A DNA stretch of 64,000 nucleotides from Saccharothrix saharensis (GTDB taxonomy: Bacteria; Actinomycetota; Actinomycetes; Mycobacteriales; Pseudonocardiaceae). The notes beneath the pieces were generated by a model that was not told the origin of the DNA, made no database searches, and saw only the letters and a program-made list of their open reading frames with translations. The stretch lies in assembly GCF_006716745.1 (NCBI RefSeq), contig NZ_VFPP01000001.1, forward strand, positions 930,001 to 994,000, written 5' to 3'. The position numbers were made by a program, and so were the translations under genes. Shown here piece after piece: positions 1 through 64,000 of the stretch (the first letter of the stretch is position 1; each line of letters opens with the position of its first letter).

Positions 1-1
1 G

Positions 2-424
2 CTGCGGGAGCTGTGCGCGCGGCTGGACCCGGAGCGGGAGCCGGGTCGGCTGACGCTGATCGCCCGCCTCGGCGCGGACCGGGTGGCCGGTCTGCTGCCG
101 CCGCTGGTGGCGGCGGTCCGCGCGGCGGGCCACCCGGTGATCTGGCTGTGCGACCCGATGCACGGCAACACGGTCACCGACGCGCGGGGGCGCAAGACAC
201 GACTGGTCGACACGGTCGTCCGCGAGGTCGCGGGCTTCCTGGCGGCCGTGCACGACGCCGGCGGGGTGGCCGGCGGCCTGCACCTGGAGACGACGCCGGA
301 CGAGGTCGAGGAGTGCGGTTGGGACGGGTTCCCGACCGGCTCGTACGAGAGCCTCTGCGACCCCCGGCTCAATCCCGGACAGGCGCTCGCCGTGGTCGCG
401 GCGTGGCGCGCTGTCCACCACTAG
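2..424 (+). CDS. Type II 3-deoxy-7-phosphoheptulonate (DAHP) synthase, C-terminal part
   Basis: The gene enters from the left edge; about 140 C-terminal residues are present. The product condenses phosphoenolpyruvate and erythrose 4-phosphate, the first step of the shikimate pathway. The segment [10 protein letters not shown] is a hallmark of the plant-like type II enzyme, as are [16 protein letters not shown] and the C-terminal [13 protein letters not shown]. The stop lies 13 bases before a chorismatase gene. An extra type II DAHP synthase next to a chorismate-using enzyme usually serves to raise chorismate supply for a secondary product; that role is inferred here. The N-terminal half cannot be judged. 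Confidence 0.93.
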
Positions 425-437
425 AGGGGGAAAACCA

Positions 438-1436
438 TTGCGTGGCAACGTTATCGTGACGCCGCCGAGCACGTTCCGGTCGGCGGAGGACTTCGCCGAC
501 CTGGCGGGCGACACCGTGCTGGGCGCCGTCCGCTTCTCCACCGCGGGCGGTCCGCCGCGGTGGGAGCACGGCCTGCCGGTCCTCCCGCTGCACATGGTGC
601 GGCCGGGTGAGGCCGAGGTCGTGGAGGTCTGGCACACCGACGGCGACGTGGTGCGGACCGGAGAGCACGAGGGGCTGCTCTACGCGCACGACGGCGAGGT
701 GCTGTTCTGCGCCGGGTGGATCGGGCCGTCGGCGGACTGCGGTGAGGCGGCGCGCCAGGCGTACCTGGCGGCGTTCGAGCTGGTCGAGGGCCTGGGCTAC
801 CGCAACGTGGTCCGCATGTGGAACATGCTCGAAGGCATCACCGACCGCAGCGCGCGCGGCACCGAGGTGTACCGGGACTTCTGCGTCGGCCGGGGCAAGG
901 CGTTCGACGAGCGCGGGCACGCCATGCCGGCGTCCACGGGGATCGGCTCGCTGGGCGGCGGTGTCGCGTTCTACTTCCTGGCGCACCGGTCGCACGAGGC
1001 CGTGCACCTGGAGAACCCGTTGCAGGTGCCCGCGCACGAGTACCCGCCGCAGTACGGGCCGAGGCCGCCGAGCTTCGCGCGGGCGACGTACGTGCGGCCG
1101 GAGCAGGGCCGGGGTTCGCTGTACGTGTCGGGGACCGCGAGCATCCTCGACCACGCCACGGTCGCAGCCGGCGACGTGGCCCGCCAGGTCCAGGTGACGC
1201 TGGCCAACATCGCCGCCCTCATCGGCGCGGACAACCTCGCCCGGCACGGGATCGACGGCGGTTACCGCCTCGACGACCTGCGGGCGGTCAAGGTCTACGT
1301 CAAGCGCCCCGAGGACGTGCCGATCGTGACGCGGCTGTGCCGCGACGAGTTCTCCCGGCGCGCGGAGGTCGCGGTGTTCACCGTCGACGTCTGCCGTCCG
1401 GACCTGCTGGTGGAGATCGAAGGGATGACCCCGTGA
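438..1436 (+). CDS. Chorismatase (FkbO/Hyg5/XanB2 family)
   Basis: The 332-aa protein has the size of the chorismatase family, which removes pyruvate from chorismate. The family has a RidA-like C-terminal half, seen here from about residue 225 (YVSGTASILDH) to the end (VDVCRPDLLVEIEG). Glu328 in VEIEG would be the catalytic acid/base. As I recall the literature, Hyg5-type enzymes making 3-hydroxybenzoate carry Gly and Cys at two pocket positions where FkbO-type enzymes carry Ala and Val. Gly232 and Cys319 here fall at the matching spacing, which favours 3-hydroxybenzoate. The start TTG is preceded by AGAGGGGG. It follows the DAHP synthase by 13 bases, so they are probably co-transcribed. Confidence 0.85.
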   Translation: MRGNVIVTPPSTFRSAEDFADLAGDTVLGAVRFSTAGGPPRWEHGLPVLPLHMVRPGEAEVVEVWHTDGDVVRTGEHEGLLYAHDGEVLFCAGWIGPSADCGEAARQAYLAAFELVEGLGYRNVVRMWNMLEGITDRSARGTEVYRDFCVGRGKAFDERGHAMPASTGIGSLGGGVAFYFLAHRSHEAVHLENPLQVPAHEYPPQYGPRPPSFARATYVRPEQGRGSLYVSGTASILDHATVAAGDVARQVQVTLANIAALIGADNLARHGIDGGYRLDDLRAVKVYVKRPEDVPIVTRLCRDEFSRRAEVAVFTVDVCRPDLLVEIEGMTP

Positions 1437-1453
1437 ACCGAGAGGGACGACAG

Positions 1454-3070
1454 ATGCCGAACACGTCGGTCTTGGCCGAACCCGCCGCCGTCAAGATCCT
1501 GATGGTGACCGACAGCACGGCGAGCTTCGACCGGGCCGACTTCGGCCTGGCCACGCTCGTGGACGTGCTGGAGGCGCCGCCCGGGCCGTGGGTCCGGTTC
1601 GAGGTGACGAAGGCGCACCGCGAGGCCAACCTGCCCGCGTTGACCGCCGACCTCCCCGCGTTCCGGTTCGACGAGCACGACCTGGCCCAGTACGACCAGA
1701 TCTGGCTGTTCGGCGTGGCCCGCGCGCCGCGGCCGCCGCTGGACCAGACCGAGTTGCGGGCGTTGGCCGAGTTCATGGACGGCGGTGGCGGCGTGTTCGC
1801 CACCGGCGACCACGAGGACCTGGGCGTGTCCCTGTGCGGCGACCTGCCGCGGGTGCGCAGCATGCGCAGGTGGCACTGGCCCGAGCCCGGCCCGAACGGC
1901 GAGCCGGTCGCGCCGTCGATCGACGGTCCCGACCGCAACGACACGCTGTCGGAGGGCCACGACCCGCTGTTCCAGCTCAACGACCAGTCCGACGACATCC
2001 CCCAGGTCATCACGCCCCGGATGTACGCCACGTCGGACTCGCCGAAGTGGGCGCACCAGGCCTACCCGCACCCGCTGCTGTGCGGTCCGCGCGGCACGAT
2101 CCGCGTGCTGCCGGACCACCCGCACGAGGGCGAGTGCTACGTGCCCGACGACCTGACGAGGTCGTTCACCTTCGACGGGTACGAGATGACCGAGTACCCG
2201 GCGGGGCTCGCGCCCGAGGTCGTGGCGTGGTCCACCATCAACGCCCGGGCCGCGGCGCTGGACCCGCGCAAGGGGCGGCTGGACGCGAGCACGTTCGGCG
2301 CGATCGGCGCCTACGACGGGCACCAGGTCGGCGTGGGCCGGGTGTCGGTGGACGCCACGTGGCACCACTTCTTCAACGTCAACCTGGTCGGCGACCCGAC
2401 CGTGCCGGAGGACCCGGTCAAGAGCGTCGGGTTCGCCGCGTCGGCGTCGGGCCGGGCCGCGTACGAGGAGATCAAGGCCTACTACCGCAACATCGCGGTG
2501 TGGCTGGCCCGGCCGGCGACCCAGGAGGCGATGTGGTGGCGCGCGGTGTGGGCGACGCGCTGGCACCACCAGGTCGCGATGGACCTGCGGCCGGCGCTGA
2601 TGGGCGCACCGGAGCGGCTGGACCTGGCCGAGCTGCTGCGCATCGGCACCGACGTGCGCCAGGTGCTGACGGCCACCGTGACCAAGGCGGACACCCTGCA
2701 GTGGGCGGGCAGGTACGGCGTGGGCGCGGTCGACGCGGGCCTGTGGGAGACCGTCCGGCCGCACCTGGACCCGTGGCGACCGCGGGCCGGTGACGAGGAG
2801 GCGGGACACCTGCCGAACCTGGTGCTGTCACTGCTGCCGGAGCTGGTGCTGGACGCGGTGCTCGGCGCGGTGGTGTACGCGGTGGCCTCGGCGTTCCCGG
2901 AGCCGACCCCGGACGCCCGCGACCGGGCGGGCGCCGTCGACTGGGCGGCCACGGTGCGCCCGCACCTGGACCGGGCGCTCGACGTGGTCGCCGAACAGGT
3001 GCAGCGGACCGACGCGCGGTTGCGGTCGCTGGGGGACACGCTCGCGACCGCCCGCCGGTCCGGCGACTGA
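1454..3070 (+). CDS. Unrecognised 538-aa protein with a GATase/ThuA-like N-terminus
   Basis: I do not recognise a full family. The first ~170 residues read like a Rossmann or glutamine-amidotransferase-like fold: KILMVTDST, then DQIWLFGVAR, then a glycine-rich turn EFMDGGGGVFATGDHED resembling ThuA-type proteins. The middle is rich in Trp and His (WAHQAYPHPLLCG, DATWHHFFNVNLVGD). The last ~120 residues are helical, with one hydrophobic stretch (LVLSLLPELVLDAVLGAVVY). There is no signal peptide. The ATG at 1454 has GAGAGGGACGACAG upstream. It lies 17 bases after the chorismatase and may act on or sense its product, but nothing in the sequence proves that. Confidence 0.7.
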   Translation: MPNTSVLAEPAAVKILMVTDSTASFDRADFGLATLVDVLEAPPGPWVRFEVTKAHREANLPALTADLPAFRFDEHDLAQYDQIWLFGVARAPRPPLDQTELRALAEFMDGGGGVFATGDHEDLGVSLCGDLPRVRSMRRWHWPEPGPNGEPVAPSIDGPDRNDTLSEGHDPLFQLNDQSDDIPQVITPRMYATSDSPKWAHQAYPHPLLCGPRGTIRVLPDHPHEGECYVPDDLTRSFTFDGYEMTEYPAGLAPEVVAWSTINARAAALDPRKGRLDASTFGAIGAYDGHQVGVGRVSVDATWHHFFNVNLVGDPTVPEDPVKSVGFAASASGRAAYEEIKAYYRNIAVWLARPATQEAMWWRAVWATRWHHQVAMDLRPALMGAPERLDLAELLRIGTDVRQVLTATVTKADTLQWAGRYGVGAVDAGLWETVRPHLDPWRPRAGDEEAGHLPNLVLSLLPELVLDAVLGAVVYAVASAFPEPTPDARDRAGAVDWAATVRPHLDRALDVVAEQVQRTDARLRSLGDTLATARRSGD

Positions 3071-3109
3071 TCCCGGCCGACACGGTCGACCGACGAGGGG
3101 GGAGAAACG

Positions 3110-3613
3110 ATGAGCACGGAAACGACCGGGCCGCCGGGCACCGATCGGGCGCGGCCCGCCGAGCCGTCGCGCACGGCGTGGTCCCGCGCGGCGCGGTCCG
3201 CGGCACGCGCGGTGGACGCCGTGCTGGAGCGGAGCGTTCCGCTGCTGCGGATCGCCCTGGGCGTGGTGTTCCTGTGGTTCGGGGTGCTGAAGGTCGCCGG
3301 CACGTCACCGGTGCGCGACCTGGTCGCGGACACGGTGCCGTTCCTGCCCGCGCCCTGGCTCGTGCCCGCGGTGGGCGCGTTCGAGGTGCTGGCCGGGATG
3401 GCGCTGGTCGTGGGCGTCGCGGTGCGGCCGGTGGCGGCGCTGACGGCGCTGCACCTGCTCGGCACGTTCCTCGTGCTGGTGGTGCAGCCGGCGCTGGCGT
3501 TCCGCCACGGCAACCCGTTGCTGCTCAGCGTCACCGGTGAGTTCGTGCTGAAGAACCTGGTGCTGCTGGCCGCCGCGCTCGTGGTGGCGCGGCAGCACCA
3601 CCGACGGCGCTGA
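3110..3613 (+). CDS. DoxX-like integral membrane protein
   Basis: A 167-aa protein with about four membrane helices. After a 40-residue charged N-terminus come LLRIALGVVFLWFGVLKVAG, then two helices around AFEVLAGMALVVGVAV and ALHLLGTFLVLVVQPALAF, then a last helix LVLLAAALVVA. The pattern LG-VFLWFG-LK is typical of the DoxX/YkgB superfamily of small quinone- or redox-linked membrane proteins. The start is preceded by AGGGGGGAGAAACG, a strong ribosome site. It is the last gene of the chorismatase unit, followed by a perfect hairpin. Its molecular role is unknown. Confidence 0.8.
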   Translation: MSTETTGPPGTDRARPAEPSRTAWSRAARSAARAVDAVLERSVPLLRIALGVVFLWFGVLKVAGTSPVRDLVADTVPFLPAPWLVPAVGAFEVLAGMALVVGVAVRPVAALTALHLLGTFLVLVVQPALAFRHGNPLLLSVTGEFVLKNLVLLAAALVVARQHHRRR

Positions 3614-3629
3614 GGACGCCGTCCCGCCC

Positions 3630-3667
3630 GCCGGCCGGTCAGCTCTGAGGGGTGCTGACCGGCCGGC
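3630..3667. terminator. Bidirectional hairpin terminator
   Basis: A perfect 14-bp stem GCCGGCCGGTCAGC (3630-3643) pairs with 3654-3667 around a 10-base loop. It sits between the convergent DoxX and DUF1540 genes. It has no T tract, as is common in high-GC actinobacteria. Confidence 0.8.
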
Positions 3668-3679
3668 GGCGGTCGTACC

Positions 3680-4006
3680 TCAGGACGTGGCCGGGCTCGA
3701 CGCGTCGGTCGCCCGGGTGTAGGTCAGGCAGTTGGCGGCGTGGTCGCCCTGGCCGGGCCCGACGCGCACACCGGAGGCCGTGCACTCCAACTGGGAGTTG
3801 TGCACGCAGTCGGTGCGCGAGCACGCGCCGACCTGGGCGACGACCTTCGGCAGCCCGCCCTTGCGGGCGAGCGGGATGAACGTCCCGCAATCGGCGGCAC
3901 CGTTCGCACCGCTCACGGTGATCGCGAAAGCGTGGCAACCATCGTGGTTGTAGGAACAACCCGTGACGGTGCACTCGCTGACGGCCGGCATTTCCGTGGT
4001 GGTCAT
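3680..4006 (-). CDS. DUF1540 protein with two cysteine-rich repeats
   Basis: A 108-aa protein with two copies of the DUF1540 pattern. The first is SECTVTGCSYNHDGCHAFAI and the second reads TDCVHNSQLECTASG. Each repeat carries cysteines spaced as a possible small metal-binding unit. The ATG at 4006 was chosen over upstream in-frame starts because AGAGGAG lies 6-7 bases before it. A near-perfect IdeR/DmdR iron box lies 76 bases upstream, so expression is probably repressed when iron is plentiful. The function is unknown; the box suggests a part in iron limitation. Confidence 0.85.
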   Translation of the reverse strand: MTTTEMPAVSECTVTGCSYNHDGCHAFAITVSGANGAADCGTFIPLARKGGLPKVVAQVGACSRTDCVHNSQLECTASGVRVGPGQGDHAANCLTYTRATDASSPATS

Positions 4007-4081
4007 GACCGCTCCTCTGGGCAGCAGTTTCGCTGCCCGGGACGTTGCCACCGAACACGGCACCCCGCAACACGAAAACAA

Positions 4082-4100
4082 TGAGGCGAGCCTAACCTAA
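4082..4100 (-). promoter_or_regulatory. IdeR/DmdR/DtxR-type iron box
   Basis: The minus strand reads TTAGGTTAGGCTCGCCTCA, matching 16 of 19 positions of the actinobacterial iron-box consensus TTAGGTTAGGCTAACCTAA, with the left half exact. It lies about 76 bases upstream of the DUF1540 start, the right distance to overlap its promoter. Confidence 0.82.
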
Positions 4101-4185
4101 AAGCCGGATAGCGTTTCGGATCGATACCCGGAAATACGATTCACGGTGAGCGCGACCGACGATCGGTCACCGGTGCCGACCCGCG

Positions 4186-5046
4186 TCACGCCCGGCACCG
4201 GTCCCGGATCTCGGGCCCCGCCTCGAAGCCCGCCGACCGGTAGGTGGCGACCGCGCCGACGTTCGAACTCGGGGTGCAGACCAGCGCGCTCGACGAACCC
4301 AGCTCCCGCAGCGCGGCCGCCGCGGCCAGGGTGATCGCCCGGCCGTGACCACGACCCCGGTGAGCGGAGTGCACACCCATCGGTTCGAGCAACCCGGGCC
4401 GGCCAGGACCCGCCGACCACACCGTCACCGCCGCCACCGCCTCGCCACCGTCGTACGCGACCAGGCACCGCGCGTCGGCGTACGGCGACCCGGCCGCCAT
4501 CGCCCGCCAGGCCTGTTCGGTGAACGTCGACCGGTCGAACGACGCCCGCTGCACGGCCGCCCGCACACCCGCGCGCTCCGGACCGACCACCTCGATCCGC
4601 ACGCCCGGCTCCGCCACCGGCCCCGCCAGGTCGCGGCGCAGCGGCGTCCACGGCTCACCGGCGTGCCAGCCGCGCTCGACCAGCAGGTCCCGCACGAGCG
4701 CGCCCGTCGGCGCCTCCACCGCGACCGCGCCCGCGGGCAGCACACCGCGTTCCGGCGCGCCCACGTCCTCGGCCAACCGCCGCGCCAGCTCCTCGTCCCG
4801 CCGCACGTCCGGCGCGGTCGTCAACCGGACCAGCCCGGGACCGTCCAGCAGCCCCACGGCGAGCACCCGGCCGCCCCGGCTCCAGGTCCGCACCGCCGCG
4901 GCCGTCGCCCCCGCGCCGAACCGCCAGAACCAGCCCAGGTCACCGGGGTGCAGGTGCGGCGGCGCGCCGTCGTGCTGCCACTCCCGCAACGCGCCGACGG
5001 CCGCGCCCAACCCGTCCACACCCGGCTCGCCCGACGCAATCGCCAT
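4186..5046 (-). CDS. GNAT-family N-acetyltransferase
   Basis: A 286-aa protein read from the ATG at 5046; a GTG at 5058 is an alternative. The C-terminal half carries the acetyl-CoA pocket: VHSAHRGRGHGRAITLAAAAA fits the R-x-x-G-x-G/A loop, followed by SNVGAVATYRSAGFE, the usual last part of the GNAT fold. The N-terminal half looks like a degenerate second GNAT domain, as in tandem GNAT proteins such as MshD, but the substrate is not evident. No operon partner is seen; the 3' end is 86 bases from the iron box. Confidence 0.85.
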   Translation of the reverse strand: MAIASGEPGVDGLGAAVGALREWQHDGAPPHLHPGDLGWFWRFGAGATAAAVRTWSRGGRVLAVGLLDGPGLVRLTTAPDVRRDEELARRLAEDVGAPERGVLPAGAVAVEAPTGALVRDLLVERGWHAGEPWTPLRRDLAGPVAEPGVRIEVVGPERAGVRAAVQRASFDRSTFTEQAWRAMAAGSPYADARCLVAYDGGEAVAAVTVWSAGPGRPGLLEPMGVHSAHRGRGHGRAITLAAAAALRELGSSSALVCTPSSNVGAVATYRSAGFEAGPEIRDRCRA

Positions 5047-5095
5047 GCGCCCGATCACACACCACCGGGCGGACCGACCGCACCCGCATTTCCCC

Positions 5096-6748
5096 TCACG
5101 GCGTCACGGCGATGTTGGTCAGACCGCTCACCGCCCGCGTCACCGTGTTCGACGCGTGCACGACGTTCGGCGTACCCGCGCACTTCGACGTGGACGTGAT
5201 CCGGATGGCGTACTGCCCCACACCGCCGAGGTCGGACCGGTTGTCCCGCCACACGTTCCCGCAGCCGTTGGCGAACGACGGCGTCGTGGCCGGGTTGTGC
5301 GTCTCGTAGCCGTTGGCGAACACGCCGGGCGCGGCGAACGTGCCGGTGTTGCCCTCGACCAGGTAACCGGTCCCCTTCACGTCGACCCACGAGTCCGCCG
5401 AGTTCTGCCCCGAGATGCCGGACCCGTCGAAGGTGTTGCCCCGGATCACGCCGCCGGACGTGCCCTCCTTCACGTCGACGTGCTCCGCCGTGACGCCCGG
5501 CCCGATGCGGTTGCCCACCACCTGCACCCGGTCACCGCGATCCACACCACCGGAGTTGCCGTGGCAGTCCCAGTTCGAGGCGGCCGATCCGATGTAGACC
5601 GCCTCCCCGTACCCCGGCTGCACCAGCCCCGTGTGGCTGATCGTCGAGTCGCGCAGGACGCTGTCGGCCGACGAGCGCCGGAAGTGCACGGCCTCCTCGT
5701 CCACGTGGTGCACCCGCACCCGGTCGATCACGGTGTGGTGCGAGTTGTCCGCGACGATGCCCTTCTTCGACTCCCGCACGGTGAACCCGGCCAGGTTCCA
5801 GTGCGGCGCGTCGTGCAGCCACAACCCGTAGCCGGGGTCCCAGCCGGGCGTCGGCACCGGGCAGCCCGGCCCGGCACCCGACGGCCCGTCGTTGACCAGC
5901 ACCGCGTCCACCGGACCGGTGAGCGTGACCGGAGCCGCGGCCGTGCCCGGTCGGGTGATCGCGAACGCGCCCCGGTACACACCCGCCGCCATCCGGATGG
6001 TCTGCCCCGGCACGGCCGAGGCGAGCGCCGCTTGCAGGTGCGCCGCGGTGGAGACGTCCACGACGGACCCGCCGGCGCCGGTCGTGGCGGTCACCCCGGC
6101 GCTCGGGCCCGAGGCGTTGCCCGCCGCGTCACGCGCCCGCACGGAGAACGCGTACGCCGTGCTCGGCAGCAGACCGGCGACGGTCGCGGCGGTCGCGGAC
6201 GTCGACGCGACCACCGTCGTGCCGCGCAGCACCTCGTAGGCCGTCACACCCACGTCGTCGGTCGACGCGTCCCACGCCAACGACACCGACCCGGCCGTCA
6301 CCCCCGTCACCCGCACCCCACCCGGCACGGTGGGCGCGGACGTGTCCGGCGCGGGACCACCGCCGTCGCACGGCACGCCGTCCACCGTGCAGCCGGTCGG
6401 CAGGCCGAGACCCGTGACGGTGAACCCGAAGCTCACCGTGCCGCCGGGCCGCACGCGCCCGTTGAACCCCGCGTCGGCGAACCGGTGGCGCTGCCCGTCC
6501 CGGGTCAGCACCGAGTTCCACGCGTTGGTCACCGACGACCCCGGCGGCAGGTCGAACTCCACCACCCAGCCGCTGCTCTCCGCGTCACCGGAGTTGGTCA
6601 GCACCACCCGACCGCCGTACCCCGTGCTCCACACCGACGACTGGCTGAACGCCGCGGACAGCTCCGCCGCGGCCGCCCGCGCCGGCGACCACGCCACGCC
6701 GACCGCGCACACCACCGCGAGGCACAGCGCCGACACCCGTCTCCTCAT
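5096..6748 (-). CDS. Secreted right-handed beta-helix protein with CBM2 and FN3 domains
   Basis: A 550-aa exported protein. Its Sec signal runs MRRRVSALCLAVVCAVGVAW to an ARA cleavage site. A cellulose/chitin-binding CBM2-like domain follows (VWSTGYGGRVVLTNSG to about residue 115), then a fibronectin type III domain (about 135-225, SVSLAWDASTDDVGVTAYEV). The last ~320 residues form a parallel beta-helix with repeated units (GIVADNSHHTVIDRVRVHHV, GVIRGNTFDGSG), as in pectate lyases and related polysaccharide-acting enzymes. The ATG at 6748 puts the signal peptide at the N-terminus; the longer frame back to 6832 adds non-signal residues. It probably binds plant or fungal polysaccharide outside the cell. 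The catalytic class is not certain. Confidence 0.85.
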   Translation of the reverse strand: MRRRVSALCLAVVCAVGVAWSPARAAAAELSAAFSQSSVWSTGYGGRVVLTNSGDAESSGWVVEFDLPPGSSVTNAWNSVLTRDGQRHRFADAGFNGRVRPGGTVSFGFTVTGLGLPTGCTVDGVPCDGGGPAPDTSAPTVPGGVRVTGVTAGSVSLAWDASTDDVGVTAYEVLRGTTVVASTSATAATVAGLLPSTAYAFSVRARDAAGNASGPSAGVTATTGAGGSVVDVSTAAHLQAALASAVPGQTIRMAAGVYRGAFAITRPGTAAAPVTLTGPVDAVLVNDGPSGAGPGCPVPTPGWDPGYGLWLHDAPHWNLAGFTVRESKKGIVADNSHHTVIDRVRVHHVDEEAVHFRRSSADSVLRDSTISHTGLVQPGYGEAVYIGSAASNWDCHGNSGGVDRGDRVQVVGNRIGPGVTAEHVDVKEGTSGGVIRGNTFDGSGISGQNSADSWVDVKGTGYLVEGNTGTFAAPGVFANGYETHNPATTPSFANGCGNVWRDNRSDLGGVGQYAIRITSTSKCAGTPNVVHASNTVTRAVSGLTNIAVTP

Positions 6749-6955
6749 GCCGAACCCTTCGCCGAGGCCGGGGGTGTCGCGGCCCACCCCGGGGACGCGC
6801 TCTTTATAGGCCTCGCCCCGACAGGCGGTCAACGAATTCCCCGCAGCGGTTCACAGAGGTGAAATGGGGAACTTCCCGGGGTCCGCGCAGACTTGTCCCG
6901 TCACCTTCCACCCGTCCACGTCGTCTACCCGGTGTCGGCGAGCGGAAGGGGACCG

Positions 6956-7840
6956 ATGCACGACGAGCTGGCGGACCGGTTCGAGGCGCACCGCGCGGAC
7001 CTGCGCGCGGTCGCCCACCGGATGCTGGGCTCCGCGGCCGAGGCCGAGGACGCCGTGCAGGAGACCTGGTTGCGGCTGTGCCGGGTGGACGCCGACGAGG
7101 TCGACAACCTCGCCGCCTGGCTGCGCACCGTCGTCTCCCGCGTGTGCCTGGACGCGCTGCGCCGCCGCCGCACGCGCCGCGAGGACACCGTCGACCACGT
7201 CCCCGACACGCCCGCCGACGACGACCCCGAGTTCGAGGCGCTGCTCGCCGACTCGATCGGCCGGGCGCTCCTGGTCGTCCTCGACACCCTCACGCCCGCC
7301 GAACGGATCGCGTTCGTCCTGCACGACACGTTCGCCGTGCCGTTCGACCGGATCGCGCCGATCCTCGGCCGCAGCAGCGCCACCACCAAGAAGCTCGCCA
7401 GCCGCGCCCGGCACAAGGTCCGCGGCACCTCTCAGCTCCCGCCGGCCGAGCTGACCCGCCAGCGGCACGTCGTGGACGCGTTCCTCACCGCCGCCCGCGC
7501 CGGCGACTTCGACGCCCTGCTCACCGTGCTCGACCCCGACGTGGTCCGCCGCGCCGACCCCGCCGCCCTGCCGCCCGGCGCGGCCGTCGAGGTCCGCGGC
7601 GCGCACGCCGTCGCCACCGAGACCGTCCTGCTCACCGCGAACGCCCGGCACGCGGCACCGGCCCTCGTGGACGGACGCGTCGGCATCGTCGTCGCACCCG
7701 GCGGGCGGCTCCGGCTCGTCCTCGCCGTCACCGTCCGGGACGACCGGATCGCCGCCTACGAGGTCATCGCCGATCCCGGCCGGTTGCGCCGGCTCACCCT
7801 CTCCGTCGACTTTTATCGTGACTTGAATCAAGGGCGCTAG
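6956..7840 (+). CDS. ECF sigma factor, SigJ/ECF41-like, with SnoaL-type C-terminal domain
   Basis: A 294-aa RNA polymerase sigma factor. Region 2 is seen at FEAHRADLRAVAHRMLGSAA and AEDAVQETWLRL; region 4 at LTPAERIAFVLHDTFAVPFD followed by a helix-turn-helix. From about residue 165 it continues into a SnoaL/NTF2-like domain (VVDAFLTAARAGDFDALLTVLD), typical of ECF41/SigJ factors, in which this tail controls activity in place of an anti-sigma factor. The ATG at 6956 has GGAAGGGG upstream. No oxidoreductase or carboxymuconolactone decarboxylase gene, the usual ECF41 partner, is adjacent. It diverges from the beta-helix gene and precedes the chitinase. Confidence 0.9.
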   Translation: MHDELADRFEAHRADLRAVAHRMLGSAAEAEDAVQETWLRLCRVDADEVDNLAAWLRTVVSRVCLDALRRRRTRREDTVDHVPDTPADDDPEFEALLADSIGRALLVVLDTLTPAERIAFVLHDTFAVPFDRIAPILGRSSATTKKLASRARHKVRGTSQLPPAELTRQRHVVDAFLTAARAGDFDALLTVLDPDVVRRADPAALPPGAAVEVRGAHAVATETVLLTANARHAAPALVDGRVGIVVAPGGRLRLVLAVTVRDDRIAAYEVIADPGRLRRLTLSVDFYRDLNQGR

Positions 7841-7949
7841 TAAGGTCGGCCGCGGCTGCCAGTCCCCGCCGAGCGCCCACGCGAAACCCCGCCGCACGCA
7901 CGCGGGCGCAAAGCCACGGGCACCCGTTCCCTGCGAAAGGACCACGTCC

Positions 7950-9323
7950 ATGCAGTCCCCCGCACGATCACGGTGGGGCGCCGCGGGCCTCGCCCTCGCC
8001 ACCGCCGCGGCCGGCCTCGCGGTGACCGTCGCCGCCGCACCGGCCGCCCAGGCCACCACCCTGCCCAACGGCTTCAAGAGCGTCGGCTACCTGCCGTCCT
8101 GGGCGGGCAGCGTGAACGCCGTCCAGTACACCAAGCTCACCCACATCAACTACGCGTTCGCCCTGCCCAACCCGAACGGCACGCTCCAGGCCATCCCCGA
8201 CCCCGGCAAGCTCTCGTCCCTGGTCACCCTGGCCCACAACAACGGCGTGCGCGTCTCGCTCGCCATCGGCGGCTGGAACGACGGCAACGACTCGGCGTTC
8301 GAGGCCCTCGCCGCCAACGCCACCAGCCGCACCACGTTCGTCAACAGCGTCGTCAACGCCGTGAACCAGTACAACCTCGACGGCGTCGACATCGACTGGG
8401 AATACCCCGACCCCGGCGCGTCCGCGACCAACTTCACCGCCCTCATGGGACAGCTCAGCACCGCCATGCACAGCCGCGGCAAGCTCCTCACCGCCGCCGT
8501 CGTCTCCGGCGGCGGCACCGCGGAAGGCGTCCAGACCGCCGTGTTCGGCCACGTCGACTGGCTCAACATCATGGCCTACGACGGCGGCAGCCCCCACGCC
8601 AACTACGACTGGTCCATCGGCACCGTCAACTACTGGAAGTCGCGCGGCCTGCCCGCCGCCAAGGCCGTGCTCGGCGTGCCGTTCTACAGCCGGCCGACCT
8701 ACTACACCTACGCGCAACTGGTCGCCATGGACCCGGCCAACGCCAACCGCGACTGCGTCACCGTCAGCGGCGTGCAGCAGTGCTACAACGGCGTACCCAC
8801 GATCAAGCGCAAGACCCAGTGGGCCGTGGCCAACGCGGGCGGCGTGATGAACTGGGAGCTGTCGCAGGACACCACCGGCAGCACCTCCCTGGTCAGCGCC
8901 ATCTACGACACCGTCATGGGCGGCACCACCCCGCCCGGCCGCACCGGCCCCATCACCGGCATCGCGGGCAAGTGCGTCGACGTGGCCGGTGCCGCCACGG
9001 CCAACGGCACCGCCGTGCAGCTGTGGACGTGCAACGGCACCGCCGCGCAGAGCTGGACCGTCGCCTCCGACGGCTCGCTGCGCGCCCTCGGCAAGTGCAT
9101 GGACGTCTCCGGCGCGGGCACCGCCAACGGCACCGTCGTCCAGCTGTGGGACTGCAACGGCACGGGCGCGCAGAAGTGGCAGGCCGCCTCCGACGGCACC
9201 CTGCGCAACCCCGCCTCGGGCCGCTGCCTCGACGCCACCGGCCCCAGCTCGGCCGACGGCACCCGGCTGCAGATCTGGGACTGCTTCGCGGCGTCCAACC
9301 AGGTCTGGCGGCTCCCCGCCTGA
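7950..9323 (+). CDS. Secreted GH18 chitinase with ricin-B-type (CBM13) lectin domain
   Basis: A 457-aa exported enzyme that should cut beta-1,4 bonds in chitin. A long Sec/Tat-like signal ends near AAQATT. The GH18 barrel holds the signature LDGVDIDWEYP, with Glu151 as the catalytic acid, and the substrate motifs SLAIGGWN and MAYD. From about residue 330 a three-fold ricin-B lectin begins, with repeats such as GKCVDVAGAATANGTAVQLW and QxW motifs (AQSW, AQKW, NQVW). The gene ends in a perfect hairpin terminator. The start has GAAAGGACC upstream. Confidence 0.96.
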   Translation: MQSPARSRWGAAGLALATAAAGLAVTVAAAPAAQATTLPNGFKSVGYLPSWAGSVNAVQYTKLTHINYAFALPNPNGTLQAIPDPGKLSSLVTLAHNNGVRVSLAIGGWNDGNDSAFEALAANATSRTTFVNSVVNAVNQYNLDGVDIDWEYPDPGASATNFTALMGQLSTAMHSRGKLLTAAVVSGGGTAEGVQTAVFGHVDWLNIMAYDGGSPHANYDWSIGTVNYWKSRGLPAAKAVLGVPFYSRPTYYTYAQLVAMDPANANRDCVTVSGVQQCYNGVPTIKRKTQWAVANAGGVMNWELSQDTTGSTSLVSAIYDTVMGGTTPPGRTGPITGIAGKCVDVAGAATANGTAVQLWTCNGTAAQSWTVASDGSLRALGKCMDVSGAGTANGTVVQLWDCNGTGAQKWQAASDGTLRNPASGRCLDATGPSSADGTRLQIWDCFAASNQVWRLPA

Positions 9324-9331
9324 TCACCGCC

Positions 9332-9366
9332 GGCACGGCCCGCTCCCGGTGCGAGCGGGCCGTGCC
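9332..9366 (+). terminator. Hairpin terminator after chitinase
   Basis: The stem GGCACGGCCCGCTC (9332-9345) is perfectly repeated in inverse at 9353-9366 around a 7-base loop, nine bases after the chitinase stop. Confidence 0.85.
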
Positions 9367-9406
9367 CCGGCTTGCCCGCGGCACCGCCAACCGCAAGGGT
9401 GGTGCG

Positions 9407-10351
9407 ATGGGTGAAGAGCGGGACGGCGTGGCGCTGACCAACCTCGACCAGCCGTTGTTCGACGGCGCCGACGCGACCAAGGGCGACCTCGTCGACTACC
9501 TCGACGCGGTGGCGGACCGGATCATCCCCGGCCTGGCGGGTCGACCGCTGTCGGTCGTGCGGGTGCGGCCGGGCCAGGAGCCGTTCACGCAGAAGAACCT
9601 GCCCAAGTACACGCCGCCGTGGGTGCGCTCGGTGTCACTGTGGGCGGAGACGTCCAAGCGGGAGATCCGGTACGCGCTGTGCGAGGACCGGCGCACGCTG
9701 CTGTGGTTCGCCAACCAGCGCGCGGTGGAGTACCACGTGACACTGGCGCCCGCCGACGCGTTCGACCGGCCCGACCACCTGGTGCTCGACCTCGACCCGC
9801 CGGAGGGCGCGGGGTTCGACGTGGTCGTGGCGGCGGCGAAGCTGGTGCGGCGGGCGTTGGCCGACGACGGGCTCTCGGGCGTGGTGAAGACCAGCGGTTC
9901 CAAGGGCGTGCACGTGTTCGTGCCGGTGACCGGCGTCGACCACGACGTGGCCGCCGCGACCCGGGCGTTGGCGGCACGGGCCGAACGGCTCGACCTGGAG
10001 CTGGCGACCACCGCGTTCATCAAGGACGACCGGGGCGGCCGGGTGTTCCTCGACTCGACGCGGGCCTACGGCGCGACCGTGGCCGCCGCCTACAGCCCCC
10101 GCATCCGGCCGGGCGCCACCGTGTCGTTCCCGGTCGGCTGGGACGACCTCGACTCCGTGACGCCGGCCGACTTCACCGTGCGGACCGCGCCCGCGCTGCT
10201 CGGCGACGACGACCCGTGGCACTCGCGGATGCCCGCACCGCAGGAGCTGCCCGAGGACCTGGTGGCCGAGGGGCACACCATCCCGGTGGCCCGCGTCCAG
10301 GCCATGCACGAGGGCAAGCGCCGGGCACGCGCCCAGCGCGCCCGACAGTGA
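9407..10351 (+). CDS. Stand-alone LigD-type DNA polymerase (prim-pol) domain
   Basis: A 314-aa archaeo-eukaryotic primase-like polymerase of the LigD PolDom family, which fills gaps during non-homologous end joining. The two metal-binding aspartates are in HLVLDLDPPEG. The phosphate/nucleotide site is in TSGSKGVHVFVP, and DSTRAYGATVAA follows. No ligase or phosphoesterase domain is fused. The matching ATP-dependent ligase domain is encoded alone at 50082-51059. No ku gene is in the window. The ATG at 9407 follows AAGGGTGGTGCG. The family is clear; a partnership with the distant ligase gene is inferred. Confidence 0.92.
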   Translation: MGEERDGVALTNLDQPLFDGADATKGDLVDYLDAVADRIIPGLAGRPLSVVRVRPGQEPFTQKNLPKYTPPWVRSVSLWAETSKREIRYALCEDRRTLLWFANQRAVEYHVTLAPADAFDRPDHLVLDLDPPEGAGFDVVVAAAKLVRRALADDGLSGVVKTSGSKGVHVFVPVTGVDHDVAAATRALAARAERLDLELATTAFIKDDRGGRVFLDSTRAYGATVAAAYSPRIRPGATVSFPVGWDDLDSVTPADFTVRTAPALLGDDDPWHSRMPAPQELPEDLVAEGHTIPVARVQAMHEGKRRARAQRARQ

Positions 10352-10474
10352 CATTTGGTCAGCACTGAAATTATCGAGGTTGTAAAACTCACTGGTCTGC
10401 GTCCGATCGCGCCACGACGAAAGTCGCTACCGCGGTGGTGTCGCAGCACGCACGCTCGGCATGGCTTTCCCTAA

Positions 10475-11791
<1,317 letters not shown>

Positions 11792-11797
11792 CGCGCG

Positions 11798-11838
11798 CCG
11801 GGCGGCGGTGGAGCACCCCGCACTCCCCCGCCGCCCGG
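11798..11838. terminator. Convergent hairpin terminator
   Basis: CCGGGCGGCGG at 11798-11808 pairs with CCGCCGCCCGG at 11828-11838, between the convergent M28 peptidase and VOC genes. Confidence 0.65.
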
Positions 11839-11848
11839 TGTTCGCCGA

Positions 11849-12250
11849 TCACTGCGCGGCGGACTCGTCCATCCAGAACACGTTCCACACGTGGCCGTCG
11901 AGGTCCTCGAAGCTGCGCCCGTACATGAAGCCGTGGTCCTCCGGCTCCTTGACGAACCCGCCGCCCGCGGCCAGCGCCTTGTCCGCCAGCTCGTCGACCC
12001 GCTCGCGGCTGTCCAAGGCCAGCGACACGATCACCTCCGTGGTGGCGGCGGCGTCCGCGATCTTCTTGGTGGTGAAGGTCTTGAAGTACGGCTCGGTGAC
12101 CAGCATCGCGTAGACGGTGTCGCTGAACACGACGCACGACGCGTTCTCGTCGGTGAACTGCGGGTTGTGCGCGAAGCCGAGCGCGGCGAAGAACTCGATC
12201 GACTTGGCCAGGTCGGTCACCGGCAGGTTCACGAAGATCTTCACGGACAT
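11849..12250 (-). CDS. VOC-family (glyoxalase/bleomycin-resistance fold) protein
   Basis: A 133-aa single VOC protein. It opens with KIFVNLPVTDLAKSIEFFAA and ends with EDLDGHVWNVFWMD, the usual betabeta-alpha module ends. Glu/His positions that could bind a metal are in the C-terminal half. The ATG at 12250 is the only start that puts the fold at the N-terminus. It diverges from a TetR gene across three repeated operator-like sites, so it is probably the TetR target. The substrate is unknown. Confidence 0.88.
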   Translation of the reverse strand: MSVKIFVNLPVTDLAKSIEFFAALGFAHNPQFTDENASCVVFSDTVYAMLVTEPYFKTFTTKKIADAAATTEVIVSLALDSRERVDELADKALAAGGGFVKEPEDHGFMYGRSFEDLDGHVWNVFWMDESAAQ

Positions 12251-12284
12251 GGTCAGGCCCCCAGATGGAACGGACGGACACGTT

Positions 12285-12336
12285 GTGTCCTGCGGATACT
12301 TGAGTGTCCGGCAGACACTGGGTGTACGATAGACAC
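12285..12336. promoter_or_regulatory. Three repeated operator-like sites between VOC and tetR
   Basis: Two near-identical imperfect palindromes, GTGTCCGGCAGACAC (12304-12318) and GTGTACGATAGACAC (12322-12336), are preceded by a weaker third copy, GTGTCCTGCGGATAC (12285-12299). Starts are 19 and 18 bases apart, roughly two helical turns. They overlap a possible promoter (TTGAGT at 12300, TACGAT at 12325). They are probably sites of the adjacent TetR protein. Confidence 0.7.
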
Positions 12337-12381
12337 AGATCAACAGGGCGGGCAACCCCCGATTCCGGAAGCGGTGAGCGG

Positions 12382-13089
12382 ATGGCGAGCGAGGACCAGG
12401 GCGTGGACTTGCTGTGGGGTTCGCGTGACAAGCCCGCCCGGCCACCCCGGCTCGCGCTGACCGTCGACCGCATCGCCGCCGCGGCGATCGAGGTGGCCGA
12501 CGCGGAAGGCCTGGGTGCGGTGTCCATGCAGCAGGTCGCGGCCCGGTTGGACGTGACCAAGATGGCGCTGTACCGGCACGTGGCGAGCAAGGCGGAACTG
12601 GTCGCGGTGATGATCGAGTCGGCCGTCGGCGAGCCGCCGGACCTGCGGTCGGTGCCGGGCGGGTGGCGGCCCGGGCTGGTCCGGTGGGCCGAGCTGATGC
12701 GCCGGACCTGGCAGCGCCACCCGTGGCTGCCCGCCGCGACCACGGGCGAGCGGCTGACCGGACCGCGCGAGGTGGGCTGGACGGAGTCGGCCGTGGCCAC
12801 CCTCGACGGCACGGGCCTGGACGGCGGTGAGCGGATGGACGCGGTGTTCCTGCTCAGCGGGCACATCCGCAACACGCAGTCGGCCGCGACGGCGGGTACG
12901 CAGCCCTGGACTGCGGAGAAGCGACTGCGGACGATCCTGCACGACCACCGCGACCGGTTCCCGGCACTGCACGAGGCGGCGCGGTCGATCGACGACGAGC
13001 CCCGCGACAACGGCTGGCGATTCGGCCTGGGCCGCATCCTGGACGGCCTGGAAGTCCTGATCGCCACCCGCCGGAACCCCACCGCCTGA
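12382..13089 (+). CDS. TetR-family transcriptional regulator
   Basis: A 235-aa regulator. The N-terminal helix-turn-helix is VADAEGLGAVSMQQVAARLDVTKMALYRHVASKAEL in the family pattern. The C-terminal ligand domain is alpha-helical and resembles the TetR/TetC-like class (LMRRTWQRHPWL). The ATG at 12382 (MASEDQG) follows AAGCGGTGAGCGG; a frame back to 12304 would run through the operator repeats. It probably represses itself and the divergent VOC gene. Confidence 0.9.
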   Translation: MASEDQGVDLLWGSRDKPARPPRLALTVDRIAAAAIEVADAEGLGAVSMQQVAARLDVTKMALYRHVASKAELVAVMIESAVGEPPDLRSVPGGWRPGLVRWAELMRRTWQRHPWLPAATTGERLTGPREVGWTESAVATLDGTGLDGGERMDAVFLLSGHIRNTQSAATAGTQPWTAEKRLRTILHDHRDRFPALHEAARSIDDEPRDNGWRFGLGRILDGLEVLIATRRNPTA

Positions 13090-13229
13090 TACCGCACCTC
13101 CAGCCCACTCGCACGGGACCGGCTCCGCCCGGCGCCCCTGGCCGCCACCATCAGGACCCGTCCCGCTCTCGCCGGTCCGCCACCGGATCGGACGCCGCCT
13201 GCGGCCCGTGTGGGCGAGGTGGGCCGGGG

Positions 13230-14852
13230 TCAGCGGTGGTGGTGTGTGGCGTAGGAGGGTTCCGGGGCGGTGGAGCGGTGGTCCGGTCGGCTGTGCGCCG
13301 GGGTCAGCGCGGGCAGGGCCACCAGCCGCCCCTGGTCGCGGGTGGGCCGGTGGTGGGTGCGGGGCGGGGTGGCCGGTGGTTCGCCCGGGCCGGCCAGGTC
13401 GGTCGAGCACAGGTCGGTTGAACGCAGGTCGGTCGAGCGCAGTTCGGCGGCCAGACTGCCCAGCGGCACGCGGGGTCGGGTGCAGGCGTGTCCCGCCGCG
13501 ATCCCCAGCGCCAACGGCACCCCGCCGCACAACTCCACCAACTCCTCCACCGCCGCCGGCTCCCGGCACACCCGCGCCGCGCCCAGCCGCGCGACCAGGA
13601 ACGCGTGCGACTCCGTCCCGGACAGCACGTCCAGCGGCACGTGCGCGGCACCGTGGCCGACGATCAGCCCCGGCAGGCTGCGGCGGCTGGTCACGACCAC
13701 CGCGCACGACCGGCCGCCCGGCAGCAGCGGCGTGACCTGGGCGGTGTCGGCGGCGTTGTCCAGCACCAGCAGCATCCGCCGCCCGGCGACCAGGCTGCGG
13801 AACAGGGCGGCGCGGGCGTGCGGATCGGTCGGCTGCCGGTCCACGCCGAGCGCGTCGAGGAACCCGCGCACCGCCACCACCGGGTCCATCGGCGCGCGTT
13901 CGTCACCGAGCAGGTCCACGAACAACTGGCCGTCGGGGAACCGGTCCAGCCGCCGGTGCGCCCAGTGCAGCGCCAGCCACGTCTTGCCGATGCCACCGGC
14001 GCCGACGATGGCGGAGATCCCGACCGTGGGGGCCGTGCACGTGACGTCGAGCCGGCCCAGCTCGTCCCGGCGGCCGACGAACGGCACGGGCGCGGCCGGC
14101 AGCTGGCGGGGCACCACCGCGGCCCGCGCCGGTGACGCGGTGAGCGCCGGGTCGGCGGCCAGCAGCCGCCGGTGCAGCTCCCGCAGCGCGACGCCCGGCT
14201 CGGTGCCCAGCTCCTCCACCAACCGGGCGCGGACCTCCCGGTAGTGCGCCAGGGCGTCCGGCGTCCGCCCGGCCCGGTGCAGGGCGAGCAGGTACTGGCC
14301 CGCCACCCGCTCGTCCAACGGGTGCCGCGCGGCACGCGCGGACAGCTCGGCCACCAGCTCCGCGCCCTGCCCGGCCCGCAGCCGGGCGTCCACCAGGTCG
14401 TGCTCGGCGGCCGACCGCTCCTGCCGCAGCCGGTCGCGCACGGCCTGCACCCACTCGCCGGCCAGGCCGGTCAACGCCTCGCCGCGCCACAGCGCCAACG
14501 CCTCGGTCAGCGCACGGACGTCGTCGCCGCCGCACAGCTCGCGGAACCGGTGCAGGTCCACCACCGCGTCGGCGACCAGGGCGTAGCCGCCCGACCGGTG
14601 CACGATCACCACGCCGTGCGCACCCGCCAGCGCCCGCCGCAACCGCGAGATGTAGCTGTGCAACGTGGCCCGCGCCCGTCTGGCGACCTGCGCGCCCCAG
14701 ACCCGCTCGACCAGCCGGTCCACCGGCACCGCCCGGCCCGCGTCGACCGCCAGGGCCACCAGCACGCACCGCTGCCTGGGCGCGCCCAGGTCCACCGGTC
14801 GCCCGTCGACCTCGGCGCACACCTCCCCCAGCAGACGCAACACCACCGCCAC
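13230..14852 (-). CDS. Short SARP-NB-ARC (AfsR-like) regulator without TPR domain
   Basis: A 540-aa protein. Residues 1-95 are an OmpR-like winged helix of SARP regulators (VLRLLGEVCAEVDGRPVDLG, then LHSYISRLRRAL). Residues ~100-245 are the bacterial transcriptional activator domain (ERVAGQYLLALHRAGRTPDA). Residues ~270-480 are an NB-ARC ATPase: P-loop AIVGAGGIGKTWLA, Walker B RRMLLVLDNAA, and CGGVPLALGIAAGH. AfsR-like proteins normally continue into TPR repeats to about 900-1000 residues. Here the frame ends after a tandem repeat and a Pro/Arg-rich tail, so the TPR part is lost. The GTG at 14852 follows GGGGGGTGGG. It diverges from a small secreted SH3 protein. Confidence 0.87.
   Translation of the reverse strand: MAVVLRLLGEVCAEVDGRPVDLGAPRQRCVLVALAVDAGRAVPVDRLVERVWGAQVARRARATLHSYISRLRRALAGAHGVVIVHRSGGYALVADAVVDLHRFRELCGGDDVRALTEALALWRGEALTGLAGEWVQAVRDRLRQERSAAEHDLVDARLRAGQGAELVAELSARAARHPLDERVAGQYLLALHRAGRTPDALAHYREVRARLVEELGTEPGVALRELHRRLLAADPALTASPARAAVVPRQLPAAPVPFVGRRDELGRLDVTCTAPTVGISAIVGAGGIGKTWLALHWAHRRLDRFPDGQLFVDLLGDERAPMDPVVAVRGFLDALGVDRQPTDPHARAALFRSLVAGRRMLLVLDNAADTAQVTPLLPGGRSCAVVVTSRRSLPGLIVGHGAAHVPLDVLSGTESHAFLVARLGAARVCREPAAVEELVELCGGVPLALGIAAGHACTRPRVPLGSLAAELRSTDLRSTDLCSTDLAGPGEPPATPPRTHHRPTRDQGRLVALPALTPAHSRPDHRSTAPEPSYATHHHR
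13395..13441. repeat. 15-bp tandem repeat in the SARP gene tail
   Basis: Three consecutive 15-base units beginning CAGGTCGGT encode a repeated STDL pentapeptide on the minus strand, just after the NB-ARC domain, where the protein departs from the family. Confidence 0.75.
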
Positions 14853-15062
14853 GCCACCCACCCCCCGTGAGCCGGAACCTCTCCCCGACACCAGGCATAG
14901 CGCCTGCACCAGCGACGTGCAGGAACTCTGCAAGAGGTTCACACCATGGGTGCGCCATCGTGAGCACCGACGCGGCGACCACCACGTTCGGCAACGCCCT
15001 CGCGGTCGGCCCGCGCCGCCGGTCCCCGCCGGACCAGATACCCATCGAACGAGGCGGTAGTG

Positions 15063-15434
15063 ATGAACAAGGCAAAGTCCGTGATCGCCGTCGGCGCGAC
15101 GCTGCTGGGCTGCGTGACGTTCGGCGGCGTCGCCGGCGCCGCACCGAATCCTTCGTCCGACCGGCAGGCGCCGCTGCCCGCCGCCACCTGCTCCGGGTAC
15201 GGCTCCGTGATCGTCACCGCCGACAAGCTGCGGATCCGATCCGGCAAGGGCACCAACTACAGCACCCTCAAGACCGTGAGCAAGAACGACAAGCTGTCGT
15301 GCTACCCGGTGGAGTCGGGTGGGAAGTACACCGCCTGCGGCGCCACCAACGCCACCGGCTGGATCCCGGTCGACTTCCGCGACGACATCTCGTGGGACGG
15401 CTACGTGGCGAGCGCCTGCGTCAAGGACGCCTGA
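15063..15434 (+). CDS. Small secreted SH3-like (SH3b) protein
   Basis: A 123-aa exported protein. A signal peptide (MNKAKSVIAVGATLLGCVTF) ends near AGAAPN. A bacterial SH3 domain follows: VTADKLRIRSGKGTNYSTLK is the classic 'L-x-V/I-R-x-G-x-x-x-x-Y' pattern. Four cysteines suggest disulfides. Such domains bind cell wall or matrix. The ATG at 15063 is preferred to the GTG just before it. It lies divergent to the SARP gene and ends in a strong hairpin. Confidence 0.85.
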   Translation: MNKAKSVIAVGATLLGCVTFGGVAGAAPNPSSDRQAPLPAATCSGYGSVIVTADKLRIRSGKGTNYSTLKTVSKNDKLSCYPVESGGKYTACGATNATGWIPVDFRDDISWDGYVASACVKDA

Positions 15435-15445
15435 CACCGACCCCA

Positions 15446-15479
15446 GCACTCCCCGGCAGGCGGCTCTGCCGGGGAGTGC
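15446..15479 (+). terminator. Hairpin terminator after SH3 gene
   Basis: GCACTCCCCGGCAG (15446-15459) is followed by a 6-base loop and its perfect complement at 15466-15479. Confidence 0.85.
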
Positions 15480-15483
15480 CTTA

Positions 15484-18087
<2,604 letters not shown>

Positions 18088-18100
18088 CCAGGAGGCAAGG

Positions 18101-18487
18101 GTGAACGCGGCACTGCGGTTCAAGGCGGCGGTCGAGGCGGGCGACATCGTCGGCGCGACGGAGTTCTTCGCCGACGACATCACGTTCCACAGCCCGGTGA
18201 AGTTCCGGCCGTTCGAGGGCATCGACACCGTGCGCGCGCTGTTCGGCGTGCTCCAGCGGACGTTCGAGGACTTCCGGTACGTCGGCCAGTACGACGGGCC
18301 CGACGGCCACGTGCTGCACTTCCGCACCGTGGTCGACGGCAAGCAGGTCGAGGGCATCGACCTGATCGAGCTCGACGCCGACGGCCGGATCGGCACGTTC
18401 ACCGTGATGATCCGGCCGCACTCGGCGCTGACGACCGTCGGCGAGGCCGTGTGGGCGGGCCTGGTCGCCGACGGCGTCGTGTCGTGA
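18101..18487 (+). CDS. SnoaL/NTF2-like small protein
   Basis: A 128-aa cone-fold protein: FKAAVEAGDIVGATEFFADD then FRPFEGIDTVRALFGVLQRTFEDF and HFRTVVDGKQVEGIDLIELD. This family includes ketosteroid isomerase-like enzymes and polyketide cyclases. The GTG start at 18101 has a perfect AGGAGG seven bases upstream. It is 13 bases after fadH, so this is the third gene of the PadR unit. It may isomerise or bind the substrate of FadH. Confidence 0.9.
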   Translation: MNAALRFKAAVEAGDIVGATEFFADDITFHSPVKFRPFEGIDTVRALFGVLQRTFEDFRYVGQYDGPDGHVLHFRTVVDGKQVEGIDLIELDADGRIGTFTVMIRPHSALTTVGEAVWAGLVADGVVS

Positions 18488-18500
18488 GCAGGCGGCGGGC

Positions 18501-19224
18501 CTACTCGGAGAACGCCGGGCCGACCCGGTGGTTGCTGTCGTGCCACGAGTCGGTCGGGAATCCGCCGCCGACGCCGTAGCGGCACCCACCCGCACCGGAC
18601 ACGCCGTTGTGCGGCGCGATGAACGGCGCGGACCCGACGGTCCCCGTGCAGTAGTGCTCGTTCGCCCGATGCCGCCTTCCGGCGTGTAGTACGACGCCAC
18701 GTAGTCGACGCCGGGCCGCACGGGGACGGCCTGCTGGAACCCGGCGATCCGGCGGCTGTCGGGCTCGCCGCGGCCGGTCTGCTCGGCGACCGGGCGGGCG
18801 AAGCGGATCCGCGTGCCGACCTCCACCGGGTCAGGATCCGCGTCGCGGTCGCCGCGCCACGAGGACGAGTCGAGGATGCCCAGGCAGCCCGCGAGCGGCA
18901 GCGGCCCGGTCGTGCCACGTGTACGGCGGTGCCGGGCGTCGACACCGGGCTGACGTCGGTCTTGTCGTAGGCCCGCGCCGGTGACGTGGACGCCCGGCTC
19001 GGTCGGCCGTCGTCGGTGGTCACCTCGACCCGGCCGGTCGGGGTCGTCCACGAGCCGAGCACGTGGCCGGTGATCAGGAACGGGATGCCGACCTCGGCCC
19101 GCGGGTTCCGCGTCGGGATGTCGACGCGGGTGCGGAAGTCGTCGGCCCCGCGGGCGGGCAGCACGCCGCCGAGCAGCGGCGCGACAGCGGCGACCACCAC
19201 CGCGAATCGGGATGATCGGAACAC
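18501..19224 (-). pseudogene. Decayed secreted DUF4082/Ig-like protein gene
   Basis: Three reading frames must be joined to read this gene. From a GTG at 19224, frame 1 gives a signal peptide (VFRSSRFAVVVAAVAPLLGG) and an Ig-like piece (FLITGHVLGSWTTPTGRVEV). Near 18900 the homology moves to a second frame (DPDPVEVGTRIRFARPVAEQ then VRPGVDYVASYYTPEGG), which is DUF4082 with an internal deletion. Near 18670 it moves to a third frame ending CRYGVGGGFPTDSWHDSNHR and AFSE before a TAG at 18501. At least two frameshifts and a deletion are therefore present. DUF4082 proteins are secreted and often carbohydrate-linked. Confidence 0.8.
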
Positions 19225-19361
19225 GGGCGCTCCGGGTGTCGGGGACAGCCGCGGTGGGTCCCGCGCCTGTTGCGCCACAGCCGGAATCGCTCGCGCCGGG
19301 TAGGGCGCTACACCGAGCTTCGGTGTCGCACCGGTATTCGCCCTCCCCTAGGCTCGCCGCT

Positions 19362-19964
19362 GTGGACTTCATCTTCACCCGGCCCGACTCGAGGGCCGCC
19401 GCGGCAGCCTTGGAGGTGTGCCACGAGTACGCCGAACCCTGGTTGCTGAACCACTCGTCGCGCGCTTACTCGTGGGCCGTCGCGCACGCGTCCGCCGTGG
19501 ACATCCCCCACGACGGCGAGCTGCTGTACGTGGCCGCGCTCCTGCACGACCTCGCGCTCACCCCACCGTTCGACAGCCACACGCTGCCGTTCGAGGAGGC
19601 GGGCGGGCACGTGGCGTGGGTGTTCGCGGCCGGTGCCGGGTGGGGACGGGTGCGGCGCGACCGGTTGGCCGAGGTCATCGTGCTGCACATGCGGGACGAC
19701 GTGCCCGCCGACGACGACCCGGAGAGCCACCTGTTGCAGGTCGCGGTGAGCGCCGACGTGTGCGGGCGCGGGCTGGACCGGTTCCCGGAAGACGTGGTGG
19801 ACGCGGTGCTGACCCGCTACCCCAGGCTCGGGTTCCCCGACGCGTTCCTGCTCCGGGCCGAGGACCAGGCCCAGCGCAAGCCGCGGTGCGCCGCCGCCGG
19901 GCTGATGCGCGACGGCTGGGCGCAACGCGTGCGGAGCAACCCGCTGGACGCGCCCGGCCGGTGA
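19362..19964 (+). CDS. HD-domain protein (cyanamide-hydratase-like)
   Basis: A 200-aa metal-dependent HD protein. Ligands are seen in LLNHSSRAYSWA (His) and LLYVAALLHDLAL (HD), with a further His in VIVLHMRDDVP and Asp in VAVSADVCGR. The arrangement with NHSxR and an early HD resembles the cyanamide hydratase/DdiN-like HD group, which hydrates small nitriles or acts on nucleotides. The GTG at 19362 is the first start after the upstream intergenic region. The stop sits inside a hairpin (19946-19976). Confidence 0.82.
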   Translation: MDFIFTRPDSRAAAAALEVCHEYAEPWLLNHSSRAYSWAVAHASAVDIPHDGELLYVAALLHDLALTPPFDSHTLPFEEAGGHVAWVFAAGAGWGRVRRDRLAEVIVLHMRDDVPADDDPESHLLQVAVSADVCGRGLDRFPEDVVDAVLTRYPRLGFPDAFLLRAEDQAQRKPRCAAAGLMRDGWAQRVRSNPLDAPGR

Positions 19965-19976
19965 CCGGGCGCGTCC
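19946..19976. terminator. Convergent hairpin terminator
   Basis: GGACGCGCCCGG (19946-19957) and CCGGGCGCGTCC (19965-19976) form a perfect 12-bp stem that contains the HD gene's stop in its loop and ends 10 bases before the stop of the convergent subtilase. Confidence 0.8.
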
Positions 19977-19985
19977 GGAGGTCGG

Positions 19986-22900
19986 TCACCGCAGGCCGTA
20001 GGCCCGGATGATCGTCTGGTCGACCGCGTTGCCCTCGGCGTCACGCGCCTGCGCCCGCAGCGAGACGAACGTCGCGCCGGCCGGGTGGACGACCGCCGCG
20101 AGCCACCGCTCGCCGACCTTGACCAGCGGCGCGGGCCGCCACGTCGCACCGTCGTCGAACGAGACCTGTACCGCGGGCTTGGCGACGCCCCTGGTGTCGG
20201 CCGAGCCGTTGCGCTGCACGTACACGGGGATCGCGAACGGCCGTCCGGCCGCCGCGCGGTTCTCGGCGTCCAACGACGGCGCGAACCGCACCGCGAGCAG
20301 CGGCAACGCGGCCGGCACCTCGCCCGCGACGTGCTCCGAGGTGAACGACCAGTCCGCCACCACGCGCGTGGACAACTCGGCCACGCCAGACCGCTCCGCC
20401 TCGGCGTGCACCCGGTAGGCGCCCTTGCCCGCGGGCACGACGCCCGCCACGTACCCGTCGTACGGCGATTCGGCGAGCAGCACGCCGTCGCGGTGCAGTG
20501 TCGTCCTGGCCGCCGTGACGTCGGAGAACCCGTAGTGGTTCGAGTCCTGGTCGGTGAACATCGGCAGCGACACCACGACCTCGTCACCGAGCCGCCCGCC
20601 CCACTCGTGCGCGCGGCCCGTGTCCGGGAACGCGGGACCGAACACGGCCGCGTTCCACTTCTCGGCCACCGGGCGGCCCGCGGTGAACCGGCGGGGCTGC
20701 GCGGTGCTCTGGAAGCTCTGCGGCGGGAACGCCTGCGGTTCGGGCATCTGGAGGAAGTCGCCGTACCAGTCGATGCCCGGCGTGTAGTACTCGGCGATCT
20801 CCAGCGGCAGCGGACCGCCCGCCATCTGGTCCCGGAAGCCGGTCGTGCCCGGTCCGGCCGAGGCGACGAGCGACTTGACCCGCACCAGGTCACGGCGCTG
20901 GAACGCGCGGTCGAGCCGGTCGGGCACCGCGCCGTCGTGCCGCCACGCGACCGAGTACTGGTACGGGCTGCCGACGTAACCGCCGCTGCCGTCGGGCTTC
21001 GCGAGCCGCCCGGCCACCTCGAAGCTCGCCGCACCGGGTGCGGACGTCTTCGACGGCACGAACAGCACGGCACCCGGCGGGAAGCCGATGAAGCCGGTAC
21101 CCGTGTCGCCCCAGGACGCCGTCCGGCGGAAGAACACCTCCGTGTAGCCGGCCTCCGCGTCCTTCTCGTCCACGGTCAACGCGATCGGCTTGCCCGCGCG
21201 CGCGTCGAACACGAACTCGGCGGGGCCGGTGATGACGGTGCTGGGCTCCAGCACCTGGGTGAGCTGCTGCGTCGCCCTGGTCTGGATGAACGCGTCGGCG
21301 TAGAACGTGCCCTTGGGCACGCGGGCGACCACCGTGCCGGACGGGTCGTGCGCCAGGTACGCCTTGCGGTGGTTCATGTCGACGAACCGGAAGGAGTAGT
21401 CCGGGGTGGGGGCGCCGGTGTGGTCGAGGAACGTGAGCTTCACGTCGTAGCTCTCGACCTCCTTGGTCACGCCGACCGGCGTGCGCAGCGGCGTGGCCCC
21501 GCCGGTCGCCACCACGGCACCGCTGTACCGGCCGTCCGGCCCGTCCAGCGAGGTGAGGACGGTGACGGCGAGCGCGGCTTCACCGCCGGCGGGCACGGTG
21601 AGCGAGGACGGCGAGAACGTGACCATGCCCGCGGGCGCGGGGTTGCCGTCCGGGTCGCGCAGGTCGGCGCTCGGGGTCAGGGTGACCGGGCCGGTGCCGG
21701 TGTTGCGGTAGACGATCTTCTGCTCGATCGGCTGGTCGTCCTGGTGCGGCCACCGCGCCACGCCCAGGCTCACCGACGCGGGCTCGGACGTCAGCGACTG
21801 CGCGACGGCAGCCGCCACGTCGACCCGGCCCGCGCCCTGCTCGTAGGCGGTCAGGTCGGGGTTGGGCTGCGCGCTCGCCATGAGTGCGCCCTTGATCCGC
21901 GCGGGCGTCCAGTCCGGGTGCTGCGCGGCGACGATCGCCGCCGCGCCCGCCACGTGCGGTGCGCTCATCGACGTGCCGGACAGCGCCACGTGCCCGTCGT
22001 CCACGGGGGTGCCGATGCGGCCGTTCGCCGCCTTGGCCGCCACGATGTCCACGCCCGGCGCGGTGATGTCCGGCTTGATCGCGTCGTCGTCCCAGCGCGG
22101 TCCGCGCGAGGAGAACTCCGCGAGTCCGTCCGACCGGTCCACCGCGCCCACGGTGAGCGCCAGGTCGGCCGCGGCGGGACTGCCGATCGTCTGCTCGGAC
22201 GGGCCGCTGTTGCCCGCCGAGACCACGAACAGCGCACCTCCGGTGCTGGTGAGCTGGTTGACGGCCAACGACATCGGGTCCGTGCCGTTGGTGCGCATGG
22301 AGCTGCCCAGGCTCATGTTGACCACGTCCGCGCCCGCCGCGACGGCCCACTCCATGCCCGCGATGATGTCGGACTCGTAGCCGCCGCCGTGGTCGCCGAG
22401 CACCTTGCCGTTGAGCACCGCGCTGTCCGGCGCGACGCCCTGGTACTCGCCGGCACCGGTGATGGTCGCCGCGACGTGCGTGCCGTGGCCGACCCGGTCG
22501 TCGGTGTCGGGGCTGTCGCTGAAGTTGCGCGACTCCACGACCGCGCCCGCCAGGTCCGGGTGGGTCGCGTCGACGCCGGTGTCCAGCACCGCGACCTTCG
22601 CGCCGGTCCCGGTGTGCCCGGCCTGCCACGCCCGCGGCGCGCCGATCTGCGGGACGCTGCGGTCGAGGGTGGCGCGGACCGGACCGTCCAGCCACACCTT
22701 CGTCACGCCCGCGGCCCGCGCGCCCGCCCAGAACGCGCCGTCCTTGGCCGCCTCGACCGCGTACCCGCCGATGCTCGGTAACGGCTCCCCGGCCACCGCC
22801 GGGCCGGTCGACGTCACGATCAGCGGCGTGACGCGGGTCGACCGGTCGTCGTACCCGGCCCGGATCAGACCCGTGACGTCGAACAGCCGCTCGTCCAGCC

Positions 22901-23189
22901 GACCGGAGCGCACGTCGGCCAGCACGTCGGTCGGCAGCACGTGCAGGTCGCCGTGCTCGTCCAGCCGCTGCACGAACCGCACTTCGGCCCGGCCGCGACC
23001 GGGCCGCACCCGGGCGCGGTTGTCGCGCACGGTGACGACGTCGCCGGTGACCAGCGTGATCGTGCCCTCCGGCGGCGCGCCGCCCGGCCGCATGCCGGTC
23101 GCCTCCGGCGGCTCGGCCGCGGCCGGGACCGTCGCGGCGACCATCACCACCACCGCGACCAGCCCGGATGCCTTGGTCCTGCGGGACAT
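19986..23189 (-). CDS. Large secreted S8 (subtilisin-like) serine protease
   Basis: A 1067-aa exported protease. The signal peptide MSRRTKASGLVAVVVMVAAT leads to an ~150-residue pro-region (ITLVTGDVVTVRD). The catalytic triad is visible: Asp in VAVLDTGVDATHPDL (~201), His in GHGTHVAATITG (~236) and Ser in LSGTSMSAPHVAGAAA (~405), with the oxyanion Asn in VVSAGNSGP. The remaining ~600 residues are beta-rich domains of unknown role. The ATG at 23189 has GAGGGGAG upstream. Proteins with this layout are common secreted peptidases of filamentous actinobacteria. Confidence 0.95.
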   Translation of the reverse strand: MSRRTKASGLVAVVVMVAATVPAAAEPPEATGMRPGGAPPEGTITLVTGDVVTVRDNRARVRPGRGRAEVRFVQRLDEHGDLHVLPTDVLADVRSGRLDERLFDVTGLIRAGYDDRSTRVTPLIVTSTGPAVAGEPLPSIGGYAVEAAKDGAFWAGARAAGVTKVWLDGPVRATLDRSVPQIGAPRAWQAGHTGTGAKVAVLDTGVDATHPDLAGAVVESRNFSDSPDTDDRVGHGTHVAATITGAGEYQGVAPDSAVLNGKVLGDHGGGYESDIIAGMEWAVAAGADVVNMSLGSSMRTNGTDPMSLAVNQLTSTGGALFVVSAGNSGPSEQTIGSPAAADLALTVGAVDRSDGLAEFSSRGPRWDDDAIKPDITAPGVDIVAAKAANGRIGTPVDDGHVALSGTSMSAPHVAGAAAIVAAQHPDWTPARIKGALMASAQPNPDLTAYEQGAGRVDVAAAVAQSLTSEPASVSLGVARWPHQDDQPIEQKIVYRNTGTGPVTLTPSADLRDPDGNPAPAGMVTFSPSSLTVPAGGEAALAVTVLTSLDGPDGRYSGAVVATGGATPLRTPVGVTKEVESYDVKLTFLDHTGAPTPDYSFRFVDMNHRKAYLAHDPSGTVVARVPKGTFYADAFIQTRATQQLTQVLEPSTVITGPAEFVFDARAGKPIALTVDEKDAEAGYTEVFFRRTASWGDTGTGFIGFPPGAVLFVPSKTSAPGAASFEVAGRLAKPDGSGGYVGSPYQYSVAWRHDGAVPDRLDRAFQRRDLVRVKSLVASAGPGTTGFRDQMAGGPLPLEIAEYYTPGIDWYGDFLQMPEPQAFPPQSFQSTAQPRRFTAGRPVAEKWNAAVFGPAFPDTGRAHEWGGRLGDEVVVSLPMFTDQDSNHYGFSDVTAARTTLHRDGVLLAESPYDGYVAGVVPAGKGAYRVHAEAERSGVAELSTRVVADWSFTSEHVAGEVPAALPLLAVRFAPSLDAENRAAAGRPFAIPVYVQRNGSADTRGVAKPAVQVSFDDGATWRPAPLVKVGERWLAAVVHPAGATFVSLRAQARDAEGNAVDQTIIRAYGLR

Positions 23190-23448
23190 GTGGACTCCCC
23201 TCACCGTGGCGGCGCTCGGTGTGCCCGCCACTGCCCTCAGTGACTAGGACACCGCGCAGCGCTACCGCGTTGCTTCGGGGAGGCGCACATCCGGGGCGCG
23301 ATACCCGCTTGGCCCAACCGTTCCCGCCCGGTCGTCATGCGGGCCGACGTGGTACGCGGGTCGCATTCCGCTGTCCGGCCGACGCCGGCACCGGGTCGCC
23401 GAGGCTACGTTCGAATCGATTCAGCGGACATCTCGCAATGGAGCGACC

Positions 23449-24582
23449 ATGCCCAAGTTACGCACGCCCGCCGCCGTCCTCGCGCTGGCCGCGGCCCTGC
23501 CGCTGGTGACCGCGCCCGCCGCGCAGGCGAGTGCCCTGATCACCGAACTGCCCGGTCTGCCCGGCTACCCCACCCACCGCACCATCGCGGTCAACGACCT
23601 CGGCCAGGTCATCGGGGCCACCTCCGGCAACGGCGCACCGCACACCGTGCACTGGTCGCCCGGCGGTGCGGCCACCGACCTCGGCCTCGGCACGCCGTCC
23701 GGACTGAACGAGGTCGGCCAGGTGCTGATCCAGCAGGCCGTCAGCGGCGCGGGCCCGTACGTGCAGCGGCCGCGGATCTGGCAGGCGGGCAAGGTCACCG
23801 ACATCTCGCCGGGCGGCGGCTGGGTCATCGCGTCGGCGATCAACAACGACGGCGTGGTCCCGATGACGTACTCCACCTCGTCGTCGGGCTACCACCAGGA
23901 GCGCGCGGTCGTGTGGCGGGACGGCAAGCACACGGCGTTGCCGCTGACCGGGCCGCACCTGTGGCTGAGCGCGGTCAACGAGGCCGGGGTCGTCGCGGGC
24001 AACAAGCTGCCCATGTTCAGCGGCGACGCGTACGCGTTCCGCTGCGTGACCACCACGTCGTGCGAGCCGCTGGCCACCGTGCCCGGCAGCGGCATGTACT
24101 CCGTCGAGGCGATCAACGAGGCCGGCGTGGTCGTCGGCAACCAGGGCACGCAGGCGTTGCGCTGGGAGGGCTCCGGCGTCACGGTGCTGAGCGCGTCCGG
24201 TGGCGTGGCCGACGGCCCGCAGGCGATCAACGAGCGCGGCGACGTCGTCGGCTGGACCACCGAGTTCACCGGCGTGCGCAAGGCGACGCTGTGGCCCGCC
24301 GGCGGCAAGGCGGTCGACCTGGGCGTGCCGGGACCGTCCGAGGCGGTCGCGGTCAACGAGCGCGGTGACGTGATCGGCTGGACCTCCGCGGACAACCCCG
24401 ACGCGCCCCGCGCGTTCCTGTGGCGCGACGGGCGGATCACCTACCTGGGTTCGCTCGGCGGCGCGCACAGCCTGCCGACCGCGTTGAACGACCGGGGCAC
24501 GATCGTCGGCGAGAGCACCACCGCGGACGGCACGCTCAAGGCCGTGAAGTGGAACCTGATCACCACGACGCCGCGGCGCTGA
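23449..24582 (+). CDS. Secreted HAF-repeat protein
   Basis: A 377-aa exported protein. The signal peptide (KLRTPAAVLALAAALPLV) ends near AQASAL. At least six repeats of the HAF type follow, each with an INxxGxVVG core: AVNDLGQVIG, AINNDGVVPM, AVNEAGVVAG, AINEAGVVVG, AINERGDVVG, AVNERGDVIG and ALNDRGTIVG. Each unit is followed by a W-x-x-G-K/R strand, so the fold is probably a beta-propeller. Function unknown. A hairpin lies directly after the stop. Confidence 0.88.
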   Translation: MPKLRTPAAVLALAAALPLVTAPAAQASALITELPGLPGYPTHRTIAVNDLGQVIGATSGNGAPHTVHWSPGGAATDLGLGTPSGLNEVGQVLIQQAVSGAGPYVQRPRIWQAGKVTDISPGGGWVIASAINNDGVVPMTYSTSSSGYHQERAVVWRDGKHTALPLTGPHLWLSAVNEAGVVAGNKLPMFSGDAYAFRCVTTTSCEPLATVPGSGMYSVEAINEAGVVVGNQGTQALRWEGSGVTVLSASGGVADGPQAINERGDVVGWTTEFTGVRKATLWPAGGKAVDLGVPGPSEAVAVNERGDVIGWTSADNPDAPRAFLWRDGRITYLGSLGGAHSLPTALNDRGTIVGESTTADGTLKAVKWNLITTTPRR

Positions 24583-24590
24583 TCGCGGTC

Positions 24591-24619
24591 GCGGGGGCCG
24601 GCACCGGGTCGGCCCCCGC
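24591..24619. terminator. Convergent hairpin terminator
   Basis: GCGGGGGCCG (24591-24600) and CGGCCCCCGC (24610-24619) flank a 9-base loop between the HAF gene and the convergent kdpD. Confidence 0.8.
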
Positions 24620-24621
24620 GG

Positions 24622-27189
24622 TCACGCCGTCGTCACCGCCGCGATCGGCAGCGAGATCACGATGGTCAGGCCGCCGCCGGGGGTGTCCTCCGCGGTGAGG
24701 GCGCCGCCCATGGCGTCCACGAACCCCTTGGCCACGCTCAGCCCGAGCCCGATGCCCGGCGTCGCGTCCCGGTCGCCGAGGCGTTGGAACGGCGCGAACA
24801 CCGCGCTCGCCGTGTTCTTCGGCAGCCCCTGCCCGTGGTCGACCACGCGCAGCTCGACCCGGTCGCCGTAGGCGCTGGCCCGCACCGCGACCTCCGGCTC
24901 GTCGGCGTTGATCCGGCCGTCGCCGTCCACGTCGACCAGGCGGCGCGGGGTGAGCCTGCCGTGCCGCAGCGCGTTGTCGACCACGTTCGCCACCACGCGT
25001 TCCAGCAGGCCCAGGTCGGCGAGCACGGGCGGCAGGTGCTCGGCCACGTCGACCGACACCGTGGCGCGTTCGTCGATGCCGGCCAGAGCGCGCGCCACCA
25101 CCTCGTCGTAGGTCACCGCACGCAGTTGCGGCACGACCGCGCCGGTGGCCAACCGGGACGAGTCGAGCAGGTTGTCGATCAGCCCGGCGAGCCGGTCCGC
25201 GGACACCTCGACGGTCTCCAGCAGTTCGACGGTGTCCTCCTCCGACAGCACCAGATCGGCGTCACGCAGGCTGCCGATCGCGGCTTTGATCGAGGTAAGC
25301 GGCGTGCGCAGGTCGTGGCCCACGGCGGAAAGCAGGGCCGTGCGCAGCTCCGTGGTCTCCGCCCGCCGCTGCGCCTCGGCGGTCTCGGCGGCCATCCGCT
25401 GCTGCCGCAACGCCATCAGCGCCTGGCCGGCCGCGGCTTCCAGCGCCCGCTGGTCGGCGGCGGGCAGCGTCCGGCCGCGCAGCGCCAGGTGGACGTCGGC
25501 CGTCACCGGCACGTCCACGTCCGCTTCGTCCGGCTCGGAGCACGGCCGCGGCCCGACGCACGCCACCCGTTCCCACTCGCCGTCCCGCCGCTCCAGCAGC
25601 GCCACCGACTCCAGCGCGAAGTTCTCCCGCACCTTCTCCAGCATCCGGGCCAGCGGGAACGGGCTGGTCAGCACCGTGCGCGCGTAGGAGGCGAGCAACG
25701 CGGCCTCGGTGCGGGCCCGCGCGCCCTGCTCGGCCACGCGCGCGGCCCGGTCCACCACGAGCGCGACCAGGCCCGCCGCCACCAGCATCGCGACCAGCGT
25801 GACGAGGTTCGCCGGGGTGGCCACGGTCAGGCTGTGGTAGGGCGGGGTGAAGAAGAAGTTCAGCAGCCCCGCGCCGAGGAACGCCGCCACCAGCGCCGGA
25901 CCGAGCCCACCGACCAGCGCGACCACCACCGTGGCCAGGAAGAACCCGACCAGGTCGGTGGACTGCGACAGGCCGTCCCGCCCCGCCAGACCGATCGCCG
26001 TCACGACGGCGGGCAGCAACGCCGCCAACACCCACCCCGACGGCTTGCGCACCCGGTCGCGCGGGATGCCGCCCCACCGCCACCGCCGACCGCGCCGCGC
26101 CTCGTCGTGGGTGACCATGTGCACGTCGATCGGCCCGGACGCCTGGATGGTCGCCGCGCCGATGCCCTCGTCGAACACCCGGGCCAGCCGCGACCGGCGG
26201 GACGTGCCGAGCACGAGCTGGGTGGCGTTCACGCCGCGCGCGAAGTCCAGCAACGCGGTCGGCACGTCGTCGCCGACCACGGTGTGGAACGTCGCGCCGA
26301 CGTCCTCGGTCACCCGCCGGAACCCGGCCACCAGCTGCGGCGACACCCCGGCCAACCCGTCGCCGCGCATGATGTGCACGACCATCAGCTCCGCGCCCGC
26401 GCGTGCCGCGACCCGCCGGGCGCGCCGGATCAGCGTCTCGCTCTCCGGGCCGCCGCTGATCGCGACGACGACCCGTTCCCTGGTCTCCCAGGTGTCGGTG
26501 ATGCGCTGCTCCGAGCGGTAGCGCTGCAACGCCACGTCCACCTGGTCGGCCACCCAGAGCAGGGCCAGTTCACGCAGGGCGGTCAGGTTGCCGACCCGGA
26601 AGTAGTTGCCCAGCGCCGCGTCGATCCGGTGCGCCGCGTAGACGTTGCCGTGCGCCAGGCGGCGGCGCAGCGCTTCCGGCGTGATGTCGACCAGCTCGAC
26701 CTGCTCGGCCCGCCGCACCACCTCGTCGGGCACGGTCTCGCGCTGCCGCACGCCGGTGATGCGCTCGACCACGTCGTTGAGCGATTCGAGGTGCTGCACG
26801 TTCACCGTGGACAGCACGTCGATGCCCGCTTCCAGCAGTTCCTCGACGTCCTGCCACCGCTTCGCGTTGCGCGAGCCCGGGGCGTTGGTGTGCGCGAGTT
26901 CGTCGACCACGGCCACCTCGGGTTTGCGCGCCAGGAGCCCGTCGACGTCCAACTCGGTGTCGGGTCGCCGGCGGGCCAGGTGCTCCAAGCCGTCCAGCAG
27001 CGCGGCGGTGTTCTCCCGGCCGTGCGTCTCGACCAGGCCGACCACGACGTCCGTGCCCCGGTCACGCCGCCGGTGCGCCTCGCCCAGCATGGCGAACGTC
27101 TTGCCGACACCGGGTGCCGCGCCGAAGTAGATCCTCAGCTCACCGCGCTTGCGCTTGCCTGCCACGGCCCACAGTGTGCGCGTGGCCAC
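24622..27189 (-). CDS. kdpD: KdpD-type osmosensitive K+ sensor histidine kinase, orphan
   Basis: An 855-aa sensor kinase. The N-terminal KdpD domain has a P-loop GAAPGVGKT (~23-31) and VVDELAHTNAPG. A universal-stress-protein-like domain follows (RVVVAISGGPESETLIRRAR). About four membrane helices (DUF4118) lie near residues 385-480. A GAF-like linker precedes the kinase: H-box AVGHDLRTPLTSIK (His ~625), N-box VVANVVDNALRHG, G-box GIGLGLSVAKGF. KdpD normally controls the high-affinity KdpFABC potassium pump through KdpE. Neither kdpE nor kdpABC is adjacent here. GTG 27165 is an alternative start. Confidence 0.92.
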   Translation of the reverse strand: MATRTLWAVAGKRKRGELRIYFGAAPGVGKTFAMLGEAHRRRDRGTDVVVGLVETHGRENTAALLDGLEHLARRRPDTELDVDGLLARKPEVAVVDELAHTNAPGSRNAKRWQDVEELLEAGIDVLSTVNVQHLESLNDVVERITGVRQRETVPDEVVRRAEQVELVDITPEALRRRLAHGNVYAAHRIDAALGNYFRVGNLTALRELALLWVADQVDVALQRYRSEQRITDTWETRERVVVAISGGPESETLIRRARRVAARAGAELMVVHIMRGDGLAGVSPQLVAGFRRVTEDVGATFHTVVGDDVPTALLDFARGVNATQLVLGTSRRSRLARVFDEGIGAATIQASGPIDVHMVTHDEARRGRRWRWGGIPRDRVRKPSGWVLAALLPAVVTAIGLAGRDGLSQSTDLVGFFLATVVVALVGGLGPALVAAFLGAGLLNFFFTPPYHSLTVATPANLVTLVAMLVAAGLVALVVDRAARVAEQGARARTEAALLASYARTVLTSPFPLARMLEKVRENFALESVALLERRDGEWERVACVGPRPCSEPDEADVDVPVTADVHLALRGRTLPAADQRALEAAAGQALMALRQQRMAAETAEAQRRAETTELRTALLSAVGHDLRTPLTSIKAAIGSLRDADLVLSEEDTVELLETVEVSADRLAGLIDNLLDSSRLATGAVVPQLRAVTYDEVVARALAGIDERATVSVDVAEHLPPVLADLGLLERVVANVVDNALRHGRLTPRRLVDVDGDGRINADEPEVAVRASAYGDRVELRVVDHGQGLPKNTASAVFAPFQRLGDRDATPGIGLGLSVAKGFVDAMGGALTAEDTPGGGLTIVISLPIAAVTTA

Positions 27190-27347
27190 CGGCCCGCGCG
27201 GCCCGCCCCCGGACCTTTACGCCGTCTTGACGACCCCGGTGCCGCGACGAAGTGTTCACCGGGAGTTCGACTCCGCGCACCACCCGGCGCCACGGCGCGA
27301 AACGATACTTCCGCCTGCCCCCGTTCGGGTCATGATCGGAGTACCGC

Positions 27348-29030
27348 ATGTCGCACGACCACAGCCACGAACACCACCACCAGGGCGTGGAGGGCAGCTG
27401 GCGCGACGCGGAGGACGACCGGCCGCTCTCGGTGGCGCGACGCCGGTTCCTCGCCGGGCTGGGCGCGGCCGGGGTGGCGACCACCCTGGGCGCGCTGCCC
27501 GCCCACGCGCACGGCGACCGGCCGGCCACTCCGGTCAACCCGTGGGGTGGGCGCGGTCGGTGGTTCGCCGGAGACCACCACATCCACACCAAGTACTCGT
27601 CCGACGGCCAGTACGAGGTGGCGCAGCAGGTCGCCAAGGCGCGCGAGCACGGGCTCGACTGGGTCGTCATCACCGACCACGGCGGGGTGGCGCACGAGAA
27701 GTTCTCCATCGGCCAGGTCGCGCCGGACATCGAGCGGGCCCGCAGGTCGTACCGGGACGTGCTCGTCTACCAGGGCCTGGAGTGGAACATCCCGGGCGCG
27801 GAGCACGCCACGGTGTTCCTGCCGCCCGGGCGGTCCGCGGTGGACATCCTGCGGGCGTTCGAGGCGGCCTACGACGGGGGCGTGCTGTCCACGCCGGTGG
27901 CGAGCGGCGGCAAGGGTCTGATCACCCGCTCGACCTCGGCCGACGGCGAGCCGTACGCGTTGGCGGCCCTGCGGTACCTGGAGGCGCAGGTGCTCTCCGG
28001 CCGCACGGAGATCGCGCTGATGTTCGCCAACCACCCGTCGCGGCGCGGTGTGGACAGCCCGCACGAGTTCCGCGGCTGGCGCGACGCGGCACCCGGCGTG
28101 GCGGTCGGCATGGAGGGCGCGCCCGGCCACCAGGCGGCGGGCGTCCCGACCGCGAACGGCGGCCGCGGGGCCGCCCGCGGGCTTTACGACGCCTCGCCGA
28201 ACCAGGACAGCTTCCCCGGCTTCGCACCGACCGCGACGGAGAACCCGTACCGCACCTACGGCGGCTTCGACTGGATGACCGCCAAGGTCGGCGGGCTGTG
28301 GGACTCGCTGCTGGCCGAGGGCAGGCCGTGGTGGGTCACCGCCACCTCCGACGCGCACCGGGTGCACCGGGACACGCACGTCCAGGGCACCGGCAACCAC
28401 AGCGAGACCGGCAGCAAGGGCGCACCCGTCGACACCGGCGTGCCGCAGGTCGAAGGCGACTACTGGCCCGGCTTCTACAGCTCCACCCTGGTCGGCGCGG
28501 ACTCGAAGTCCTATGTGGACGTGATGCGCGGCATGCAGGCCGGCAAGGTCGTCGCGGTGCACGGGCGGATCGTCGACGGGCTGACCGTGCGGGTCCGCTC
28601 GCTCGGCGAGGGCGACAACCGGGGCGTCACGATCGGCGGCCGCACGTTCGTCCGGCGCGGTCACGACGTCGAGGTGGTGGTCGAGGTCGACCTGGCGCGC
28701 GGGGCCAACTTCGCGGGCCTGGTGCCGCGCCTGGCGAAGGTGGACCTGATCGCCGGTCCCGTCACCGGTCCGGCGGCCGACCGCGACGCGTTCACCGCAC
28801 CCGCCACGACCGTGGTGAAGTCGTTCGAGGTCGCCCGCACCGCGCGCGGCACGGTCCGGTTCACGCACGTGTTCCGCCGCGTGGAAGGTGCGTTCTACCT
28901 GCGGCTGCGCGGCTCGGACGGCAACCGGCTGACCTCCGACGGCCACCCGGTGATGGACGTCGTCGGTGACGCCGACCCGTGGTCGGACCTGTGGTTCTAC
29001 GCCAACCCGGTGTTCGTGGACGTCATCTGA
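27348..29030 (+). CDS. Tat-exported PHP-domain metallophosphoesterase-like protein with His-rich N-terminus
   Basis: A 560-aa protein. The first 13 residues (MSHDHSHEHHHQG) are strongly His-rich and precede a twin-arginine signal, ARRRFLAGLGAAGVAT, with cleavage after AHAHG. The PHP metal site is seen in GDHHIHTKYSSDGQYEV, DWVVITDHGG, LEWNIPG, and later ATSDAHRVHRDTHV. The C-terminal ~190 residues are beta-rich. PHP proteins hydrolyse phosphoesters with two or three metals; the extracytoplasmic substrate is unknown. The stop overlaps the next start (TGATG), so the two genes are coupled. Confidence 0.88.
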   Translation: MSHDHSHEHHHQGVEGSWRDAEDDRPLSVARRRFLAGLGAAGVATTLGALPAHAHGDRPATPVNPWGGRGRWFAGDHHIHTKYSSDGQYEVAQQVAKAREHGLDWVVITDHGGVAHEKFSIGQVAPDIERARRSYRDVLVYQGLEWNIPGAEHATVFLPPGRSAVDILRAFEAAYDGGVLSTPVASGGKGLITRSTSADGEPYALAALRYLEAQVLSGRTEIALMFANHPSRRGVDSPHEFRGWRDAAPGVAVGMEGAPGHQAAGVPTANGGRGAARGLYDASPNQDSFPGFAPTATENPYRTYGGFDWMTAKVGGLWDSLLAEGRPWWVTATSDAHRVHRDTHVQGTGNHSETGSKGAPVDTGVPQVEGDYWPGFYSSTLVGADSKSYVDVMRGMQAGKVVAVHGRIVDGLTVRVRSLGEGDNRGVTIGGRTFVRRGHDVEVVVEVDLARGANFAGLVPRLAKVDLIAGPVTGPAADRDAFTAPATTVVKSFEVARTARGTVRFTHVFRRVEGAFYLRLRGSDGNRLTSDGHPVMDVVGDADPWSDLWFYANPVFVDVI

Positions 29031-29566
29031 TGAGCTGGCTCGGCGCCGTGCCCGCCCTGCCCGGCGAGCACGGCGCGGCGCACCGGGACGCGCTGCTGCT
29101 GGCTGCGCTCGGTGACGTGCCCGCGGACTTCGTGTGCACGCACATCGACCGGTCCGGGCCCGTCGCCGTCACCACCCTCTCGGCCCACGTGACCGGCGAG
29201 GTGGACGTGGACCGGCTGGCGGCGGCCCTGCGCGGCCCGGTGGCGCTGGTCGACGACTCCGACACCCCGGCCGCACGCGCCGCCAGGGCGGGCCGCGACC
29301 GCGTCGACGGCCGGTGCGTCCGGTTCCCCGGCCAGTCGCTGCTCACCGGCACGCACCCCGCGGCCGAGGTGGTGGCGGTGTCGGCGATCGACCGGGTGGT
29401 CGGCATCGGCGTCGAGGTCGCGCCGGGCGACCCCGTGCGGACGCTGGGCTTCCTGCGCCCGGTCTGCGCGGACGGCGAGCTGCTGCTACTGGTGGAACCC
29501 GCGGTCGGCGGCGTGCTGCGACCGGCGGAGGCGGAGAGCCCGCACCAGTGCTGCGGGGGTCATTGA
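29030..29566 (+). CDS. Unrecognised 178-aa protein coupled to the PHP gene
   Basis: No family recognised. The protein is acidic and alpha/beta in character (LLLAALGDVPADFVCTHIDR, VVAVSAIDRVVGIGVEV) and ends in HQCCGGH, a possible metal-binding tail. There is no signal peptide or membrane helix. Its ATG shares a base with the stop of the PHP gene, so it is translated with it. The last ~80 bases overlap the 3' end of the DUF6010 gene on the other strand. A role in metal supply to, or maturation of, the PHP protein is only a guess from the tail and the pairing. Confidence 0.7.
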   Translation: MSWLGAVPALPGEHGAAHRDALLLAALGDVPADFVCTHIDRSGPVAVTTLSAHVTGEVDVDRLAAALRGPVALVDDSDTPAARAARAGRDRVDGRCVRFPGQSLLTGTHPAAEVVAVSAIDRVVGIGVEVAPGDPVRTLGFLRPVCADGELLLLVEPAVGGVLRPAEAESPHQCCGGH

Positions 29567-29932
29567 CCGCAGGCCCGGACCGCCCGCGAACGCCCACAGG
29601 GCGATCACCGGGTCGCAGATCGCGCACCCGAGCGACGAGTGCTCGGCGAACGGCACGATCGGGTTGCCGTGCAGGTGGTGCGCCACGTCGGCGGCCGTGT
29701 GCACGAGCCACCCGATGCCGATCCACGTCCACGACGTCAGCCCGCGGTAGGCGCAGAAGGTGATCACGGCGGTGATCGCGAACTCCCACGCCCCCAACCC
29801 GCCGCCGCTGAGGTACGCCGCACCGGCGCCGCCGACCATGACCGCGTTGAACGGTCGGCGGTGCCGGTCGGGGACGAGGGAGTTCACGAGCACGTACAGC
29901 ACGCCGATGAGCAGTGCCGAGACCACGACCAT
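29486..29932 (-). CDS. DUF6010-like small membrane protein
   Basis: A 148-aa protein with about four membrane helices: VSALLIGVLYVLVNSLV, AVMVGGAGAAYLSGGGLGAW, FAITAVITFCAYRGL and WTWIGIGWLVHTAADVAHHL. The conserved segment AHHLHGNPIVPF and SSLGCAICDPVIALWAF are typical of DUF6010 proteins. The ATG at 29932 begins the first helix. The C-terminal Arg-rich tail overlaps the end of the convergent gene, so the true stop region is the less certain part. Function unknown. Confidence 0.78.
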   Translation of the reverse strand: MVVVSALLIGVLYVLVNSLVPDRHRRPFNAVMVGGAGAAYLSGGGLGAWEFAITAVITFCAYRGLTSWTWIGIGWLVHTAADVAHHLHGNPIVPFAEHSSLGCAICDPVIALWAFAGGPGLRSMTPAALVRALRLRRSQHAADRGFHQ

Positions 29933-30065
29933 GGTTGGCGGTCCTTGTCGTCGCAGGAGATCAGGTCGTCCTGGACGGTAGGAGCACTGCGGCGGACGCG
30001 GCAGTGGCCGGAGTGCCAGACCCCAACGGGTTCTCGCCAACTCCGGCCACCCGCCGCGCGCGGTC

Positions 30066-31625
30066 TCAGGGGGCCACGTCGACCTTCGGCTTGTCTTCGG
30101 CCAGGTCGAGGCTGGTGCGCAGGGTGATCGGCTTGAGCAGCAGGGCCGCGACCACGCCGATCACCGCGATGGCCGCCGAGATCAGGAAGATGTGCCCGGT
30201 GGCGTCGCCGTAGGCGTTGCGGACGATGTGTTGCACCGCGTCCGGCAGCACGTTCAGGTTGAGGTTGCCGCCGCCCGCGCCGCCGACGGGGATGCCCGCC
30301 GCGGCCAGGTCGCGGGTGATGTGGTCCTCCACCCGCCGGGCCAGCACCGCGCCCAGCACCGACACACCGATCGTGCCGCCGAGCGACCGGAAGAACGCGA
30401 TGGTCGAGCTGGCCGCGCCGATGTCCTTGAGCGGCACGGTGTTCTGCACCGCGAGCACCAGGTTCTGCATGCTCATTCCGACCCCGGTGCCGACGAGCAG
30501 CATCGCGCCGCCGACCAGGACCAGGGACGTGTCGTGGTCGATCTGCCCGAGGGCGAGGAACCCGAGCACCAACGTGGCCGCGCCCACCACGATGTAGGGC
30601 TTGACCCGGCCGGTCTTGGTGATCAGCCGCCCGGACACGATGGACGCGCCCAGCACGCCGACCATCATCGGGATGGTGAGCAGGCCTGCCTCGGTCGGGC
30701 TGTAGCCGCGGCCGATCTGGAAGTACTGGCCCAGGAACACCGCGCCGCCGAACATCGCCATGCCCACCGCCACGCTGGCCAGGATCGCCAGCGCGGTCGT
30801 GCGCTGCTTGACGATCCGCGGCGGCACCACCGGCTCCGCCGCGCGGGCCTCCACGGCGACCGCCGCGCCCAGCAGCGCCACCGAGGCGCCGACCATGGCG
30901 AAGCTCTGCCACGACAGCCACGCGAACGAGCCGTCGACGAACGAGATCCACACCAGCAGCACGCTCACGCCGACCGCGATGAGGCTCGCGCCCAGGTAGT
31001 CGATCTTCACGTCGTCCCGCCGGGCGGTCTTGACCTTCAGCGTGGCCTGGAGCACGAACAGCGCGACCACGGCGACCGGCACGCCGATGAAGAAGCACCA
31101 GCGCCAGCCCAGCCAGGAGGTGTCCACGATGAGGCCGCCCAGCAGCGGACCGCCGACCGTGGCCAGCGCCATCACGCCGCCGAGGTAGCCGTTGTACCGG
31201 CCGCGCTCGCGCGGCGGGATCATCGCCGCGATCACCACCTGCACCAGCGCCTGGAGACCTCCGACGCCGATGCCCTGGAACGCGCGCGCCCCGATGAGCT
31301 GGCCCGCGCTCTGCGCGAACCCGCTGACCACCGAGCCGACCACGAAGATCACGATGGCGACCTGGACCAGGGTCTTCTTGTCGAACAGGTCCGCGAGCTT
31401 GCCCCAGATCGGGGTGGTGGCGGTCGCGGTCAGCAGGGTCGCGGTGACGACCCAGGTGTACTGGGTCTGCGACCCGTTGAGCGCGCCGATGATCTGCGGC
31501 AACGCCGTCGAGACGACGGTGCCGCTCAGCATCGCGACGAACAGCACCAACAGCAGACCGCTCAGAGCCTCCAGCACCTGGCGGTGGCTCATCACGGTGC
31601 TGTCGGTGGTGGCGGGTGCGCTCAT
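30066..31625 (-). CDS. DHA2-family (14-TM) MFS multidrug exporter
   Basis: A 519-aa proton-driven exporter of EmrB/QacA type. Motif A is seen at GKLADLFDKKTLVQV and motif C-like sequence at ALATVGGPLLGGLIVDTSWL with WRWCFFIGVP. Fourteen hydrophobic segments can be counted. The start overlaps the stop of the upstream marR gene by four bases (ATGA), so the two form an operon and the exporter is almost certainly under MarR control. It is a paralogue of the exporter at 34965-36500. Confidence 0.93.
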   Translation of the reverse strand: MSAPATTDSTVMSHRQVLEALSGLLLVLFVAMLSGTVVSTALPQIIGALNGSQTQYTWVVTATLLTATATTPIWGKLADLFDKKTLVQVAIVIFVVGSVVSGFAQSAGQLIGARAFQGIGVGGLQALVQVVIAAMIPPRERGRYNGYLGGVMALATVGGPLLGGLIVDTSWLGWRWCFFIGVPVAVVALFVLQATLKVKTARRDDVKIDYLGASLIAVGVSVLLVWISFVDGSFAWLSWQSFAMVGASVALLGAAVAVEARAAEPVVPPRIVKQRTTALAILASVAVGMAMFGGAVFLGQYFQIGRGYSPTEAGLLTIPMMVGVLGASIVSGRLITKTGRVKPYIVVGAATLVLGFLALGQIDHDTSLVLVGGAMLLVGTGVGMSMQNLVLAVQNTVPLKDIGAASSTIAFFRSLGGTIGVSVLGAVLARRVEDHITRDLAAAGIPVGGAGGGNLNLNVLPDAVQHIVRNAYGDATGHIFLISAAIAVIGVVAALLLKPITLRTSLDLAEDKPKVDVAP

Positions 31626-32080
31626 CGCGCGGCCTCCAAGGTGGAGCCGAGGGCTCCTTCGACGTCGGTGGTCAGGCGCCCCAGTGCCCGGGTCAGCGCC
31701 TCGACCTCTTCAGGGCTCCAGTCGGCAAGCGCGCGACCCAGCAACCGGTCGTACCAGTCGCGGGCGTCGGCGAGCGCGGCGTGCCCGCGTTCGGTGACCA
31801 CGAGGATGCTGGCGCGGCCGTCGGCGGGATCGGCGCGTCGTTCGACCAGCCCGTTGGTGACCAGCGCGGCCACCGCCCGGCTCACCGTGGACGGGTCGAG
31901 CCCGGCGCTGGAGGCCAGCTCCTTGGCGTGGCAGCCGGTGGCGTCCGAGCCCGCGCGGTCGATCAGGCTGAGCGTGCCGATCAGGCCTGGAGCCAGTGCG
32001 TGCGGTCGCTGCTTGACCATGCGCACGACCTTGAGCAGGTCGCGCAACCGGTCCTCCAGCTGCCGCGCGGCGGCGTCCAT
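31622..32080 (-). CDS. MarR-family transcriptional regulator
   Basis: A 152-aa winged-helix regulator: GCHAKELASSAGLDPSTVSRAVAALVTNGLVERRADPADG is the helix-turn-helix and wing in the family pattern. It is followed by the dimerisation helix GRLTTDVEGALG. It forms an operon with the MFS exporter and diverges from a cytochrome P450 gene. Two palindromes lie in the shared upstream region, so it probably controls both units in response to a small lipophilic compound. Confidence 0.93.
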   Translation of the reverse strand: MDAAARQLEDRLRDLLKVVRMVKQRPHALAPGLIGTLSLIDRAGSDATGCHAKELASSAGLDPSTVSRAVAALVTNGLVERRADPADGRASILVVTERGHAALADARDWYDRLLGRALADWSPEEVEALTRALGRLTTDVEGALGSTLEAAR

Positions 32081-32131
32081 GCCGTCCTCCCTCTCCTCGC
32101 ATTGCTTGCCACATACAACTATCGCTCAAAG

Positions 32132-32195
32132 TTGCACGTCGTGCAAGTTTGCTCGGTGTGCACTGAGTTACAGCAGGAAAGCTGCACAGCGTGCA
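32132..32195. promoter_or_regulatory. Two MarR-type palindromes between marR and the P450 gene
   Basis: TTGCACGTCGTGCAA (32132-32146) is a perfect palindrome around one central base. A second, TGCACAGCGTGCA (32183-32195), has the same TGCAC/GTGCA arms. Centres are 50 bases apart, one nearer each divergent start. Confidence 0.75.
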
Positions 32196-32269
32196 CGTTT
32201 TGGTACCGTGGGTCACCACCACGCCGAGCATCGGCCCGGTCACACAACCGGGTCGGGAACGGACCGCCG

Positions 32270-33526
32270 ATGACCACCGCTTCCCGACAGAAACGCCCAG
32301 GCACCGGTCGGCCCACCGTCCCGCTGCCGCCCGAGTTCACCACCCGGGACGCGGGCCCGTTCGACCCGCCGAGCGCCCTGACCCGCCTCGGCGAGGACGG
32401 TCCGGTGCACCGCGTGACCATGCTCGACGGCGACCCCGCGTGGATCGTGACCAGTCACGAGCTGGCCCGCACCCTGCTCGGCGACCCCCGGATGAGCTCC
32501 GACCGGTTCCGCAGCCGCCGCGTGCTGGAGAAGCTGCCCGCGCCGGTCCGCGCCCGGATGACCGACGCGCGGGCCCGCGCGGGCAGCTTCATCACCATGG
32601 ACCCGCCCGAGCACACCCGGTACCGCAAGCTGCTCACCGGGCAGTTCACCGTCCGCCGGATGCGTCAGCTCGAACCGCGCATCCAGCGCATCGTCGACGA
32701 CCACCTCGACGCGATGATCGCCGCCGGTCCCGGCGCCGACCTCGTCCAGGCGTTCGCGCTGCCCGTGCCGTCGCTGGTGATCTGCGAACTGCTGGGCGTC
32801 GGGTACGGCGACCGCGGCGAGTTCCAGGAGCGCACCGGGAAGCTGCTCAAGCTCGACGTGCCCGTGGACGAGGTGATGCGGCTGGCCGAGGAGCTGCGGG
32901 CGTTCATGCAGGGCCTCGTGCGGAGCAAACGCGCCGAGCCGACCGACGACATGCTGTCCGGCCTGATCCAGGCCGACCCCACGCTCACCGACGACGAGCT
33001 GATCGGCATGGCGAACCTGCTGCTGGTCGCGGGTCACGAGACCACGGCCAACATGCTGGCGCTCGGCACGTTCGCACTGCTGGAGCACCCCGAGCAGCTC
33101 GCCGCCCTGCGCGCGGAGCCGTCGTCGGTCGGCGGCGCGGTCGAGGAACTGCTGCGCTACCTCTCGATCGTCCACCTCGGTGTCGTGCGCACGACACGGG
33201 AGGAGGTGGAGATCGCGGGCGAGGTGGTCCCGGCCGACTCCACGGTGCTGGTCTCCGTGCCCGCGGGCAACCGCGACCCGTACCAGTACCCCCGGCCGGA
33301 TGTGCTGGACGTGACCCGCCCGCGCGGGCCGCACCTGGCGTTCGGGCACGGCGTGCACCAGTGCCTCGGCCAGCAGTTGGCCCGGGTGGAGATGACCGTC
33401 GGGTTCACCGGCCTGCTGACCAGGCTGCCCGGCCTGCGCCTGGCCGTGCCCGCCGCGGAGGTGCCCATGCGCGACGACATGCTGGTCTACGGCGTGCACG
33501 CGCTCCCGATCACCTGGGACGCGTGA
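32270..33526 (+). CDS. Cytochrome P450 monooxygenase
   Basis: A 418-aa soluble bacterial P450 of the CYP105/107-like type. Oxygen-activation helix: LLVAGHETTANMLALG (Thr ~258). ExxR: VEELLRYL. Heme-binding loop: AFGHGVHQCLGQQLAR, with the iron-ligand Cys at ~365. No ferredoxin gene is next to it. It diverges from marR across two palindromes, which suggests co-control with the exporter: oxidise then export a toxic compound. The ATG at 32270 is the first start in frame after the operators. Confidence 0.95.
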   Translation: MTTASRQKRPGTGRPTVPLPPEFTTRDAGPFDPPSALTRLGEDGPVHRVTMLDGDPAWIVTSHELARTLLGDPRMSSDRFRSRRVLEKLPAPVRARMTDARARAGSFITMDPPEHTRYRKLLTGQFTVRRMRQLEPRIQRIVDDHLDAMIAAGPGADLVQAFALPVPSLVICELLGVGYGDRGEFQERTGKLLKLDVPVDEVMRLAEELRAFMQGLVRSKRAEPTDDMLSGLIQADPTLTDDELIGMANLLLVAGHETTANMLALGTFALLEHPEQLAALRAEPSSVGGAVEELLRYLSIVHLGVVRTTREEVEIAGEVVPADSTVLVSVPAGNRDPYQYPRPDVLDVTRPRGPHLAFGHGVHQCLGQQLARVEMTVGFTGLLTRLPGLRLAVPAAEVPMRDDMLVYGVHALPITWDA

Positions 33527-33536
33527 CCGCCGGCGA

Positions 33537-33926
33537 CTACTTCATGGTGGCGAGCTGGATCAGGTTGCCGCAGGTGTCGTCCAGGACCGCGGTGACCACC
33601 GGTCCCAGGTCGGTCGCCTCCTGGGTGAACACGACGCCGAGCGCCTTGAGCCGCTCGACCTCGGCGTGGACGTCGTCCACGGCGAACGACGTGAACGGGA
33701 TGCCGTCGGCCACCAGGGCCTCCTTGAACGGGCCCGCCGCCGGGTGGGCCGACGGCTCCAGCAGCAGCTCCACGCCGTCCGGGTCGGCGGGCGAGACGAC
33801 GGTGAGCCACCGGTACTCCCCCGCCGGCACGTCGGTCTTCTTGGTGAAGCCGAGCTTCTCGGTGTAGAACGCCAGCGCCTTGGCCTGGTCGTCCACGAAC
33901 ACGCTGGTGACGTTGATGCGGATCAC
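33537..33926 (-). CDS. VOC-family protein
   Basis: A 129-aa glyoxalase-fold protein (INVTSVFVDDQAKALAFYTE; DGVELLLEPS; AVLDDTCGNLIQLA). The GTG at 33926 overlaps the stop of arsR (GTGA), so it is translated with the regulator. ArsR-VOC pairs of this form are common in actinobacteria; the substrate is unknown and there is no sign of arsenic chemistry here. Confidence 0.9.
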   Translation of the reverse strand: MIRINVTSVFVDDQAKALAFYTEKLGFTKKTDVPAGEYRWLTVVSPADPDGVELLLEPSAHPAAGPFKEALVADGIPFTSFAVDDVHAEVERLKALGVVFTQEATDLGPVVTAVLDDTCGNLIQLATMK

Positions 33927-34219
33927 GGGTTGGGTGCCTCTCGGTCGATGGGCCACCGCTCGACGATCGAGCGCAACGGGCTCGTGTCGAGGTGGTGGAA
34001 CTTGTACCGGCCCTGCCGGCGGGTGTGCACCAACCCGGCCTGTTCGAGCACCGCGAGGTGTTGCGAGATGGCCTGCCGCGAGGAGGCCAGACCGTGCTTC
34101 ACCGTCAGCCGGCCGCAGAGCTCGAACAACGTCTGACCGTCCTTGTCGGTCAGCTCGTCCAGGATGGTGCGTCGCGTCGCGTCGCCGATAGCCTTGAAAA
34201 GGTCGGGTTCTGCGTCCAC
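33923..34219 (-). CDS. ArsR-family winged-helix regulator
   Basis: A 98-aa regulator: LFKAIGDATRRTILDEL, then SSRQAISQHLAVLEQAGLVHTRRQGR is the helix-turn-helix and wing. The single cysteine in LFELCGRL is not a metal site, so this belongs to the non-metal ArsR group that usually controls VOC or SRPBCC genes. The GTG at 34219 follows palindrome AGGCAAGTGACCACTTGCCT by only 12 bases. It is the first gene of a two-gene operon. Confidence 0.9.
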   Translation of the reverse strand: MDAEPDLFKAIGDATRRTILDELTDKDGQTLFELCGRLTVKHGLASSRQAISQHLAVLEQAGLVHTRRQGRYKFHHLDTSPLRSIVERWPIDREAPNP

Positions 34220-34230
34220 GCGACCTTTAT

Positions 34231-34250
34231 AGGCAAGTGACCACTTGCCT
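34231..34250. promoter_or_regulatory. ArsR operator
   Basis: AGGCAAGTG and CACTTGCCT are perfect 9-bp arms around a 2-base centre, directly upstream of the arsR-VOC operon. Confidence 0.8.
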
Positions 34251-34304
34251 GTCAACCGGGACCACCCGGAGGTGCACCGCGACGACCGCGGGCCGGCGGA
34301 CCTG

Positions 34305-34901
34305 CTACCGGTCGAGCCCCGCGGTGGCGAAACCCGCGTCCAGCCGGTCGATCATCACGCCGATCAGCTCGGACAGCTCGGGCCGCTCGGCGGCCTCCAG
34401 CCACCGGCCGACGACCACCCGAAGCGTCGCCATCACCGTGGCCGCGAACATCGCCGGGTACAGGTCGGTGGCGGGGTCGACGTCCACCCGTGCGGCGACG
34501 ACGGCGGCGAGTTCCCGCTCCTGCACGGCGAACGCGGCGATCTGGTGCGGCAGCAGGGCGGGCGTGCGGCGCAGGGCGCGCAGCTGCGCCACGCGTTCCG
34601 GGTCGATCCGGTCGGGCACGACGTCGACCAGGGCGGCGTGCAGCGCCCGCAGCACCGGCTCCTCGCGCGGCCGGTCGGCGAAGGCCTGGACGAACGCGGC
34701 GGCAGTGGCGACGTCGCCCGCGACGACGGCCTCCTCCTTGGAGGAGAAGTAGTTGAAGAACGTGCGCAGTGAGACACCCGCCTCGGTGGCCACCTGTTCG
34801 ACGGTCACGCCGTCGAGGCCGTGGGCCACGCACAGCCGCAGGGCGGCGTCGGCCAACGCCGTCCGCGTGGCGAGCTTCTTGCGTTCGCGCAATCCTGACA
34901 C
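34305..34901 (-). CDS. TetR-family regulator (downstream of MFS exporter)
   Basis: A 198-aa regulator: VTVEQVATEAGVSLRTFFNYFSSKEEAV is the TetR helix-turn-helix. It has the same RTFFNYF recognition helix as the second TetR at 36550, so the two may bind related sites. It lies on the same strand as the second MFS exporter, 63 bases after its stop. A large inverted repeat lies in between, which could end transcription or bind this protein. Confidence 0.9.
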   Translation of the reverse strand: MSGLRERKKLATRTALADAALRLCVAHGLDGVTVEQVATEAGVSLRTFFNYFSSKEEAVVAGDVATAAAFVQAFADRPREEPVLRALHAALVDVVPDRIDPERVAQLRALRRTPALLPHQIAAFAVQERELAAVVAARVDVDPATDLYPAMFAATVMATLRVVVGRWLEAAERPELSELIGVMIDRLDAGFATAGLDR

Positions 34902-34909
34902 GCGCGAAA

Positions 34910-34950
34910 GTGTCGCACCTGCCCGGCCCGGGACCGGACAGGTGCGACAC
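34910..34950. terminator. Large inverted repeat: terminator or operator
   Basis: GTGTCGCACCTG (34910-34921) is inversely repeated without mismatch at 34939-34950; the 17-base centre is itself GC-rich and partly self-complementary. It lies between the MFS stop (34965) and the TetR start (34901). Confidence 0.6.
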
Positions 34951-34964
34951 CGTGTCCCGCCGCG

Positions 34965-36500
34965 CTAGTGCCCCGCGGTCATCTCCGCCGCCAACCGCTC
35001 GTCACCGCTGAGCGTCTTGAGCGGCTTCTCCTTGATGAACAGCACCGCCACCAGCGCCAGCACCGCGATCGGCGCGCCGATCAGGAACAGCTCGGCGGTG
35101 GCCGTGGCGTAGATCTCGCGCACGACCACCCGCACCGGCTCCGGCAGCAGCGCCAGGTCGGGCACCGTGTTCTCCGCGCCGGCCGGAGCGGGGCCGAACT
35201 TCTCCTCGCTCAACGCGGTCACCCGGTTGGCCAGCACCGCGCCCAACGCGCTCACGCCGATCGCGCCGCCCAGGCTGCGGAAGAACGTCAGCGTCGACGT
35301 GGTGGCGCCGAGGTCCCGCGCCGGCACGTCGTTCTGCGCGGCCAGCACCAGGTTCTGCATGAGCATCCCGACGCCGATGCCGAGCACGGCCATGTGCACG
35401 CTGACCACGAACACGCCGGTGTTCGCGTCGATCGTGGCCAGCAGCAGCATGCCGCCGACCATGATCACACCGCCCGCGACCAGGAACGCCTTCCACTTGC
35501 CCCACTTGGTGATCAGCTGACCGGCGACGGTCGACGACACCAGCAGGCCGAAGATCATCGGCAGCGACATCAGGCCCGCCTGGGTGGGCGTCTTGCCCAT
35601 GCCGATCTGGAAGTACTGCGACAGGAACACCGTGCCGCCGAACATCGCCACGCCGACCAGCGCACTGGCCAACGTGGTCAGCGCCACGGTCCGGTTGGCG
35701 AAGATCGTCAGCGGCACGATCGGGTCGGCCGCCCGCGACTCCACCCACACCGCGAGGCCCAGCAGCACCACGCCGACCGCCACGAGCAGAACGGTCCACG
35801 CCGAGGCCCACTCGAACTGGTGACCCGCCAGCGTCGACCACACCAGCAGCGTGGAGACACCGCCGACGATGAGCACCGCGCCCAGGTAGTCGATCTTGAC
35901 CTCCTTGCGCACGACCGGCAGCTTCAACGTGCGCTGGAGCAGGAAGATCGAGGCGAGGGTGAACGGCACGCCGATGAAGAAGCACCAGCGCCACCCCAGC
36001 CACGAGGTGTCCACCATGACACCGCCGATGAGCGGCCCGGCGACCGTGCCGACGCCGAAGACGGCGCCGAAGATGCCCGCGTAGCGACCCATCTCGCGCG
36101 GCGGGATCATCGCCGCCATCACGATCGTGGCCAGCGCCGTCATGCCGCCCGCGCCGAGGCCCTGCACGACGCGGCTCGCGATGAGCACCTCGACGTTCGG
36201 GGAGAAGCCCGCGATGAGCGAGCCCACCACGAACAGGCCCAGCGAGAGCTGGATCAGCAGCTTGCGGCTGTAGAGGTCGGCGAGCTTGCCCCACAGCGGC
36301 ACGGTCGCCGTCATGGCGAGCAGCTCGGTGGTGACGACCCACGTGTAGACCGACTGCGAGCCGTGCAGGTCGGCGATGATGCGCGGCAGCGCGTTCGACA
36401 CGATGGTCGAGGCCAGGATGGCCATGAACATGCCCAGCATGAGGCCGGACATGGCTTGCAGGACGTCCCGGCGCGAGGTCGTGCCGGTTTCGGTGGACAT
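34965..36500 (-). CDS. DHA2-family (14-TM) MFS multidrug exporter, second copy
   Basis: A 511-aa exporter closely similar in layout and motifs to the one at 30066: GKLADLYSRKLLIQLSLG, GTVAGPLIGGVMVDTSWL, WRWCFFIGVP. It has fourteen hydrophobic segments. The ATG at 36500 has GGGGGATCCG before it. TetR genes lie on both sides on the same strand, and the upstream one (36550) is 50 bases away and probably co-transcribed with it. The substrate is unknown; EmrB/QacA relatives export cationic dyes and antibiotics. Confidence 0.93.
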   Translation of the reverse strand: MSTETGTTSRRDVLQAMSGLMLGMFMAILASTIVSNALPRIIADLHGSQSVYTWVVTTELLAMTATVPLWGKLADLYSRKLLIQLSLGLFVVGSLIAGFSPNVEVLIASRVVQGLGAGGMTALATIVMAAMIPPREMGRYAGIFGAVFGVGTVAGPLIGGVMVDTSWLGWRWCFFIGVPFTLASIFLLQRTLKLPVVRKEVKIDYLGAVLIVGGVSTLLVWSTLAGHQFEWASAWTVLLVAVGVVLLGLAVWVESRAADPIVPLTIFANRTVALTTLASALVGVAMFGGTVFLSQYFQIGMGKTPTQAGLMSLPMIFGLLVSSTVAGQLITKWGKWKAFLVAGGVIMVGGMLLLATIDANTGVFVVSVHMAVLGIGVGMLMQNLVLAAQNDVPARDLGATTSTLTFFRSLGGAIGVSALGAVLANRVTALSEEKFGPAPAGAENTVPDLALLPEPVRVVVREIYATATAELFLIGAPIAVLALVAVLFIKEKPLKTLSGDERLAAEMTAGH

Positions 36501-36549
36501 CGGATCCCCCAGTTGGTGTTCGCGGTGGTTCGAAGCTGTGGTGGTGGGG

Positions 36550-37188
36550 TTACGGCTCGCGGGGCGGGTCGGCGAGCCCGCGGGCGAGGAGGTCGAGCGC
36601 TTCGGCGAGCAGGTCGTGCAGCGGCGCGGCGGTGCTCGACCAGCGGGTGACCGCCACCCGGAACGCCGCGCCCACCGCCGCGCCGAGCAGCAGCGGGTAG
36701 GTGTCGTCTGCGGGCAGCCCGACCCGTTCGGCGATGCCCGCGACGAGGTCGCGCTCCAGCGCCTCGCCGCCGGAGAACACCTTGGCGAGCAGCACGGGGT
36801 GCTGCTGCACCACGCGCATCCGCAGCAGCCAGTGCTCGCGGTCGTCGGCGAGTTCCGCCGCGACCTCCGCCAGCAACGCCTCGCGCACCGCCGCGGCGGC
36901 GGACAACTCCGCCGGCTGGGCGAGGACGCGGGCCCGCATCCGGGCACCCGCATCGGGGTCCGGGCCCAGGACGGCGTCCTCCTTGCTCGGGAAGTAGTTG
37001 AAGAAGGTGCGCGGTGAGACGTCGGCGGCGGCGCTGATGTCCTCCACGGTCACGTGGTCGAGCCCGTGCTCGGCGACCAGGCGGACGGCGGCGTGCCCGA
37101 GGGCCTTGCGCGTCTGCCGCTTCTTGCGGTCGCGGAGCCCTTCGGCCCCCTGCGTGGTCACCGGATCAGGGTAGGGAAATTCCTGCAC
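36550..37188 (-). CDS. TetR-family regulator (upstream of MFS exporter)
   Basis: A 212-aa regulator: VTVEDISAAADVSPRTFFNYFPSKEDAV is the DNA-binding part. The C-terminal domain has the MftR-like FRVAVTRW region of exporter regulators. The first start is a GTG at 37188; a GTG at 37161 gives a more usual N-terminus (VTTQGAEGLRDRKK). The region just upstream carries four regularly spaced TGCA boxes. It probably represses itself and the exporter. Confidence 0.9.
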   Translation of the reverse strand: MQEFPYPDPVTTQGAEGLRDRKKRQTRKALGHAAVRLVAEHGLDHVTVEDISAAADVSPRTFFNYFPSKEDAVLGPDPDAGARMRARVLAQPAELSAAAAVREALLAEVAAELADDREHWLLRMRVVQQHPVLLAKVFSGGEALERDLVAGIAERVGLPADDTYPLLLGAAVGAAFRVAVTRWSSTAAPLHDLLAEALDLLARGLADPPREP

Positions 37189-37213
37189 TCACTGCAACTT
37201 TGCATCGACTGCA
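37184..37213. promoter_or_regulatory. Four TGCA boxes at the TetR promoter
   Basis: TGCA occurs at 37184, 37193, 37201 and 37210, giving TGCA-N5-TGCA-N4-TGCA-N5-TGCA. The two outer pairs form imperfect palindromes (TGCACTCACTGCA and TGCATCGACTGCA) just at the tetR start. Confidence 0.65.
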
Positions 37214-37295
37214 CCGTTTGTGATCCCGCTCTCCGCACGTGACGACCCCGTTTTCCCAGGTTGACCGCTCAGGCGGGAGATTCTGCGGTACAGCC

Positions 37296-37330
37296 GGGGT
37301 CTTGCCACAAGACCCCCGGTGCGCTATACG
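37296..37330 (+). promoter_or_regulatory. Hairpin overlapping a good sigma-70-type promoter with no gene downstream
   Basis: GGGGTCTTG-CCA-CAAGACCCC (37296-37316) is a perfect hairpin. It overlaps TTGCCA (37302-37307), which is followed at exactly 17 bases by TATACG (37325-37330). On the plus strand this promoter would make RNA antisense to the ArsR-GNAT gene that ends at 37368. The hairpin could instead end transcription of that gene. Confidence 0.45.
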
Positions 37331-37367
37331 TTCAAGTGGGAACGAGTGCAGACCCCTCCTCCCGCTC

Positions 37368-38174
37368 TCAGGCGCGACGCTCCAGCATGATCGTGTCCCG
37401 CCACACCCCGCGGTGGACCGCGATCCGCTCCCGGACACCGACCGTGCGGAACCCGGCCGACCGGTGCAACGCGATGCTCGCCCGGTTCTCCGGGAACACG
37501 ACCGCCTGCAACGTCCACAGCCCGGCCGCGTCCGCCGCCGTGACCTGCCGGTGCAGCAACGCCTTCCCGACACCGCGCCCCCGCGACCGCGCGTCGACGT
37601 ACAGCGACGTCTCCGCGACACCGGCGTAGCACTCGCGCGGTGACACCGGAGTGGCCGCCGCCCACCCCGCGACGAGCCCGTCGACCACCGCCACCCACCG
37701 GTGGTCCGGCAACCACTTGACGTCCAGCGTCCGGCGGCTCGGCGTCCCGGTCTCGAACGTGGCGTCAGCCGTGGCGATGCCCTCGCCGTAGATGCGGCGC
37801 ACGTCGGACCAGTCGTCTTCCACCATGGCGCGCACCGCGACGTCGGCGGGCGGTTCGAGCGCGGCCGCGGGTATCGCGCCCAGCACCGCGTCGACCGACT
37901 GCGGCAGCAAGGCGCGGCCGGACGGGTCGACCGAGGCCAGGGTCGTCGTGCCGACCCGGCGGAGCTGCACGAAGCCGGCGGCGGCGAGCTTGCGCAGGTG
38001 GTGCGAGCAGGTCGGTTGGGTCACCCCGAGCGCCGCGGCCAACGCGCCGACGGCGGCCTCGCCCGCCGAGACCGCGTGCAGCAGTCGGATCCGGGTCGGG
38101 TCGGCCAGGCAGCCGAAGCGCTCGGCGTACGCGGCGGCCTGGTCGGCCGCCAGAGGTGTCGCGACAGGGCTCAT
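37368..38174 (-). CDS. ArsR-GNAT (ArsN-like) fusion protein lacking arsenic-binding cysteines
   Basis: A 268-aa fusion. Residues ~10-95 are an ArsR winged helix (CLADPTRIRLLHAVSAGEAA; TCSHHLRKLAAAGFVQLRRVG). Residues ~115-268 are a phosphinothricin/ArsN1-type acetyltransferase (RIYGEGIATADATFETGTPS; YAGVAETSLYVDARSRGRGVG; FPENRASIALHRSAGFRTVG). The paralogue at 51149 has Cys-Cys pairs between the domains; here the same place reads SVDPSGRALLPQSVDAVLGA, with none. The enzyme part should acetylate an amino group of a glutamate-mimic toxin such as arsinothricin or phosphinothricin; the sensor part has probably changed its signal. The ATG is at 38174. Confidence 0.88.
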   Translation of the reverse strand: MSPVATPLAADQAAAYAERFGCLADPTRIRLLHAVSAGEAAVGALAAALGVTQPTCSHHLRKLAAAGFVQLRRVGTTTLASVDPSGRALLPQSVDAVLGAIPAAALEPPADVAVRAMVEDDWSDVRRIYGEGIATADATFETGTPSRRTLDVKWLPDHRWVAVVDGLVAGWAAATPVSPRECYAGVAETSLYVDARSRGRGVGKALLHRQVTAADAAGLWTLQAVVFPENRASIALHRSAGFRTVGVRERIAVHRGVWRDTIMLERRA

Positions 38175-38209
38175 ACCGGGATTGTTCGATCCTCGACGTG
38201 GACCAGTCA

Positions 38210-38225
38210 ATCGAATCGGGTCGAT
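38210..38225. promoter_or_regulatory. Candidate operator of the ArsR-GNAT gene
   Basis: ATCGA-ATCGGG-TCGAT, perfect 5-bp arms, 36 bases upstream of the ArsR-GNAT start. Confidence 0.5.
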
Positions 38226-38241
38226 GCAGCGCGACTCACTT

Positions 38242-38259
38242 CATAGACGCTCGTCTATG
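38242..38259. promoter_or_regulatory. Perfect 18-bp palindrome of TetR-operator style
   Basis: CATAGACGCTCGTCTATG has 8-bp perfect arms around a CT centre. This form is typical of TetR operators, but the adjacent genes are an ArsR fusion and a CBM48-like gene; no TetR gene is next to it. Confidence 0.65.
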
Positions 38260-38411
38260 GACATGACTCCGGAGCGGACCTCGTGCCGCCTATGTCACCC
38301 CAACGGGTGAGCGTCCACTTCGAACAGGCGCGCCGGCTTGAAACACGAGCACACCACCGCGACGCTGGTGCCCCCGAAGGCATGGCAAAGATCGACTCGC
38401 GAGGGAGAAAG

Positions 38412-38696
38412 ATGCTCCGCAGCACTCGCCTGTTCGGCCCGAAGCGCCGCGTGACCTTCTCACTGCCCCTCGACGACCCGCGCGGGCCGGTGAGCGTGGT
38501 CGGCACGTTCAACGACTGGACCCCCGGTGTGCACGAGCTGGTGCCCCGCCGTGACGGCACGCGCACGGTGACCGTGATCCTCTCCCCCGGCACGCACCGG
38601 TTCCGCTACCTCGGCGACGGCGGCCACTGGTTCGACGAGCCGGACGTGCCCACGGTCGGCCCCGACGGGTGCGTGCTCACGGTCGAGGCGACCTGA
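38412..38696 (+). CDS. Small CBM48/glycogen-binding-like protein
   Basis: A 94-aa protein made only of an early-set beta-sandwich as in CBM48 and the AMPK beta subunit: KRRVTFSLPLDD, then VSVVGTFNDWTPGVHELVPR and RTVTVILSPGTHRFRYLGDG. GTFNDW is the usual glycan-contact motif. The ATG at 38412 follows GAGGGAGAAAG; longer frames start upstream without a ribosome site. It may bind glycogen or serve as a stress-induced adaptor. It diverges from the ArsR-GNAT gene across the palindromes above. Confidence 0.85.
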   Translation: MLRSTRLFGPKRRVTFSLPLDDPRGPVSVVGTFNDWTPGVHELVPRRDGTRTVTVILSPGTHRFRYLGDGGHWFDEPDVPTVGPDGCVLTVEAT

Positions 38697-38699
38697 GGG

Positions 38700-40094
38700 T
38701 CACCGCGCGCGGAACTGACCGTGGAAGCCGAACGGGATCGCGTGCGGCACGTCGGCCCGCGCCAGCTCGGTGAACGTCGCCGCGTCGAGCACCACCAGCC
38801 CGGACCGCCCCACTCCGGCGTCGAGCACCACCGACAGCACCACGCCGTCGTCCTCCGACCGGGCGTCCGGCGCGGGCACGAACACCGGTTCGCCCGGGTA
38901 GCGGCCGGGCTCGTGCCACCCGGTGGTCCGTCCACTCCGGACGTCCACCTTGACCAGCCGGTTGAGGAAGTCGCGCGTGCCGTTGTCGTGCGCGCCGACG
39001 CCGTAGGCGTACCGGTAGTCGCGGCCGTTGTGCGACCCGTAGGCGATGCGCGGCAGCTCCAGCGAGTCCTCCGCGAGCCGCCGCGACCGGACGCCGCCGC
39101 CGGACAGGTCGACCTCGTAGCGCGTCGGGAACGCCAGCGGCAGTTCGGCGTCACCGCGCACCCGGTCCAGGTACAGCGCGTCGACCACGGTGGAGTCCGG
39201 GTACGCGGCGATGTCCACGACGACGCCGCCGTCCACGTCGTAGGCGTTGATGTGGTGGAACGCGAAGAACGCGTCGGTGCGCTCGTCCGCGACCACCGAG
39301 CCGTCCCGTTGGTCGACCACCAGGAACCGGGTGCCCAGTTCCGGCCGCCACCGGTAGTTCTCGATGAACGGCCGGGCGCGCAGCAGCAGTGACAGGGGGT
39401 TGACGACGAGCGGGAACACGGCCAGCACCACGTGCCGCTCGGTGATGGCGAAGCTGTGCAGGTAGCCGGGCCGGTCGACGGGCAGCGACGCGAGCGGCAC
39501 GCGGGTCAGGCCGCGCTGCCGGTAGAGCCGGTAGGCGCTGCGCCTGCCGAACCTCAGCACGTAGTTGACCAGGTCGCCGGACAGCGGCGCGCGGTGCGGG
39601 TGCGCGGTGGTGACGTGGCCGTCGAGCGCGTCGTCGTAGTCGGCCAGGCCGACGGTGGCGAGCGTGTTCCGGTCGAACTCGACCGCGATCGGCGTCTCGG
39701 TGAGCGCGAAGTCCCGGTCGCCGTCGGAGGTGACGTTCACGTTGGCGTTGGAGGTGCGACGCAGCCGGGGGTGGGCGAAGAAGCGGCTGAAGATCGAGCG
39801 GCAAGGGTCCGTGGCGAACTCGCCGTACGCGATGTGCCCGCCGTCCCGCGCGGCGAGGTAGGACGGCGTCTCCAGGTACCGGTTGCGGTAGGTGACCGCG
39901 CCCTCGGCGAAGCCGAACCGGTGCAGCATGGCCAGGCCGTCGAACCAGTGGCGGAACGAGCCCTTGTCGGTCTCGAACTTCGCCGGCCCGTTGCGCACCA
40001 ACGTGCCGGCCAGCCACGGCGGCAGCTCGCCGCGCACCTCCAGCTCGACGTCGACCTCCTGGCCGAGGGTCTCGAACCCGGCTCGCACGCCCAT
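38700..40094 (-). CDS. Carotenoid oxygenase (RPE65/CCD family)
   Basis: A 464-aa non-heme iron dioxygenase that cleaves carotenoids or stilbenes. The four iron-ligand histidines are in HVTTAHPHRAP, GYLHSFAITERH, FFAFHHINAYDV and FGFHGQFRAR near the C-terminus. Seven-bladed propeller motifs such as FDGLAMLHRFGF and NANVNVT fit the family. No carotenoid synthesis genes are in the window. The ATG at 40094 follows GGAGAGGGG. It sits downstream of an hxlR-type gene on the same strand, with its own promoter overlapped by a nested palindrome, so HxlR probably controls it. Confidence 0.93.
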   Translation of the reverse strand: MGVRAGFETLGQEVDVELEVRGELPPWLAGTLVRNGPAKFETDKGSFRHWFDGLAMLHRFGFAEGAVTYRNRYLETPSYLAARDGGHIAYGEFATDPCRSIFSRFFAHPRLRRTSNANVNVTSDGDRDFALTETPIAVEFDRNTLATVGLADYDDALDGHVTTAHPHRAPLSGDLVNYVLRFGRRSAYRLYRQRGLTRVPLASLPVDRPGYLHSFAITERHVVLAVFPLVVNPLSLLLRARPFIENYRWRPELGTRFLVVDQRDGSVVADERTDAFFAFHHINAYDVDGGVVVDIAAYPDSTVVDALYLDRVRGDAELPLAFPTRYEVDLSGGGVRSRRLAEDSLELPRIAYGSHNGRDYRYAYGVGAHDNGTRDFLNRLVKVDVRSGRTTGWHEPGRYPGEPVFVPAPDARSEDDGVVLSVVLDAGVGRSGLVVLDAATFTELARADVPHAIPFGFHGQFRAR

Positions 40095-40110
40095 CACGAC
40101 CCCTCTCCAC

Positions 40111-40161
40111 AACGGTGTTACACAACATTGTTATAAAACACCGTTTTTGTTCGTCCGTCAA
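40111..40161 (-). promoter_or_regulatory. Promoter and nested palindrome of the carotenoid oxygenase gene
   Basis: On the minus strand TTGACG (40161-40156) and TTTTAT (40138-40133) are 17 bases apart. AACGGTGTT (40111-40119) is inversely repeated at 40137-40145, and inside lies a second near-palindrome around ACAACATTGT. The pattern is AT-rich against its surroundings and overlaps the -10 box. Confidence 0.7.
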
Positions 40162-40472
40162 GCCTGGGCGACCTCGTCACCCCGCTCGTGGGCCCACCGG
40201 CCGAGCGCGTCGATCGGGTCGAGCAGGCTGCGCCCCAGGTCGGTGAGGCCGTACTCGACGCGGTCACGCCCAGCGTTGCGGGTCACCGGTCCGGACGCCT
40301 CCAGCCGGCGCACGGTCTCGGTGAGCACCTTCGGTCGGATGCCGCCGATCTCGCGGCGCAGCTCGGACGGGCGGCGCGGGCCGTGCCGCAACGCGTGCAG
40401 CCCCACCGGGTTCCAGGTGTTGGCGAGCAGGTCGAACGCCTGCCGGGCGCGGCAGCCGGCGAGGAAGGTCAC
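40158..40472 (-). CDS. HxlR-family winged-helix regulator
   Basis: A 104-aa regulator. The N-terminal cysteine in LAGCRARQAFDLLANTW is the usual HxlR/MarR-like position used to sense electrophiles or oxidants. The helix-turn-helix reads PSELRREIGGIRPKVLTETVRRLEASG and the wing GRDRVEYGLTDLGRSL. It lies 63 bases upstream of the carotenoid oxygenase on the same strand and diverges from a small NADP-binding reductase; either or both may be targets. Confidence 0.9.
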   Translation of the reverse strand: MTFLAGCRARQAFDLLANTWNPVGLHALRHGPRRPSELRREIGGIRPKVLTETVRRLEASGPVTRNAGRDRVEYGLTDLGRSLLDPIDALGRWAHERGDEVAQA

Positions 40473-40570
40473 GAGCGGCCCCCTGGTGCGGTGGACACCG
40501 TTCGGTGCCCGTCCGGCTCTTCAACGTCGGTCCCAGCCAATCACTTCTGCGCGGATCCAGGGGAGCGACC

Positions 40571-41170
40571 ATGCGGATCGGTGTGCCGGGGTCGGGCGGG
40601 ATGGCCGACGCGCTGGGCGGTCGGTGGAGCGGGGCGGGGCACGAGGTCCTCATCGGCGGGCGTTCGCGCGAGCGCTCGGAAGCACTGGCCACGAAGGTCG
40701 GGGCGGTGGCCGGGACGCCCGAGGACGCGGTGGCGTTCGGTGACGCGGTGCTGCTCGCCGTGCCGGCGGCGGTGGCGGCCGAGGTGCTGGGGCAGGCACC
40801 GGGACGGGTGGTGGTCGACTGCACCAACTCGGTGGTGCCGGGCCGGTTCGTGCTGGACGAGCCGCGGGTCGCGGCACGGCTCGCGGAAGCGTCGGGCGCG
40901 CACGTGGTGAAGGCGTTCAACCTGTGCCACGTGGACGTGTGGCGCCGGCCGTCGTTGGCGTTCGAGGGACGGCCGCTCGGCGTGCCGATGTGCGGCGACT
41001 CGGCCGACGCGCTGGAGGTCGTGGGCGAACTGGCGCGGTCGACCGGGTGCGTGCCGGTGCACGCCGGGCTGCTGGAGCGGGCCGAGCTGCTGGAGGCGAC
41101 GACCGCGTTCGCCATCGGGCTGTGGATCGGGGGCGCGGACGTGCGGGCCGTGTTCCCGACAACTGTGTGA
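40571..41170 (+). CDS. NADP/F420-type dinucleotide-binding reductase
   Basis: A 199-aa protein with the NPDR/F420-dependent NADP reductase fold: MRIGVPGSGGMADALGGRWS, where the loop is GSGGMA in place of the common GTGNVG, then VLIGGRSRER, DAVLLAVPAAVAAEVL, VVVDCTNSVV and VVKAFN. The arginine after IGGR would recognise the NADPH phosphate. The ATG at 40571 has GGGGAGCG upstream. It diverges from hxlR. The second substrate is not clear. Confidence 0.87.
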   Translation: MRIGVPGSGGMADALGGRWSGAGHEVLIGGRSRERSEALATKVGAVAGTPEDAVAFGDAVLLAVPAAVAAEVLGQAPGRVVVDCTNSVVPGRFVLDEPRVAARLAEASGAHVVKAFNLCHVDVWRRPSLAFEGRPLGVPMCGDSADALEVVGELARSTGCVPVHAGLLERAELLEATTAFAIGLWIGGADVRAVFPTTV

Positions 41171-41177
41171 GTACTAA

Positions 41178-41183
41178 TATAAT
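41178..41183 (+). promoter_or_regulatory. Perfect -10 box TATAAT
   Basis: TATAAT lies 29 bases before the GTG of the aminopeptidase-like gene. There is no good -35; the AT-rich stretch is unusual in this GC-rich window. A ribosome site GAGGGAGG follows at 41201. Confidence 0.55.
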
Positions 41184-41212
41184 AGCACTGTTGCATCTGT
41201 GAGGGAGGAACC

Positions 41213-42136
41213 GTGCTGTACCCGGAGATCGAGCCGCACGACCACGGCATGCTCGACGTCGGCGACGGGCACCACGTGTACTGGGAGGTCTGCGGCAACC
41301 CGGACGGCAAACCGGCCGTGGTGCTGCACGGCGGGCCGGGCTCGGGCTGCACCCCCCGCGCCCGGCGGTACTTCGACCCGCGGGCGTACCGGGTGGTGCT
41401 GTTCGACCAGCGCGGCTGCGGTCGGAGCACGCCGCACGCCGGCCAACCGGTCGTGGACCTGTCCACCAACACCACGGACCACCTGGTCGGCGACCTGGAA
41501 CGGCTGCGCGGGCACCTGGGCATCGACCGGTGGCTGGTGTTCGCCGCGTCGTGGGGCTCGGTCCTCGGCCTCGTCTACGCCGAGCGGTACCCGCACCGGG
41601 TGTCGGAGATGGTGCACGCGGGCGTGGCCACCGGCCGCCGGGCCGAGACCGACCTGCTGACCACGGGGCTGGGGCCGATGTTCCCGGAGGCGCACGCCCG
41701 GTTCCGCGAACTGGTGCCCACCGGCGATCCCGCCGCGGGATACCTGGAACTGCTCCTGTCGCCCGATCCGGCCGTGCACCACCGGGCGGCGCAGGAGTGG
41801 TGCACGTGGGAGGACGCGTTGCAGCCGCTGTCCACCGGCGGGCTGCGCTTCGACCCGCCGGAACACGGGCTGGCCTTCGCCCGGCTCGTCACGCACTACT
41901 GGGCGCATGGGTCGTGGTTGCCCGAAGGGGTCGTGCTGGAGGAGGCGTGGAAGCTCGCGGGCATTCCGGGCGTGATCGTGCAAGGAACGCTCGACCTGGG
42001 CAATCTGATCGGCACGCCGTTCGAACTGGCGCACGCGTGGCCGGACGCCGAACTGGTCCTCGTCGGCGACACCGCGCACGGCGGCGGTGACGAGATGACC
42101 CGGTTGCGCCGCGCCGCTACTGACAAGTTCCGGTAA
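41213..42136 (+). CDS. Proline iminopeptidase-like alpha/beta hydrolase (S33)
   Basis: A 307-aa enzyme resembling proline iminopeptidases, which remove N-terminal proline. Oxyanion motif VVLHGGPGSGC, then VVLFDQRGCGRSTPH. The nucleophile elbow is FAASWGSVLGL (Ser ~113); the usual GGSWGS is changed to AASWGS. The acid is in VIVQGTLDLGN (Asp ~261), where family members normally have GRYD, and the His is in GDTAHGGG (~289), normally GHS. The three catalytic residues are kept but their surroundings differ, so peptidase activity should not be assumed. Confidence 0.85.
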   Translation: MLYPEIEPHDHGMLDVGDGHHVYWEVCGNPDGKPAVVLHGGPGSGCTPRARRYFDPRAYRVVLFDQRGCGRSTPHAGQPVVDLSTNTTDHLVGDLERLRGHLGIDRWLVFAASWGSVLGLVYAERYPHRVSEMVHAGVATGRRAETDLLTTGLGPMFPEAHARFRELVPTGDPAAGYLELLLSPDPAVHHRAAQEWCTWEDALQPLSTGGLRFDPPEHGLAFARLVTHYWAHGSWLPEGVVLEEAWKLAGIPGVIVQGTLDLGNLIGTPFELAHAWPDAELVLVGDTAHGGGDEMTRLRRAATDKFR

Positions 42137-42209
42137 CACCCGGAAACTCGGTGCGATGGTCTGGTGACGGTCCGATCCCGGACTGGTCGACGGCGGCGAA
42201 GGACTGGTG

Positions 42210-43019
42210 GTGGAACGGTTCACCGAGAGCGCCCGCCGGGTCTCCGTGGTGGCACTCCAGGAGGCCCGGGGGCTCGCCCACACCTCGATCGGCACCGCGC
42301 ACCTGCTGCTCGGGCTGATCGGCGAAGGTGGCGCGGCGGCGTCGGTGCTGGCGTCGGTCGGCCTGTCGCTGCCCGCGTGCCGTGCGCGGGTGCGGGAGCT
42401 GGGTGGTCCCGGCGACCCGACCCCGCCCGGCCACCCGCCGTTCACGGCCGGCGCGAAGCGGGCGCTGGCCGAGGCGGTGCGGGAGTCGTTGGCGTTGGGG
42501 CACCGGCAGGTGGTCACCGAGCACCTGCTGCTCGGCGTGCTCGCGGCCGACCGGGGCGGGGCGCTCGACGTGCTGGCCCGGTGCGGCGTCGACCCCGTCG
42601 ACCTGCGCGACCGCGCGTTCGCCGCGTTGGCCGGGATCGACCTGTCCGCGCCGCGGGCCGCACGGCTGTTCCTCAGCTACCGGCGTCCGCAGGACCTGCA
42701 CCTCGCCGGGCGCATCGCCGACCGGCTGGACGACTTCGGCCGGTCGGTGGTGTGCGACGTCGGCGAGTGCGACGTGCTGCTGGCCGTGGTCGGCCCGGAC
42801 TGGGCGCCGACGGAGCTGATGCGCGCCGAGGTGGCCCGGGCGGCGCGGCGCTCGGTGCCGGTGGTCCCGGTGCTGGTCGACGGGGCGGTGCTGCCCGTCG
42901 ACCAGCTGCCGGTGACCGGTCACGTCGCCGACCACGTCACCGTGCGGCACGAAACGTTCCGCGCGGACGTGGCGCGGTTGGCCGACGTGGTCCGCTACGC
43001 CCAGCCGGGCATCGGGTAG
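42210..43019 (+). CDS. Clp_N-TIR fusion protein
   Basis: A 269-aa protein. Residues ~1-140 are a double Clp N-domain as found at the front of ClpA/ClpC: RFTESARRVSVVALQEARGL, then HTSIGTAHLLLGLIGEGG and the second copy RQVVTEHLLLGVLAADRGG. The AAA+ ATPase part is absent. From ~152 it is a TIR domain: ARLFLSYRRPQDLHLAGRIA, FGRSVVCDV, CDVLLAVVGPDW and RRSVPVVPVLVDGAVLP. Between CDV and CDVLLAVVG only two residues remain; the ~20-residue stretch that in other TIRs carries the catalytic glutamate is missing. GTG 42210 fits the GAAGGA site best (42207 also possible). The 3' end overlaps glyA. Confidence 0.85.
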   Translation: MERFTESARRVSVVALQEARGLAHTSIGTAHLLLGLIGEGGAAASVLASVGLSLPACRARVRELGGPGDPTPPGHPPFTAGAKRALAEAVRESLALGHRQVVTEHLLLGVLAADRGGALDVLARCGVDPVDLRDRAFAALAGIDLSAPRAARLFLSYRRPQDLHLAGRIADRLDDFGRSVVCDVGECDVLLAVVGPDWAPTELMRAEVARAARRSVPVVPVLVDGAVLPVDQLPVTGHVADHVTVRHETFRADVARLADVVRYAQPGIG

Positions 43020-44251
43020 CCCGCCATCAGCTCGGCGACCTCGGCGGCGATGCGGTCCAGCGCCTGCTCGTCGTCCGCCGACCGCACGGCCCGGTCGATC
43101 CACTCCGCGAGCTGCGGCATGTGCTGCCCGGTGAGGCCGCGGGTGGTGATCGCGGCCGTGCCCAGGCGGACGCCGGACGGGTCGAACGGCTTGCGCGGGT
43201 CGAACGGGACGGTGTTGTAGTTGGCCTCCAGGCCCGCCCGGTCCATGGCCTTGGCCGCGGGCTTGCCACCGATGCCCTTGCTGGTCAGGTCCACCAGCAC
43301 GAGGTGGTTGTCGGTGCCGCCGGAGACCAGGTCGAAGCCGCGGTCGAGCAGCGCGGCGGCCAGGGCGCGGGCGTTCTGCACGACGGCGTGCGCGTAGAGG
43401 CCGAAGGACGGCTCCGACGCCTCGCCGAGTGCCACCGCGATGGCGGCCGTGGTGTGGTTGTGCGGCCCGCCCTGCAAGCCGGGGAACACCGCCTTGTCGA
43501 TCGCCTTCGCGTGCTCGGCGTCGGTGAGGATCATCGCGCCGCGCGGGCCGCGCAACGTCTTGTGCGTGGTCGTGGTGATCACCTGGGCGTGCCCGACCGG
43601 TGACGGGTGCGCGCCGCCCGCGACCAGGCCCGCGATGTGCGCGATGTCGGCCGCGAGCACCGCCCCGACCTCGTCCGCGATCTCGGCGAACGCGGGGAAG
43701 TCGATGGTGCGCGGGATGGCCGTGCCGCCGCAGAAGATCACCTTGGGGCGTTCGGCGCGGGCCAGGTCGCGGACCTCGTCCAGGTCGACCACGCCGGTCT
43801 CCTTGGACACGCCGTACTGGACGCTGCGGAACCACTTGCCGGTGGCCGAGACGCCCCAGCCGTGGGTGAGGTGGCCGCCCGCGGGCAGGGCCATGCCCAT
43901 GACCGTGTCGCCGGGGTCGAGGAACGCCAGGTAGACGGCGAGGTTGGCCGGGGAGCCGGAGTAGGGCTGGACGTTGGCGTGGTCGACGCCGAAGAGCGCC
44001 TTGGCCCGGCCGACCGCGAGCTCCTCGACCGGGTCGACGACCTGCTGGCCCTCGTAGTAGCGGCGGCCGGCGTAGCCCTCGGAGTACTTGTTGGTCAGCA
44101 CGGAGCCGGTGGCTTCGAGCACGGCGGTCGAGACGTAGTTCTCCGAGGCGATCAGGCGGACCTTCTCGAACTGGCGGCGCGCCTCGGCTTGGACCAGCCG
44201 GGCGACCTCGGGGTCGGCTCCGGTCAACGACGGGATGGCGGGTTCGTGCAC
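42995..44251 (-). CDS. glyA: Serine hydroxymethyltransferase
   Basis: A 418-aa PLP enzyme that interconverts serine and glycine while charging tetrahydrofolate. Conserved parts: LIASENYVSTAVLEATGSVL, NKYSEGYAGRRYYEGQ, NVQPYSGSPANLAVY, the PLP lysine in TTTTHKTLRGPRGAM (~231), FPGLQGGPHNH and GLEANYNTVPFD. The GTG at 44251 is preferred because GGAGG lies five bases before it; a GTG at 44263 is also open. A ZTP riboswitch precedes it, so translation or transcription rises when ZMP/ZTP signals folate shortage. SHMTs of actinobacteria often occur in two copies. Confidence 0.97.
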   Translation of the reverse strand: MHEPAIPSLTGADPEVARLVQAEARRQFEKVRLIASENYVSTAVLEATGSVLTNKYSEGYAGRRYYEGQQVVDPVEELAVGRAKALFGVDHANVQPYSGSPANLAVYLAFLDPGDTVMGMALPAGGHLTHGWGVSATGKWFRSVQYGVSKETGVVDLDEVRDLARAERPKVIFCGGTAIPRTIDFPAFAEIADEVGAVLAADIAHIAGLVAGGAHPSPVGHAQVITTTTHKTLRGPRGAMILTDAEHAKAIDKAVFPGLQGGPHNHTTAAIAVALGEASEPSFGLYAHAVVQNARALAAALLDRGFDLVSGGTDNHLVLVDLTSKGIGGKPAAKAMDRAGLEANYNTVPFDPRKPFDPSGVRLGTAAITTRGLTGQHMPQLAEWIDRAVRSADDEQALDRIAAEVAELMAGYPMPGWA

Positions 44252-44281
44252 GACGACCTCCACGCGCGCGGGGGCGCTGCC

Positions 44282-44358
44282 GTAGCACCCAGGCGCGCGG
44301 TGCGATTCGGCTCAACGCTCCCCGGTGGTCGTTCCCACCCTCGGCACGCCAGTCGCGA
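44282..44358 (-). promoter_or_regulatory. ZTP (pfl) riboswitch upstream of glyA
   Basis: Read on the minus strand, the leader holds the pfl-motif parts in order: GACTGGCG (44354-44347), GGGAACGACCACCGGGGAGC with ACCACCGGGGAGC as the hallmark (44337-44318), a GCCGAATCGC link, and GCGCCTGGGT (44297-44288). This RNA binds ZMP/ZTP, which build up when 10-formyl-tetrahydrofolate is scarce, and typically controls one-carbon genes including glyA. It ends about 30 bases before the glyA GTG. Confidence 0.9.
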
Positions 44359-44515
44359 ACACCGGGAATCCTACCCCAGCGCTTCGGGGGCACCCGGGTT
44401 TTTGGGCGGAACGGACCATTGCCGGAACGGTCGGTCGCCCATACTTTGTGGGTTGGAAAAGTTCCAACCGGCCCTGTGCCACGTCAGCACTTCCCCCTGC
44501 CCCGAAAGGACTGAC

Positions 44516-45367
44516 GTGCTCGATCGGCGAACGTTCGTGCTGGGTGCCGCCGCGACCGCGGCGCTCGCCAGCGCACTACCGGCCCACGCGGCTGCCGCGG
44601 CACCCGCGTCGGACGCCGCGGCGAACCCGCGCAAGGCCGCGGGCGTGTTCCTCGCGCCCGACGGCACCCCACTCATGTTGACCGAGCAGAACGGCCAATG
44701 GGTCATCGTCGACGAAGGCGGTTCGGTGCGCATCACCGACGGCCTCACCGGCGCCGACCTGGTCGACGTCACCGGCGACGGCGGCACGTACCACGCCGTC
44801 GGCGCGCTCAGCGGCGACCCGATCGCCACGATCTGGGAGTCCACCGACGCCGTCACGTGGCGCGAGGCCCGCCGGCTGCACGGCGTGCGCTCGGAGTTCA
44901 CCGCGGTCGGCGGCGGCCTGGCGTTCGGTTCCGTGCTCAAGCACGAGCGCGCTTCGGCCGTCCGCATCGCCGCCCGCCGCACCCCGTCGGGCTGGAGCAC
45001 CGTCCCGGTCCGCGGCCTGGAGTGGACCGACGGCCTGTCCGCCACCGCCGTCGCGGCCACGCCCGACGGCTGGGTCGTGGCGGCCGTCGACGTCTCCGGC
45101 ACGGTCCTGCACACCTCGCGCGACGGCGTCACCTGGACCTCCCGCCCGCGCCTGGACGGCGTCGCCGTGCGCGGCCTGGTCGCGGTCGCCGGCCGGGTGC
45201 ACTGGGTCGGCAACGAGGTGGTCGACGCCACCCCGCTCACCGGCGTGCTCGACGGGGACCGGACCCGTCCGGCCGTGCCGCGGGACGCGAAGGCGCTGGG
45301 TCTGGCCGGCGCCCGTTCCGGCTGGCTGACCGGCGGCCGGCTGATCACCGCGGAGGCGACCCGATGA
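44516..45367 (+). CDS. Tat-type secreted beta-propeller-like protein
   Basis: A 283-aa protein with an N-terminal signal containing twin arginines (LDRRTFVLGAAATAALASAL) ending near AHAAAA. The rest is made of repeated beta strands with D-G/S-V-T-W motifs (STDAVTWREARRLHG, SRDGVTWTSRPRLDG), as in sialidase or BNR-type propellers; only part of a propeller may be present. The GTG at 44516 follows GAAAGGACTGAC. It overlaps the next gene by four bases (ATGA). The two may act together at the cell wall. Confidence 0.78.
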   Translation: MLDRRTFVLGAAATAALASALPAHAAAAAPASDAAANPRKAAGVFLAPDGTPLMLTEQNGQWVIVDEGGSVRITDGLTGADLVDVTGDGGTYHAVGALSGDPIATIWESTDAVTWREARRLHGVRSEFTAVGGGLAFGSVLKHERASAVRIAARRTPSGWSTVPVRGLEWTDGLSATAVAATPDGWVVAAVDVSGTVLHTSRDGVTWTSRPRLDGVAVRGLVAVAGRVHWVGNEVVDATPLTGVLDGDRTRPAVPRDAKALGLAGARSGWLTGGRLITAEATR

Positions 45368-46023
45368 TCACGTTCCAGCGGATCGACGGCACCCCCGTCT
45401 ACTACTGGCGGTCCGGCCGCGGCAACACGACGTTGCGCAACTGGCAGGTCACGCAGGCGTTCTACGACTCCCTGGTGCTGTGGATCAGGGACCTGCGGTC
45501 GCTGTCCTCGGCGTACGGCAGCATCACCTACCTGGTGTCGGCGGGCTTCTACGTGAACAAACCCGGCGAGCACGGTTCGGGCACCGCGATGGACCTCGAC
45601 CACGTCCGGTGGAGCGGTGGCCAGGTCAGCTCGCCGCTGGATCGCGACCACGCGTCGGGCACGCTCGCCACGCGCCGCCGTTACCTCGCGGTGGACGCGG
45701 TGTGCCGTCGCCGGTTCCGGTTCGCGTTGGACGGTTGGTACAACGCCGCCCACGAGGACCACATCCACTCGGACTTCGGTGGTCTGCCGGTCCGGTGCGT
45801 GACGGGGTCGGAGAGCGACACGAAGTTCGTGCAGGCGCTGTGCAACAACTTCATGAGCTCCGGATTGGTGGTGGACGGCATCTGGGGACCGAAGACGCAG
45901 AGCGCTTTCACCACCGCGAAGTCCCGGCTCGGCACCACCGGCGACCCGCACACCAGCAGCGCGGCGTGGCAGTCGTTCCTGTCCGCGGCGGCCCGGAAGG
46001 GTTTCGCGAACCAGGCCTTCTGA
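45364..46023 (+). CDS. Extensin-like/M15-type DD-peptidase with peptidoglycan-binding domain
   Basis: A 219-aa protein. Residues ~1-145 resemble the extensin-like, M15-related zinc peptidase fold: EHGSGTAMDLDHVRW (His and Asp ligands) and EDHIHSDFGG (HxH). Residues ~150-219 form a peptidoglycan-binding repeat (FVQALCNNFMSSGLVVDGIWGPKTQSA). There is no signal peptide, which is odd for a wall enzyme; it could leave the cell with its Tat-exported partner or by another route. The start overlaps the preceding stop. A strong terminator follows. Confidence 0.82.
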   Translation: MITFQRIDGTPVYYWRSGRGNTTLRNWQVTQAFYDSLVLWIRDLRSLSSAYGSITYLVSAGFYVNKPGEHGSGTAMDLDHVRWSGGQVSSPLDRDHASGTLATRRRYLAVDAVCRRRFRFALDGWYNAAHEDHIHSDFGGLPVRCVTGSESDTKFVQALCNNFMSSGLVVDGIWGPKTQSAFTTAKSRLGTTGDPHTSSAAWQSFLSAAARKGFANQAF

Positions 46024-46039
46024 CCTGGCGCGGGCCTTT

Positions 46040-46076
46040 GGGTCCGTGAGCCGGATTTCCGGCTCACGGACCCTTT
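46040..46076 (+). terminator. Rho-independent terminator
   Basis: GGGTCCGTGAGCCGG (46040-46054), loop ATTT, perfect complement 46059-46073, then TTT. The best terminator in the window. Confidence 0.93.
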
Positions 46077-46191
46077 CGCGTGAGGCGGCGAAAATGGTTG
46101 TCCGTCACTTCGGCATTGTCCGAAGATGGAGGGCGTATAGACGCCCCCGACTACATTCGGGTCTTCCCGACCGACGCCAGGGGGTGTCCGG

Positions 46192-47784
46192 ATGAGCACT
46201 TCGGAACTCGATTTCGTGGCGGTCCGGCGGAGCGCGGAGCCCGCCGCCGCGACCGCCGAGCGGTCGATGGCCGGGTTGCGCGACGAGCACGGCAGGCAGC
46301 GGTCGCGCATCGCCGCCGGACGTCCGGAAGCCGTGGCCCGGCAGCACAAGCTGGGCAAGCTCACCGCGCGGGAACGGCTCGACCTGCTGCTGGACGTCGG
46401 CTCGTTCGTCGAGGTCGACCTGTACCGGCGGGGCACGACGGGCGCGCACACCGACGGCGTGGTCGCGGGCTCCGGCACCGTGGACGGCCGCCGGGTGTTC
46501 GTCTACGCGCAGGACTTCACCATCTCCGGCGGGTCGCTGGGCGCGGCGCACGCGGCGAAGATCCAGAAGGTGATGGACCTCGCGGTGTCGACCGGGTCGC
46601 CGATCGTCGCGTTGAACGACAGCGGTGGCGCGCGCATCCAGGAAGGCGTGCTGGCGCTGCACGGCTACGGCGGCATCTTCCGCCGCCAGGTGGCCGCGTC
46701 GGGCGTGGTGCCGCAGATCGCGGTGGTGCTCGGGCCGTCCGCGGGCGGTGCGGCGTACTCCCCCGCGTTGGCCGACTTCACGTTCATGGTCCGCGACACC
46801 GCGCAGATGTACCTGACCGGGCCGGACGTGGTCGCGCAGGTGACCGGCGAACGGGTCAGCCACGCCGACCTCGGCGGCGCGGACGTGCACGGGTCGCGTT
46901 CGGGGGTGGCGTCGTTCGTGCACGACGACGAGCCGAGCTGCCTGGCGGGGGTGCGGGAGCTGCTGTCGCTGCTGCCGTCGAACAACCTGGAGCCGCCGCC
47001 GGCGCTGCCCGCGTGCGGCGCCAGCACGGACCACCGGCCCCGGTTGGCCGAGATCGTGCCGGTGGAGCCGAACAAGCCCTACGACATCCGGTCGGTGCTG
47101 GCGGAGGTCGTGGACGACGGCGACTACCTGGAGGTGCACGAGCACTGGGCGCGCAACGTGGTGTGCGCGTTGGCGCGGGTGGACGGGCGGGTCGTCGGCG
47201 TGGTGGGCAACCAACCCGTCGTGCTGGCCGGCGTGCTCGACATCGCCGCGTCGCAGAAGGCCGCGCGGTTCGTGCGGTTCTGCGACGCGTTCGGCATCCC
47301 GCTGGTGTCGTTGGTGGACGTGCCGGGCTTCCTGCCGGGGACCGAGCAGGAGCTGGGTGGCGCGATCCGGCACGGGGCGAAGCTGCTGTACGCGTACTGC
47401 GAGGCGACCGTGCCGAGGGTGCAGGTGATCCTGCGCAAGGCGTACGGCGGGGCGTACATCGTGATGGACTCGCGGTCGGTGGGCACGGACCTGTCGCTGG
47501 CGTGGCCGACGAACGAGATCGCGGTGATGGGCGCGGAGGGCGCGGTGAACCTGCTGCACCGGCGTGAGCTGGCCGCCGCGGAGGACCCCGCGCGGCTGCG
47601 CGCGGCGTTGGTCGCGGACTACCGGTCGGAGCTGATGCACCCGTACCACGCGGCCGAGCACGGGTTGGTGGACGACGTGATCGACCCGGTGGAGACGCGT
47701 GCGGCCATCGCGCGCGGGCTGGCCGTGCTGCGGGACAAGCGGGCCGAGACGCCCCGCCGCAAGCACGGCAACGCGCCGCTCTAG
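46192..47784 (+). CDS. Acyl-CoA carboxylase beta subunit (carboxyltransferase)
   Basis: A 530-aa carboxyltransferase of the AccD/PccB type that moves CO2 from carboxybiotin to acetyl-, propionyl- or longer acyl-CoA. N half: ARQHKLGKLTARERLDLLLD, ALNDSGGARIQEGV, VLGPSAGGAAYSPAL. C half: NQPVVLAGVLDIAASQKAAR, LVDVPGFLPGTEQELGG, ILRKAYGGAYIVMDS. The substrate specificity residue cannot be placed with certainty. No biotinylated alpha subunit is nearby, so it must pair with one encoded elsewhere. The ATG at 46192 follows AGGGGGTGTCCGG. Confidence 0.95.
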   Translation: MSTSELDFVAVRRSAEPAAATAERSMAGLRDEHGRQRSRIAAGRPEAVARQHKLGKLTARERLDLLLDVGSFVEVDLYRRGTTGAHTDGVVAGSGTVDGRRVFVYAQDFTISGGSLGAAHAAKIQKVMDLAVSTGSPIVALNDSGGARIQEGVLALHGYGGIFRRQVAASGVVPQIAVVLGPSAGGAAYSPALADFTFMVRDTAQMYLTGPDVVAQVTGERVSHADLGGADVHGSRSGVASFVHDDEPSCLAGVRELLSLLPSNNLEPPPALPACGASTDHRPRLAEIVPVEPNKPYDIRSVLAEVVDDGDYLEVHEHWARNVVCALARVDGRVVGVVGNQPVVLAGVLDIAASQKAARFVRFCDAFGIPLVSLVDVPGFLPGTEQELGGAIRHGAKLLYAYCEATVPRVQVILRKAYGGAYIVMDSRSVGTDLSLAWPTNEIAVMGAEGAVNLLHRRELAAAEDPARLRAALVADYRSELMHPYHAAEHGLVDDVIDPVETRAAIARGLAVLRDKRAETPRRKHGNAPL

Positions 47785-48920
47785 GGCTCCGGTTCGCGCT
47801 GGGCGTTCAACTCGGGCGTGCCGGGCGTCGGACACGGGTGTTGCGAGCGCAGGACACGCGTGGTGGTGGTGGTGTCGGTGGTGGAGATCAGGCCAAGCAG
47901 GCTGCGGCGGTCGGTGCGGGAGCGGGCGGCGAGGCCGACCACGAGGGCCGCGAAGAACACCACGCCGCTGTGCCCGGTGGAGATCAGCAGCAGGACCGGC
48001 AGCCACCACAAGGCGAACCGCAGCACCACCGCGCGTGCCGGCGCGCGGCCACCCGTCCGCGCATCGACCAGGGCGAGGTGGAACGCGACCTGGCCCGGCG
48101 TGGCCCGGTCGGCGCGCAGCAGCGGTACGACGACCGTGGCGACCACCGGCACCAGCACGCCCAGCGCGCCGCCGAACCAGTCCGACGTGGCGAGTTCGGT
48201 CAGCCACGGCGTGCCGGTCCCCTCACCGATGAGCACGAGCACCACCCGGCACGCGAACTGGACCAGGGTCAGGGTCAGCAGGTCGCCCGCGAACGCGAAC
48301 CCGCGGCGCAGCAGGCCGGGCCGCCCGGTGTCGGGCACGGGCTCCGGCACGGCCGGGGGCAGCAGCCGACCGAGCCACCGGGCGAGCAGCCAGCCGAGCA
48401 CCGCGCCCGCCGTGTTCGTCATCAGGTCGTCCACGTCCGCGACCCGGTAGGGGCACGGGTAGAGGCCGAACACCGCCGTGCCCTGGGTCGTCTCCACGGC
48501 GAGCGACACCAGCGCCCCGATCGCGGTGGCGGCCACCACGCCCCGCCCGAACCGGTAGCGCAGCAGGAACCCCAGCGGCACGAACAGGACCACGTTCAGC
48601 GCGACCTGGAGGAACTCCGGGCTCGTCGGCGAGTACCCGGCGGCGGCGATGTCGTCCAGCGACGCGAACGGCCGGGTCTGCCAGTAGTCGCGCAGCGCCC
48701 GGCTCTCGCAGAACGCGCCCGTCACGTCCGGCAGCGGGAACAGCGTGAACGCCACCAACCCGCACCCGTACAGCGCGCTGCCCGCCGCGACGACCGCCGC
48801 CCACCCGCTCAGCCGACCGCGCCGCCGGTACTGCCAGTGCACCCACGGCAGCACCGCCACCGGCACCACCAGCGCGAACAGCACCAGCGTGATGATCGAC
48901 TCGCTCAGCCGCACCGACAC
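47781..48920 (-). CDS. VanZ-RDD fusion membrane protein
   Basis: A 379-aa integral membrane protein. Residues ~1-190 are a VanZ domain: LNVVLFVPLGFLLRYRFG, VSLAVETTQGTAVFGLYPCP and RVADVDDLMTNTAGAVLGWL are typical, with the E-T-x-Q and D-x-D-D motifs. Residues ~205-330 form an RDD domain (RRGFAFAGDLLTLTLVQF; RATPGQVAFHLALVDARTGG). VanZ of Tn1546 gives low-level teicoplanin resistance; most chromosomal homologues have unknown roles. The 3' end overlaps accD by four bases, tail to tail. Confidence 0.9.
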   Translation of the reverse strand: MSVRLSESIITLVLFALVVPVAVLPWVHWQYRRRGRLSGWAAVVAAGSALYGCGLVAFTLFPLPDVTGAFCESRALRDYWQTRPFASLDDIAAAGYSPTSPEFLQVALNVVLFVPLGFLLRYRFGRGVVAATAIGALVSLAVETTQGTAVFGLYPCPYRVADVDDLMTNTAGAVLGWLLARWLGRLLPPAVPEPVPDTGRPGLLRRGFAFAGDLLTLTLVQFACRVVLVLIGEGTGTPWLTELATSDWFGGALGVLVPVVATVVVPLLRADRATPGQVAFHLALVDARTGGRAPARAVVLRFALWWLPVLLLISTGHSGVVFFAALVVGLAARSRTDRRSLLGLISTTDTTTTTRVLRSQHPCPTPGTPELNAQREPEP

Positions 48921-49040
48921 CCGGCCACGCTAGGCCGCTCCTCCCCCACCTGCTCGTCAGTCACCTGGTCGAGTGGTCGAACCGAACGGGCCCCGGCGCC
49001 GAACCCCTGTCGAGCACTTCCGCCGAGGGATGGGGGAACC

Positions 49041-49472
49041 ATGGACAACCCAGCCGCGTGCGCGGCCACCCGTTACGCCAACCAGCTGCACGCGACCGTC
49101 GAGCGCCTGGCCATCGGCCGCCGGTGGCCGTTGGTGCTGTCCGACGGCAACGTGCACCTGCCGATCGGTCGCGGTATCGGCGCACTGCTGGTCCGCGCCG
49201 GGATCGGCGGCCGGGTCGGGGCGGGGTTGCCCGCGCTGGCGCTGTCGGCCGGCCTGTGGGCGTTCCTGGTCGACACGGCCGACGCCGGGACACCCGCGCT
49301 GCCGCCGCACGTGCGGCTGATGACCGACGGCCAGTACCTGCCCCTGCCGCCCAGCGTGACGGCGGACGGCCCGGTGCGGTGGATCCGCGAGCCGGACGCC
49401 CGGTTGCCCCGACTGGCCACCGCGCTGGGGCTGCTCGGTCCGTTCACGCCCGCGGTGACGGTCCGGCGGTGA
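49041..49472 (+). CDS. Hypothetical 143-aa protein
   Basis: No family recognised. The protein has one moderately hydrophobic middle part (ALLVRAGIGGRVGAGLPALA, LSAGLWAFLVD) and a proline-rich C-terminal half with HVRLMTDGQYLPLPPS and PVRWIREPDARLPRLATALG. The ATG at 49041 has GGGATGGGGGAACC upstream. Coding bias is like its neighbours. It stands alone between divergent VanZ-RDD and convergent DinB genes. Confidence 0.7.
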   Translation: MDNPAACAATRYANQLHATVERLAIGRRWPLVLSDGNVHLPIGRGIGALLVRAGIGGRVGAGLPALALSAGLWAFLVDTADAGTPALPPHVRLMTDGQYLPLPPSVTADGPVRWIREPDARLPRLATALGLLGPFTPAVTVRR

Positions 49473-49546
49473 CAAGTCCGGTAGTGCACGCCGACCGGCT
49501 GCCGGACGTGCTCACCCGGTGCGCGGGAGCGGGGCGCGCCTCGGCG

Positions 49547-50026
49547 TCAGCGCGGCCCGAGGCCGGTCCTGCCGTCCAGCAGCTCCCGCGCGGCGTCGAG
49601 GTGGCCGGCGTGCCGGGCGGTCTCCTCGATCACGTGCAGCACGATCCGGCGCAGGTCGGTGGTCTCGGCGCCGAGCGGGTCCGGGTGCCGGCCGACCGGG
49701 CGGGCCGACAGCGGGGTGGCGGCCAGGACGGCGTTCGACCGCGCGCACTGGGCCCGGTAGAAGGCGAAGACCTCCTCGGGCGACCGTGGTGTGGTGAGGG
49801 GCGGTGCGTCGTCCGGCCACGGCAACGGCTCGGCGTGGCCCAGGACGATCTCCTGGAACCAGTGCCGCTCGGCGTGGCCGAGGTGTTCGACCACGCCCAG
49901 CGGCGTCCACCCCGACGGCAGGACCGCCGTCGTCAACGCGGCTTCGTCCAGTCCGTCCAGGATCGCCGGCACGGCTTCGCGCTGCGCCTCCAGAAACAGC
50001 GACAGCGCCGCCTTCTCCTCGTCCAC
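49547..50026 (-). CDS. DinB-like (DUF664) four-helix metal protein
   Basis: A 159-aa protein of the DinB/YfiT superfamily. Likely metal-ligand histidines: VEHLGHAERHWFQEIVLGHA and HVIEETARHAGHLDAARELL. In actinobacteria this group includes mycothiol-dependent enzymes. The GTG at 50026 (VDEEKAALSLFLEAQ) follows GGGACGGACCG and gives the usual family N-terminus; the longer frame to 50074 adds unrelated residues. Confidence 0.88.
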   Translation of the reverse strand: MDEEKAALSLFLEAQREAVPAILDGLDEAALTTAVLPSGWTPLGVVEHLGHAERHWFQEIVLGHAEPLPWPDDAPPLTTPRSPEEVFAFYRAQCARSNAVLAATPLSARPVGRHPDPLGAETTDLRRIVLHVIEETARHAGHLDAARELLDGRTGLGPR

Positions 50027-50081
50027 CGGTCCGTCCCCTCGTCGATCGACTGGCGGGACGGTAACAGCGAACACCGACAGT

Positions 50082-51059
50082 TCACGGCAGCCGGACCTCG
50101 CCCGGTTGCTTGTCCGGCCGCAGCCCGCGCCACGACGAGTGCCGCAGCCGCCCGTCGGTGGTCCACGTGCGGTACTCGACCTCGCCGACCAGTTCCGGCC
50201 GCACCCAGTGCGCGCGGCGGGCCTGGTCGGCGGGCACCGGGTCGACGAACGGCGAACCGGTGCGCGCCAACGGCCTTAGCCTTTCCTGGAGGTCCAGCAG
50301 CGCCGAGTGGGTGAACCCGGTGCCGACCTTGCCCACGTAGCGCAACCCGTCGTCGGACGGCACGCCCAGCAGCAGCGACCCGATCGTGCCCGCGCGGCGA
50401 CCGTCACCGGGCCGCCAACCGCCGATCAGCACCTCCTGCGTGCGCACCAGCGGCACCTTCACCCACGCGGTCGAACGCCGCCCCGGCTCGTAGCGCGAGG
50501 TGACCCGTTTGGCGACCACGCCCTCGAGCCCGTAGTCCGAGGCCACCGCGAGCACGTCCTCGCCGTCCACCTCGGTGAACGACGGCGGCACGCGCACCCC
50601 GGGCACGCCGCCCAGCCCGAGCCCGCCCAGCTCCTCCCGCCGCCGCGCGTACGGCGCGCCGAGCAGCGACCGACCGTCCACGTGCAGGAGGTCGAACACG
50701 TAGTACACGACCGGTACGCGGGCCAGCAGCTCGTCACCGGGTCGGGCGACGTGCATCCGCGCCTGCAACCGACCGAAGTCCGGCTGCCGCCGTGCGCCGA
50801 GCGCGACGATCTCCCCGTCCAGCACGACCTCGTGGTCACCCGGAAGTGTGGCCAGCGCCCGCAGTTCCGGGTAGGTCGCGGACACCTCCAGGTCGTTGCG
50901 GGTCATCGCCCGCACCCGCCCACCGCGCACGTAGGTGACCGCGCGGACACCGTCCCACTTGAACTCGAACGCCCACCCGGCGCCCGTCGGGAGCTGCCCG
51001 GGCGCGGCCAGCATGGGCCGGATCAGCTCGGGGAGACCGGACTCTGCGCGCAACGGCAT
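50082..51059 (-). CDS. Stand-alone ATP-dependent DNA ligase (LigD ligase domain/LigC type)
   Basis: A 325-aa ligase. The adenylated lysine is in EFKWDGVRAVTYV (motif I, ~33). Others: EVVLDGEIVAL, YYVFDLLHVDGRSL (III-IIIa), LEGVVAKRVTSRYEPG (IV) and STAWVKVP (V), followed by an OB-fold (TIGSLLLGVPSDDGLRYVGKV, SWRGLRPDKQPGEV). It has no polymerase or nuclease domain. The LigD-like polymerase is a separate gene at 9407. Together they may carry out end joining with an unseen Ku, or act in base excision repair as LigC does. Confidence 0.95.
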   Translation of the reverse strand: MPLRAESGLPELIRPMLAAPGQLPTGAGWAFEFKWDGVRAVTYVRGGRVRAMTRNDLEVSATYPELRALATLPGDHEVVLDGEIVALGARRQPDFGRLQARMHVARPGDELLARVPVVYYVFDLLHVDGRSLLGAPYARRREELGGLGLGGVPGVRVPPSFTEVDGEDVLAVASDYGLEGVVAKRVTSRYEPGRRSTAWVKVPLVRTQEVLIGGWRPGDGRRAGTIGSLLLGVPSDDGLRYVGKVGTGFTHSALLDLQERLRPLARTGSPFVDPVPADQARRAHWVRPELVGEVEYRTWTTDGRLRHSSWRGLRPDKQPGEVRLP

Positions 51060-51148
51060 GCGACCGTCCCTTGTAGACGGACCACGGCACGCCCAGTGTC
51101 ACCCGCGCCACCCGGGGCCGCACATCGGCGGCCCCGATCGGGCGCACC

Positions 51149-51994
51149 TCAGCAGGCGGAGCCCCCGGCGGCGCGGCGTTCCAGCATGACCGTGTCGCGC
51201 CACACGCCGTGGTGCTGAGCGATGCGCTCGCGGACGCCGACGGTGCGGTAGCCGGCCGAGTGGTGCAGAGAGATACTGGCGCGGTTCTCCGGGAAGATCG
51301 CGGTCTGCAACGTCCACAGCCCGCTCTGGTCGGCGGCGGTGACCTGGCGGTGGAGCAGGGACTTGCCCACGCCCCGGCCGCGGAAGCCGTCGCCGACGTA
51401 GACCGAGGTCTCGGCCACGCCGGAGTAGCACTCCCGGGTCGACACGGGCGTGGCGGCGGTCCAGCCCGCGACCCGGCCGTCGACCACGGCGACCCAGCGG
51501 TGCCCGGGCAGCCACTTCGACTCCAGCGTGCGGCGACTGGGGGTTTCCGTCTCGAAGGTGGCGTTGCCGGTGGCGATGCCCTCGGCGTAGATCCGGCGCA
51601 CGTCTACCCAGTCGTCGTCGGTCAGGGCGCGGACGGTGACGTCGGCGGGCAGGTCGGTCGGGCAGCACGGCTTGGTGACGATGGTGCCCATGATGGCGTC
51701 GGCGGCGTGCGGCAGGCCCGTGCAGCACACCCGGTTGACCGAGACCAGGGTCGCGGTGCCCTCCTTGCGCAGCCGGACGAACCCCACGTCGGCGAGTTTG
51801 CGCAGGTGGTGCGAGCAGGTCGACTGGCTGATGCCGACGGCCTCGGTCAGCGCGCCCACGGTGAGCTCGCCGGGGTGGGTGGCGACGGTGTGCAGCAGGC
51901 GCACGCGGGTCGGGTCGGCCAGGCAGGCGAACCACTCGGCGTAGGTCGAGGCGTCCTCGGGCGCGAGGCCCACCGCGGGCAGCATCGTCGTCAT
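51149..51994 (-). CDS. ArsR-ArsN1 fusion: arsenic-sensing repressor plus N-acetyltransferase
   Basis: A 281-aa fusion. Residues ~15-100 are an ArsR winged helix (CLADPTRVRLLHTVATHPGE; STCSHHLRKLADVGFVRLRKEG). Next come two Cys pairs, VNRVCCTGLPHAADAIMG and TKPCCPTDLP, which are good As(III)/MAs(III) ligands. Residues ~125-275 are a PAT/ArsN1-type acetyltransferase (RIYAEGIATGNATFETETPS; FRGRGVGKSLLHRQVTAADQ), which in other bacteria detoxifies the organoarsenical arsinothricin. It ends ...GGSAC. It diverges from arsO across a 97-base region with a palindrome, so it probably represses both genes until an arsenical binds. Confidence 0.92.
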   Translation of the reverse strand: MTTMLPAVGLAPEDASTYAEWFACLADPTRVRLLHTVATHPGELTVGALTEAVGISQSTCSHHLRKLADVGFVRLRKEGTATLVSVNRVCCTGLPHAADAIMGTIVTKPCCPTDLPADVTVRALTDDDWVDVRRIYAEGIATGNATFETETPSRRTLESKWLPGHRWVAVVDGRVAGWTAATPVSTRECYSGVAETSVYVGDGFRGRGVGKSLLHRQVTAADQSGLWTLQTAIFPENRASISLHHSAGYRTVGVRERIAQHHGVWRDTVMLERRAAGGSAC

Positions 51995-52010
51995 GCGCCC
52001 AGACTATCGA

Positions 52011-52026
52011 CAACCACCGATGGTTG
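52011..52026. promoter_or_regulatory. Candidate ArsR operator between arsR-arsN1 and arsO
   Basis: CAACCA-CCGA-TGGTTG, perfect 6-bp arms, lies 17 bases from the ArsR-ArsN1 start. A second weaker repeat (CTTCG-CTTGAT-CGAAG, 52056-52071) lies nearer arsO. Confidence 0.6.
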
Positions 52027-52094
52027 CATCAATCTATGCTTCTCGATAAATTACCCTTCGCTTGATCGAAGAGCACCGATGAAAGAGGTGTGTG

Positions 52095-53408
52095 GTGGAC
52101 GAGTTCCCCGTGGTCGTGGTCGGCGCCGGGCCGGTCGGGTTGGCGGCGGCCGCCCGACTGCTGGAGCGCGGTGTGCGGCCGTTGGTGCTGGAAGCGGGCC
52201 CGCAGGCGGGCGCGGCGGTGGCCCAGTGGCGGCACGTGCGGCTGTTCTCGCAGTGGTCGGAGCTGGTGGACCCGGCCGCCCGCCGCCTGCTGGAGCCCAC
52301 CGGGTGGCGCGCCCCCGACCCCGACGGCTACCCGACCGGCGAGCAGTGGGCGGCCGAGTACCTGGTGCCGCTGGCCGAGGCGCTCGGCGACCACGTCCGG
52401 GTGAATGCCCGCGTGGTCGGCGTGGCGCGCCGGGGCCGGGACCGGGTGGTGGACGCGGGCCGCGACACCGAGCCGCTGACCGTGCACGTCGAGGGCGGCG
52501 AGCGGATCACCGCGCGGGCCGTGATCGACGCGTCGGGCACGTGGGGCGTGCCGAACCCGCTGGGCGGCGACGGCCTGCCCGCCGCGGGTGAGCGGGAGGC
52601 CGCGGACCGGATCGGCTACCGCGTGCCGGACGTCGTGGCCGAGGAGGAGCGGTACGCGGGCAAGCGGATCGCCGTCGCGGGCAGCGGCCACTCCGCGCTC
52701 ACCGCCCTGGTCGCGCTGACCGACCTGGCCGAGCGGCACCCCGGCACGAAGATCACGTGGTTGCTGCGCCGCGGCGCGGTCGGCGCGGTGTTCGGCGGCG
52801 GCGAGGCGGACCAGCTGCCGGCGCGCGGCGCGCTCGGGCTCCGGGCGCGGGCGGCGGTCAAGGCCGGGCACGTCGAGGTGGTCACCGGCTTCCGCACCGC
52901 GGCGGTCGAACGCGCCGGCGAGCGCGTGGCGCTGGTGTCGGAGGACGGGCACCGGCTCGACCCGGTGGACGAGGTCGTGGCGCTGACCGGCTTCCGACCG
53001 GACCACTCGTGGCTGTCGGAGGTGCGGCTGGACCTGGACCCGGTGCTGCAGGCACCGACCAGGCTGGCGCCGCTGGTCGACCCGAACGTGCACTCGTGCG
53101 GCACCGTCTACCCGCACGGCGCGGATGAACTGCGGCAGCCCGAGCCCGGCGTGTACCTCGTGGGCATGAAGAGCTACGGGCGGGCGCCCACGTTCCTCGC
53201 ACTGACCGGGTACGAGCAGGTGCGCAGCGTGGTCGCCGAGATCGCCGGTGACCACGAGTCCGCGGCGCGGGTCGAGCTCACGTTGCCCGAGACCGGCGTC
53301 TGCGGCGGGTCGGGCGTCTTCGACGCGGAGCCCGCGTCCTCGGGCGGGTGCTGCGCCGCCCCGCAGGTGGCCGACCTGACGCTCACCGCCCCGGGTGCCC
53401 GGGTCTGA
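52095..53408 (+). CDS. arsO: ArsO-like flavin-dependent monooxygenase
   Basis: A 437-aa flavoprotein of the FMO-like group found in actinobacterial arsenic islands. FAD site: VVVVGAGPVGLAAAARLLER. NADPH site: IAVAGSGHSALTALVALTDL. Others: WRHVRLFSQWSELVDP and the C-terminal VYLVGMKSYGRAPTFL. The tail carries cysteines (GVCGGSGVFD, GGCCAAPQ) that could touch a trivalent arsenical. The exact reaction of ArsO is not settled. The GTG at 52095 follows AAAGAGG by six bases; 52092 is also possible. The MFS gene starts one base after its stop. Confidence 0.88.
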   Translation: MDEFPVVVVGAGPVGLAAAARLLERGVRPLVLEAGPQAGAAVAQWRHVRLFSQWSELVDPAARRLLEPTGWRAPDPDGYPTGEQWAAEYLVPLAEALGDHVRVNARVVGVARRGRDRVVDAGRDTEPLTVHVEGGERITARAVIDASGTWGVPNPLGGDGLPAAGEREAADRIGYRVPDVVAEEERYAGKRIAVAGSGHSALTALVALTDLAERHPGTKITWLLRRGAVGAVFGGGEADQLPARGALGLRARAAVKAGHVEVVTGFRTAAVERAGERVALVSEDGHRLDPVDEVVALTGFRPDHSWLSEVRLDLDPVLQAPTRLAPLVDPNVHSCGTVYPHGADELRQPEPGVYLVGMKSYGRAPTFLALTGYEQVRSVVAEIAGDHESAARVELTLPETGVCGGSGVFDAEPASSGGCCAAPQVADLTLTAPGARV

Positions 53409-53409
53409 C

Positions 53410-54609
53410 GTGGCCCGGCCCGGCGTGCTCAGGGGGCACGCCGGGCCGCGCCGGGCGCTGGCGGTGCTGTGCCTGACCCAGGTCACCGGCTGGGGCGTGC
53501 TGTTCTACGGCTTCCCGGTGCTCGCGCCCGCCATCGGCGCGGGCACCGGTTGGTCCGACACCGCGGTCATCGGCGCGTTCTCGGTCGCGCAACTGGTCAT
53601 GGCGGTGGTCGGCGTGCCCGTCGGCCGGCTGCTCGACCGGCACGGGCCCCGCGTGGTGATGACGACCGGCTCGGTGCTGTCCGTCGCGGCGTTGGCGGTG
53701 GTCGCGTCGGCGCGGTCCCTGCCGTGGTTCTACGCGGGGTGGGTGCTGGTCGGCGTGGCGATGGCGGGGGTGCTGTACCAACCGGCGTTCGCCGCCCTGA
53801 CCCGCTGGCACGGTCCCGACCGCCGGGTGGCCGCGCTGACGGCCGTGACGGTAGCGGGCGGCTTGGCGAGCACCGTGTTCGCCCCGCTCACCGCCGGGCT
53901 GGCCGCGCACCTGGACTGGCGGCAGACGTACCTGGTGCTCGCCGGGCTGCTCGGCGTGATCACGGTGCCCGCGCACCTGTTCGGCCTGCGGCTGCCGTGG
54001 CCCGAGCAGCCCGCCGGCGCGCACACCCGCGGTCCGACCGCGATCGCCCGCAGCCGGCCGTTCGTGCTGCTCGTGACGGCGATGAGCCTCGGCGCGCTGG
54101 CCGTGCACGCGATCGTGGTCGCCCTGGTGCCGCTGTTCGCCGAACGCGGCCTGTCCACCACGACGGCCGCGTGGGCGCTCGGCCTGGGCGGTGTCGGCCA
54201 GGTCCTCGGCCGCCTCGGCTACGGACCGCTGGTCGCCAGGGCCGGCGTGCGGGCGCGAACGGCGGGCGTGCTGCTGACGGCGGCCGCCACCACCCTCCTG
54301 TTGGGACTGGTTCCCGGCCCGGCGTCCGCCCTCGTCGCCGCCGCCGTCCTGGCGGGTGTCGTGCGGGGCATCTTCACGCTGGTCCAGGCCACCGCCGTGT
54401 CCGACCGCTGGGGCACGGCGCACTACGGTCGGCTCAGCGGCATCCTCCACGCACCGCTGACCGTCACCTCGGCCGCCGCTCCGTGGGTCGCCGCCGCGCT
54501 CGCCGGACCGCTCGGCGGGTACCCGGCCGTCTTCGCCGTGCTGGCGGCGTTGGGCGTGGTGGCGGCGGTGGTCTCGCTGAAGTCGGTGCCGCACTACACT
54601 CCGGGCTGA
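53410..54609 (+). CDS. MFS exporter of the arsenic locus
   Basis: A 399-aa transporter with about 12 membrane helices: LTQVTGWGVLFYGFPVLAP, GVPVGRLLDRHGPRVVMTTG (motif A-like), WVLVGVAMAGVLYQPAFAAL and YGPLVARAGVRARTAGVLLT. The GTG start is one base after the arsO stop, so they are co-transcribed. The position suggests export of an arsenical produced or altered by ArsO/ArsN1, but single-substrate assignment from sequence is not possible. No arsB, acr3 or arsC is present. Confidence 0.87.
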   Translation: MARPGVLRGHAGPRRALAVLCLTQVTGWGVLFYGFPVLAPAIGAGTGWSDTAVIGAFSVAQLVMAVVGVPVGRLLDRHGPRVVMTTGSVLSVAALAVVASARSLPWFYAGWVLVGVAMAGVLYQPAFAALTRWHGPDRRVAALTAVTVAGGLASTVFAPLTAGLAAHLDWRQTYLVLAGLLGVITVPAHLFGLRLPWPEQPAGAHTRGPTAIARSRPFVLLVTAMSLGALAVHAIVVALVPLFAERGLSTTTAAWALGLGGVGQVLGRLGYGPLVARAGVRARTAGVLLTAAATTLLLGLVPGPASALVAAAVLAGVVRGIFTLVQATAVSDRWGTAHYGRLSGILHAPLTVTSAAAPWVAAALAGPLGGYPAVFAVLAALGVVAAVVSLKSVPHYTPG

Positions 54610-54629
54610 GACTTCTGTGGGGGCACGCG

Positions 54630-54980
54630 GTGGCAGTGAGCAGTGACGACTTCTTTCGCATGGTGAACGCGCTCGTCGACGTCGAACGCGCGGAAAGCCG
54701 GGACTACCGCTCGTTCAGCGTGCGGGGCCGGAAGTTCGGCTACTACTGGCCGCGCACGCGGACCGTCGGCCTGAAGCAGTTGCTGTCCGAGCAGCAGGCG
54801 CTGGTCGCCGAGCGGCCCGACGTGTTCGAGGAGCAGTTCACGTCCGGCGGCTTCGGCTGGGTGGTCGTCCACCTGGCGGGCGTCGAGGCCGACGAGCTGT
54901 CCGAGTTGGTCTTCGAGGCGTGGCGGCTGTCCGCGCCCGGGGACCTGGTCGCCCAGGTCCCCGACCCGGCCCGCCGCTGA
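54630..54980 (+). CDS. MmcQ/YjbR-like protein
   Basis: A 116-aa protein of the MmcQ/YjbR double-wing fold: SSDDFFRMVNALVDVERAES, RSFSVRGRKFGYYWP, GLKQLLSEQQALVAERPDVF, GWVVVHLAGVEADELSELVF and EAWRLSAP. The family binds DNA or other ligands; its role is not well defined. The GTG at 54630 follows GTGGGGGCACGCG. It is 20 bases after the MFS gene and may belong to the arsenic operon, but it is a common stand-alone gene. Confidence 0.85.
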   Translation: MAVSSDDFFRMVNALVDVERAESRDYRSFSVRGRKFGYYWPRTRTVGLKQLLSEQQALVAERPDVFEEQFTSGGFGWVVVHLAGVEADELSELVFEAWRLSAPGDLVAQVPDPARR

Positions 54981-55115
54981 CGCCGACCGGCGCCCGTCAG
55001 CGGCCCTCGATCGGCCGGCGCGGACCTCCGACACGCTGATCCGGCGTTTACGGAACCGAGCAGGGCTCCAATGCGTCATCATCTGTCGGACGGATGGCGC
55101 GGGGAGGATGGACGG

Positions 55116-58100
55116 ATGGCGGGGGAAAACCCGTTGGTGGCTGCGCCGCCGGCGGAGTCGGGTTCGTTCTTCAACGCCGGTACGGGTGACAACGGGTGGG
55201 CGACGGGGATCTCCATCGCGGAGTCGGCGATGGACGCGTTCAACGGGATCAAGGACGGGAACTGGGTCGAGGCCGGCCTGGGGATGGTCGGGTTGGCCGC
55301 GGACGCGGCGGCGATGGCGATCGATCCGTTCGGGACGTTGATGTCGTCGGCGGCGTCGTTCCTGATGGAGCACGTGCAGCCGTTGAAGGACATGCTGGAC
55401 TGGCTGGCCGGTGATCCGCCGGTGATCGAGTCGTACTCCACGACGTGGAACAACGTCGCGACCGAGCTGGGCAAGATCGCCGAGGAGTACGACGCGGGGG
55501 TCAAGCGGGGCACGGCGGGGTGGACCGGACCGGCCGCGGAGGCCTACCTGACCAACTCGAAGGTGCACGGTGACGCCCTGGCGGGTGCCGCGTCGGCCGC
55601 GGGCACGGTGGGCACGGTCGTGGGCCTCATGGGCATGGTGGTGGCGTTCGTCCGCGAGATGGTGCGCGACCTGATCGCCGACCTGGTGGGCAAGCTGATC
55701 GCGTGGGTGCTGGAGGCGGTGTTCTCGCTGGGGTTCGGGACGCCGGTGATCGTGGCGCAGGCCGTGACGGCGATCTCGAAGTGGGCCGCGAAGATCGCGA
55801 AGATCATCCAGGACCTGCTGAACACGATCAAGAAGGTCTCGCCGATGCTGAAGCGTCTGGTGGAGGTCTTCGAGAAGATCATGAAGGTGGTCGGCAAGCT
55901 CGCGGGCAAGGCGACCGGCCTGGACGTGCTGGACCCGGGCAACATCAAGAAGGGCGGCTTCCTCCAGACGGGACGGGCCGACATCGACACCCCCTCCGGC
56001 AGCGGCACCCCGGGAACCGGCAGTCCGTCCACTTCGGACAGCGGCGCACCATCCAACCGCCCCGCGGACACCACTTCGACCTCCAGCAGCACCACCACCG
56101 ACACACCCCCGACCTCCCGCCCGGGCCGCGGCGACCCGACCGACCTGCCACCGTCCACACCCCGCCCGGGCCGCGACCCGAACACCCCCGACCACGACGT
56201 ACCCCGGGGCACCACCGCACCCGGCGGCAACACCCCCGGCAGCACGCCGGGCGGCAGGCCGACCGGCAACTCACCCGGCGGCAACACCCCCCTCGGCGAA
56301 CACCGGGGCGGTCCCGGCGGCCAACCCGCACCGAGCAGCAGCTCTCCGGTCGGCGAGCACCGGGGCGGTCCGGGCGGTCAGCCCGCGCCCGGTGGTCATG
56401 GCAACGGCGGCCCGGGCACCGCCAGCAGCCCCAGCGGCGGCGGCACTGGCGGTGGTGGCACCGGCGGCGGCGGTTCGCACGGCGGTGGCGGCGGTTCCGG
56501 TGGCAGCCCCGGTGGCAGCCCGAATGGTGGCGGCGCGTCGAACCCGACCACCCCGTCGCACCGCGTCGACCAGACTTCCGCGGCCACGGCCGCGGCTCCC
56601 GAGGCACCTCCACGCCCCGACCAGCCTCACACCGGTGGCAACGCCGGCACCGGTCCCGGCAACCCCGCTGCCGGTCCCGGCGCGGGTGGCACTCCGCCTG
56701 CCGGCGCGCCCGCAGGCGGCGGCACGCCCGGTGGTGGTGGCGCACCCGGTGGTGGTGGCGCGCGTCCGGGCAGCGGCGCGGGCTGGACCGGAACTCCCGG
56801 CAGTCGGGGCGACCTGGGCTCCGGCATCCCGACCGCACGCGGTCCCGAGAACCTCACACCCTCACACCGACCCTCGGGCACAAGCCCTTCGAGCACCGGT
56901 CCCGGTCCCTCCCACGCCGGCTCACCGCACACCGGCCCGTCACACGCAGGGCCGCCGCACACAGGTGCGCCTCACGCAACGCCGCCCCAGGCAGGCCCAC
57001 CGCATGCCGGACCGCCCCACGCCGGGCCGACACATGCGGGGCCGTCCCACGCCGGGCCGTCGCACGGCCGGCCGCCCCACGCGGGGCCGAACCCGCCACA
57101 CACGAACCCCGCCGGTCCGGCGCACGCCCGCCCGCAAGGTGGCCCGATGCCGCCGCACGCGGGACCCGGTCACACCACTGCGCCGCACTCACCGAATGGG
57201 CCGGGGCACAACAGCCCGCACCACGGCGCGCCGAACCGAGGTCCCGCAGGCCCGGACTTCAGCCGTCCCCGTGGCGGCGACGGGCCCCTGCCCCACACTC
57301 CCAACCGGCCGTTCGACGGCCCGCCACCCCAGCGGCACCCGGACGCGCAAGCACCCGCCCCGCGGCACGCTCCGGACACGCCCACCCCGCGCCGCGTCCC
57401 GGACGCGTGGACCCCGCCCCACCGCGACACCGACGCCCCGAAACCGCACTCCCCCGGTGGCGACACCCCGCACCGCGACGCCGACCGCACCGACAGCGAT
57501 GCCGACCGGACCGGCAGCGACCGGACCGATACCGATCGATCCGACGCCGACCGGCCCGACATCGACCAGGCCCACGCCCGGCACGGCGAGACCACCCCCG
57601 CCGGCATCTCGCACCACCGCGGCGACAGCGACATGGGCGACCTGCCCCACCGCGTCCCACCCGACCCCCGCTACTTCACCGCCGACGTCCACATCACCCC
57701 CGACGGCCGCGCCCGCATCGGCAACCACACCTACACCCCCGAGGACTACGGCGACCTCCTGCGCCGCAACGGCTGGGACGGCAGAACCCCCCTCCGACTC
57801 ATCGGCTGCGACGCCGGCAGCAACGACTTCGCCAACCGCCTCGCCCGCCACACCGGCGCCGACGTCCTCGCCCCCACCAAACCCGCCTGGACCGACACCC
57901 ACGGCCGCGTCTACACCAGCGACGCCCACACCGGCCCCGACGGCACCCGCCAACCCCGCATCCCACCCAACGGCGAGTGGAACACCCACCACCCCGACGG
58001 CACCACCACCAAAACAGGCACCGACGGCTTCGCCCCCGGCACCGACGACACCGACAAGACCGACCTCGACCCCACCGACGCCCAAGACCGCGGCGTGCGG

Positions 58101-59612
58101 GACAACTCGATCACCGACCCGCCGGAGGGCCGCGACCCCACGCCGCAGCGCAGCGTGGACTGGGACCCGCCCCAGGACCTGCCACGCGTGGACCTGGACG
58201 TCGACCCGGACCAGCGCGTCCTCGACTTCAACGGCGGCCCGCCGCTGGAGCCGAACTCCCGCGTCGTCGTCCACAATCCGGACGGCTCGGTGCGCGGCAC
58301 CTACTACACCGACGCCAACCGCAACGTCACACACGTCGACACCAGCGTGCCGAACACCCGCAACAGCTCGGGCGTGCCGGTCAACCCCGACACCGCACGG
58401 CCCGAGCCCGGCGTGGTGTACCAAGTGGACACCGGCGTCAGCACGCACACGTTCCGCGGCCAGGAGATCCCGGACGCGAACACCGGCGCGGACGTGAGCA
58501 CCGGCAACGACGCGGACACCCCGGACACGTCGGACACCGGCACGACGCCCGACGCGCCACCGGAGAACCGGCCCGCCGACCGCTTCGACGACTTCGACCA
58601 GACCGCGACGCCACCCGCCGTGGAGTGGGACCCGCCCGGCGGCCCGGACGGCACCTACCGGACGATGCCGCCGCACGAGAACTACAACCCGGCTCCCCCT
58701 CCCGACGGCGACGGCCCGTTCTCCGTGCGCGGCAACGACCCGGACAACCCGCTGGAGAGCAACGCCCGCTACGACGTCTACAACGAGAACGGCGACTGGC
58801 ACGGCACGTTCTACACCGACGTCGACGGCCGGGTCTCGCACGTGCACACCTGGTCGGGCAACAGCAGGGAAGGCTTCAACCCCGAACTCGGCACCCAGGA
58901 GACGTGGGACGCGGGCCTGCCGGTCCCCGCGCCGAACACGACGTTCGCGGTGGGCCCGCGGCACATGGAGGGCATGGACCCGACCAAGCCGCAACAGATG
59001 TACCGGACCGACGTGCACGGCGACACGGTCGCCGCGAGCGGCCGCCCGGTCTACCCGCCGAGCGGCACCACGGCCGAGGAGTTCTGGGGTCCGCGGCGCG
59101 GCGTCACGCCCGGTTCGGTCGGCGAGGGCGTCCAACCCGACACCGGCCGGATCGCCAGCGGCGGCCCGGAGGGCTTCAAGAGCCCGACCGCGGGCGAGTA
59201 CGCGCCGTTCAACTACTACGGCAACCGGCACGACCTCTTCAAGTTCGACGGCGGCCACATCGTGCCGTTCGAGGGCGGCGGACCGGGCGAGCGGATCAAC
59301 CACGTCCCGCAGTGGGCCTACGAGAACCGCCCGATGAAGATCGACGACGCGCCGACGGACAACACGTGGCGGCGGATGGAGGAGGACATCGCGCGCCGCG
59401 CGGCGGTCGACGGCACGTCGGTCGACCGGGTGGACTTCTTCGCCGAACGCACCACGCCGGACGTGCACACGCCGGACAAGCTGCACGTGCGGTACCACTT
59501 CACGGTGTCCGACCCGCCGCCGCCCCGCACCGTGCAGGAGATCAGGAGCTTCCACAATGTCCCCGAACCCGCCAGGAACAACCGTGTCGTCCTCCCGCCG
59601 CCAACCCCGTGA
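55116..59612 (+). CDS. Polymorphic toxin: WXG-like N-terminus, Pro/His-rich linker, C-terminal DNA/RNA non-specific endonuclease
   Basis: A 1498-aa protein. Residues 1-~280 are a WXG100/ESX-like helical module (TTWNNVATELGKIAEEYDAG, GTAGWTGPAAEAYL at ~134) with a hydrophobic stretch (VGLMGMVVAFVREM). Residues ~290-800 are a Pro/Gly/Ser linker with HAGPP-type repeats. Residues ~840-960 are a conserved block (TPLRLIGCDAGSNDFANRLA) resembling C80-like self-processing domains. Two ~120-residue repeats follow (RGTYYTDANRNVTHVDT; HGTFYTDVDGRVSHVHT). The last ~170 residues are an NS-type nuclease with DGGHIVPFEGGGPGERINHV. ATG 55116 follows GGGGAGG. The immunity gene overlaps its end. Confidence 0.9.
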   Translation: MAGENPLVAAPPAESGSFFNAGTGDNGWATGISIAESAMDAFNGIKDGNWVEAGLGMVGLAADAAAMAIDPFGTLMSSAASFLMEHVQPLKDMLDWLAGDPPVIESYSTTWNNVATELGKIAEEYDAGVKRGTAGWTGPAAEAYLTNSKVHGDALAGAASAAGTVGTVVGLMGMVVAFVREMVRDLIADLVGKLIAWVLEAVFSLGFGTPVIVAQAVTAISKWAAKIAKIIQDLLNTIKKVSPMLKRLVEVFEKIMKVVGKLAGKATGLDVLDPGNIKKGGFLQTGRADIDTPSGSGTPGTGSPSTSDSGAPSNRPADTTSTSSSTTTDTPPTSRPGRGDPTDLPPSTPRPGRDPNTPDHDVPRGTTAPGGNTPGSTPGGRPTGNSPGGNTPLGEHRGGPGGQPAPSSSSPVGEHRGGPGGQPAPGGHGNGGPGTASSPSGGGTGGGGTGGGGSHGGGGGSGGSPGGSPNGGGASNPTTPSHRVDQTSAATAAAPEAPPRPDQPHTGGNAGTGPGNPAAGPGAGGTPPAGAPAGGGTPGGGGAPGGGGARPGSGAGWTGTPGSRGDLGSGIPTARGPENLTPSHRPSGTSPSSTGPGPSHAGSPHTGPSHAGPPHTGAPHATPPQAGPPHAGPPHAGPTHAGPSHAGPSHGRPPHAGPNPPHTNPAGPAHARPQGGPMPPHAGPGHTTAPHSPNGPGHNSPHHGAPNRGPAGPDFSRPRGGDGPLPHTPNRPFDGPPPQRHPDAQAPAPRHAPDTPTPRRVPDAWTPPHRDTDAPKPHSPGGDTPHRDADRTDSDADRTGSDRTDTDRSDADRPDIDQAHARHGETTPAGISHHRGDSDMGDLPHRVPPDPRYFTADVHITPDGRARIGNHTYTPEDYGDLLRRNGWDGRTPLRLIGCDAGSNDFANRLARHTGADVLAPTKPAWTDTHGRVYTSDAHTGPDGTRQPRIPPNGEWNTHHPDGTTTKTGTDGFAPGTDDTDKTDLDPTDAQDRGVRDNSITDPPEGRDPTPQRSVDWDPPQDLPRVDLDVDPDQRVLDFNGGPPLEPNSRVVVHNPDGSVRGTYYTDANRNVTHVDTSVPNTRNSSGVPVNPDTARPEPGVVYQVDTGVSTHTFRGQEIPDANTGADVSTGNDADTPDTSDTGTTPDAPPENRPADRFDDFDQTATPPAVEWDPPGGPDGTYRTMPPHENYNPAPPPDGDGPFSVRGNDPDNPLESNARYDVYNENGDWHGTFYTDVDGRVSHVHTWSGNSREGFNPELGTQETWDAGLPVPAPNTTFAVGPRHMEGMDPTKPQQMYRTDVHGDTVAASGRPVYPPSGTTAEEFWGPRRGVTPGSVGEGVQPDTGRIASGGPEGFKSPTAGEYAPFNYYGNRHDLFKFDGGHIVPFEGGGPGERINHVPQWAYENRPMKIDDAPTDNTWRRMEEDIARRAAVDGTSVDRVDFFAERTTPDVHTPDKLHVRYHFTVSDPPPPRTVQEIRSFHNVPEPARNNRVVLPPPTP
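56890..57200 (+). repeat. His-Ala-Gly-Pro repeat tract in the toxin linker
   Basis: Irregular 12- to 15-base units such as CACGCCGGGCCG encode runs of HAGP(P/S/T). They are direct repeats of coding DNA with no spacers of constant length, so not a CRISPR. Confidence 0.8.
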
Positions 59613-60030
59613 CCTGCTCCAGGAGATCGGGCGCGACCTGGTCGAGGCGTGCCCGCAGGGCTGGTTCCGGATCGACCTGCGCGCGTCGGTGGCCGTGACG
59701 ACCGACTGGATGGCGTTGACCGTGCTGATGCCCGACCATTCCAGCCCGCCGGTCGACCCGCCGCTGTCGGTCGGCCGGACGCTGCGGGAGCTGCGCGAGC
59801 TGATGTACGTGGAAGGGCGTGGCACGTGGTTCTCGCTGCGGTACACGGTGGACCCGCCGGCCGAGTTCCACGTGGTGTACAACCACGACTTCGACCCGAA
59901 GTGGTCCCCGGACCTGACCGCGCGGGAGTGGGCGCTGGACCTGGAGCACTTCCCGCGCGACCCGGAGCACGTGCCGGGCTGGCTGCGGGACAAGCTGCCG
60001 ACCGACGATCCGGCCGGTGCGGGATACTGA
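59557..60030 (+). CDS. YezG-like immunity protein, first copy
   Basis: A 157-aa cytoplasmic protein that starts 56 bases inside the toxin gene in another frame. The pattern LLQEIGRDLVEACPQGWFRI, then RGTWFSLRYTVDPPAEFHVV, and the end ALDLEHFPRDPEHVPGWLRD matches the YezG/Imm family. An AGGAG lies 10 bases before the ATG. Tight overlap with the nuclease toxin makes it the likely cognate antidote. It shares the FPR-x-x-EHVP-x-WLR end with the next gene. Confidence 0.85.
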   Translation: MSPNPPGTTVSSSRRQPRDLLQEIGRDLVEACPQGWFRIDLRASVAVTTDWMALTVLMPDHSSPPVDPPLSVGRTLRELRELMYVEGRGTWFSLRYTVDPPAEFHVVYNHDFDPKWSPDLTAREWALDLEHFPRDPEHVPGWLRDKLPTDDPAGAGY

Positions 60031-60034
60031 CGCC

Positions 60035-60463
60035 ATGACGCAACCACTCAACCCGGTCCAGCAGGACGAGCTGTTGCAGCTCATCACCGAGCGCCTGGTG
60101 CTCGACCTGCCGGCGGGGTGGAGCCACCTCCAGGTCGACCACAAGTCCCTCGGCGACCACGTCGAGGCGGGCGGCCTGCTGCGCATGGCGAACGGCGGCA
60201 TGTTCGGCTGGGACCTGCCCGAGGAGGTACTCGACCTGTTCGCGCGGTTGCGCGCCGGCATGGCCCGTCCGGGGCGCGGCACGTGGTTGCACGCCACCTA
60301 CTGGCTCGACTACCCCGACAAGTACTCGATCGAGTACAACCGCCAGGACGAGCCCCGGTTCCGCACCCCGCCGCCGCCGCGGGCCTACGGTCGGGAGCTG
60401 GAGATCTTCCCCCGCGCCGACGAGCACGTCCCCGACTGGCTCCGCGCGGCCGCGCGCGGCTGA
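60035..60463 (+). CDS. YezG-like immunity protein, second copy
   Basis: A 142-aa paralogue of the preceding protein: LLQLITERLVLDLPAGWSHL, RGTWLHATYWLDYPDKYSIE, then RELEIFPRADEHVPDWLRAA. The ATG is four bases after the stop of the first copy, so both are co-expressed. Sequence outside the shared motifs has drifted well apart, which fits immunity to a related but different toxin tip, or a helper role. Confidence 0.85.
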   Translation: MTQPLNPVQQDELLQLITERLVLDLPAGWSHLQVDHKSLGDHVEAGGLLRMANGGMFGWDLPEEVLDLFARLRAGMARPGRGTWLHATYWLDYPDKYSIEYNRQDEPRFRTPPPPRAYGRELEIFPRADEHVPDWLRAAARG

Positions 60464-60580
60464 GCCCGCCCGCGGCCCGACCGGGCAACGACTCTGCCCC
60501 GACGCTGCCCTCCGAGCCCTGCGCCGCCACCGTCGCGGCGGGCAGGGTCGGCCCGGGACGGGCGGCTGGACGGAGGGGCG

Positions 60581-62080
60581 ATGCGGGCACACGGCCGGGA
60601 GGCCAGGCGCGGCGGACGACGGGTGGAGGACCCCGCACCGGACGTCGGGGTGCACTCGGCGACGGCCACGCCGGTGCTGGAGGTGCAGCGGACCGCGCGT
60701 GGCGGGCAGGCGAGGGGCGCGCACTCGGCGCAGGACGCCCTGGCCGGGTACGCCGAACGGTGGCGCGAGGCGTCCGCGCTGCCCTGGTGGCAACCGCGCT
60801 CCACCCTGCTCCGGGAAGTCGACCGCACGTTGCGGGTGTGGGCCCAGGGCTACCGCTCGGCCCCTGACGCACCGGCCAACCGAGGCCGGCTCGACCAGGT
60901 CCTCGCCGCGATCGGCCGGTGGCAGCAGAGCAAGACGGGCCGCGTCTCGGCGCGGAGCGCCTTCGTGCAGGGCTTGACCGATTTGGTGAACGCCGCCCGC
61001 GCGACGCCGACGGGCGACGCCGGGCAGACCGACGACCACCGGCACCCGCCGGTCGACATCGACGACGCCCGGTACGCCGGCCTGATCGGCGAACTCCGCA
61101 CCATCGCGCAGGCCGAGCGCGACCGGGAAGGCGCCGAGGGTTCGTCCCGCCGACCGGACCCGGGAACGACGCACCTCGACGCGCCCGACCAGGAGTCCCC
61201 GGCGGTCGGGGAAACGGGGACCGAGGTCGACGAGGCGCGCGAGTGGCCCGGCACGTGGGCGCGGGAGATCCGCGAGCTCGACCGGGGCAACAACCTGCTC
61301 GGGCCCGACAACAGGATCCTCCGCCGGCTGCGGGGCGACGACCCGACGAAGTACACCGACCACATCCGCAGGTTCATCGCCTCGCTCGCCGACCCCGCCG
61401 CGCCGGCGCTCGACGCCCGGGACATCCTCTACGAGCTGCGGAACGAGGCGCGCACCCCGGCGCACGTGCGGATCGCCGAGAACCAGAACTCCCCCGTGTG
61501 GGGAGGTCCCAGCAGCCTGCCCACCGTGCTCCAGAACGACCTGCTCGAACTGATCAACGCCAAGCTGCTGTGGCAGTCGGGTGACCGGCGGCTGCACCCG
61601 TGGCCGTTCAACGAAGCCGCCAAGAAGCCGGACTACCTGGTCGGCGACGACCCGGCGGAGCCCGCGGAGGGGGTGGGCGCGCAGGAGTTCTACGAGCGGG
61701 CGGAGGAGATCGGCGACCACGTCCGCGTGACGACGACCGTGTCCGGCGAACGGGGGGTCGACCAGGTCGTCAACAACTTCGGCCGGAACGTGGCGTCCAA
61801 GCTCTCGACCTACGCCGACAAGGACCGGCTGCGGGTGATCGTGGACCTGCACGAGAACATCGCGCTGCACCCGCGGCCGGAGTCGTCCTCCGGGGCCGCC
61901 CCGACGCCGGAAGCGCTGCGACGACGGCTGCTCGACCAGCTCCGGACGCTGCACGCGAGCCATCCCGGGGACATGGCGAGGTTGACGCGGGTGGACGCGA
62001 TCACGCCGGACGGTGTGCTGACCTTCGTGCCGGACGACTGGACCGCCGACAACGGGCCGGAGACGTCGTCACGGGGGTGA
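60581..62080 (+). CDS. Unrecognised 499-aa protein, possible second effector
   Basis: No clear family. The start MRAHGREARRGGRRVE and a PVLEVQRTARGG segment resemble the N-terminal lead of cargo proteins for extracellular contractile injection systems or DUF4157 proteins, but the HExxH motif of DUF4157 is absent. The middle is charged and helical (LDQVLAAIGRWQQSKTGRVS, DDPTKYTDHIRRFIASLADP). The last ~170 residues (VRVTTTVSGERGVDQVVNNF, DKDRLRVIVDLHENIALHP) look like a separate folded domain of the kind found at toxin tips. It follows the toxin-immunity set on the same strand, without a terminator seen. Confidence 0.65.
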   Translation: MRAHGREARRGGRRVEDPAPDVGVHSATATPVLEVQRTARGGQARGAHSAQDALAGYAERWREASALPWWQPRSTLLREVDRTLRVWAQGYRSAPDAPANRGRLDQVLAAIGRWQQSKTGRVSARSAFVQGLTDLVNAARATPTGDAGQTDDHRHPPVDIDDARYAGLIGELRTIAQAERDREGAEGSSRRPDPGTTHLDAPDQESPAVGETGTEVDEAREWPGTWAREIRELDRGNNLLGPDNRILRRLRGDDPTKYTDHIRRFIASLADPAAPALDARDILYELRNEARTPAHVRIAENQNSPVWGGPSSLPTVLQNDLLELINAKLLWQSGDRRLHPWPFNEAAKKPDYLVGDDPAEPAEGVGAQEFYERAEEIGDHVRVTTTVSGERGVDQVVNNFGRNVASKLSTYADKDRLRVIVDLHENIALHPRPESSSGAAPTPEALRRRLLDQLRTLHASHPGDMARLTRVDAITPDGVLTFVPDDWTADNGPETSSRG

Positions 62081-62187
62081 CGCGCTGCGGCGGTCACGTT
62101 CCCGGCGACGCCCACGGCGTGCACGCCGACGTGGTGCCGGACGGCTTGCCTCGTGGTCGGAGCGGCGAGCACCGGAGTGCGACCCGC

Positions 62188-63801
62188 TCACGTCCGGCGG
62201 ACCCGCTTGCGCCGCGCCAGGACCACCGTCGCGGTGCCTGCCGCGGTGAGCAGCACGGCGAGCGCCACCGCGGTGCCCACGTGGTCCACGCCGGTGGACG
62301 CCAGCCCGGTCGGCCTCGGCGCGGAGGCCGCCGATGACGTTGTCGGCGGGACGGGGGCGGTGGTGACGGCGGGAGTCGTGGAGGTGGGTGGTGGTGGTGC
62401 GCAGGCCCCGTCGGCGGTCGGGTCGGCGGTGCCGACGGCGACGGTGAAGACGTCGCGGTCGCCGACCGCGCGGCCGTCGGCCAGAGTGGCGGTGACCTCG
62501 ACGGCGATCCGGTAGACGCCTTCCGCGCCGAACGCCCAGTTGGCGTGGGCGTGGGTGCCGAGCGGGACGGTGACGGCGTCGGGCAGCCCGTCGCCGGAGT
62601 CGACGAGCACGGTCGGGGTGATGCCGGTGAGGAACACCGCGACCTCGCCGGGACCGTCCACGGCGGACCAGCTCACCCGGACGTCGCCGCGGACGTCACG
62701 CGGGTCGAGGGACTCGGTGTTCCAGCCCGCCCACACGATGCCCGGGATCCGGGTCTGCGGGATGAGCCAGACCGGGGCGCCCGGCGAGCCCAGGAAGGCG
62801 TAGGCGGGATCGGTGGGCACGGTGTTGCGCGCGGCGGGGACCAGGTGCAGCACCACGTCGGCGGGATCGCGCCACACGGCCCGGTCGGGTCCGGCGGTGC
62901 CGTCCTTGACGTGGGTGCCCAGCTCGCCGTCGACGAGGCGTGGGGCGATCAGGTCGACGTGGCCGTTGTCGAGGACCACGCACGAGGTCGGTGGCGCGGT
63001 GGTGGTCGTCGTCGCGCCCGTAGTAGTGGTCGTGGTCGTCGTGGTTGTCGTGGTGGTGGTTGTCGTCGTAGTAGTGGTGCTGGGTGGCGTTCCCGTACCG
63101 GGTTCGACGGTCGCGGGGTCGACCGCGCCCACGGCGACGGCGTACGTCGTGGTGTCGCGCAACGGCGCCCCGCCGGAGCCGGTCGCCTCGACGGTGAACG
63201 TGAGCCGGTAGACGCCCTCGGCGGAGAACGTCCAGTTGGCGTGCGCGTGGGTGCCCGTCGCCAGCGGTTGCCGCTGCGGCAGCGGCAGGGACGTGTCGAA
63301 CACGCGCGGCAGCGGCTCGCCGACCGGGCCGGTCTGGAACACGGTGAGCCGGCCCGGCGCCGGGCTGCCGGGGGCGTCACCGCCGACCGCGTCCAGCGTC
63401 CAGCTCACCGAGGCCGGGTCGACCTGGTCGGCGGTCAGGGACTCGGTGTTCCAGCCGGCCCACACCACGTTCGGGTCCTGGACCTCGGGGATGAGCCACA
63501 GGTCGCTGCCCACGGGGCCGAGGAAGGCGTACTCGGGGATGTCGGGCACCTGGATGCGCGACTCCGGCTTGACGTGCGTGACGACCCGTTCGGGGTCCAG
63601 CACCGCGGGCGGGGTGGTGTTGCCGTCCTTGTAGCGGATGTCCAGCACGCCGTCGACCACCACCGGTGCGAGCAGGTCGACGTGCCCGACGTCGACCACG
63701 GTCGTGGACCCCTGGGCCAGGGCCGGGGCGAGGGACAGCGCGGCGAGGGCGGTCACCGCGAGAACGGCGGCCGCGGCTCGTGCGCGGGTCGGGGCGGTCA
63801 C
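62188..63801 (-). CDS. LASTG-anchored surface protein with two choice-of-anchor-M/TIGR03769-type domains
   Basis: A 537-aa surface protein. A signal peptide (VLAVTALAALSLAPALAQG) is followed by two similar ~190-residue domains, each with GHVDL(L/I)AP, VWAGWNTESL and GTHAHANW(T/A)F(S/G)AEGVYR. A threonine-only linker of about 20 residues lies between. The C-terminus has LASTG, then a membrane helix and RRKRVRR, a sortase E-type sorting signal. Such proteins accompany anchored-repeat ABC transporters thought to carry metal. The GTG at 63801 overlaps the upstream gene's stop (GTGA). Confidence 0.92.
   Translation of the reverse strand: MTAPTRARAAAAVLAVTALAALSLAPALAQGSTTVVDVGHVDLLAPVVVDGVLDIRYKDGNTTPPAVLDPERVVTHVKPESRIQVPDIPEYAFLGPVGSDLWLIPEVQDPNVVWAGWNTESLTADQVDPASVSWTLDAVGGDAPGSPAPGRLTVFQTGPVGEPLPRVFDTSLPLPQRQPLATGTHAHANWTFSAEGVYRLTFTVEATGSGGAPLRDTTTYAVAVGAVDPATVEPGTGTPPSTTTTTTTTTTTTTTTTTTTTGATTTTTAPPTSCVVLDNGHVDLIAPRLVDGELGTHVKDGTAGPDRAVWRDPADVVLHLVPAARNTVPTDPAYAFLGSPGAPVWLIPQTRIPGIVWAGWNTESLDPRDVRGDVRVSWSAVDGPGEVAVFLTGITPTVLVDSGDGLPDAVTVPLGTHAHANWAFGAEGVYRIAVEVTATLADGRAVGDRDVFTVAVGTADPTADGACAPPPPTSTTPAVTTAPVPPTTSSAASAPRPTGLASTGVDHVGTAVALAVLLTAAGTATVVLARRKRVRRT
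63001..63083 (-). repeat. ACN trinucleotide tract encoding a poly-Thr linker
   Basis: The minus strand is an irregular run of ACC/ACA/ACG/ACT codons giving about 20 threonines plus a few more. Varied third bases show selection for threonine rather than simple slippage. Confidence 0.9.
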
Positions 63802-64000
63802 GGGATCTCCTTGGCGGGGCGGCGGCGGGCGAGCACGAGGGCGGCGGCGCCCGTGACGAGCAGGGCGACGGCGAGGCCGATGGCGGCGGGCACCGAGGCG
63901 GGTCCGGTGGAGGCCAGGCGGTTCGCCGTGCCGGTCTGCCGCTCGGCGGCGGGCGGGGGCGGTGCCTGGCCGCCGTCGCCGACGACGAAGGTCAGGGTTT
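63798..64000 (-). CDS. LASTG-anchored surface protein, C-terminal end
   Basis: The gene continues beyond the right edge; only its last ~67 codons are here. They read TLTFVVGDGGQAPPPP, a linker, then LASTGPASVPAAIGLAVALL and a basic tail ARRRPAKEIP. The LASTG, hydrophobic helix and Arg tail form a sortase sorting signal like that of the next gene. Its TGA overlaps the next GTG, so both are in one operon. Confidence 0.85.
   Translation of the reverse strand, partial: TLTFVVGDGGQAPPPPAAERQTGTANRLASTGPASVPAAIGLAVALLVTGAAALVLARRRPAKEIP

Follow-up and report, generated by a model that had tools for sequence, protein, structure and literature searches.

A ClpC-type receptor domain joined to a shortened TIR domain in Saccharothrix, with a possible role as decoy or sensor

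What might a protein do that joins the substrate-receptor domain of the ClpC unfoldase to a TIR domain, and is such a TIR domain still an enzyme? The question is raised by one gene in a stretch of 64,000 nucleotides of Saccharothrix saharensis DNA (the window), the features of which are listed in Table 1. The gene starts with GTG, with AGGA located 6 nt upstream; a second GTG at 42207, one codon upstream, is an alternative start. Its G+C content at the three codon positions (0.83/0.52/0.96) resembles that of its two neighbours (0.76/0.50/0.93 and 0.72/0.49/0.98) and is gene-like. The conservation of the YAQPGIG tail is imposed by glyA and says nothing on the fusion. At one locus (L091), the same tail letters are readable in antisense though the fusion gene and glyA do not overlap.

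Table 1. Positions in the window of the fusion gene, its parts and its two adjoining genes
Feature	Position	Strand	Basis and remarks
Clp_N-TIR fusion gene	42210..43019	+	269 aa plus stop; open frame, orthologues
Clp_N repeat 1	42252..42392	+	Pfam; holds A30 (42297-42299), the place of ClpC E32 (pArg2)
Clp_N repeat 2	42474..42614	+	Pfam; holds E104 (42519-42521), equal to ClpC E106 (pArg1)
Shortened TIR domain, residues 151-258	42660..42983	+	Pfam, hhalign, predicted fold
Short beta-B and 7-residue junction replacing BB loop/alpha-B (~19 residues in ordinary TIRs)	42744..42773	+	Alignments, model
Helix alpha-C with E207 (codon 42828-42830), aligned to SARM1 E642	42813..42848	+	Alignment, model
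YAQPGIG-stop tail of the fusion, antisense to the 3' end of glyA	42996..43019	+	
Alpha/beta-hydrolase gene (PIP)	41213..42136	+	Pfam Abhydrolase_1; 73 bp upstream of fusion start; conserved neighbour
glyA (serine hydroxymethyltransferase)	42995..44263	-	Convergent; overlaps fusion 3' end

The first half of the protein passed the Pfam cut-off for Clp_N (PF02861) with 73.9 bits against 20.7 required, in two repeats (E = 1.1e-20), while no match to AAA+ modules was obtained in the 269 residues. The best PDB sequence matches of residues 2-147 were the N-terminal domains (NTDs) of ClpC1/ClpC (7.6e-34), and the nearest relative seen was the NTD of the ClpC encoded in the same genome (48% identity). 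The fusion is thus like a ClpC unfoldase in this half and differs from it in lacking the AAA+ modules.

The second half matched TIR_2 (PF13676) with 20.8 bits, under the cut-off of 28 bits. Among six relatives, two passed (L023 with 31.8 and L024 with 32.7 bits), three stayed below, and one (L077) gave no match. When the TIRs of the fusion family (18 given, 10 retained by the filter of the program) were compared by hhalign, profile to profile, with 22 ordinary TIRs from the same bacterial family as the window, an E value of 3.1e-27 was obtained. The assignment as TIR, as judged from these alignments, is firm once the relatives are included. All statements on structure are based on an AF2 model of the TIR half alone, which was computed from 10 input sequences, including L118 and L119 of viral contigs. 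The predicted fold matches the SARM1 TIR (an entry titled 'E642A') in Foldseek, with a beta-sheet and helices alpha-A, alpha-C and alpha-E in TIR topology. At E values up to 0.001, nine matches were obtained, comprising six TIRs and three GTPase-fold chains (two of 8q6q and one of LepA). A full-length model from eight close sequences was poor (pLDDT 46.8) and was not relied on; Foldseek placed the ClpC1 NTD first for it, with the SARM1 TIR among the next matches. The sequence-only reading of this gene as a Clp_N-TIR fusion is confirmed by these data: a TIR topology is predicted, and the homologues align to TIR and not to another family.

The distribution of the fusion was determined from genome samples and one scan of genome contigs. 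Syntenic copies occur in 17 of 25 genomes of the genus, with open frames in all 17, and no fusion was found in 7 of the 25. An eighteenth, divergent fusion is located in genome G024, which lacks the glyA orthologue (L077, 1455-2309, minus strand; 4.1e-28 in the genus search). The matches in L025 and G024 were flagged for an internal TGA, but the frames read from the loci are open over the fusion. At a threshold of 1e-34, the sample of the bacterial family yielded 17 of 390 genomes, belonging to 1 of 46 genera, and that of the class 40 of 394 genomes. One of these 40 matches is the window's own, and the frames of the other 39 measure 530 to 972 aa. Fusions whose TIR is more distant, as in L077, would escape this threshold. 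The class matches mostly extend beyond the Clp_N part, up to query residue 259. Four of the widest (L097, L098, L100 and L101) consist of Clp_N and AAA+ modules of the ClpC type, with no TIR among the 25 families listed, and the remaining 35 were read as ClpC by frame length alone. A wide distribution was rejected on the basis of the single genus and these long frames. Eight named loci were matched, seven from Saccharothrix and the eighth, an Acidobacteria MAG, over the Clp_N half only. Seven Clp_N sequences were also compared with the 52 loci that had been fetched in TIR searches: the known fusions made up 17 of these loci and the G024 fusion two (L077 and L106), and the remaining 33 had no Clp_N match at 1e-4. 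A mobile origin was likewise rejected: the seven plasmid records included none covering 80% of the query, and the three phage records matched the Clp_N half only. Scans of viral contigs with six single proteins gave two loci for one protein, only the locus of the query itself for another, and none for the other four. One viral contig (L118, IMGVR_UViG_3300047160_032923) carries a canonical TIR with 41% identity to a TIR of the window's genus.

The chromosomal place of the fusion is fixed. In all 17 syntenic copies glyA is the convergent neighbour, overlapping the fusion in 13 and located at less than 1 kb in 4. The hydrolase gene lies directly upstream in all 12 carrier loci fetched (L039-L045 and L091-L095) as well as in the window; it is called PIP here, for prolyl-aminopeptidase-like. 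Two genomes (G012 and G021) have PIP and glyA adjacent, with no fusion match between them (L089 and L090). In G001 and G003, also devoid of the fusion, glyA occurs without PIP in a 4-kb stretch, and only a glyA of 50-53% identity is present in the four genomes without a syntenic copy G002, G011, G013 and G024. Nine neighbouring frames were scanned with Pfam; they encode metabolic, regulatory or membrane proteins or remained without an assignment. A location in a defence island was rejected, as PADLOC returned only generic matches for these nine frames (Csa3, CasR and CARF models for a frame with an ArsR-type HTH, a TAP-like model for the alpha/beta-hydrolase). For the fusion itself PADLOC gave 0 families at E values up to 1, and the match to the Thoeris model ThcB4 of NCBIfam reached 14.2 bits against 220 required. 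No partner gene was found for the fusion. A frame on the minus strand at 37368-38210 of the window encodes an ArsR-type HTH fused with a GNAT acetyltransferase.

Ratios of dN/dS were determined by the method of Nei and Gojobori. For the 14 close orthologues (L023-L025 and L077 excluded), the median was 0.40 for the whole protein and 0.43 for Clp_N, over 91 pairs each, and 0.29 for the TIR half, over 90 pairs; single pairs spanned 0.12 to 0.79. These values show that the fusion is under selection against amino-acid change. Together with the open frames and the adjoining glyA in all 17 syntenic copies, they make it very improbable that the gene is a decaying relic without a present role, a view to which the occurrence in one genus only, the 7 of its 25 genomes in which no fusion was found, the erosion of ligand residues described below and the ratios of 0.63-0.78 obtained for L023 against L024/L025 would lend themselves. 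The remaining pair within L023-L025 gave 0.32 (Clp_N) and 0.19 (TIR).

The TIR domain carries an internal deletion, as the sequence-only reading had noted. In the window fusion exactly two residues (GE) separate CDV from CDVLLAVVG, and the stretch from the second to the third strand is about 19 residues longer in ordinary TIRs. The gap measured in one alignment is 19 columns wide for the window, 13 for L023 and 17 for L077, and all 18 fusions, including the divergent L077, are shortened in this stretch before beta-C. Which element is missing is ambiguous from the alignment alone. In both hhalign and MAFFT the gap falls in front of DDFGRSVV, as though beta-B and the BB loop had been lost; L023 and the AF2 model favour that beta-B is kept and that the BB loop and alpha-B are lost, with a single helical turn in their place in the model. 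By the latter assignment, BB loop and alpha-B are lacking in 18 of 18 fusions. The region between beta-C and alpha-C is also shortened in 17 of the 18; L077 has full length there.

The catalytic glutamate had been thought to be part of the deleted stretch, which is not the case. In the structural comparison of PMC9402430, this residue is located in alpha-C in every structure compared, and that of SARM1 is E642 (PMC10675840). SARM1 was matched at 1.6e-18 by a profile built from 7 TIRs of the fusion family and 13 ordinary ones. The glutamate of the SARM1 motif DWVHKEI is residue 642 when counted from V564, and window E207 is aligned to it, in the place after the CDVLLAVVG strand that alpha-C occupies in TIR NADases. 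A gap before beta-C in a TIR thus leaves the catalytic glutamate in place, which corrects a tempting misreading. A conserved glutamate at the active-site position had been named in the sequence-only reading as evidence against that reading; it was found in all 22 ordinary TIRs and in 16 of the 18 fusions, the exceptions being L020 with His and L077 with Ala, and it does count against a pseudo-TIR, since such retention exceeds the need of a dead enzyme, although the residue may be structural. The tryptophan four residues before it, in contrast, is present in 18 of 22 ordinary TIRs (both figures for ordinary TIRs counted by eye) and in 0 of 18 fusions; L023 has a tryptophan one residue earlier. 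Since the glutamate is retained, it is to the absence of BB loop and alpha-B that the expected loss of activity has to be ascribed. The BB loop is described as part of the NAD pocket (PMC9402430, PMC7075850), and the SARM1 pocket includes both BB loop and alpha-B (PMC7075850). In lacking these elements and the tryptophan, and in their shortened beta-C to alpha-C region, the fusions differ from SARM1 and bacterial TIR NADases, and their TIR is probably inactive as an enzyme. The earlier proposal of a non-enzymatic TIR therefore probably holds, not through loss of the glutamate but through that of these two pocket elements.

The opposite possibility is an active NAD-consuming effector, in which the assembled TIR would cleave NAD+ or a related nucleotide via E207 and Clp_N would act as the trigger. 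The glutamate at the SARM1 E642 position, its location in the helix that carries the catalytic residue in the structures compared (PMC9402430) and the lower dN/dS in the TIR half are in line with such an activity. It appears doubtful nevertheless, as no fusion has the two pocket elements or the tryptophan and as L020 and L077 have lost the glutamate itself.

Clp_N is a receptor that is bound by clients, adaptors and drugs, and is not the part that docks to ClpP. This speaks against the suggestion in the sequence-only reading that the fusion is an adaptor bringing the ClpC/ClpP protease to TIR-bound targets: it would offer an adaptor-binding site in place of a docking part, and we know of no adaptor that is itself a Clp_N domain. 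The ClpC-like character of Clp_N would agree with an adaptor, and the NTDs of resting ClpC touch the M-domains (PMC12583610), so a free NTD might contact ClpC; we nonetheless consider this role improbable. For a receptor in free form, competition with ClpC would be the more natural role, as exemplified by ClpC2 with cyclomarin (PMC10030653).

Phosphoarginine sensing, also suggested earlier, is not a conserved property of the family. ClpC E32 and E106 are reported as crucial for phosphoarginine binding (PMC12583610); the window fusion has A30 and E104 at these places, and both glutamates are present in 12 of 18 fusions. For cyclomarin, the contact residues given in PMC10030653 are F2, F80 and E89. 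In the window fusion F2 is replaced by V and E89 by A, while F80 is retained; across the fusions, F80 is invariant (18 of 18), E89 occurs in 3 of 18, and F2 in 2 of 15, the other 3 rows being cut too late to include this position. With both sites eroded, neither known ligand is supported as a conserved property, and no specific ligand is supported.

These residues also bear on the idea that the fusion is a decoy like ClpC2, the Clp_N half sequestering ClpC-targeting peptide antibiotics and the TIR serving only to stabilise or localise it. Mycobacterial ClpC2 sequesters cyclomarin A away from ClpC1 (PMC10030653), the same genome encodes a ClpC2-like protein (L004), and divergence is faster in the Clp_N half than in the TIR half (0.43 vs 0.29), as expected for a receptor. 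Both proteins are ClpC-type receptor domains without ATPase modules in actinobacteria. ClpC2, however, is a DNA-binding repressor of its own gene, with Clp_N at the C-terminus (PMC10030653); in the fusion the order is reversed, with Clp_N N-terminal and followed by the TIR, and the DNA-binding N-terminal part, with its HTH and autoregulatory function, is absent. Two of three cyclomarin contacts, F2 and E89, are altered in the window fusion and in most members. An antibiotic decoy of this kind is accordingly rather unlikely.

The reading that we favour, though with about equal room for doubt, is that of a pseudo-TIR serving as scaffold for a free ClpC receptor, which would act as decoy or sensor. 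The substrate-receptor domain of ClpC would have been copied and linked to a TIR from which BB loop and helix alpha-B have been lost. This TIR has retained its fold and mostly the alpha-C glutamate and probably can neither hold NAD+ nor make the usual BB-loop contacts, for which reason we propose that it serves as a scaffold for protein interaction. The Clp_N half, freed of the ATPase ring, may bind part of the range of ClpC (client segments, adaptors or ClpC-directed peptides), and its bound state might be relayed to partners of the TIR. Apart from the retained glutamate, the eroded ligand sites of Clp_N, the GTPase-fold matches in Foldseek and the lack of a partner gene count against a decoy or sensor scaffold. 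Such a fusion would tie protein quality control to TIR-type signalling within one polypeptide, and it would show that a TIR fold can be maintained under selection without BB loop and alpha-B.

A more specific version is a lineage-specific sensor, in which the free ClpC receptor would detect ClpC ligands (marks of damaged proteins or ClpC-killing peptides) and signal via the TIR without BB loop. We regard this as possible but unlikely; if true, the ClpC receptor would have a third use besides those in the unfoldase and as a decoy, and the TIR would be a minimal one that signals without BB loop.

TIRs that act as scaffolds and not as enzymes are known from MyD88 and MAL/TIRAP. Structures of these TLR-adaptor TIRs were among the Foldseek matches to the fusion TIR. 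They keep the BB loop, which takes part in the assembly of TIRAP filaments (PMC7075850), whereas the fusion TIR lacks it. A literature search that took in parts of two eLife surveys and lay mostly outside the subscription journals yielded no description of a Clp_N-TIR fusion. Precedents for the favoured scaffold with a free receptor are ClpC2 and the ClpN-vWA fusions of the FtsH ternary conflict systems, in which ClpN repeats are fused to vWA in a multi-gene operon (PMC7159879); a decoy role of inactive enzyme domains is also proposed there. In both the ClpN-vWA proteins and the fusion, Clp_N has moved from the unfoldase into a putative conflict protein; in the latter, however, the partner is a TIR, and the gene is placed between a hydrolase gene and glyA.

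Further Clp_N proteins were encountered outside the fusion family. The same genome encodes a stand-alone Clp_N protein with an N-terminus like that of CcdA/ribbon-helix-helix proteins (L003, 7965244-7968399) besides L004, which looks ClpC2-like. Two more Clp_N frames are L008 and L096. It seems that Clp_N domains in free form find new use in combination with DNA-binding parts. Clp_N-like domains with 42-44% identity to the first half of the fusion occur in the Mycobacterium phages Myrna (NC_011273.1, gp251) and Phabba (NC_054714.1), where they may be phage decoys of host ClpC.
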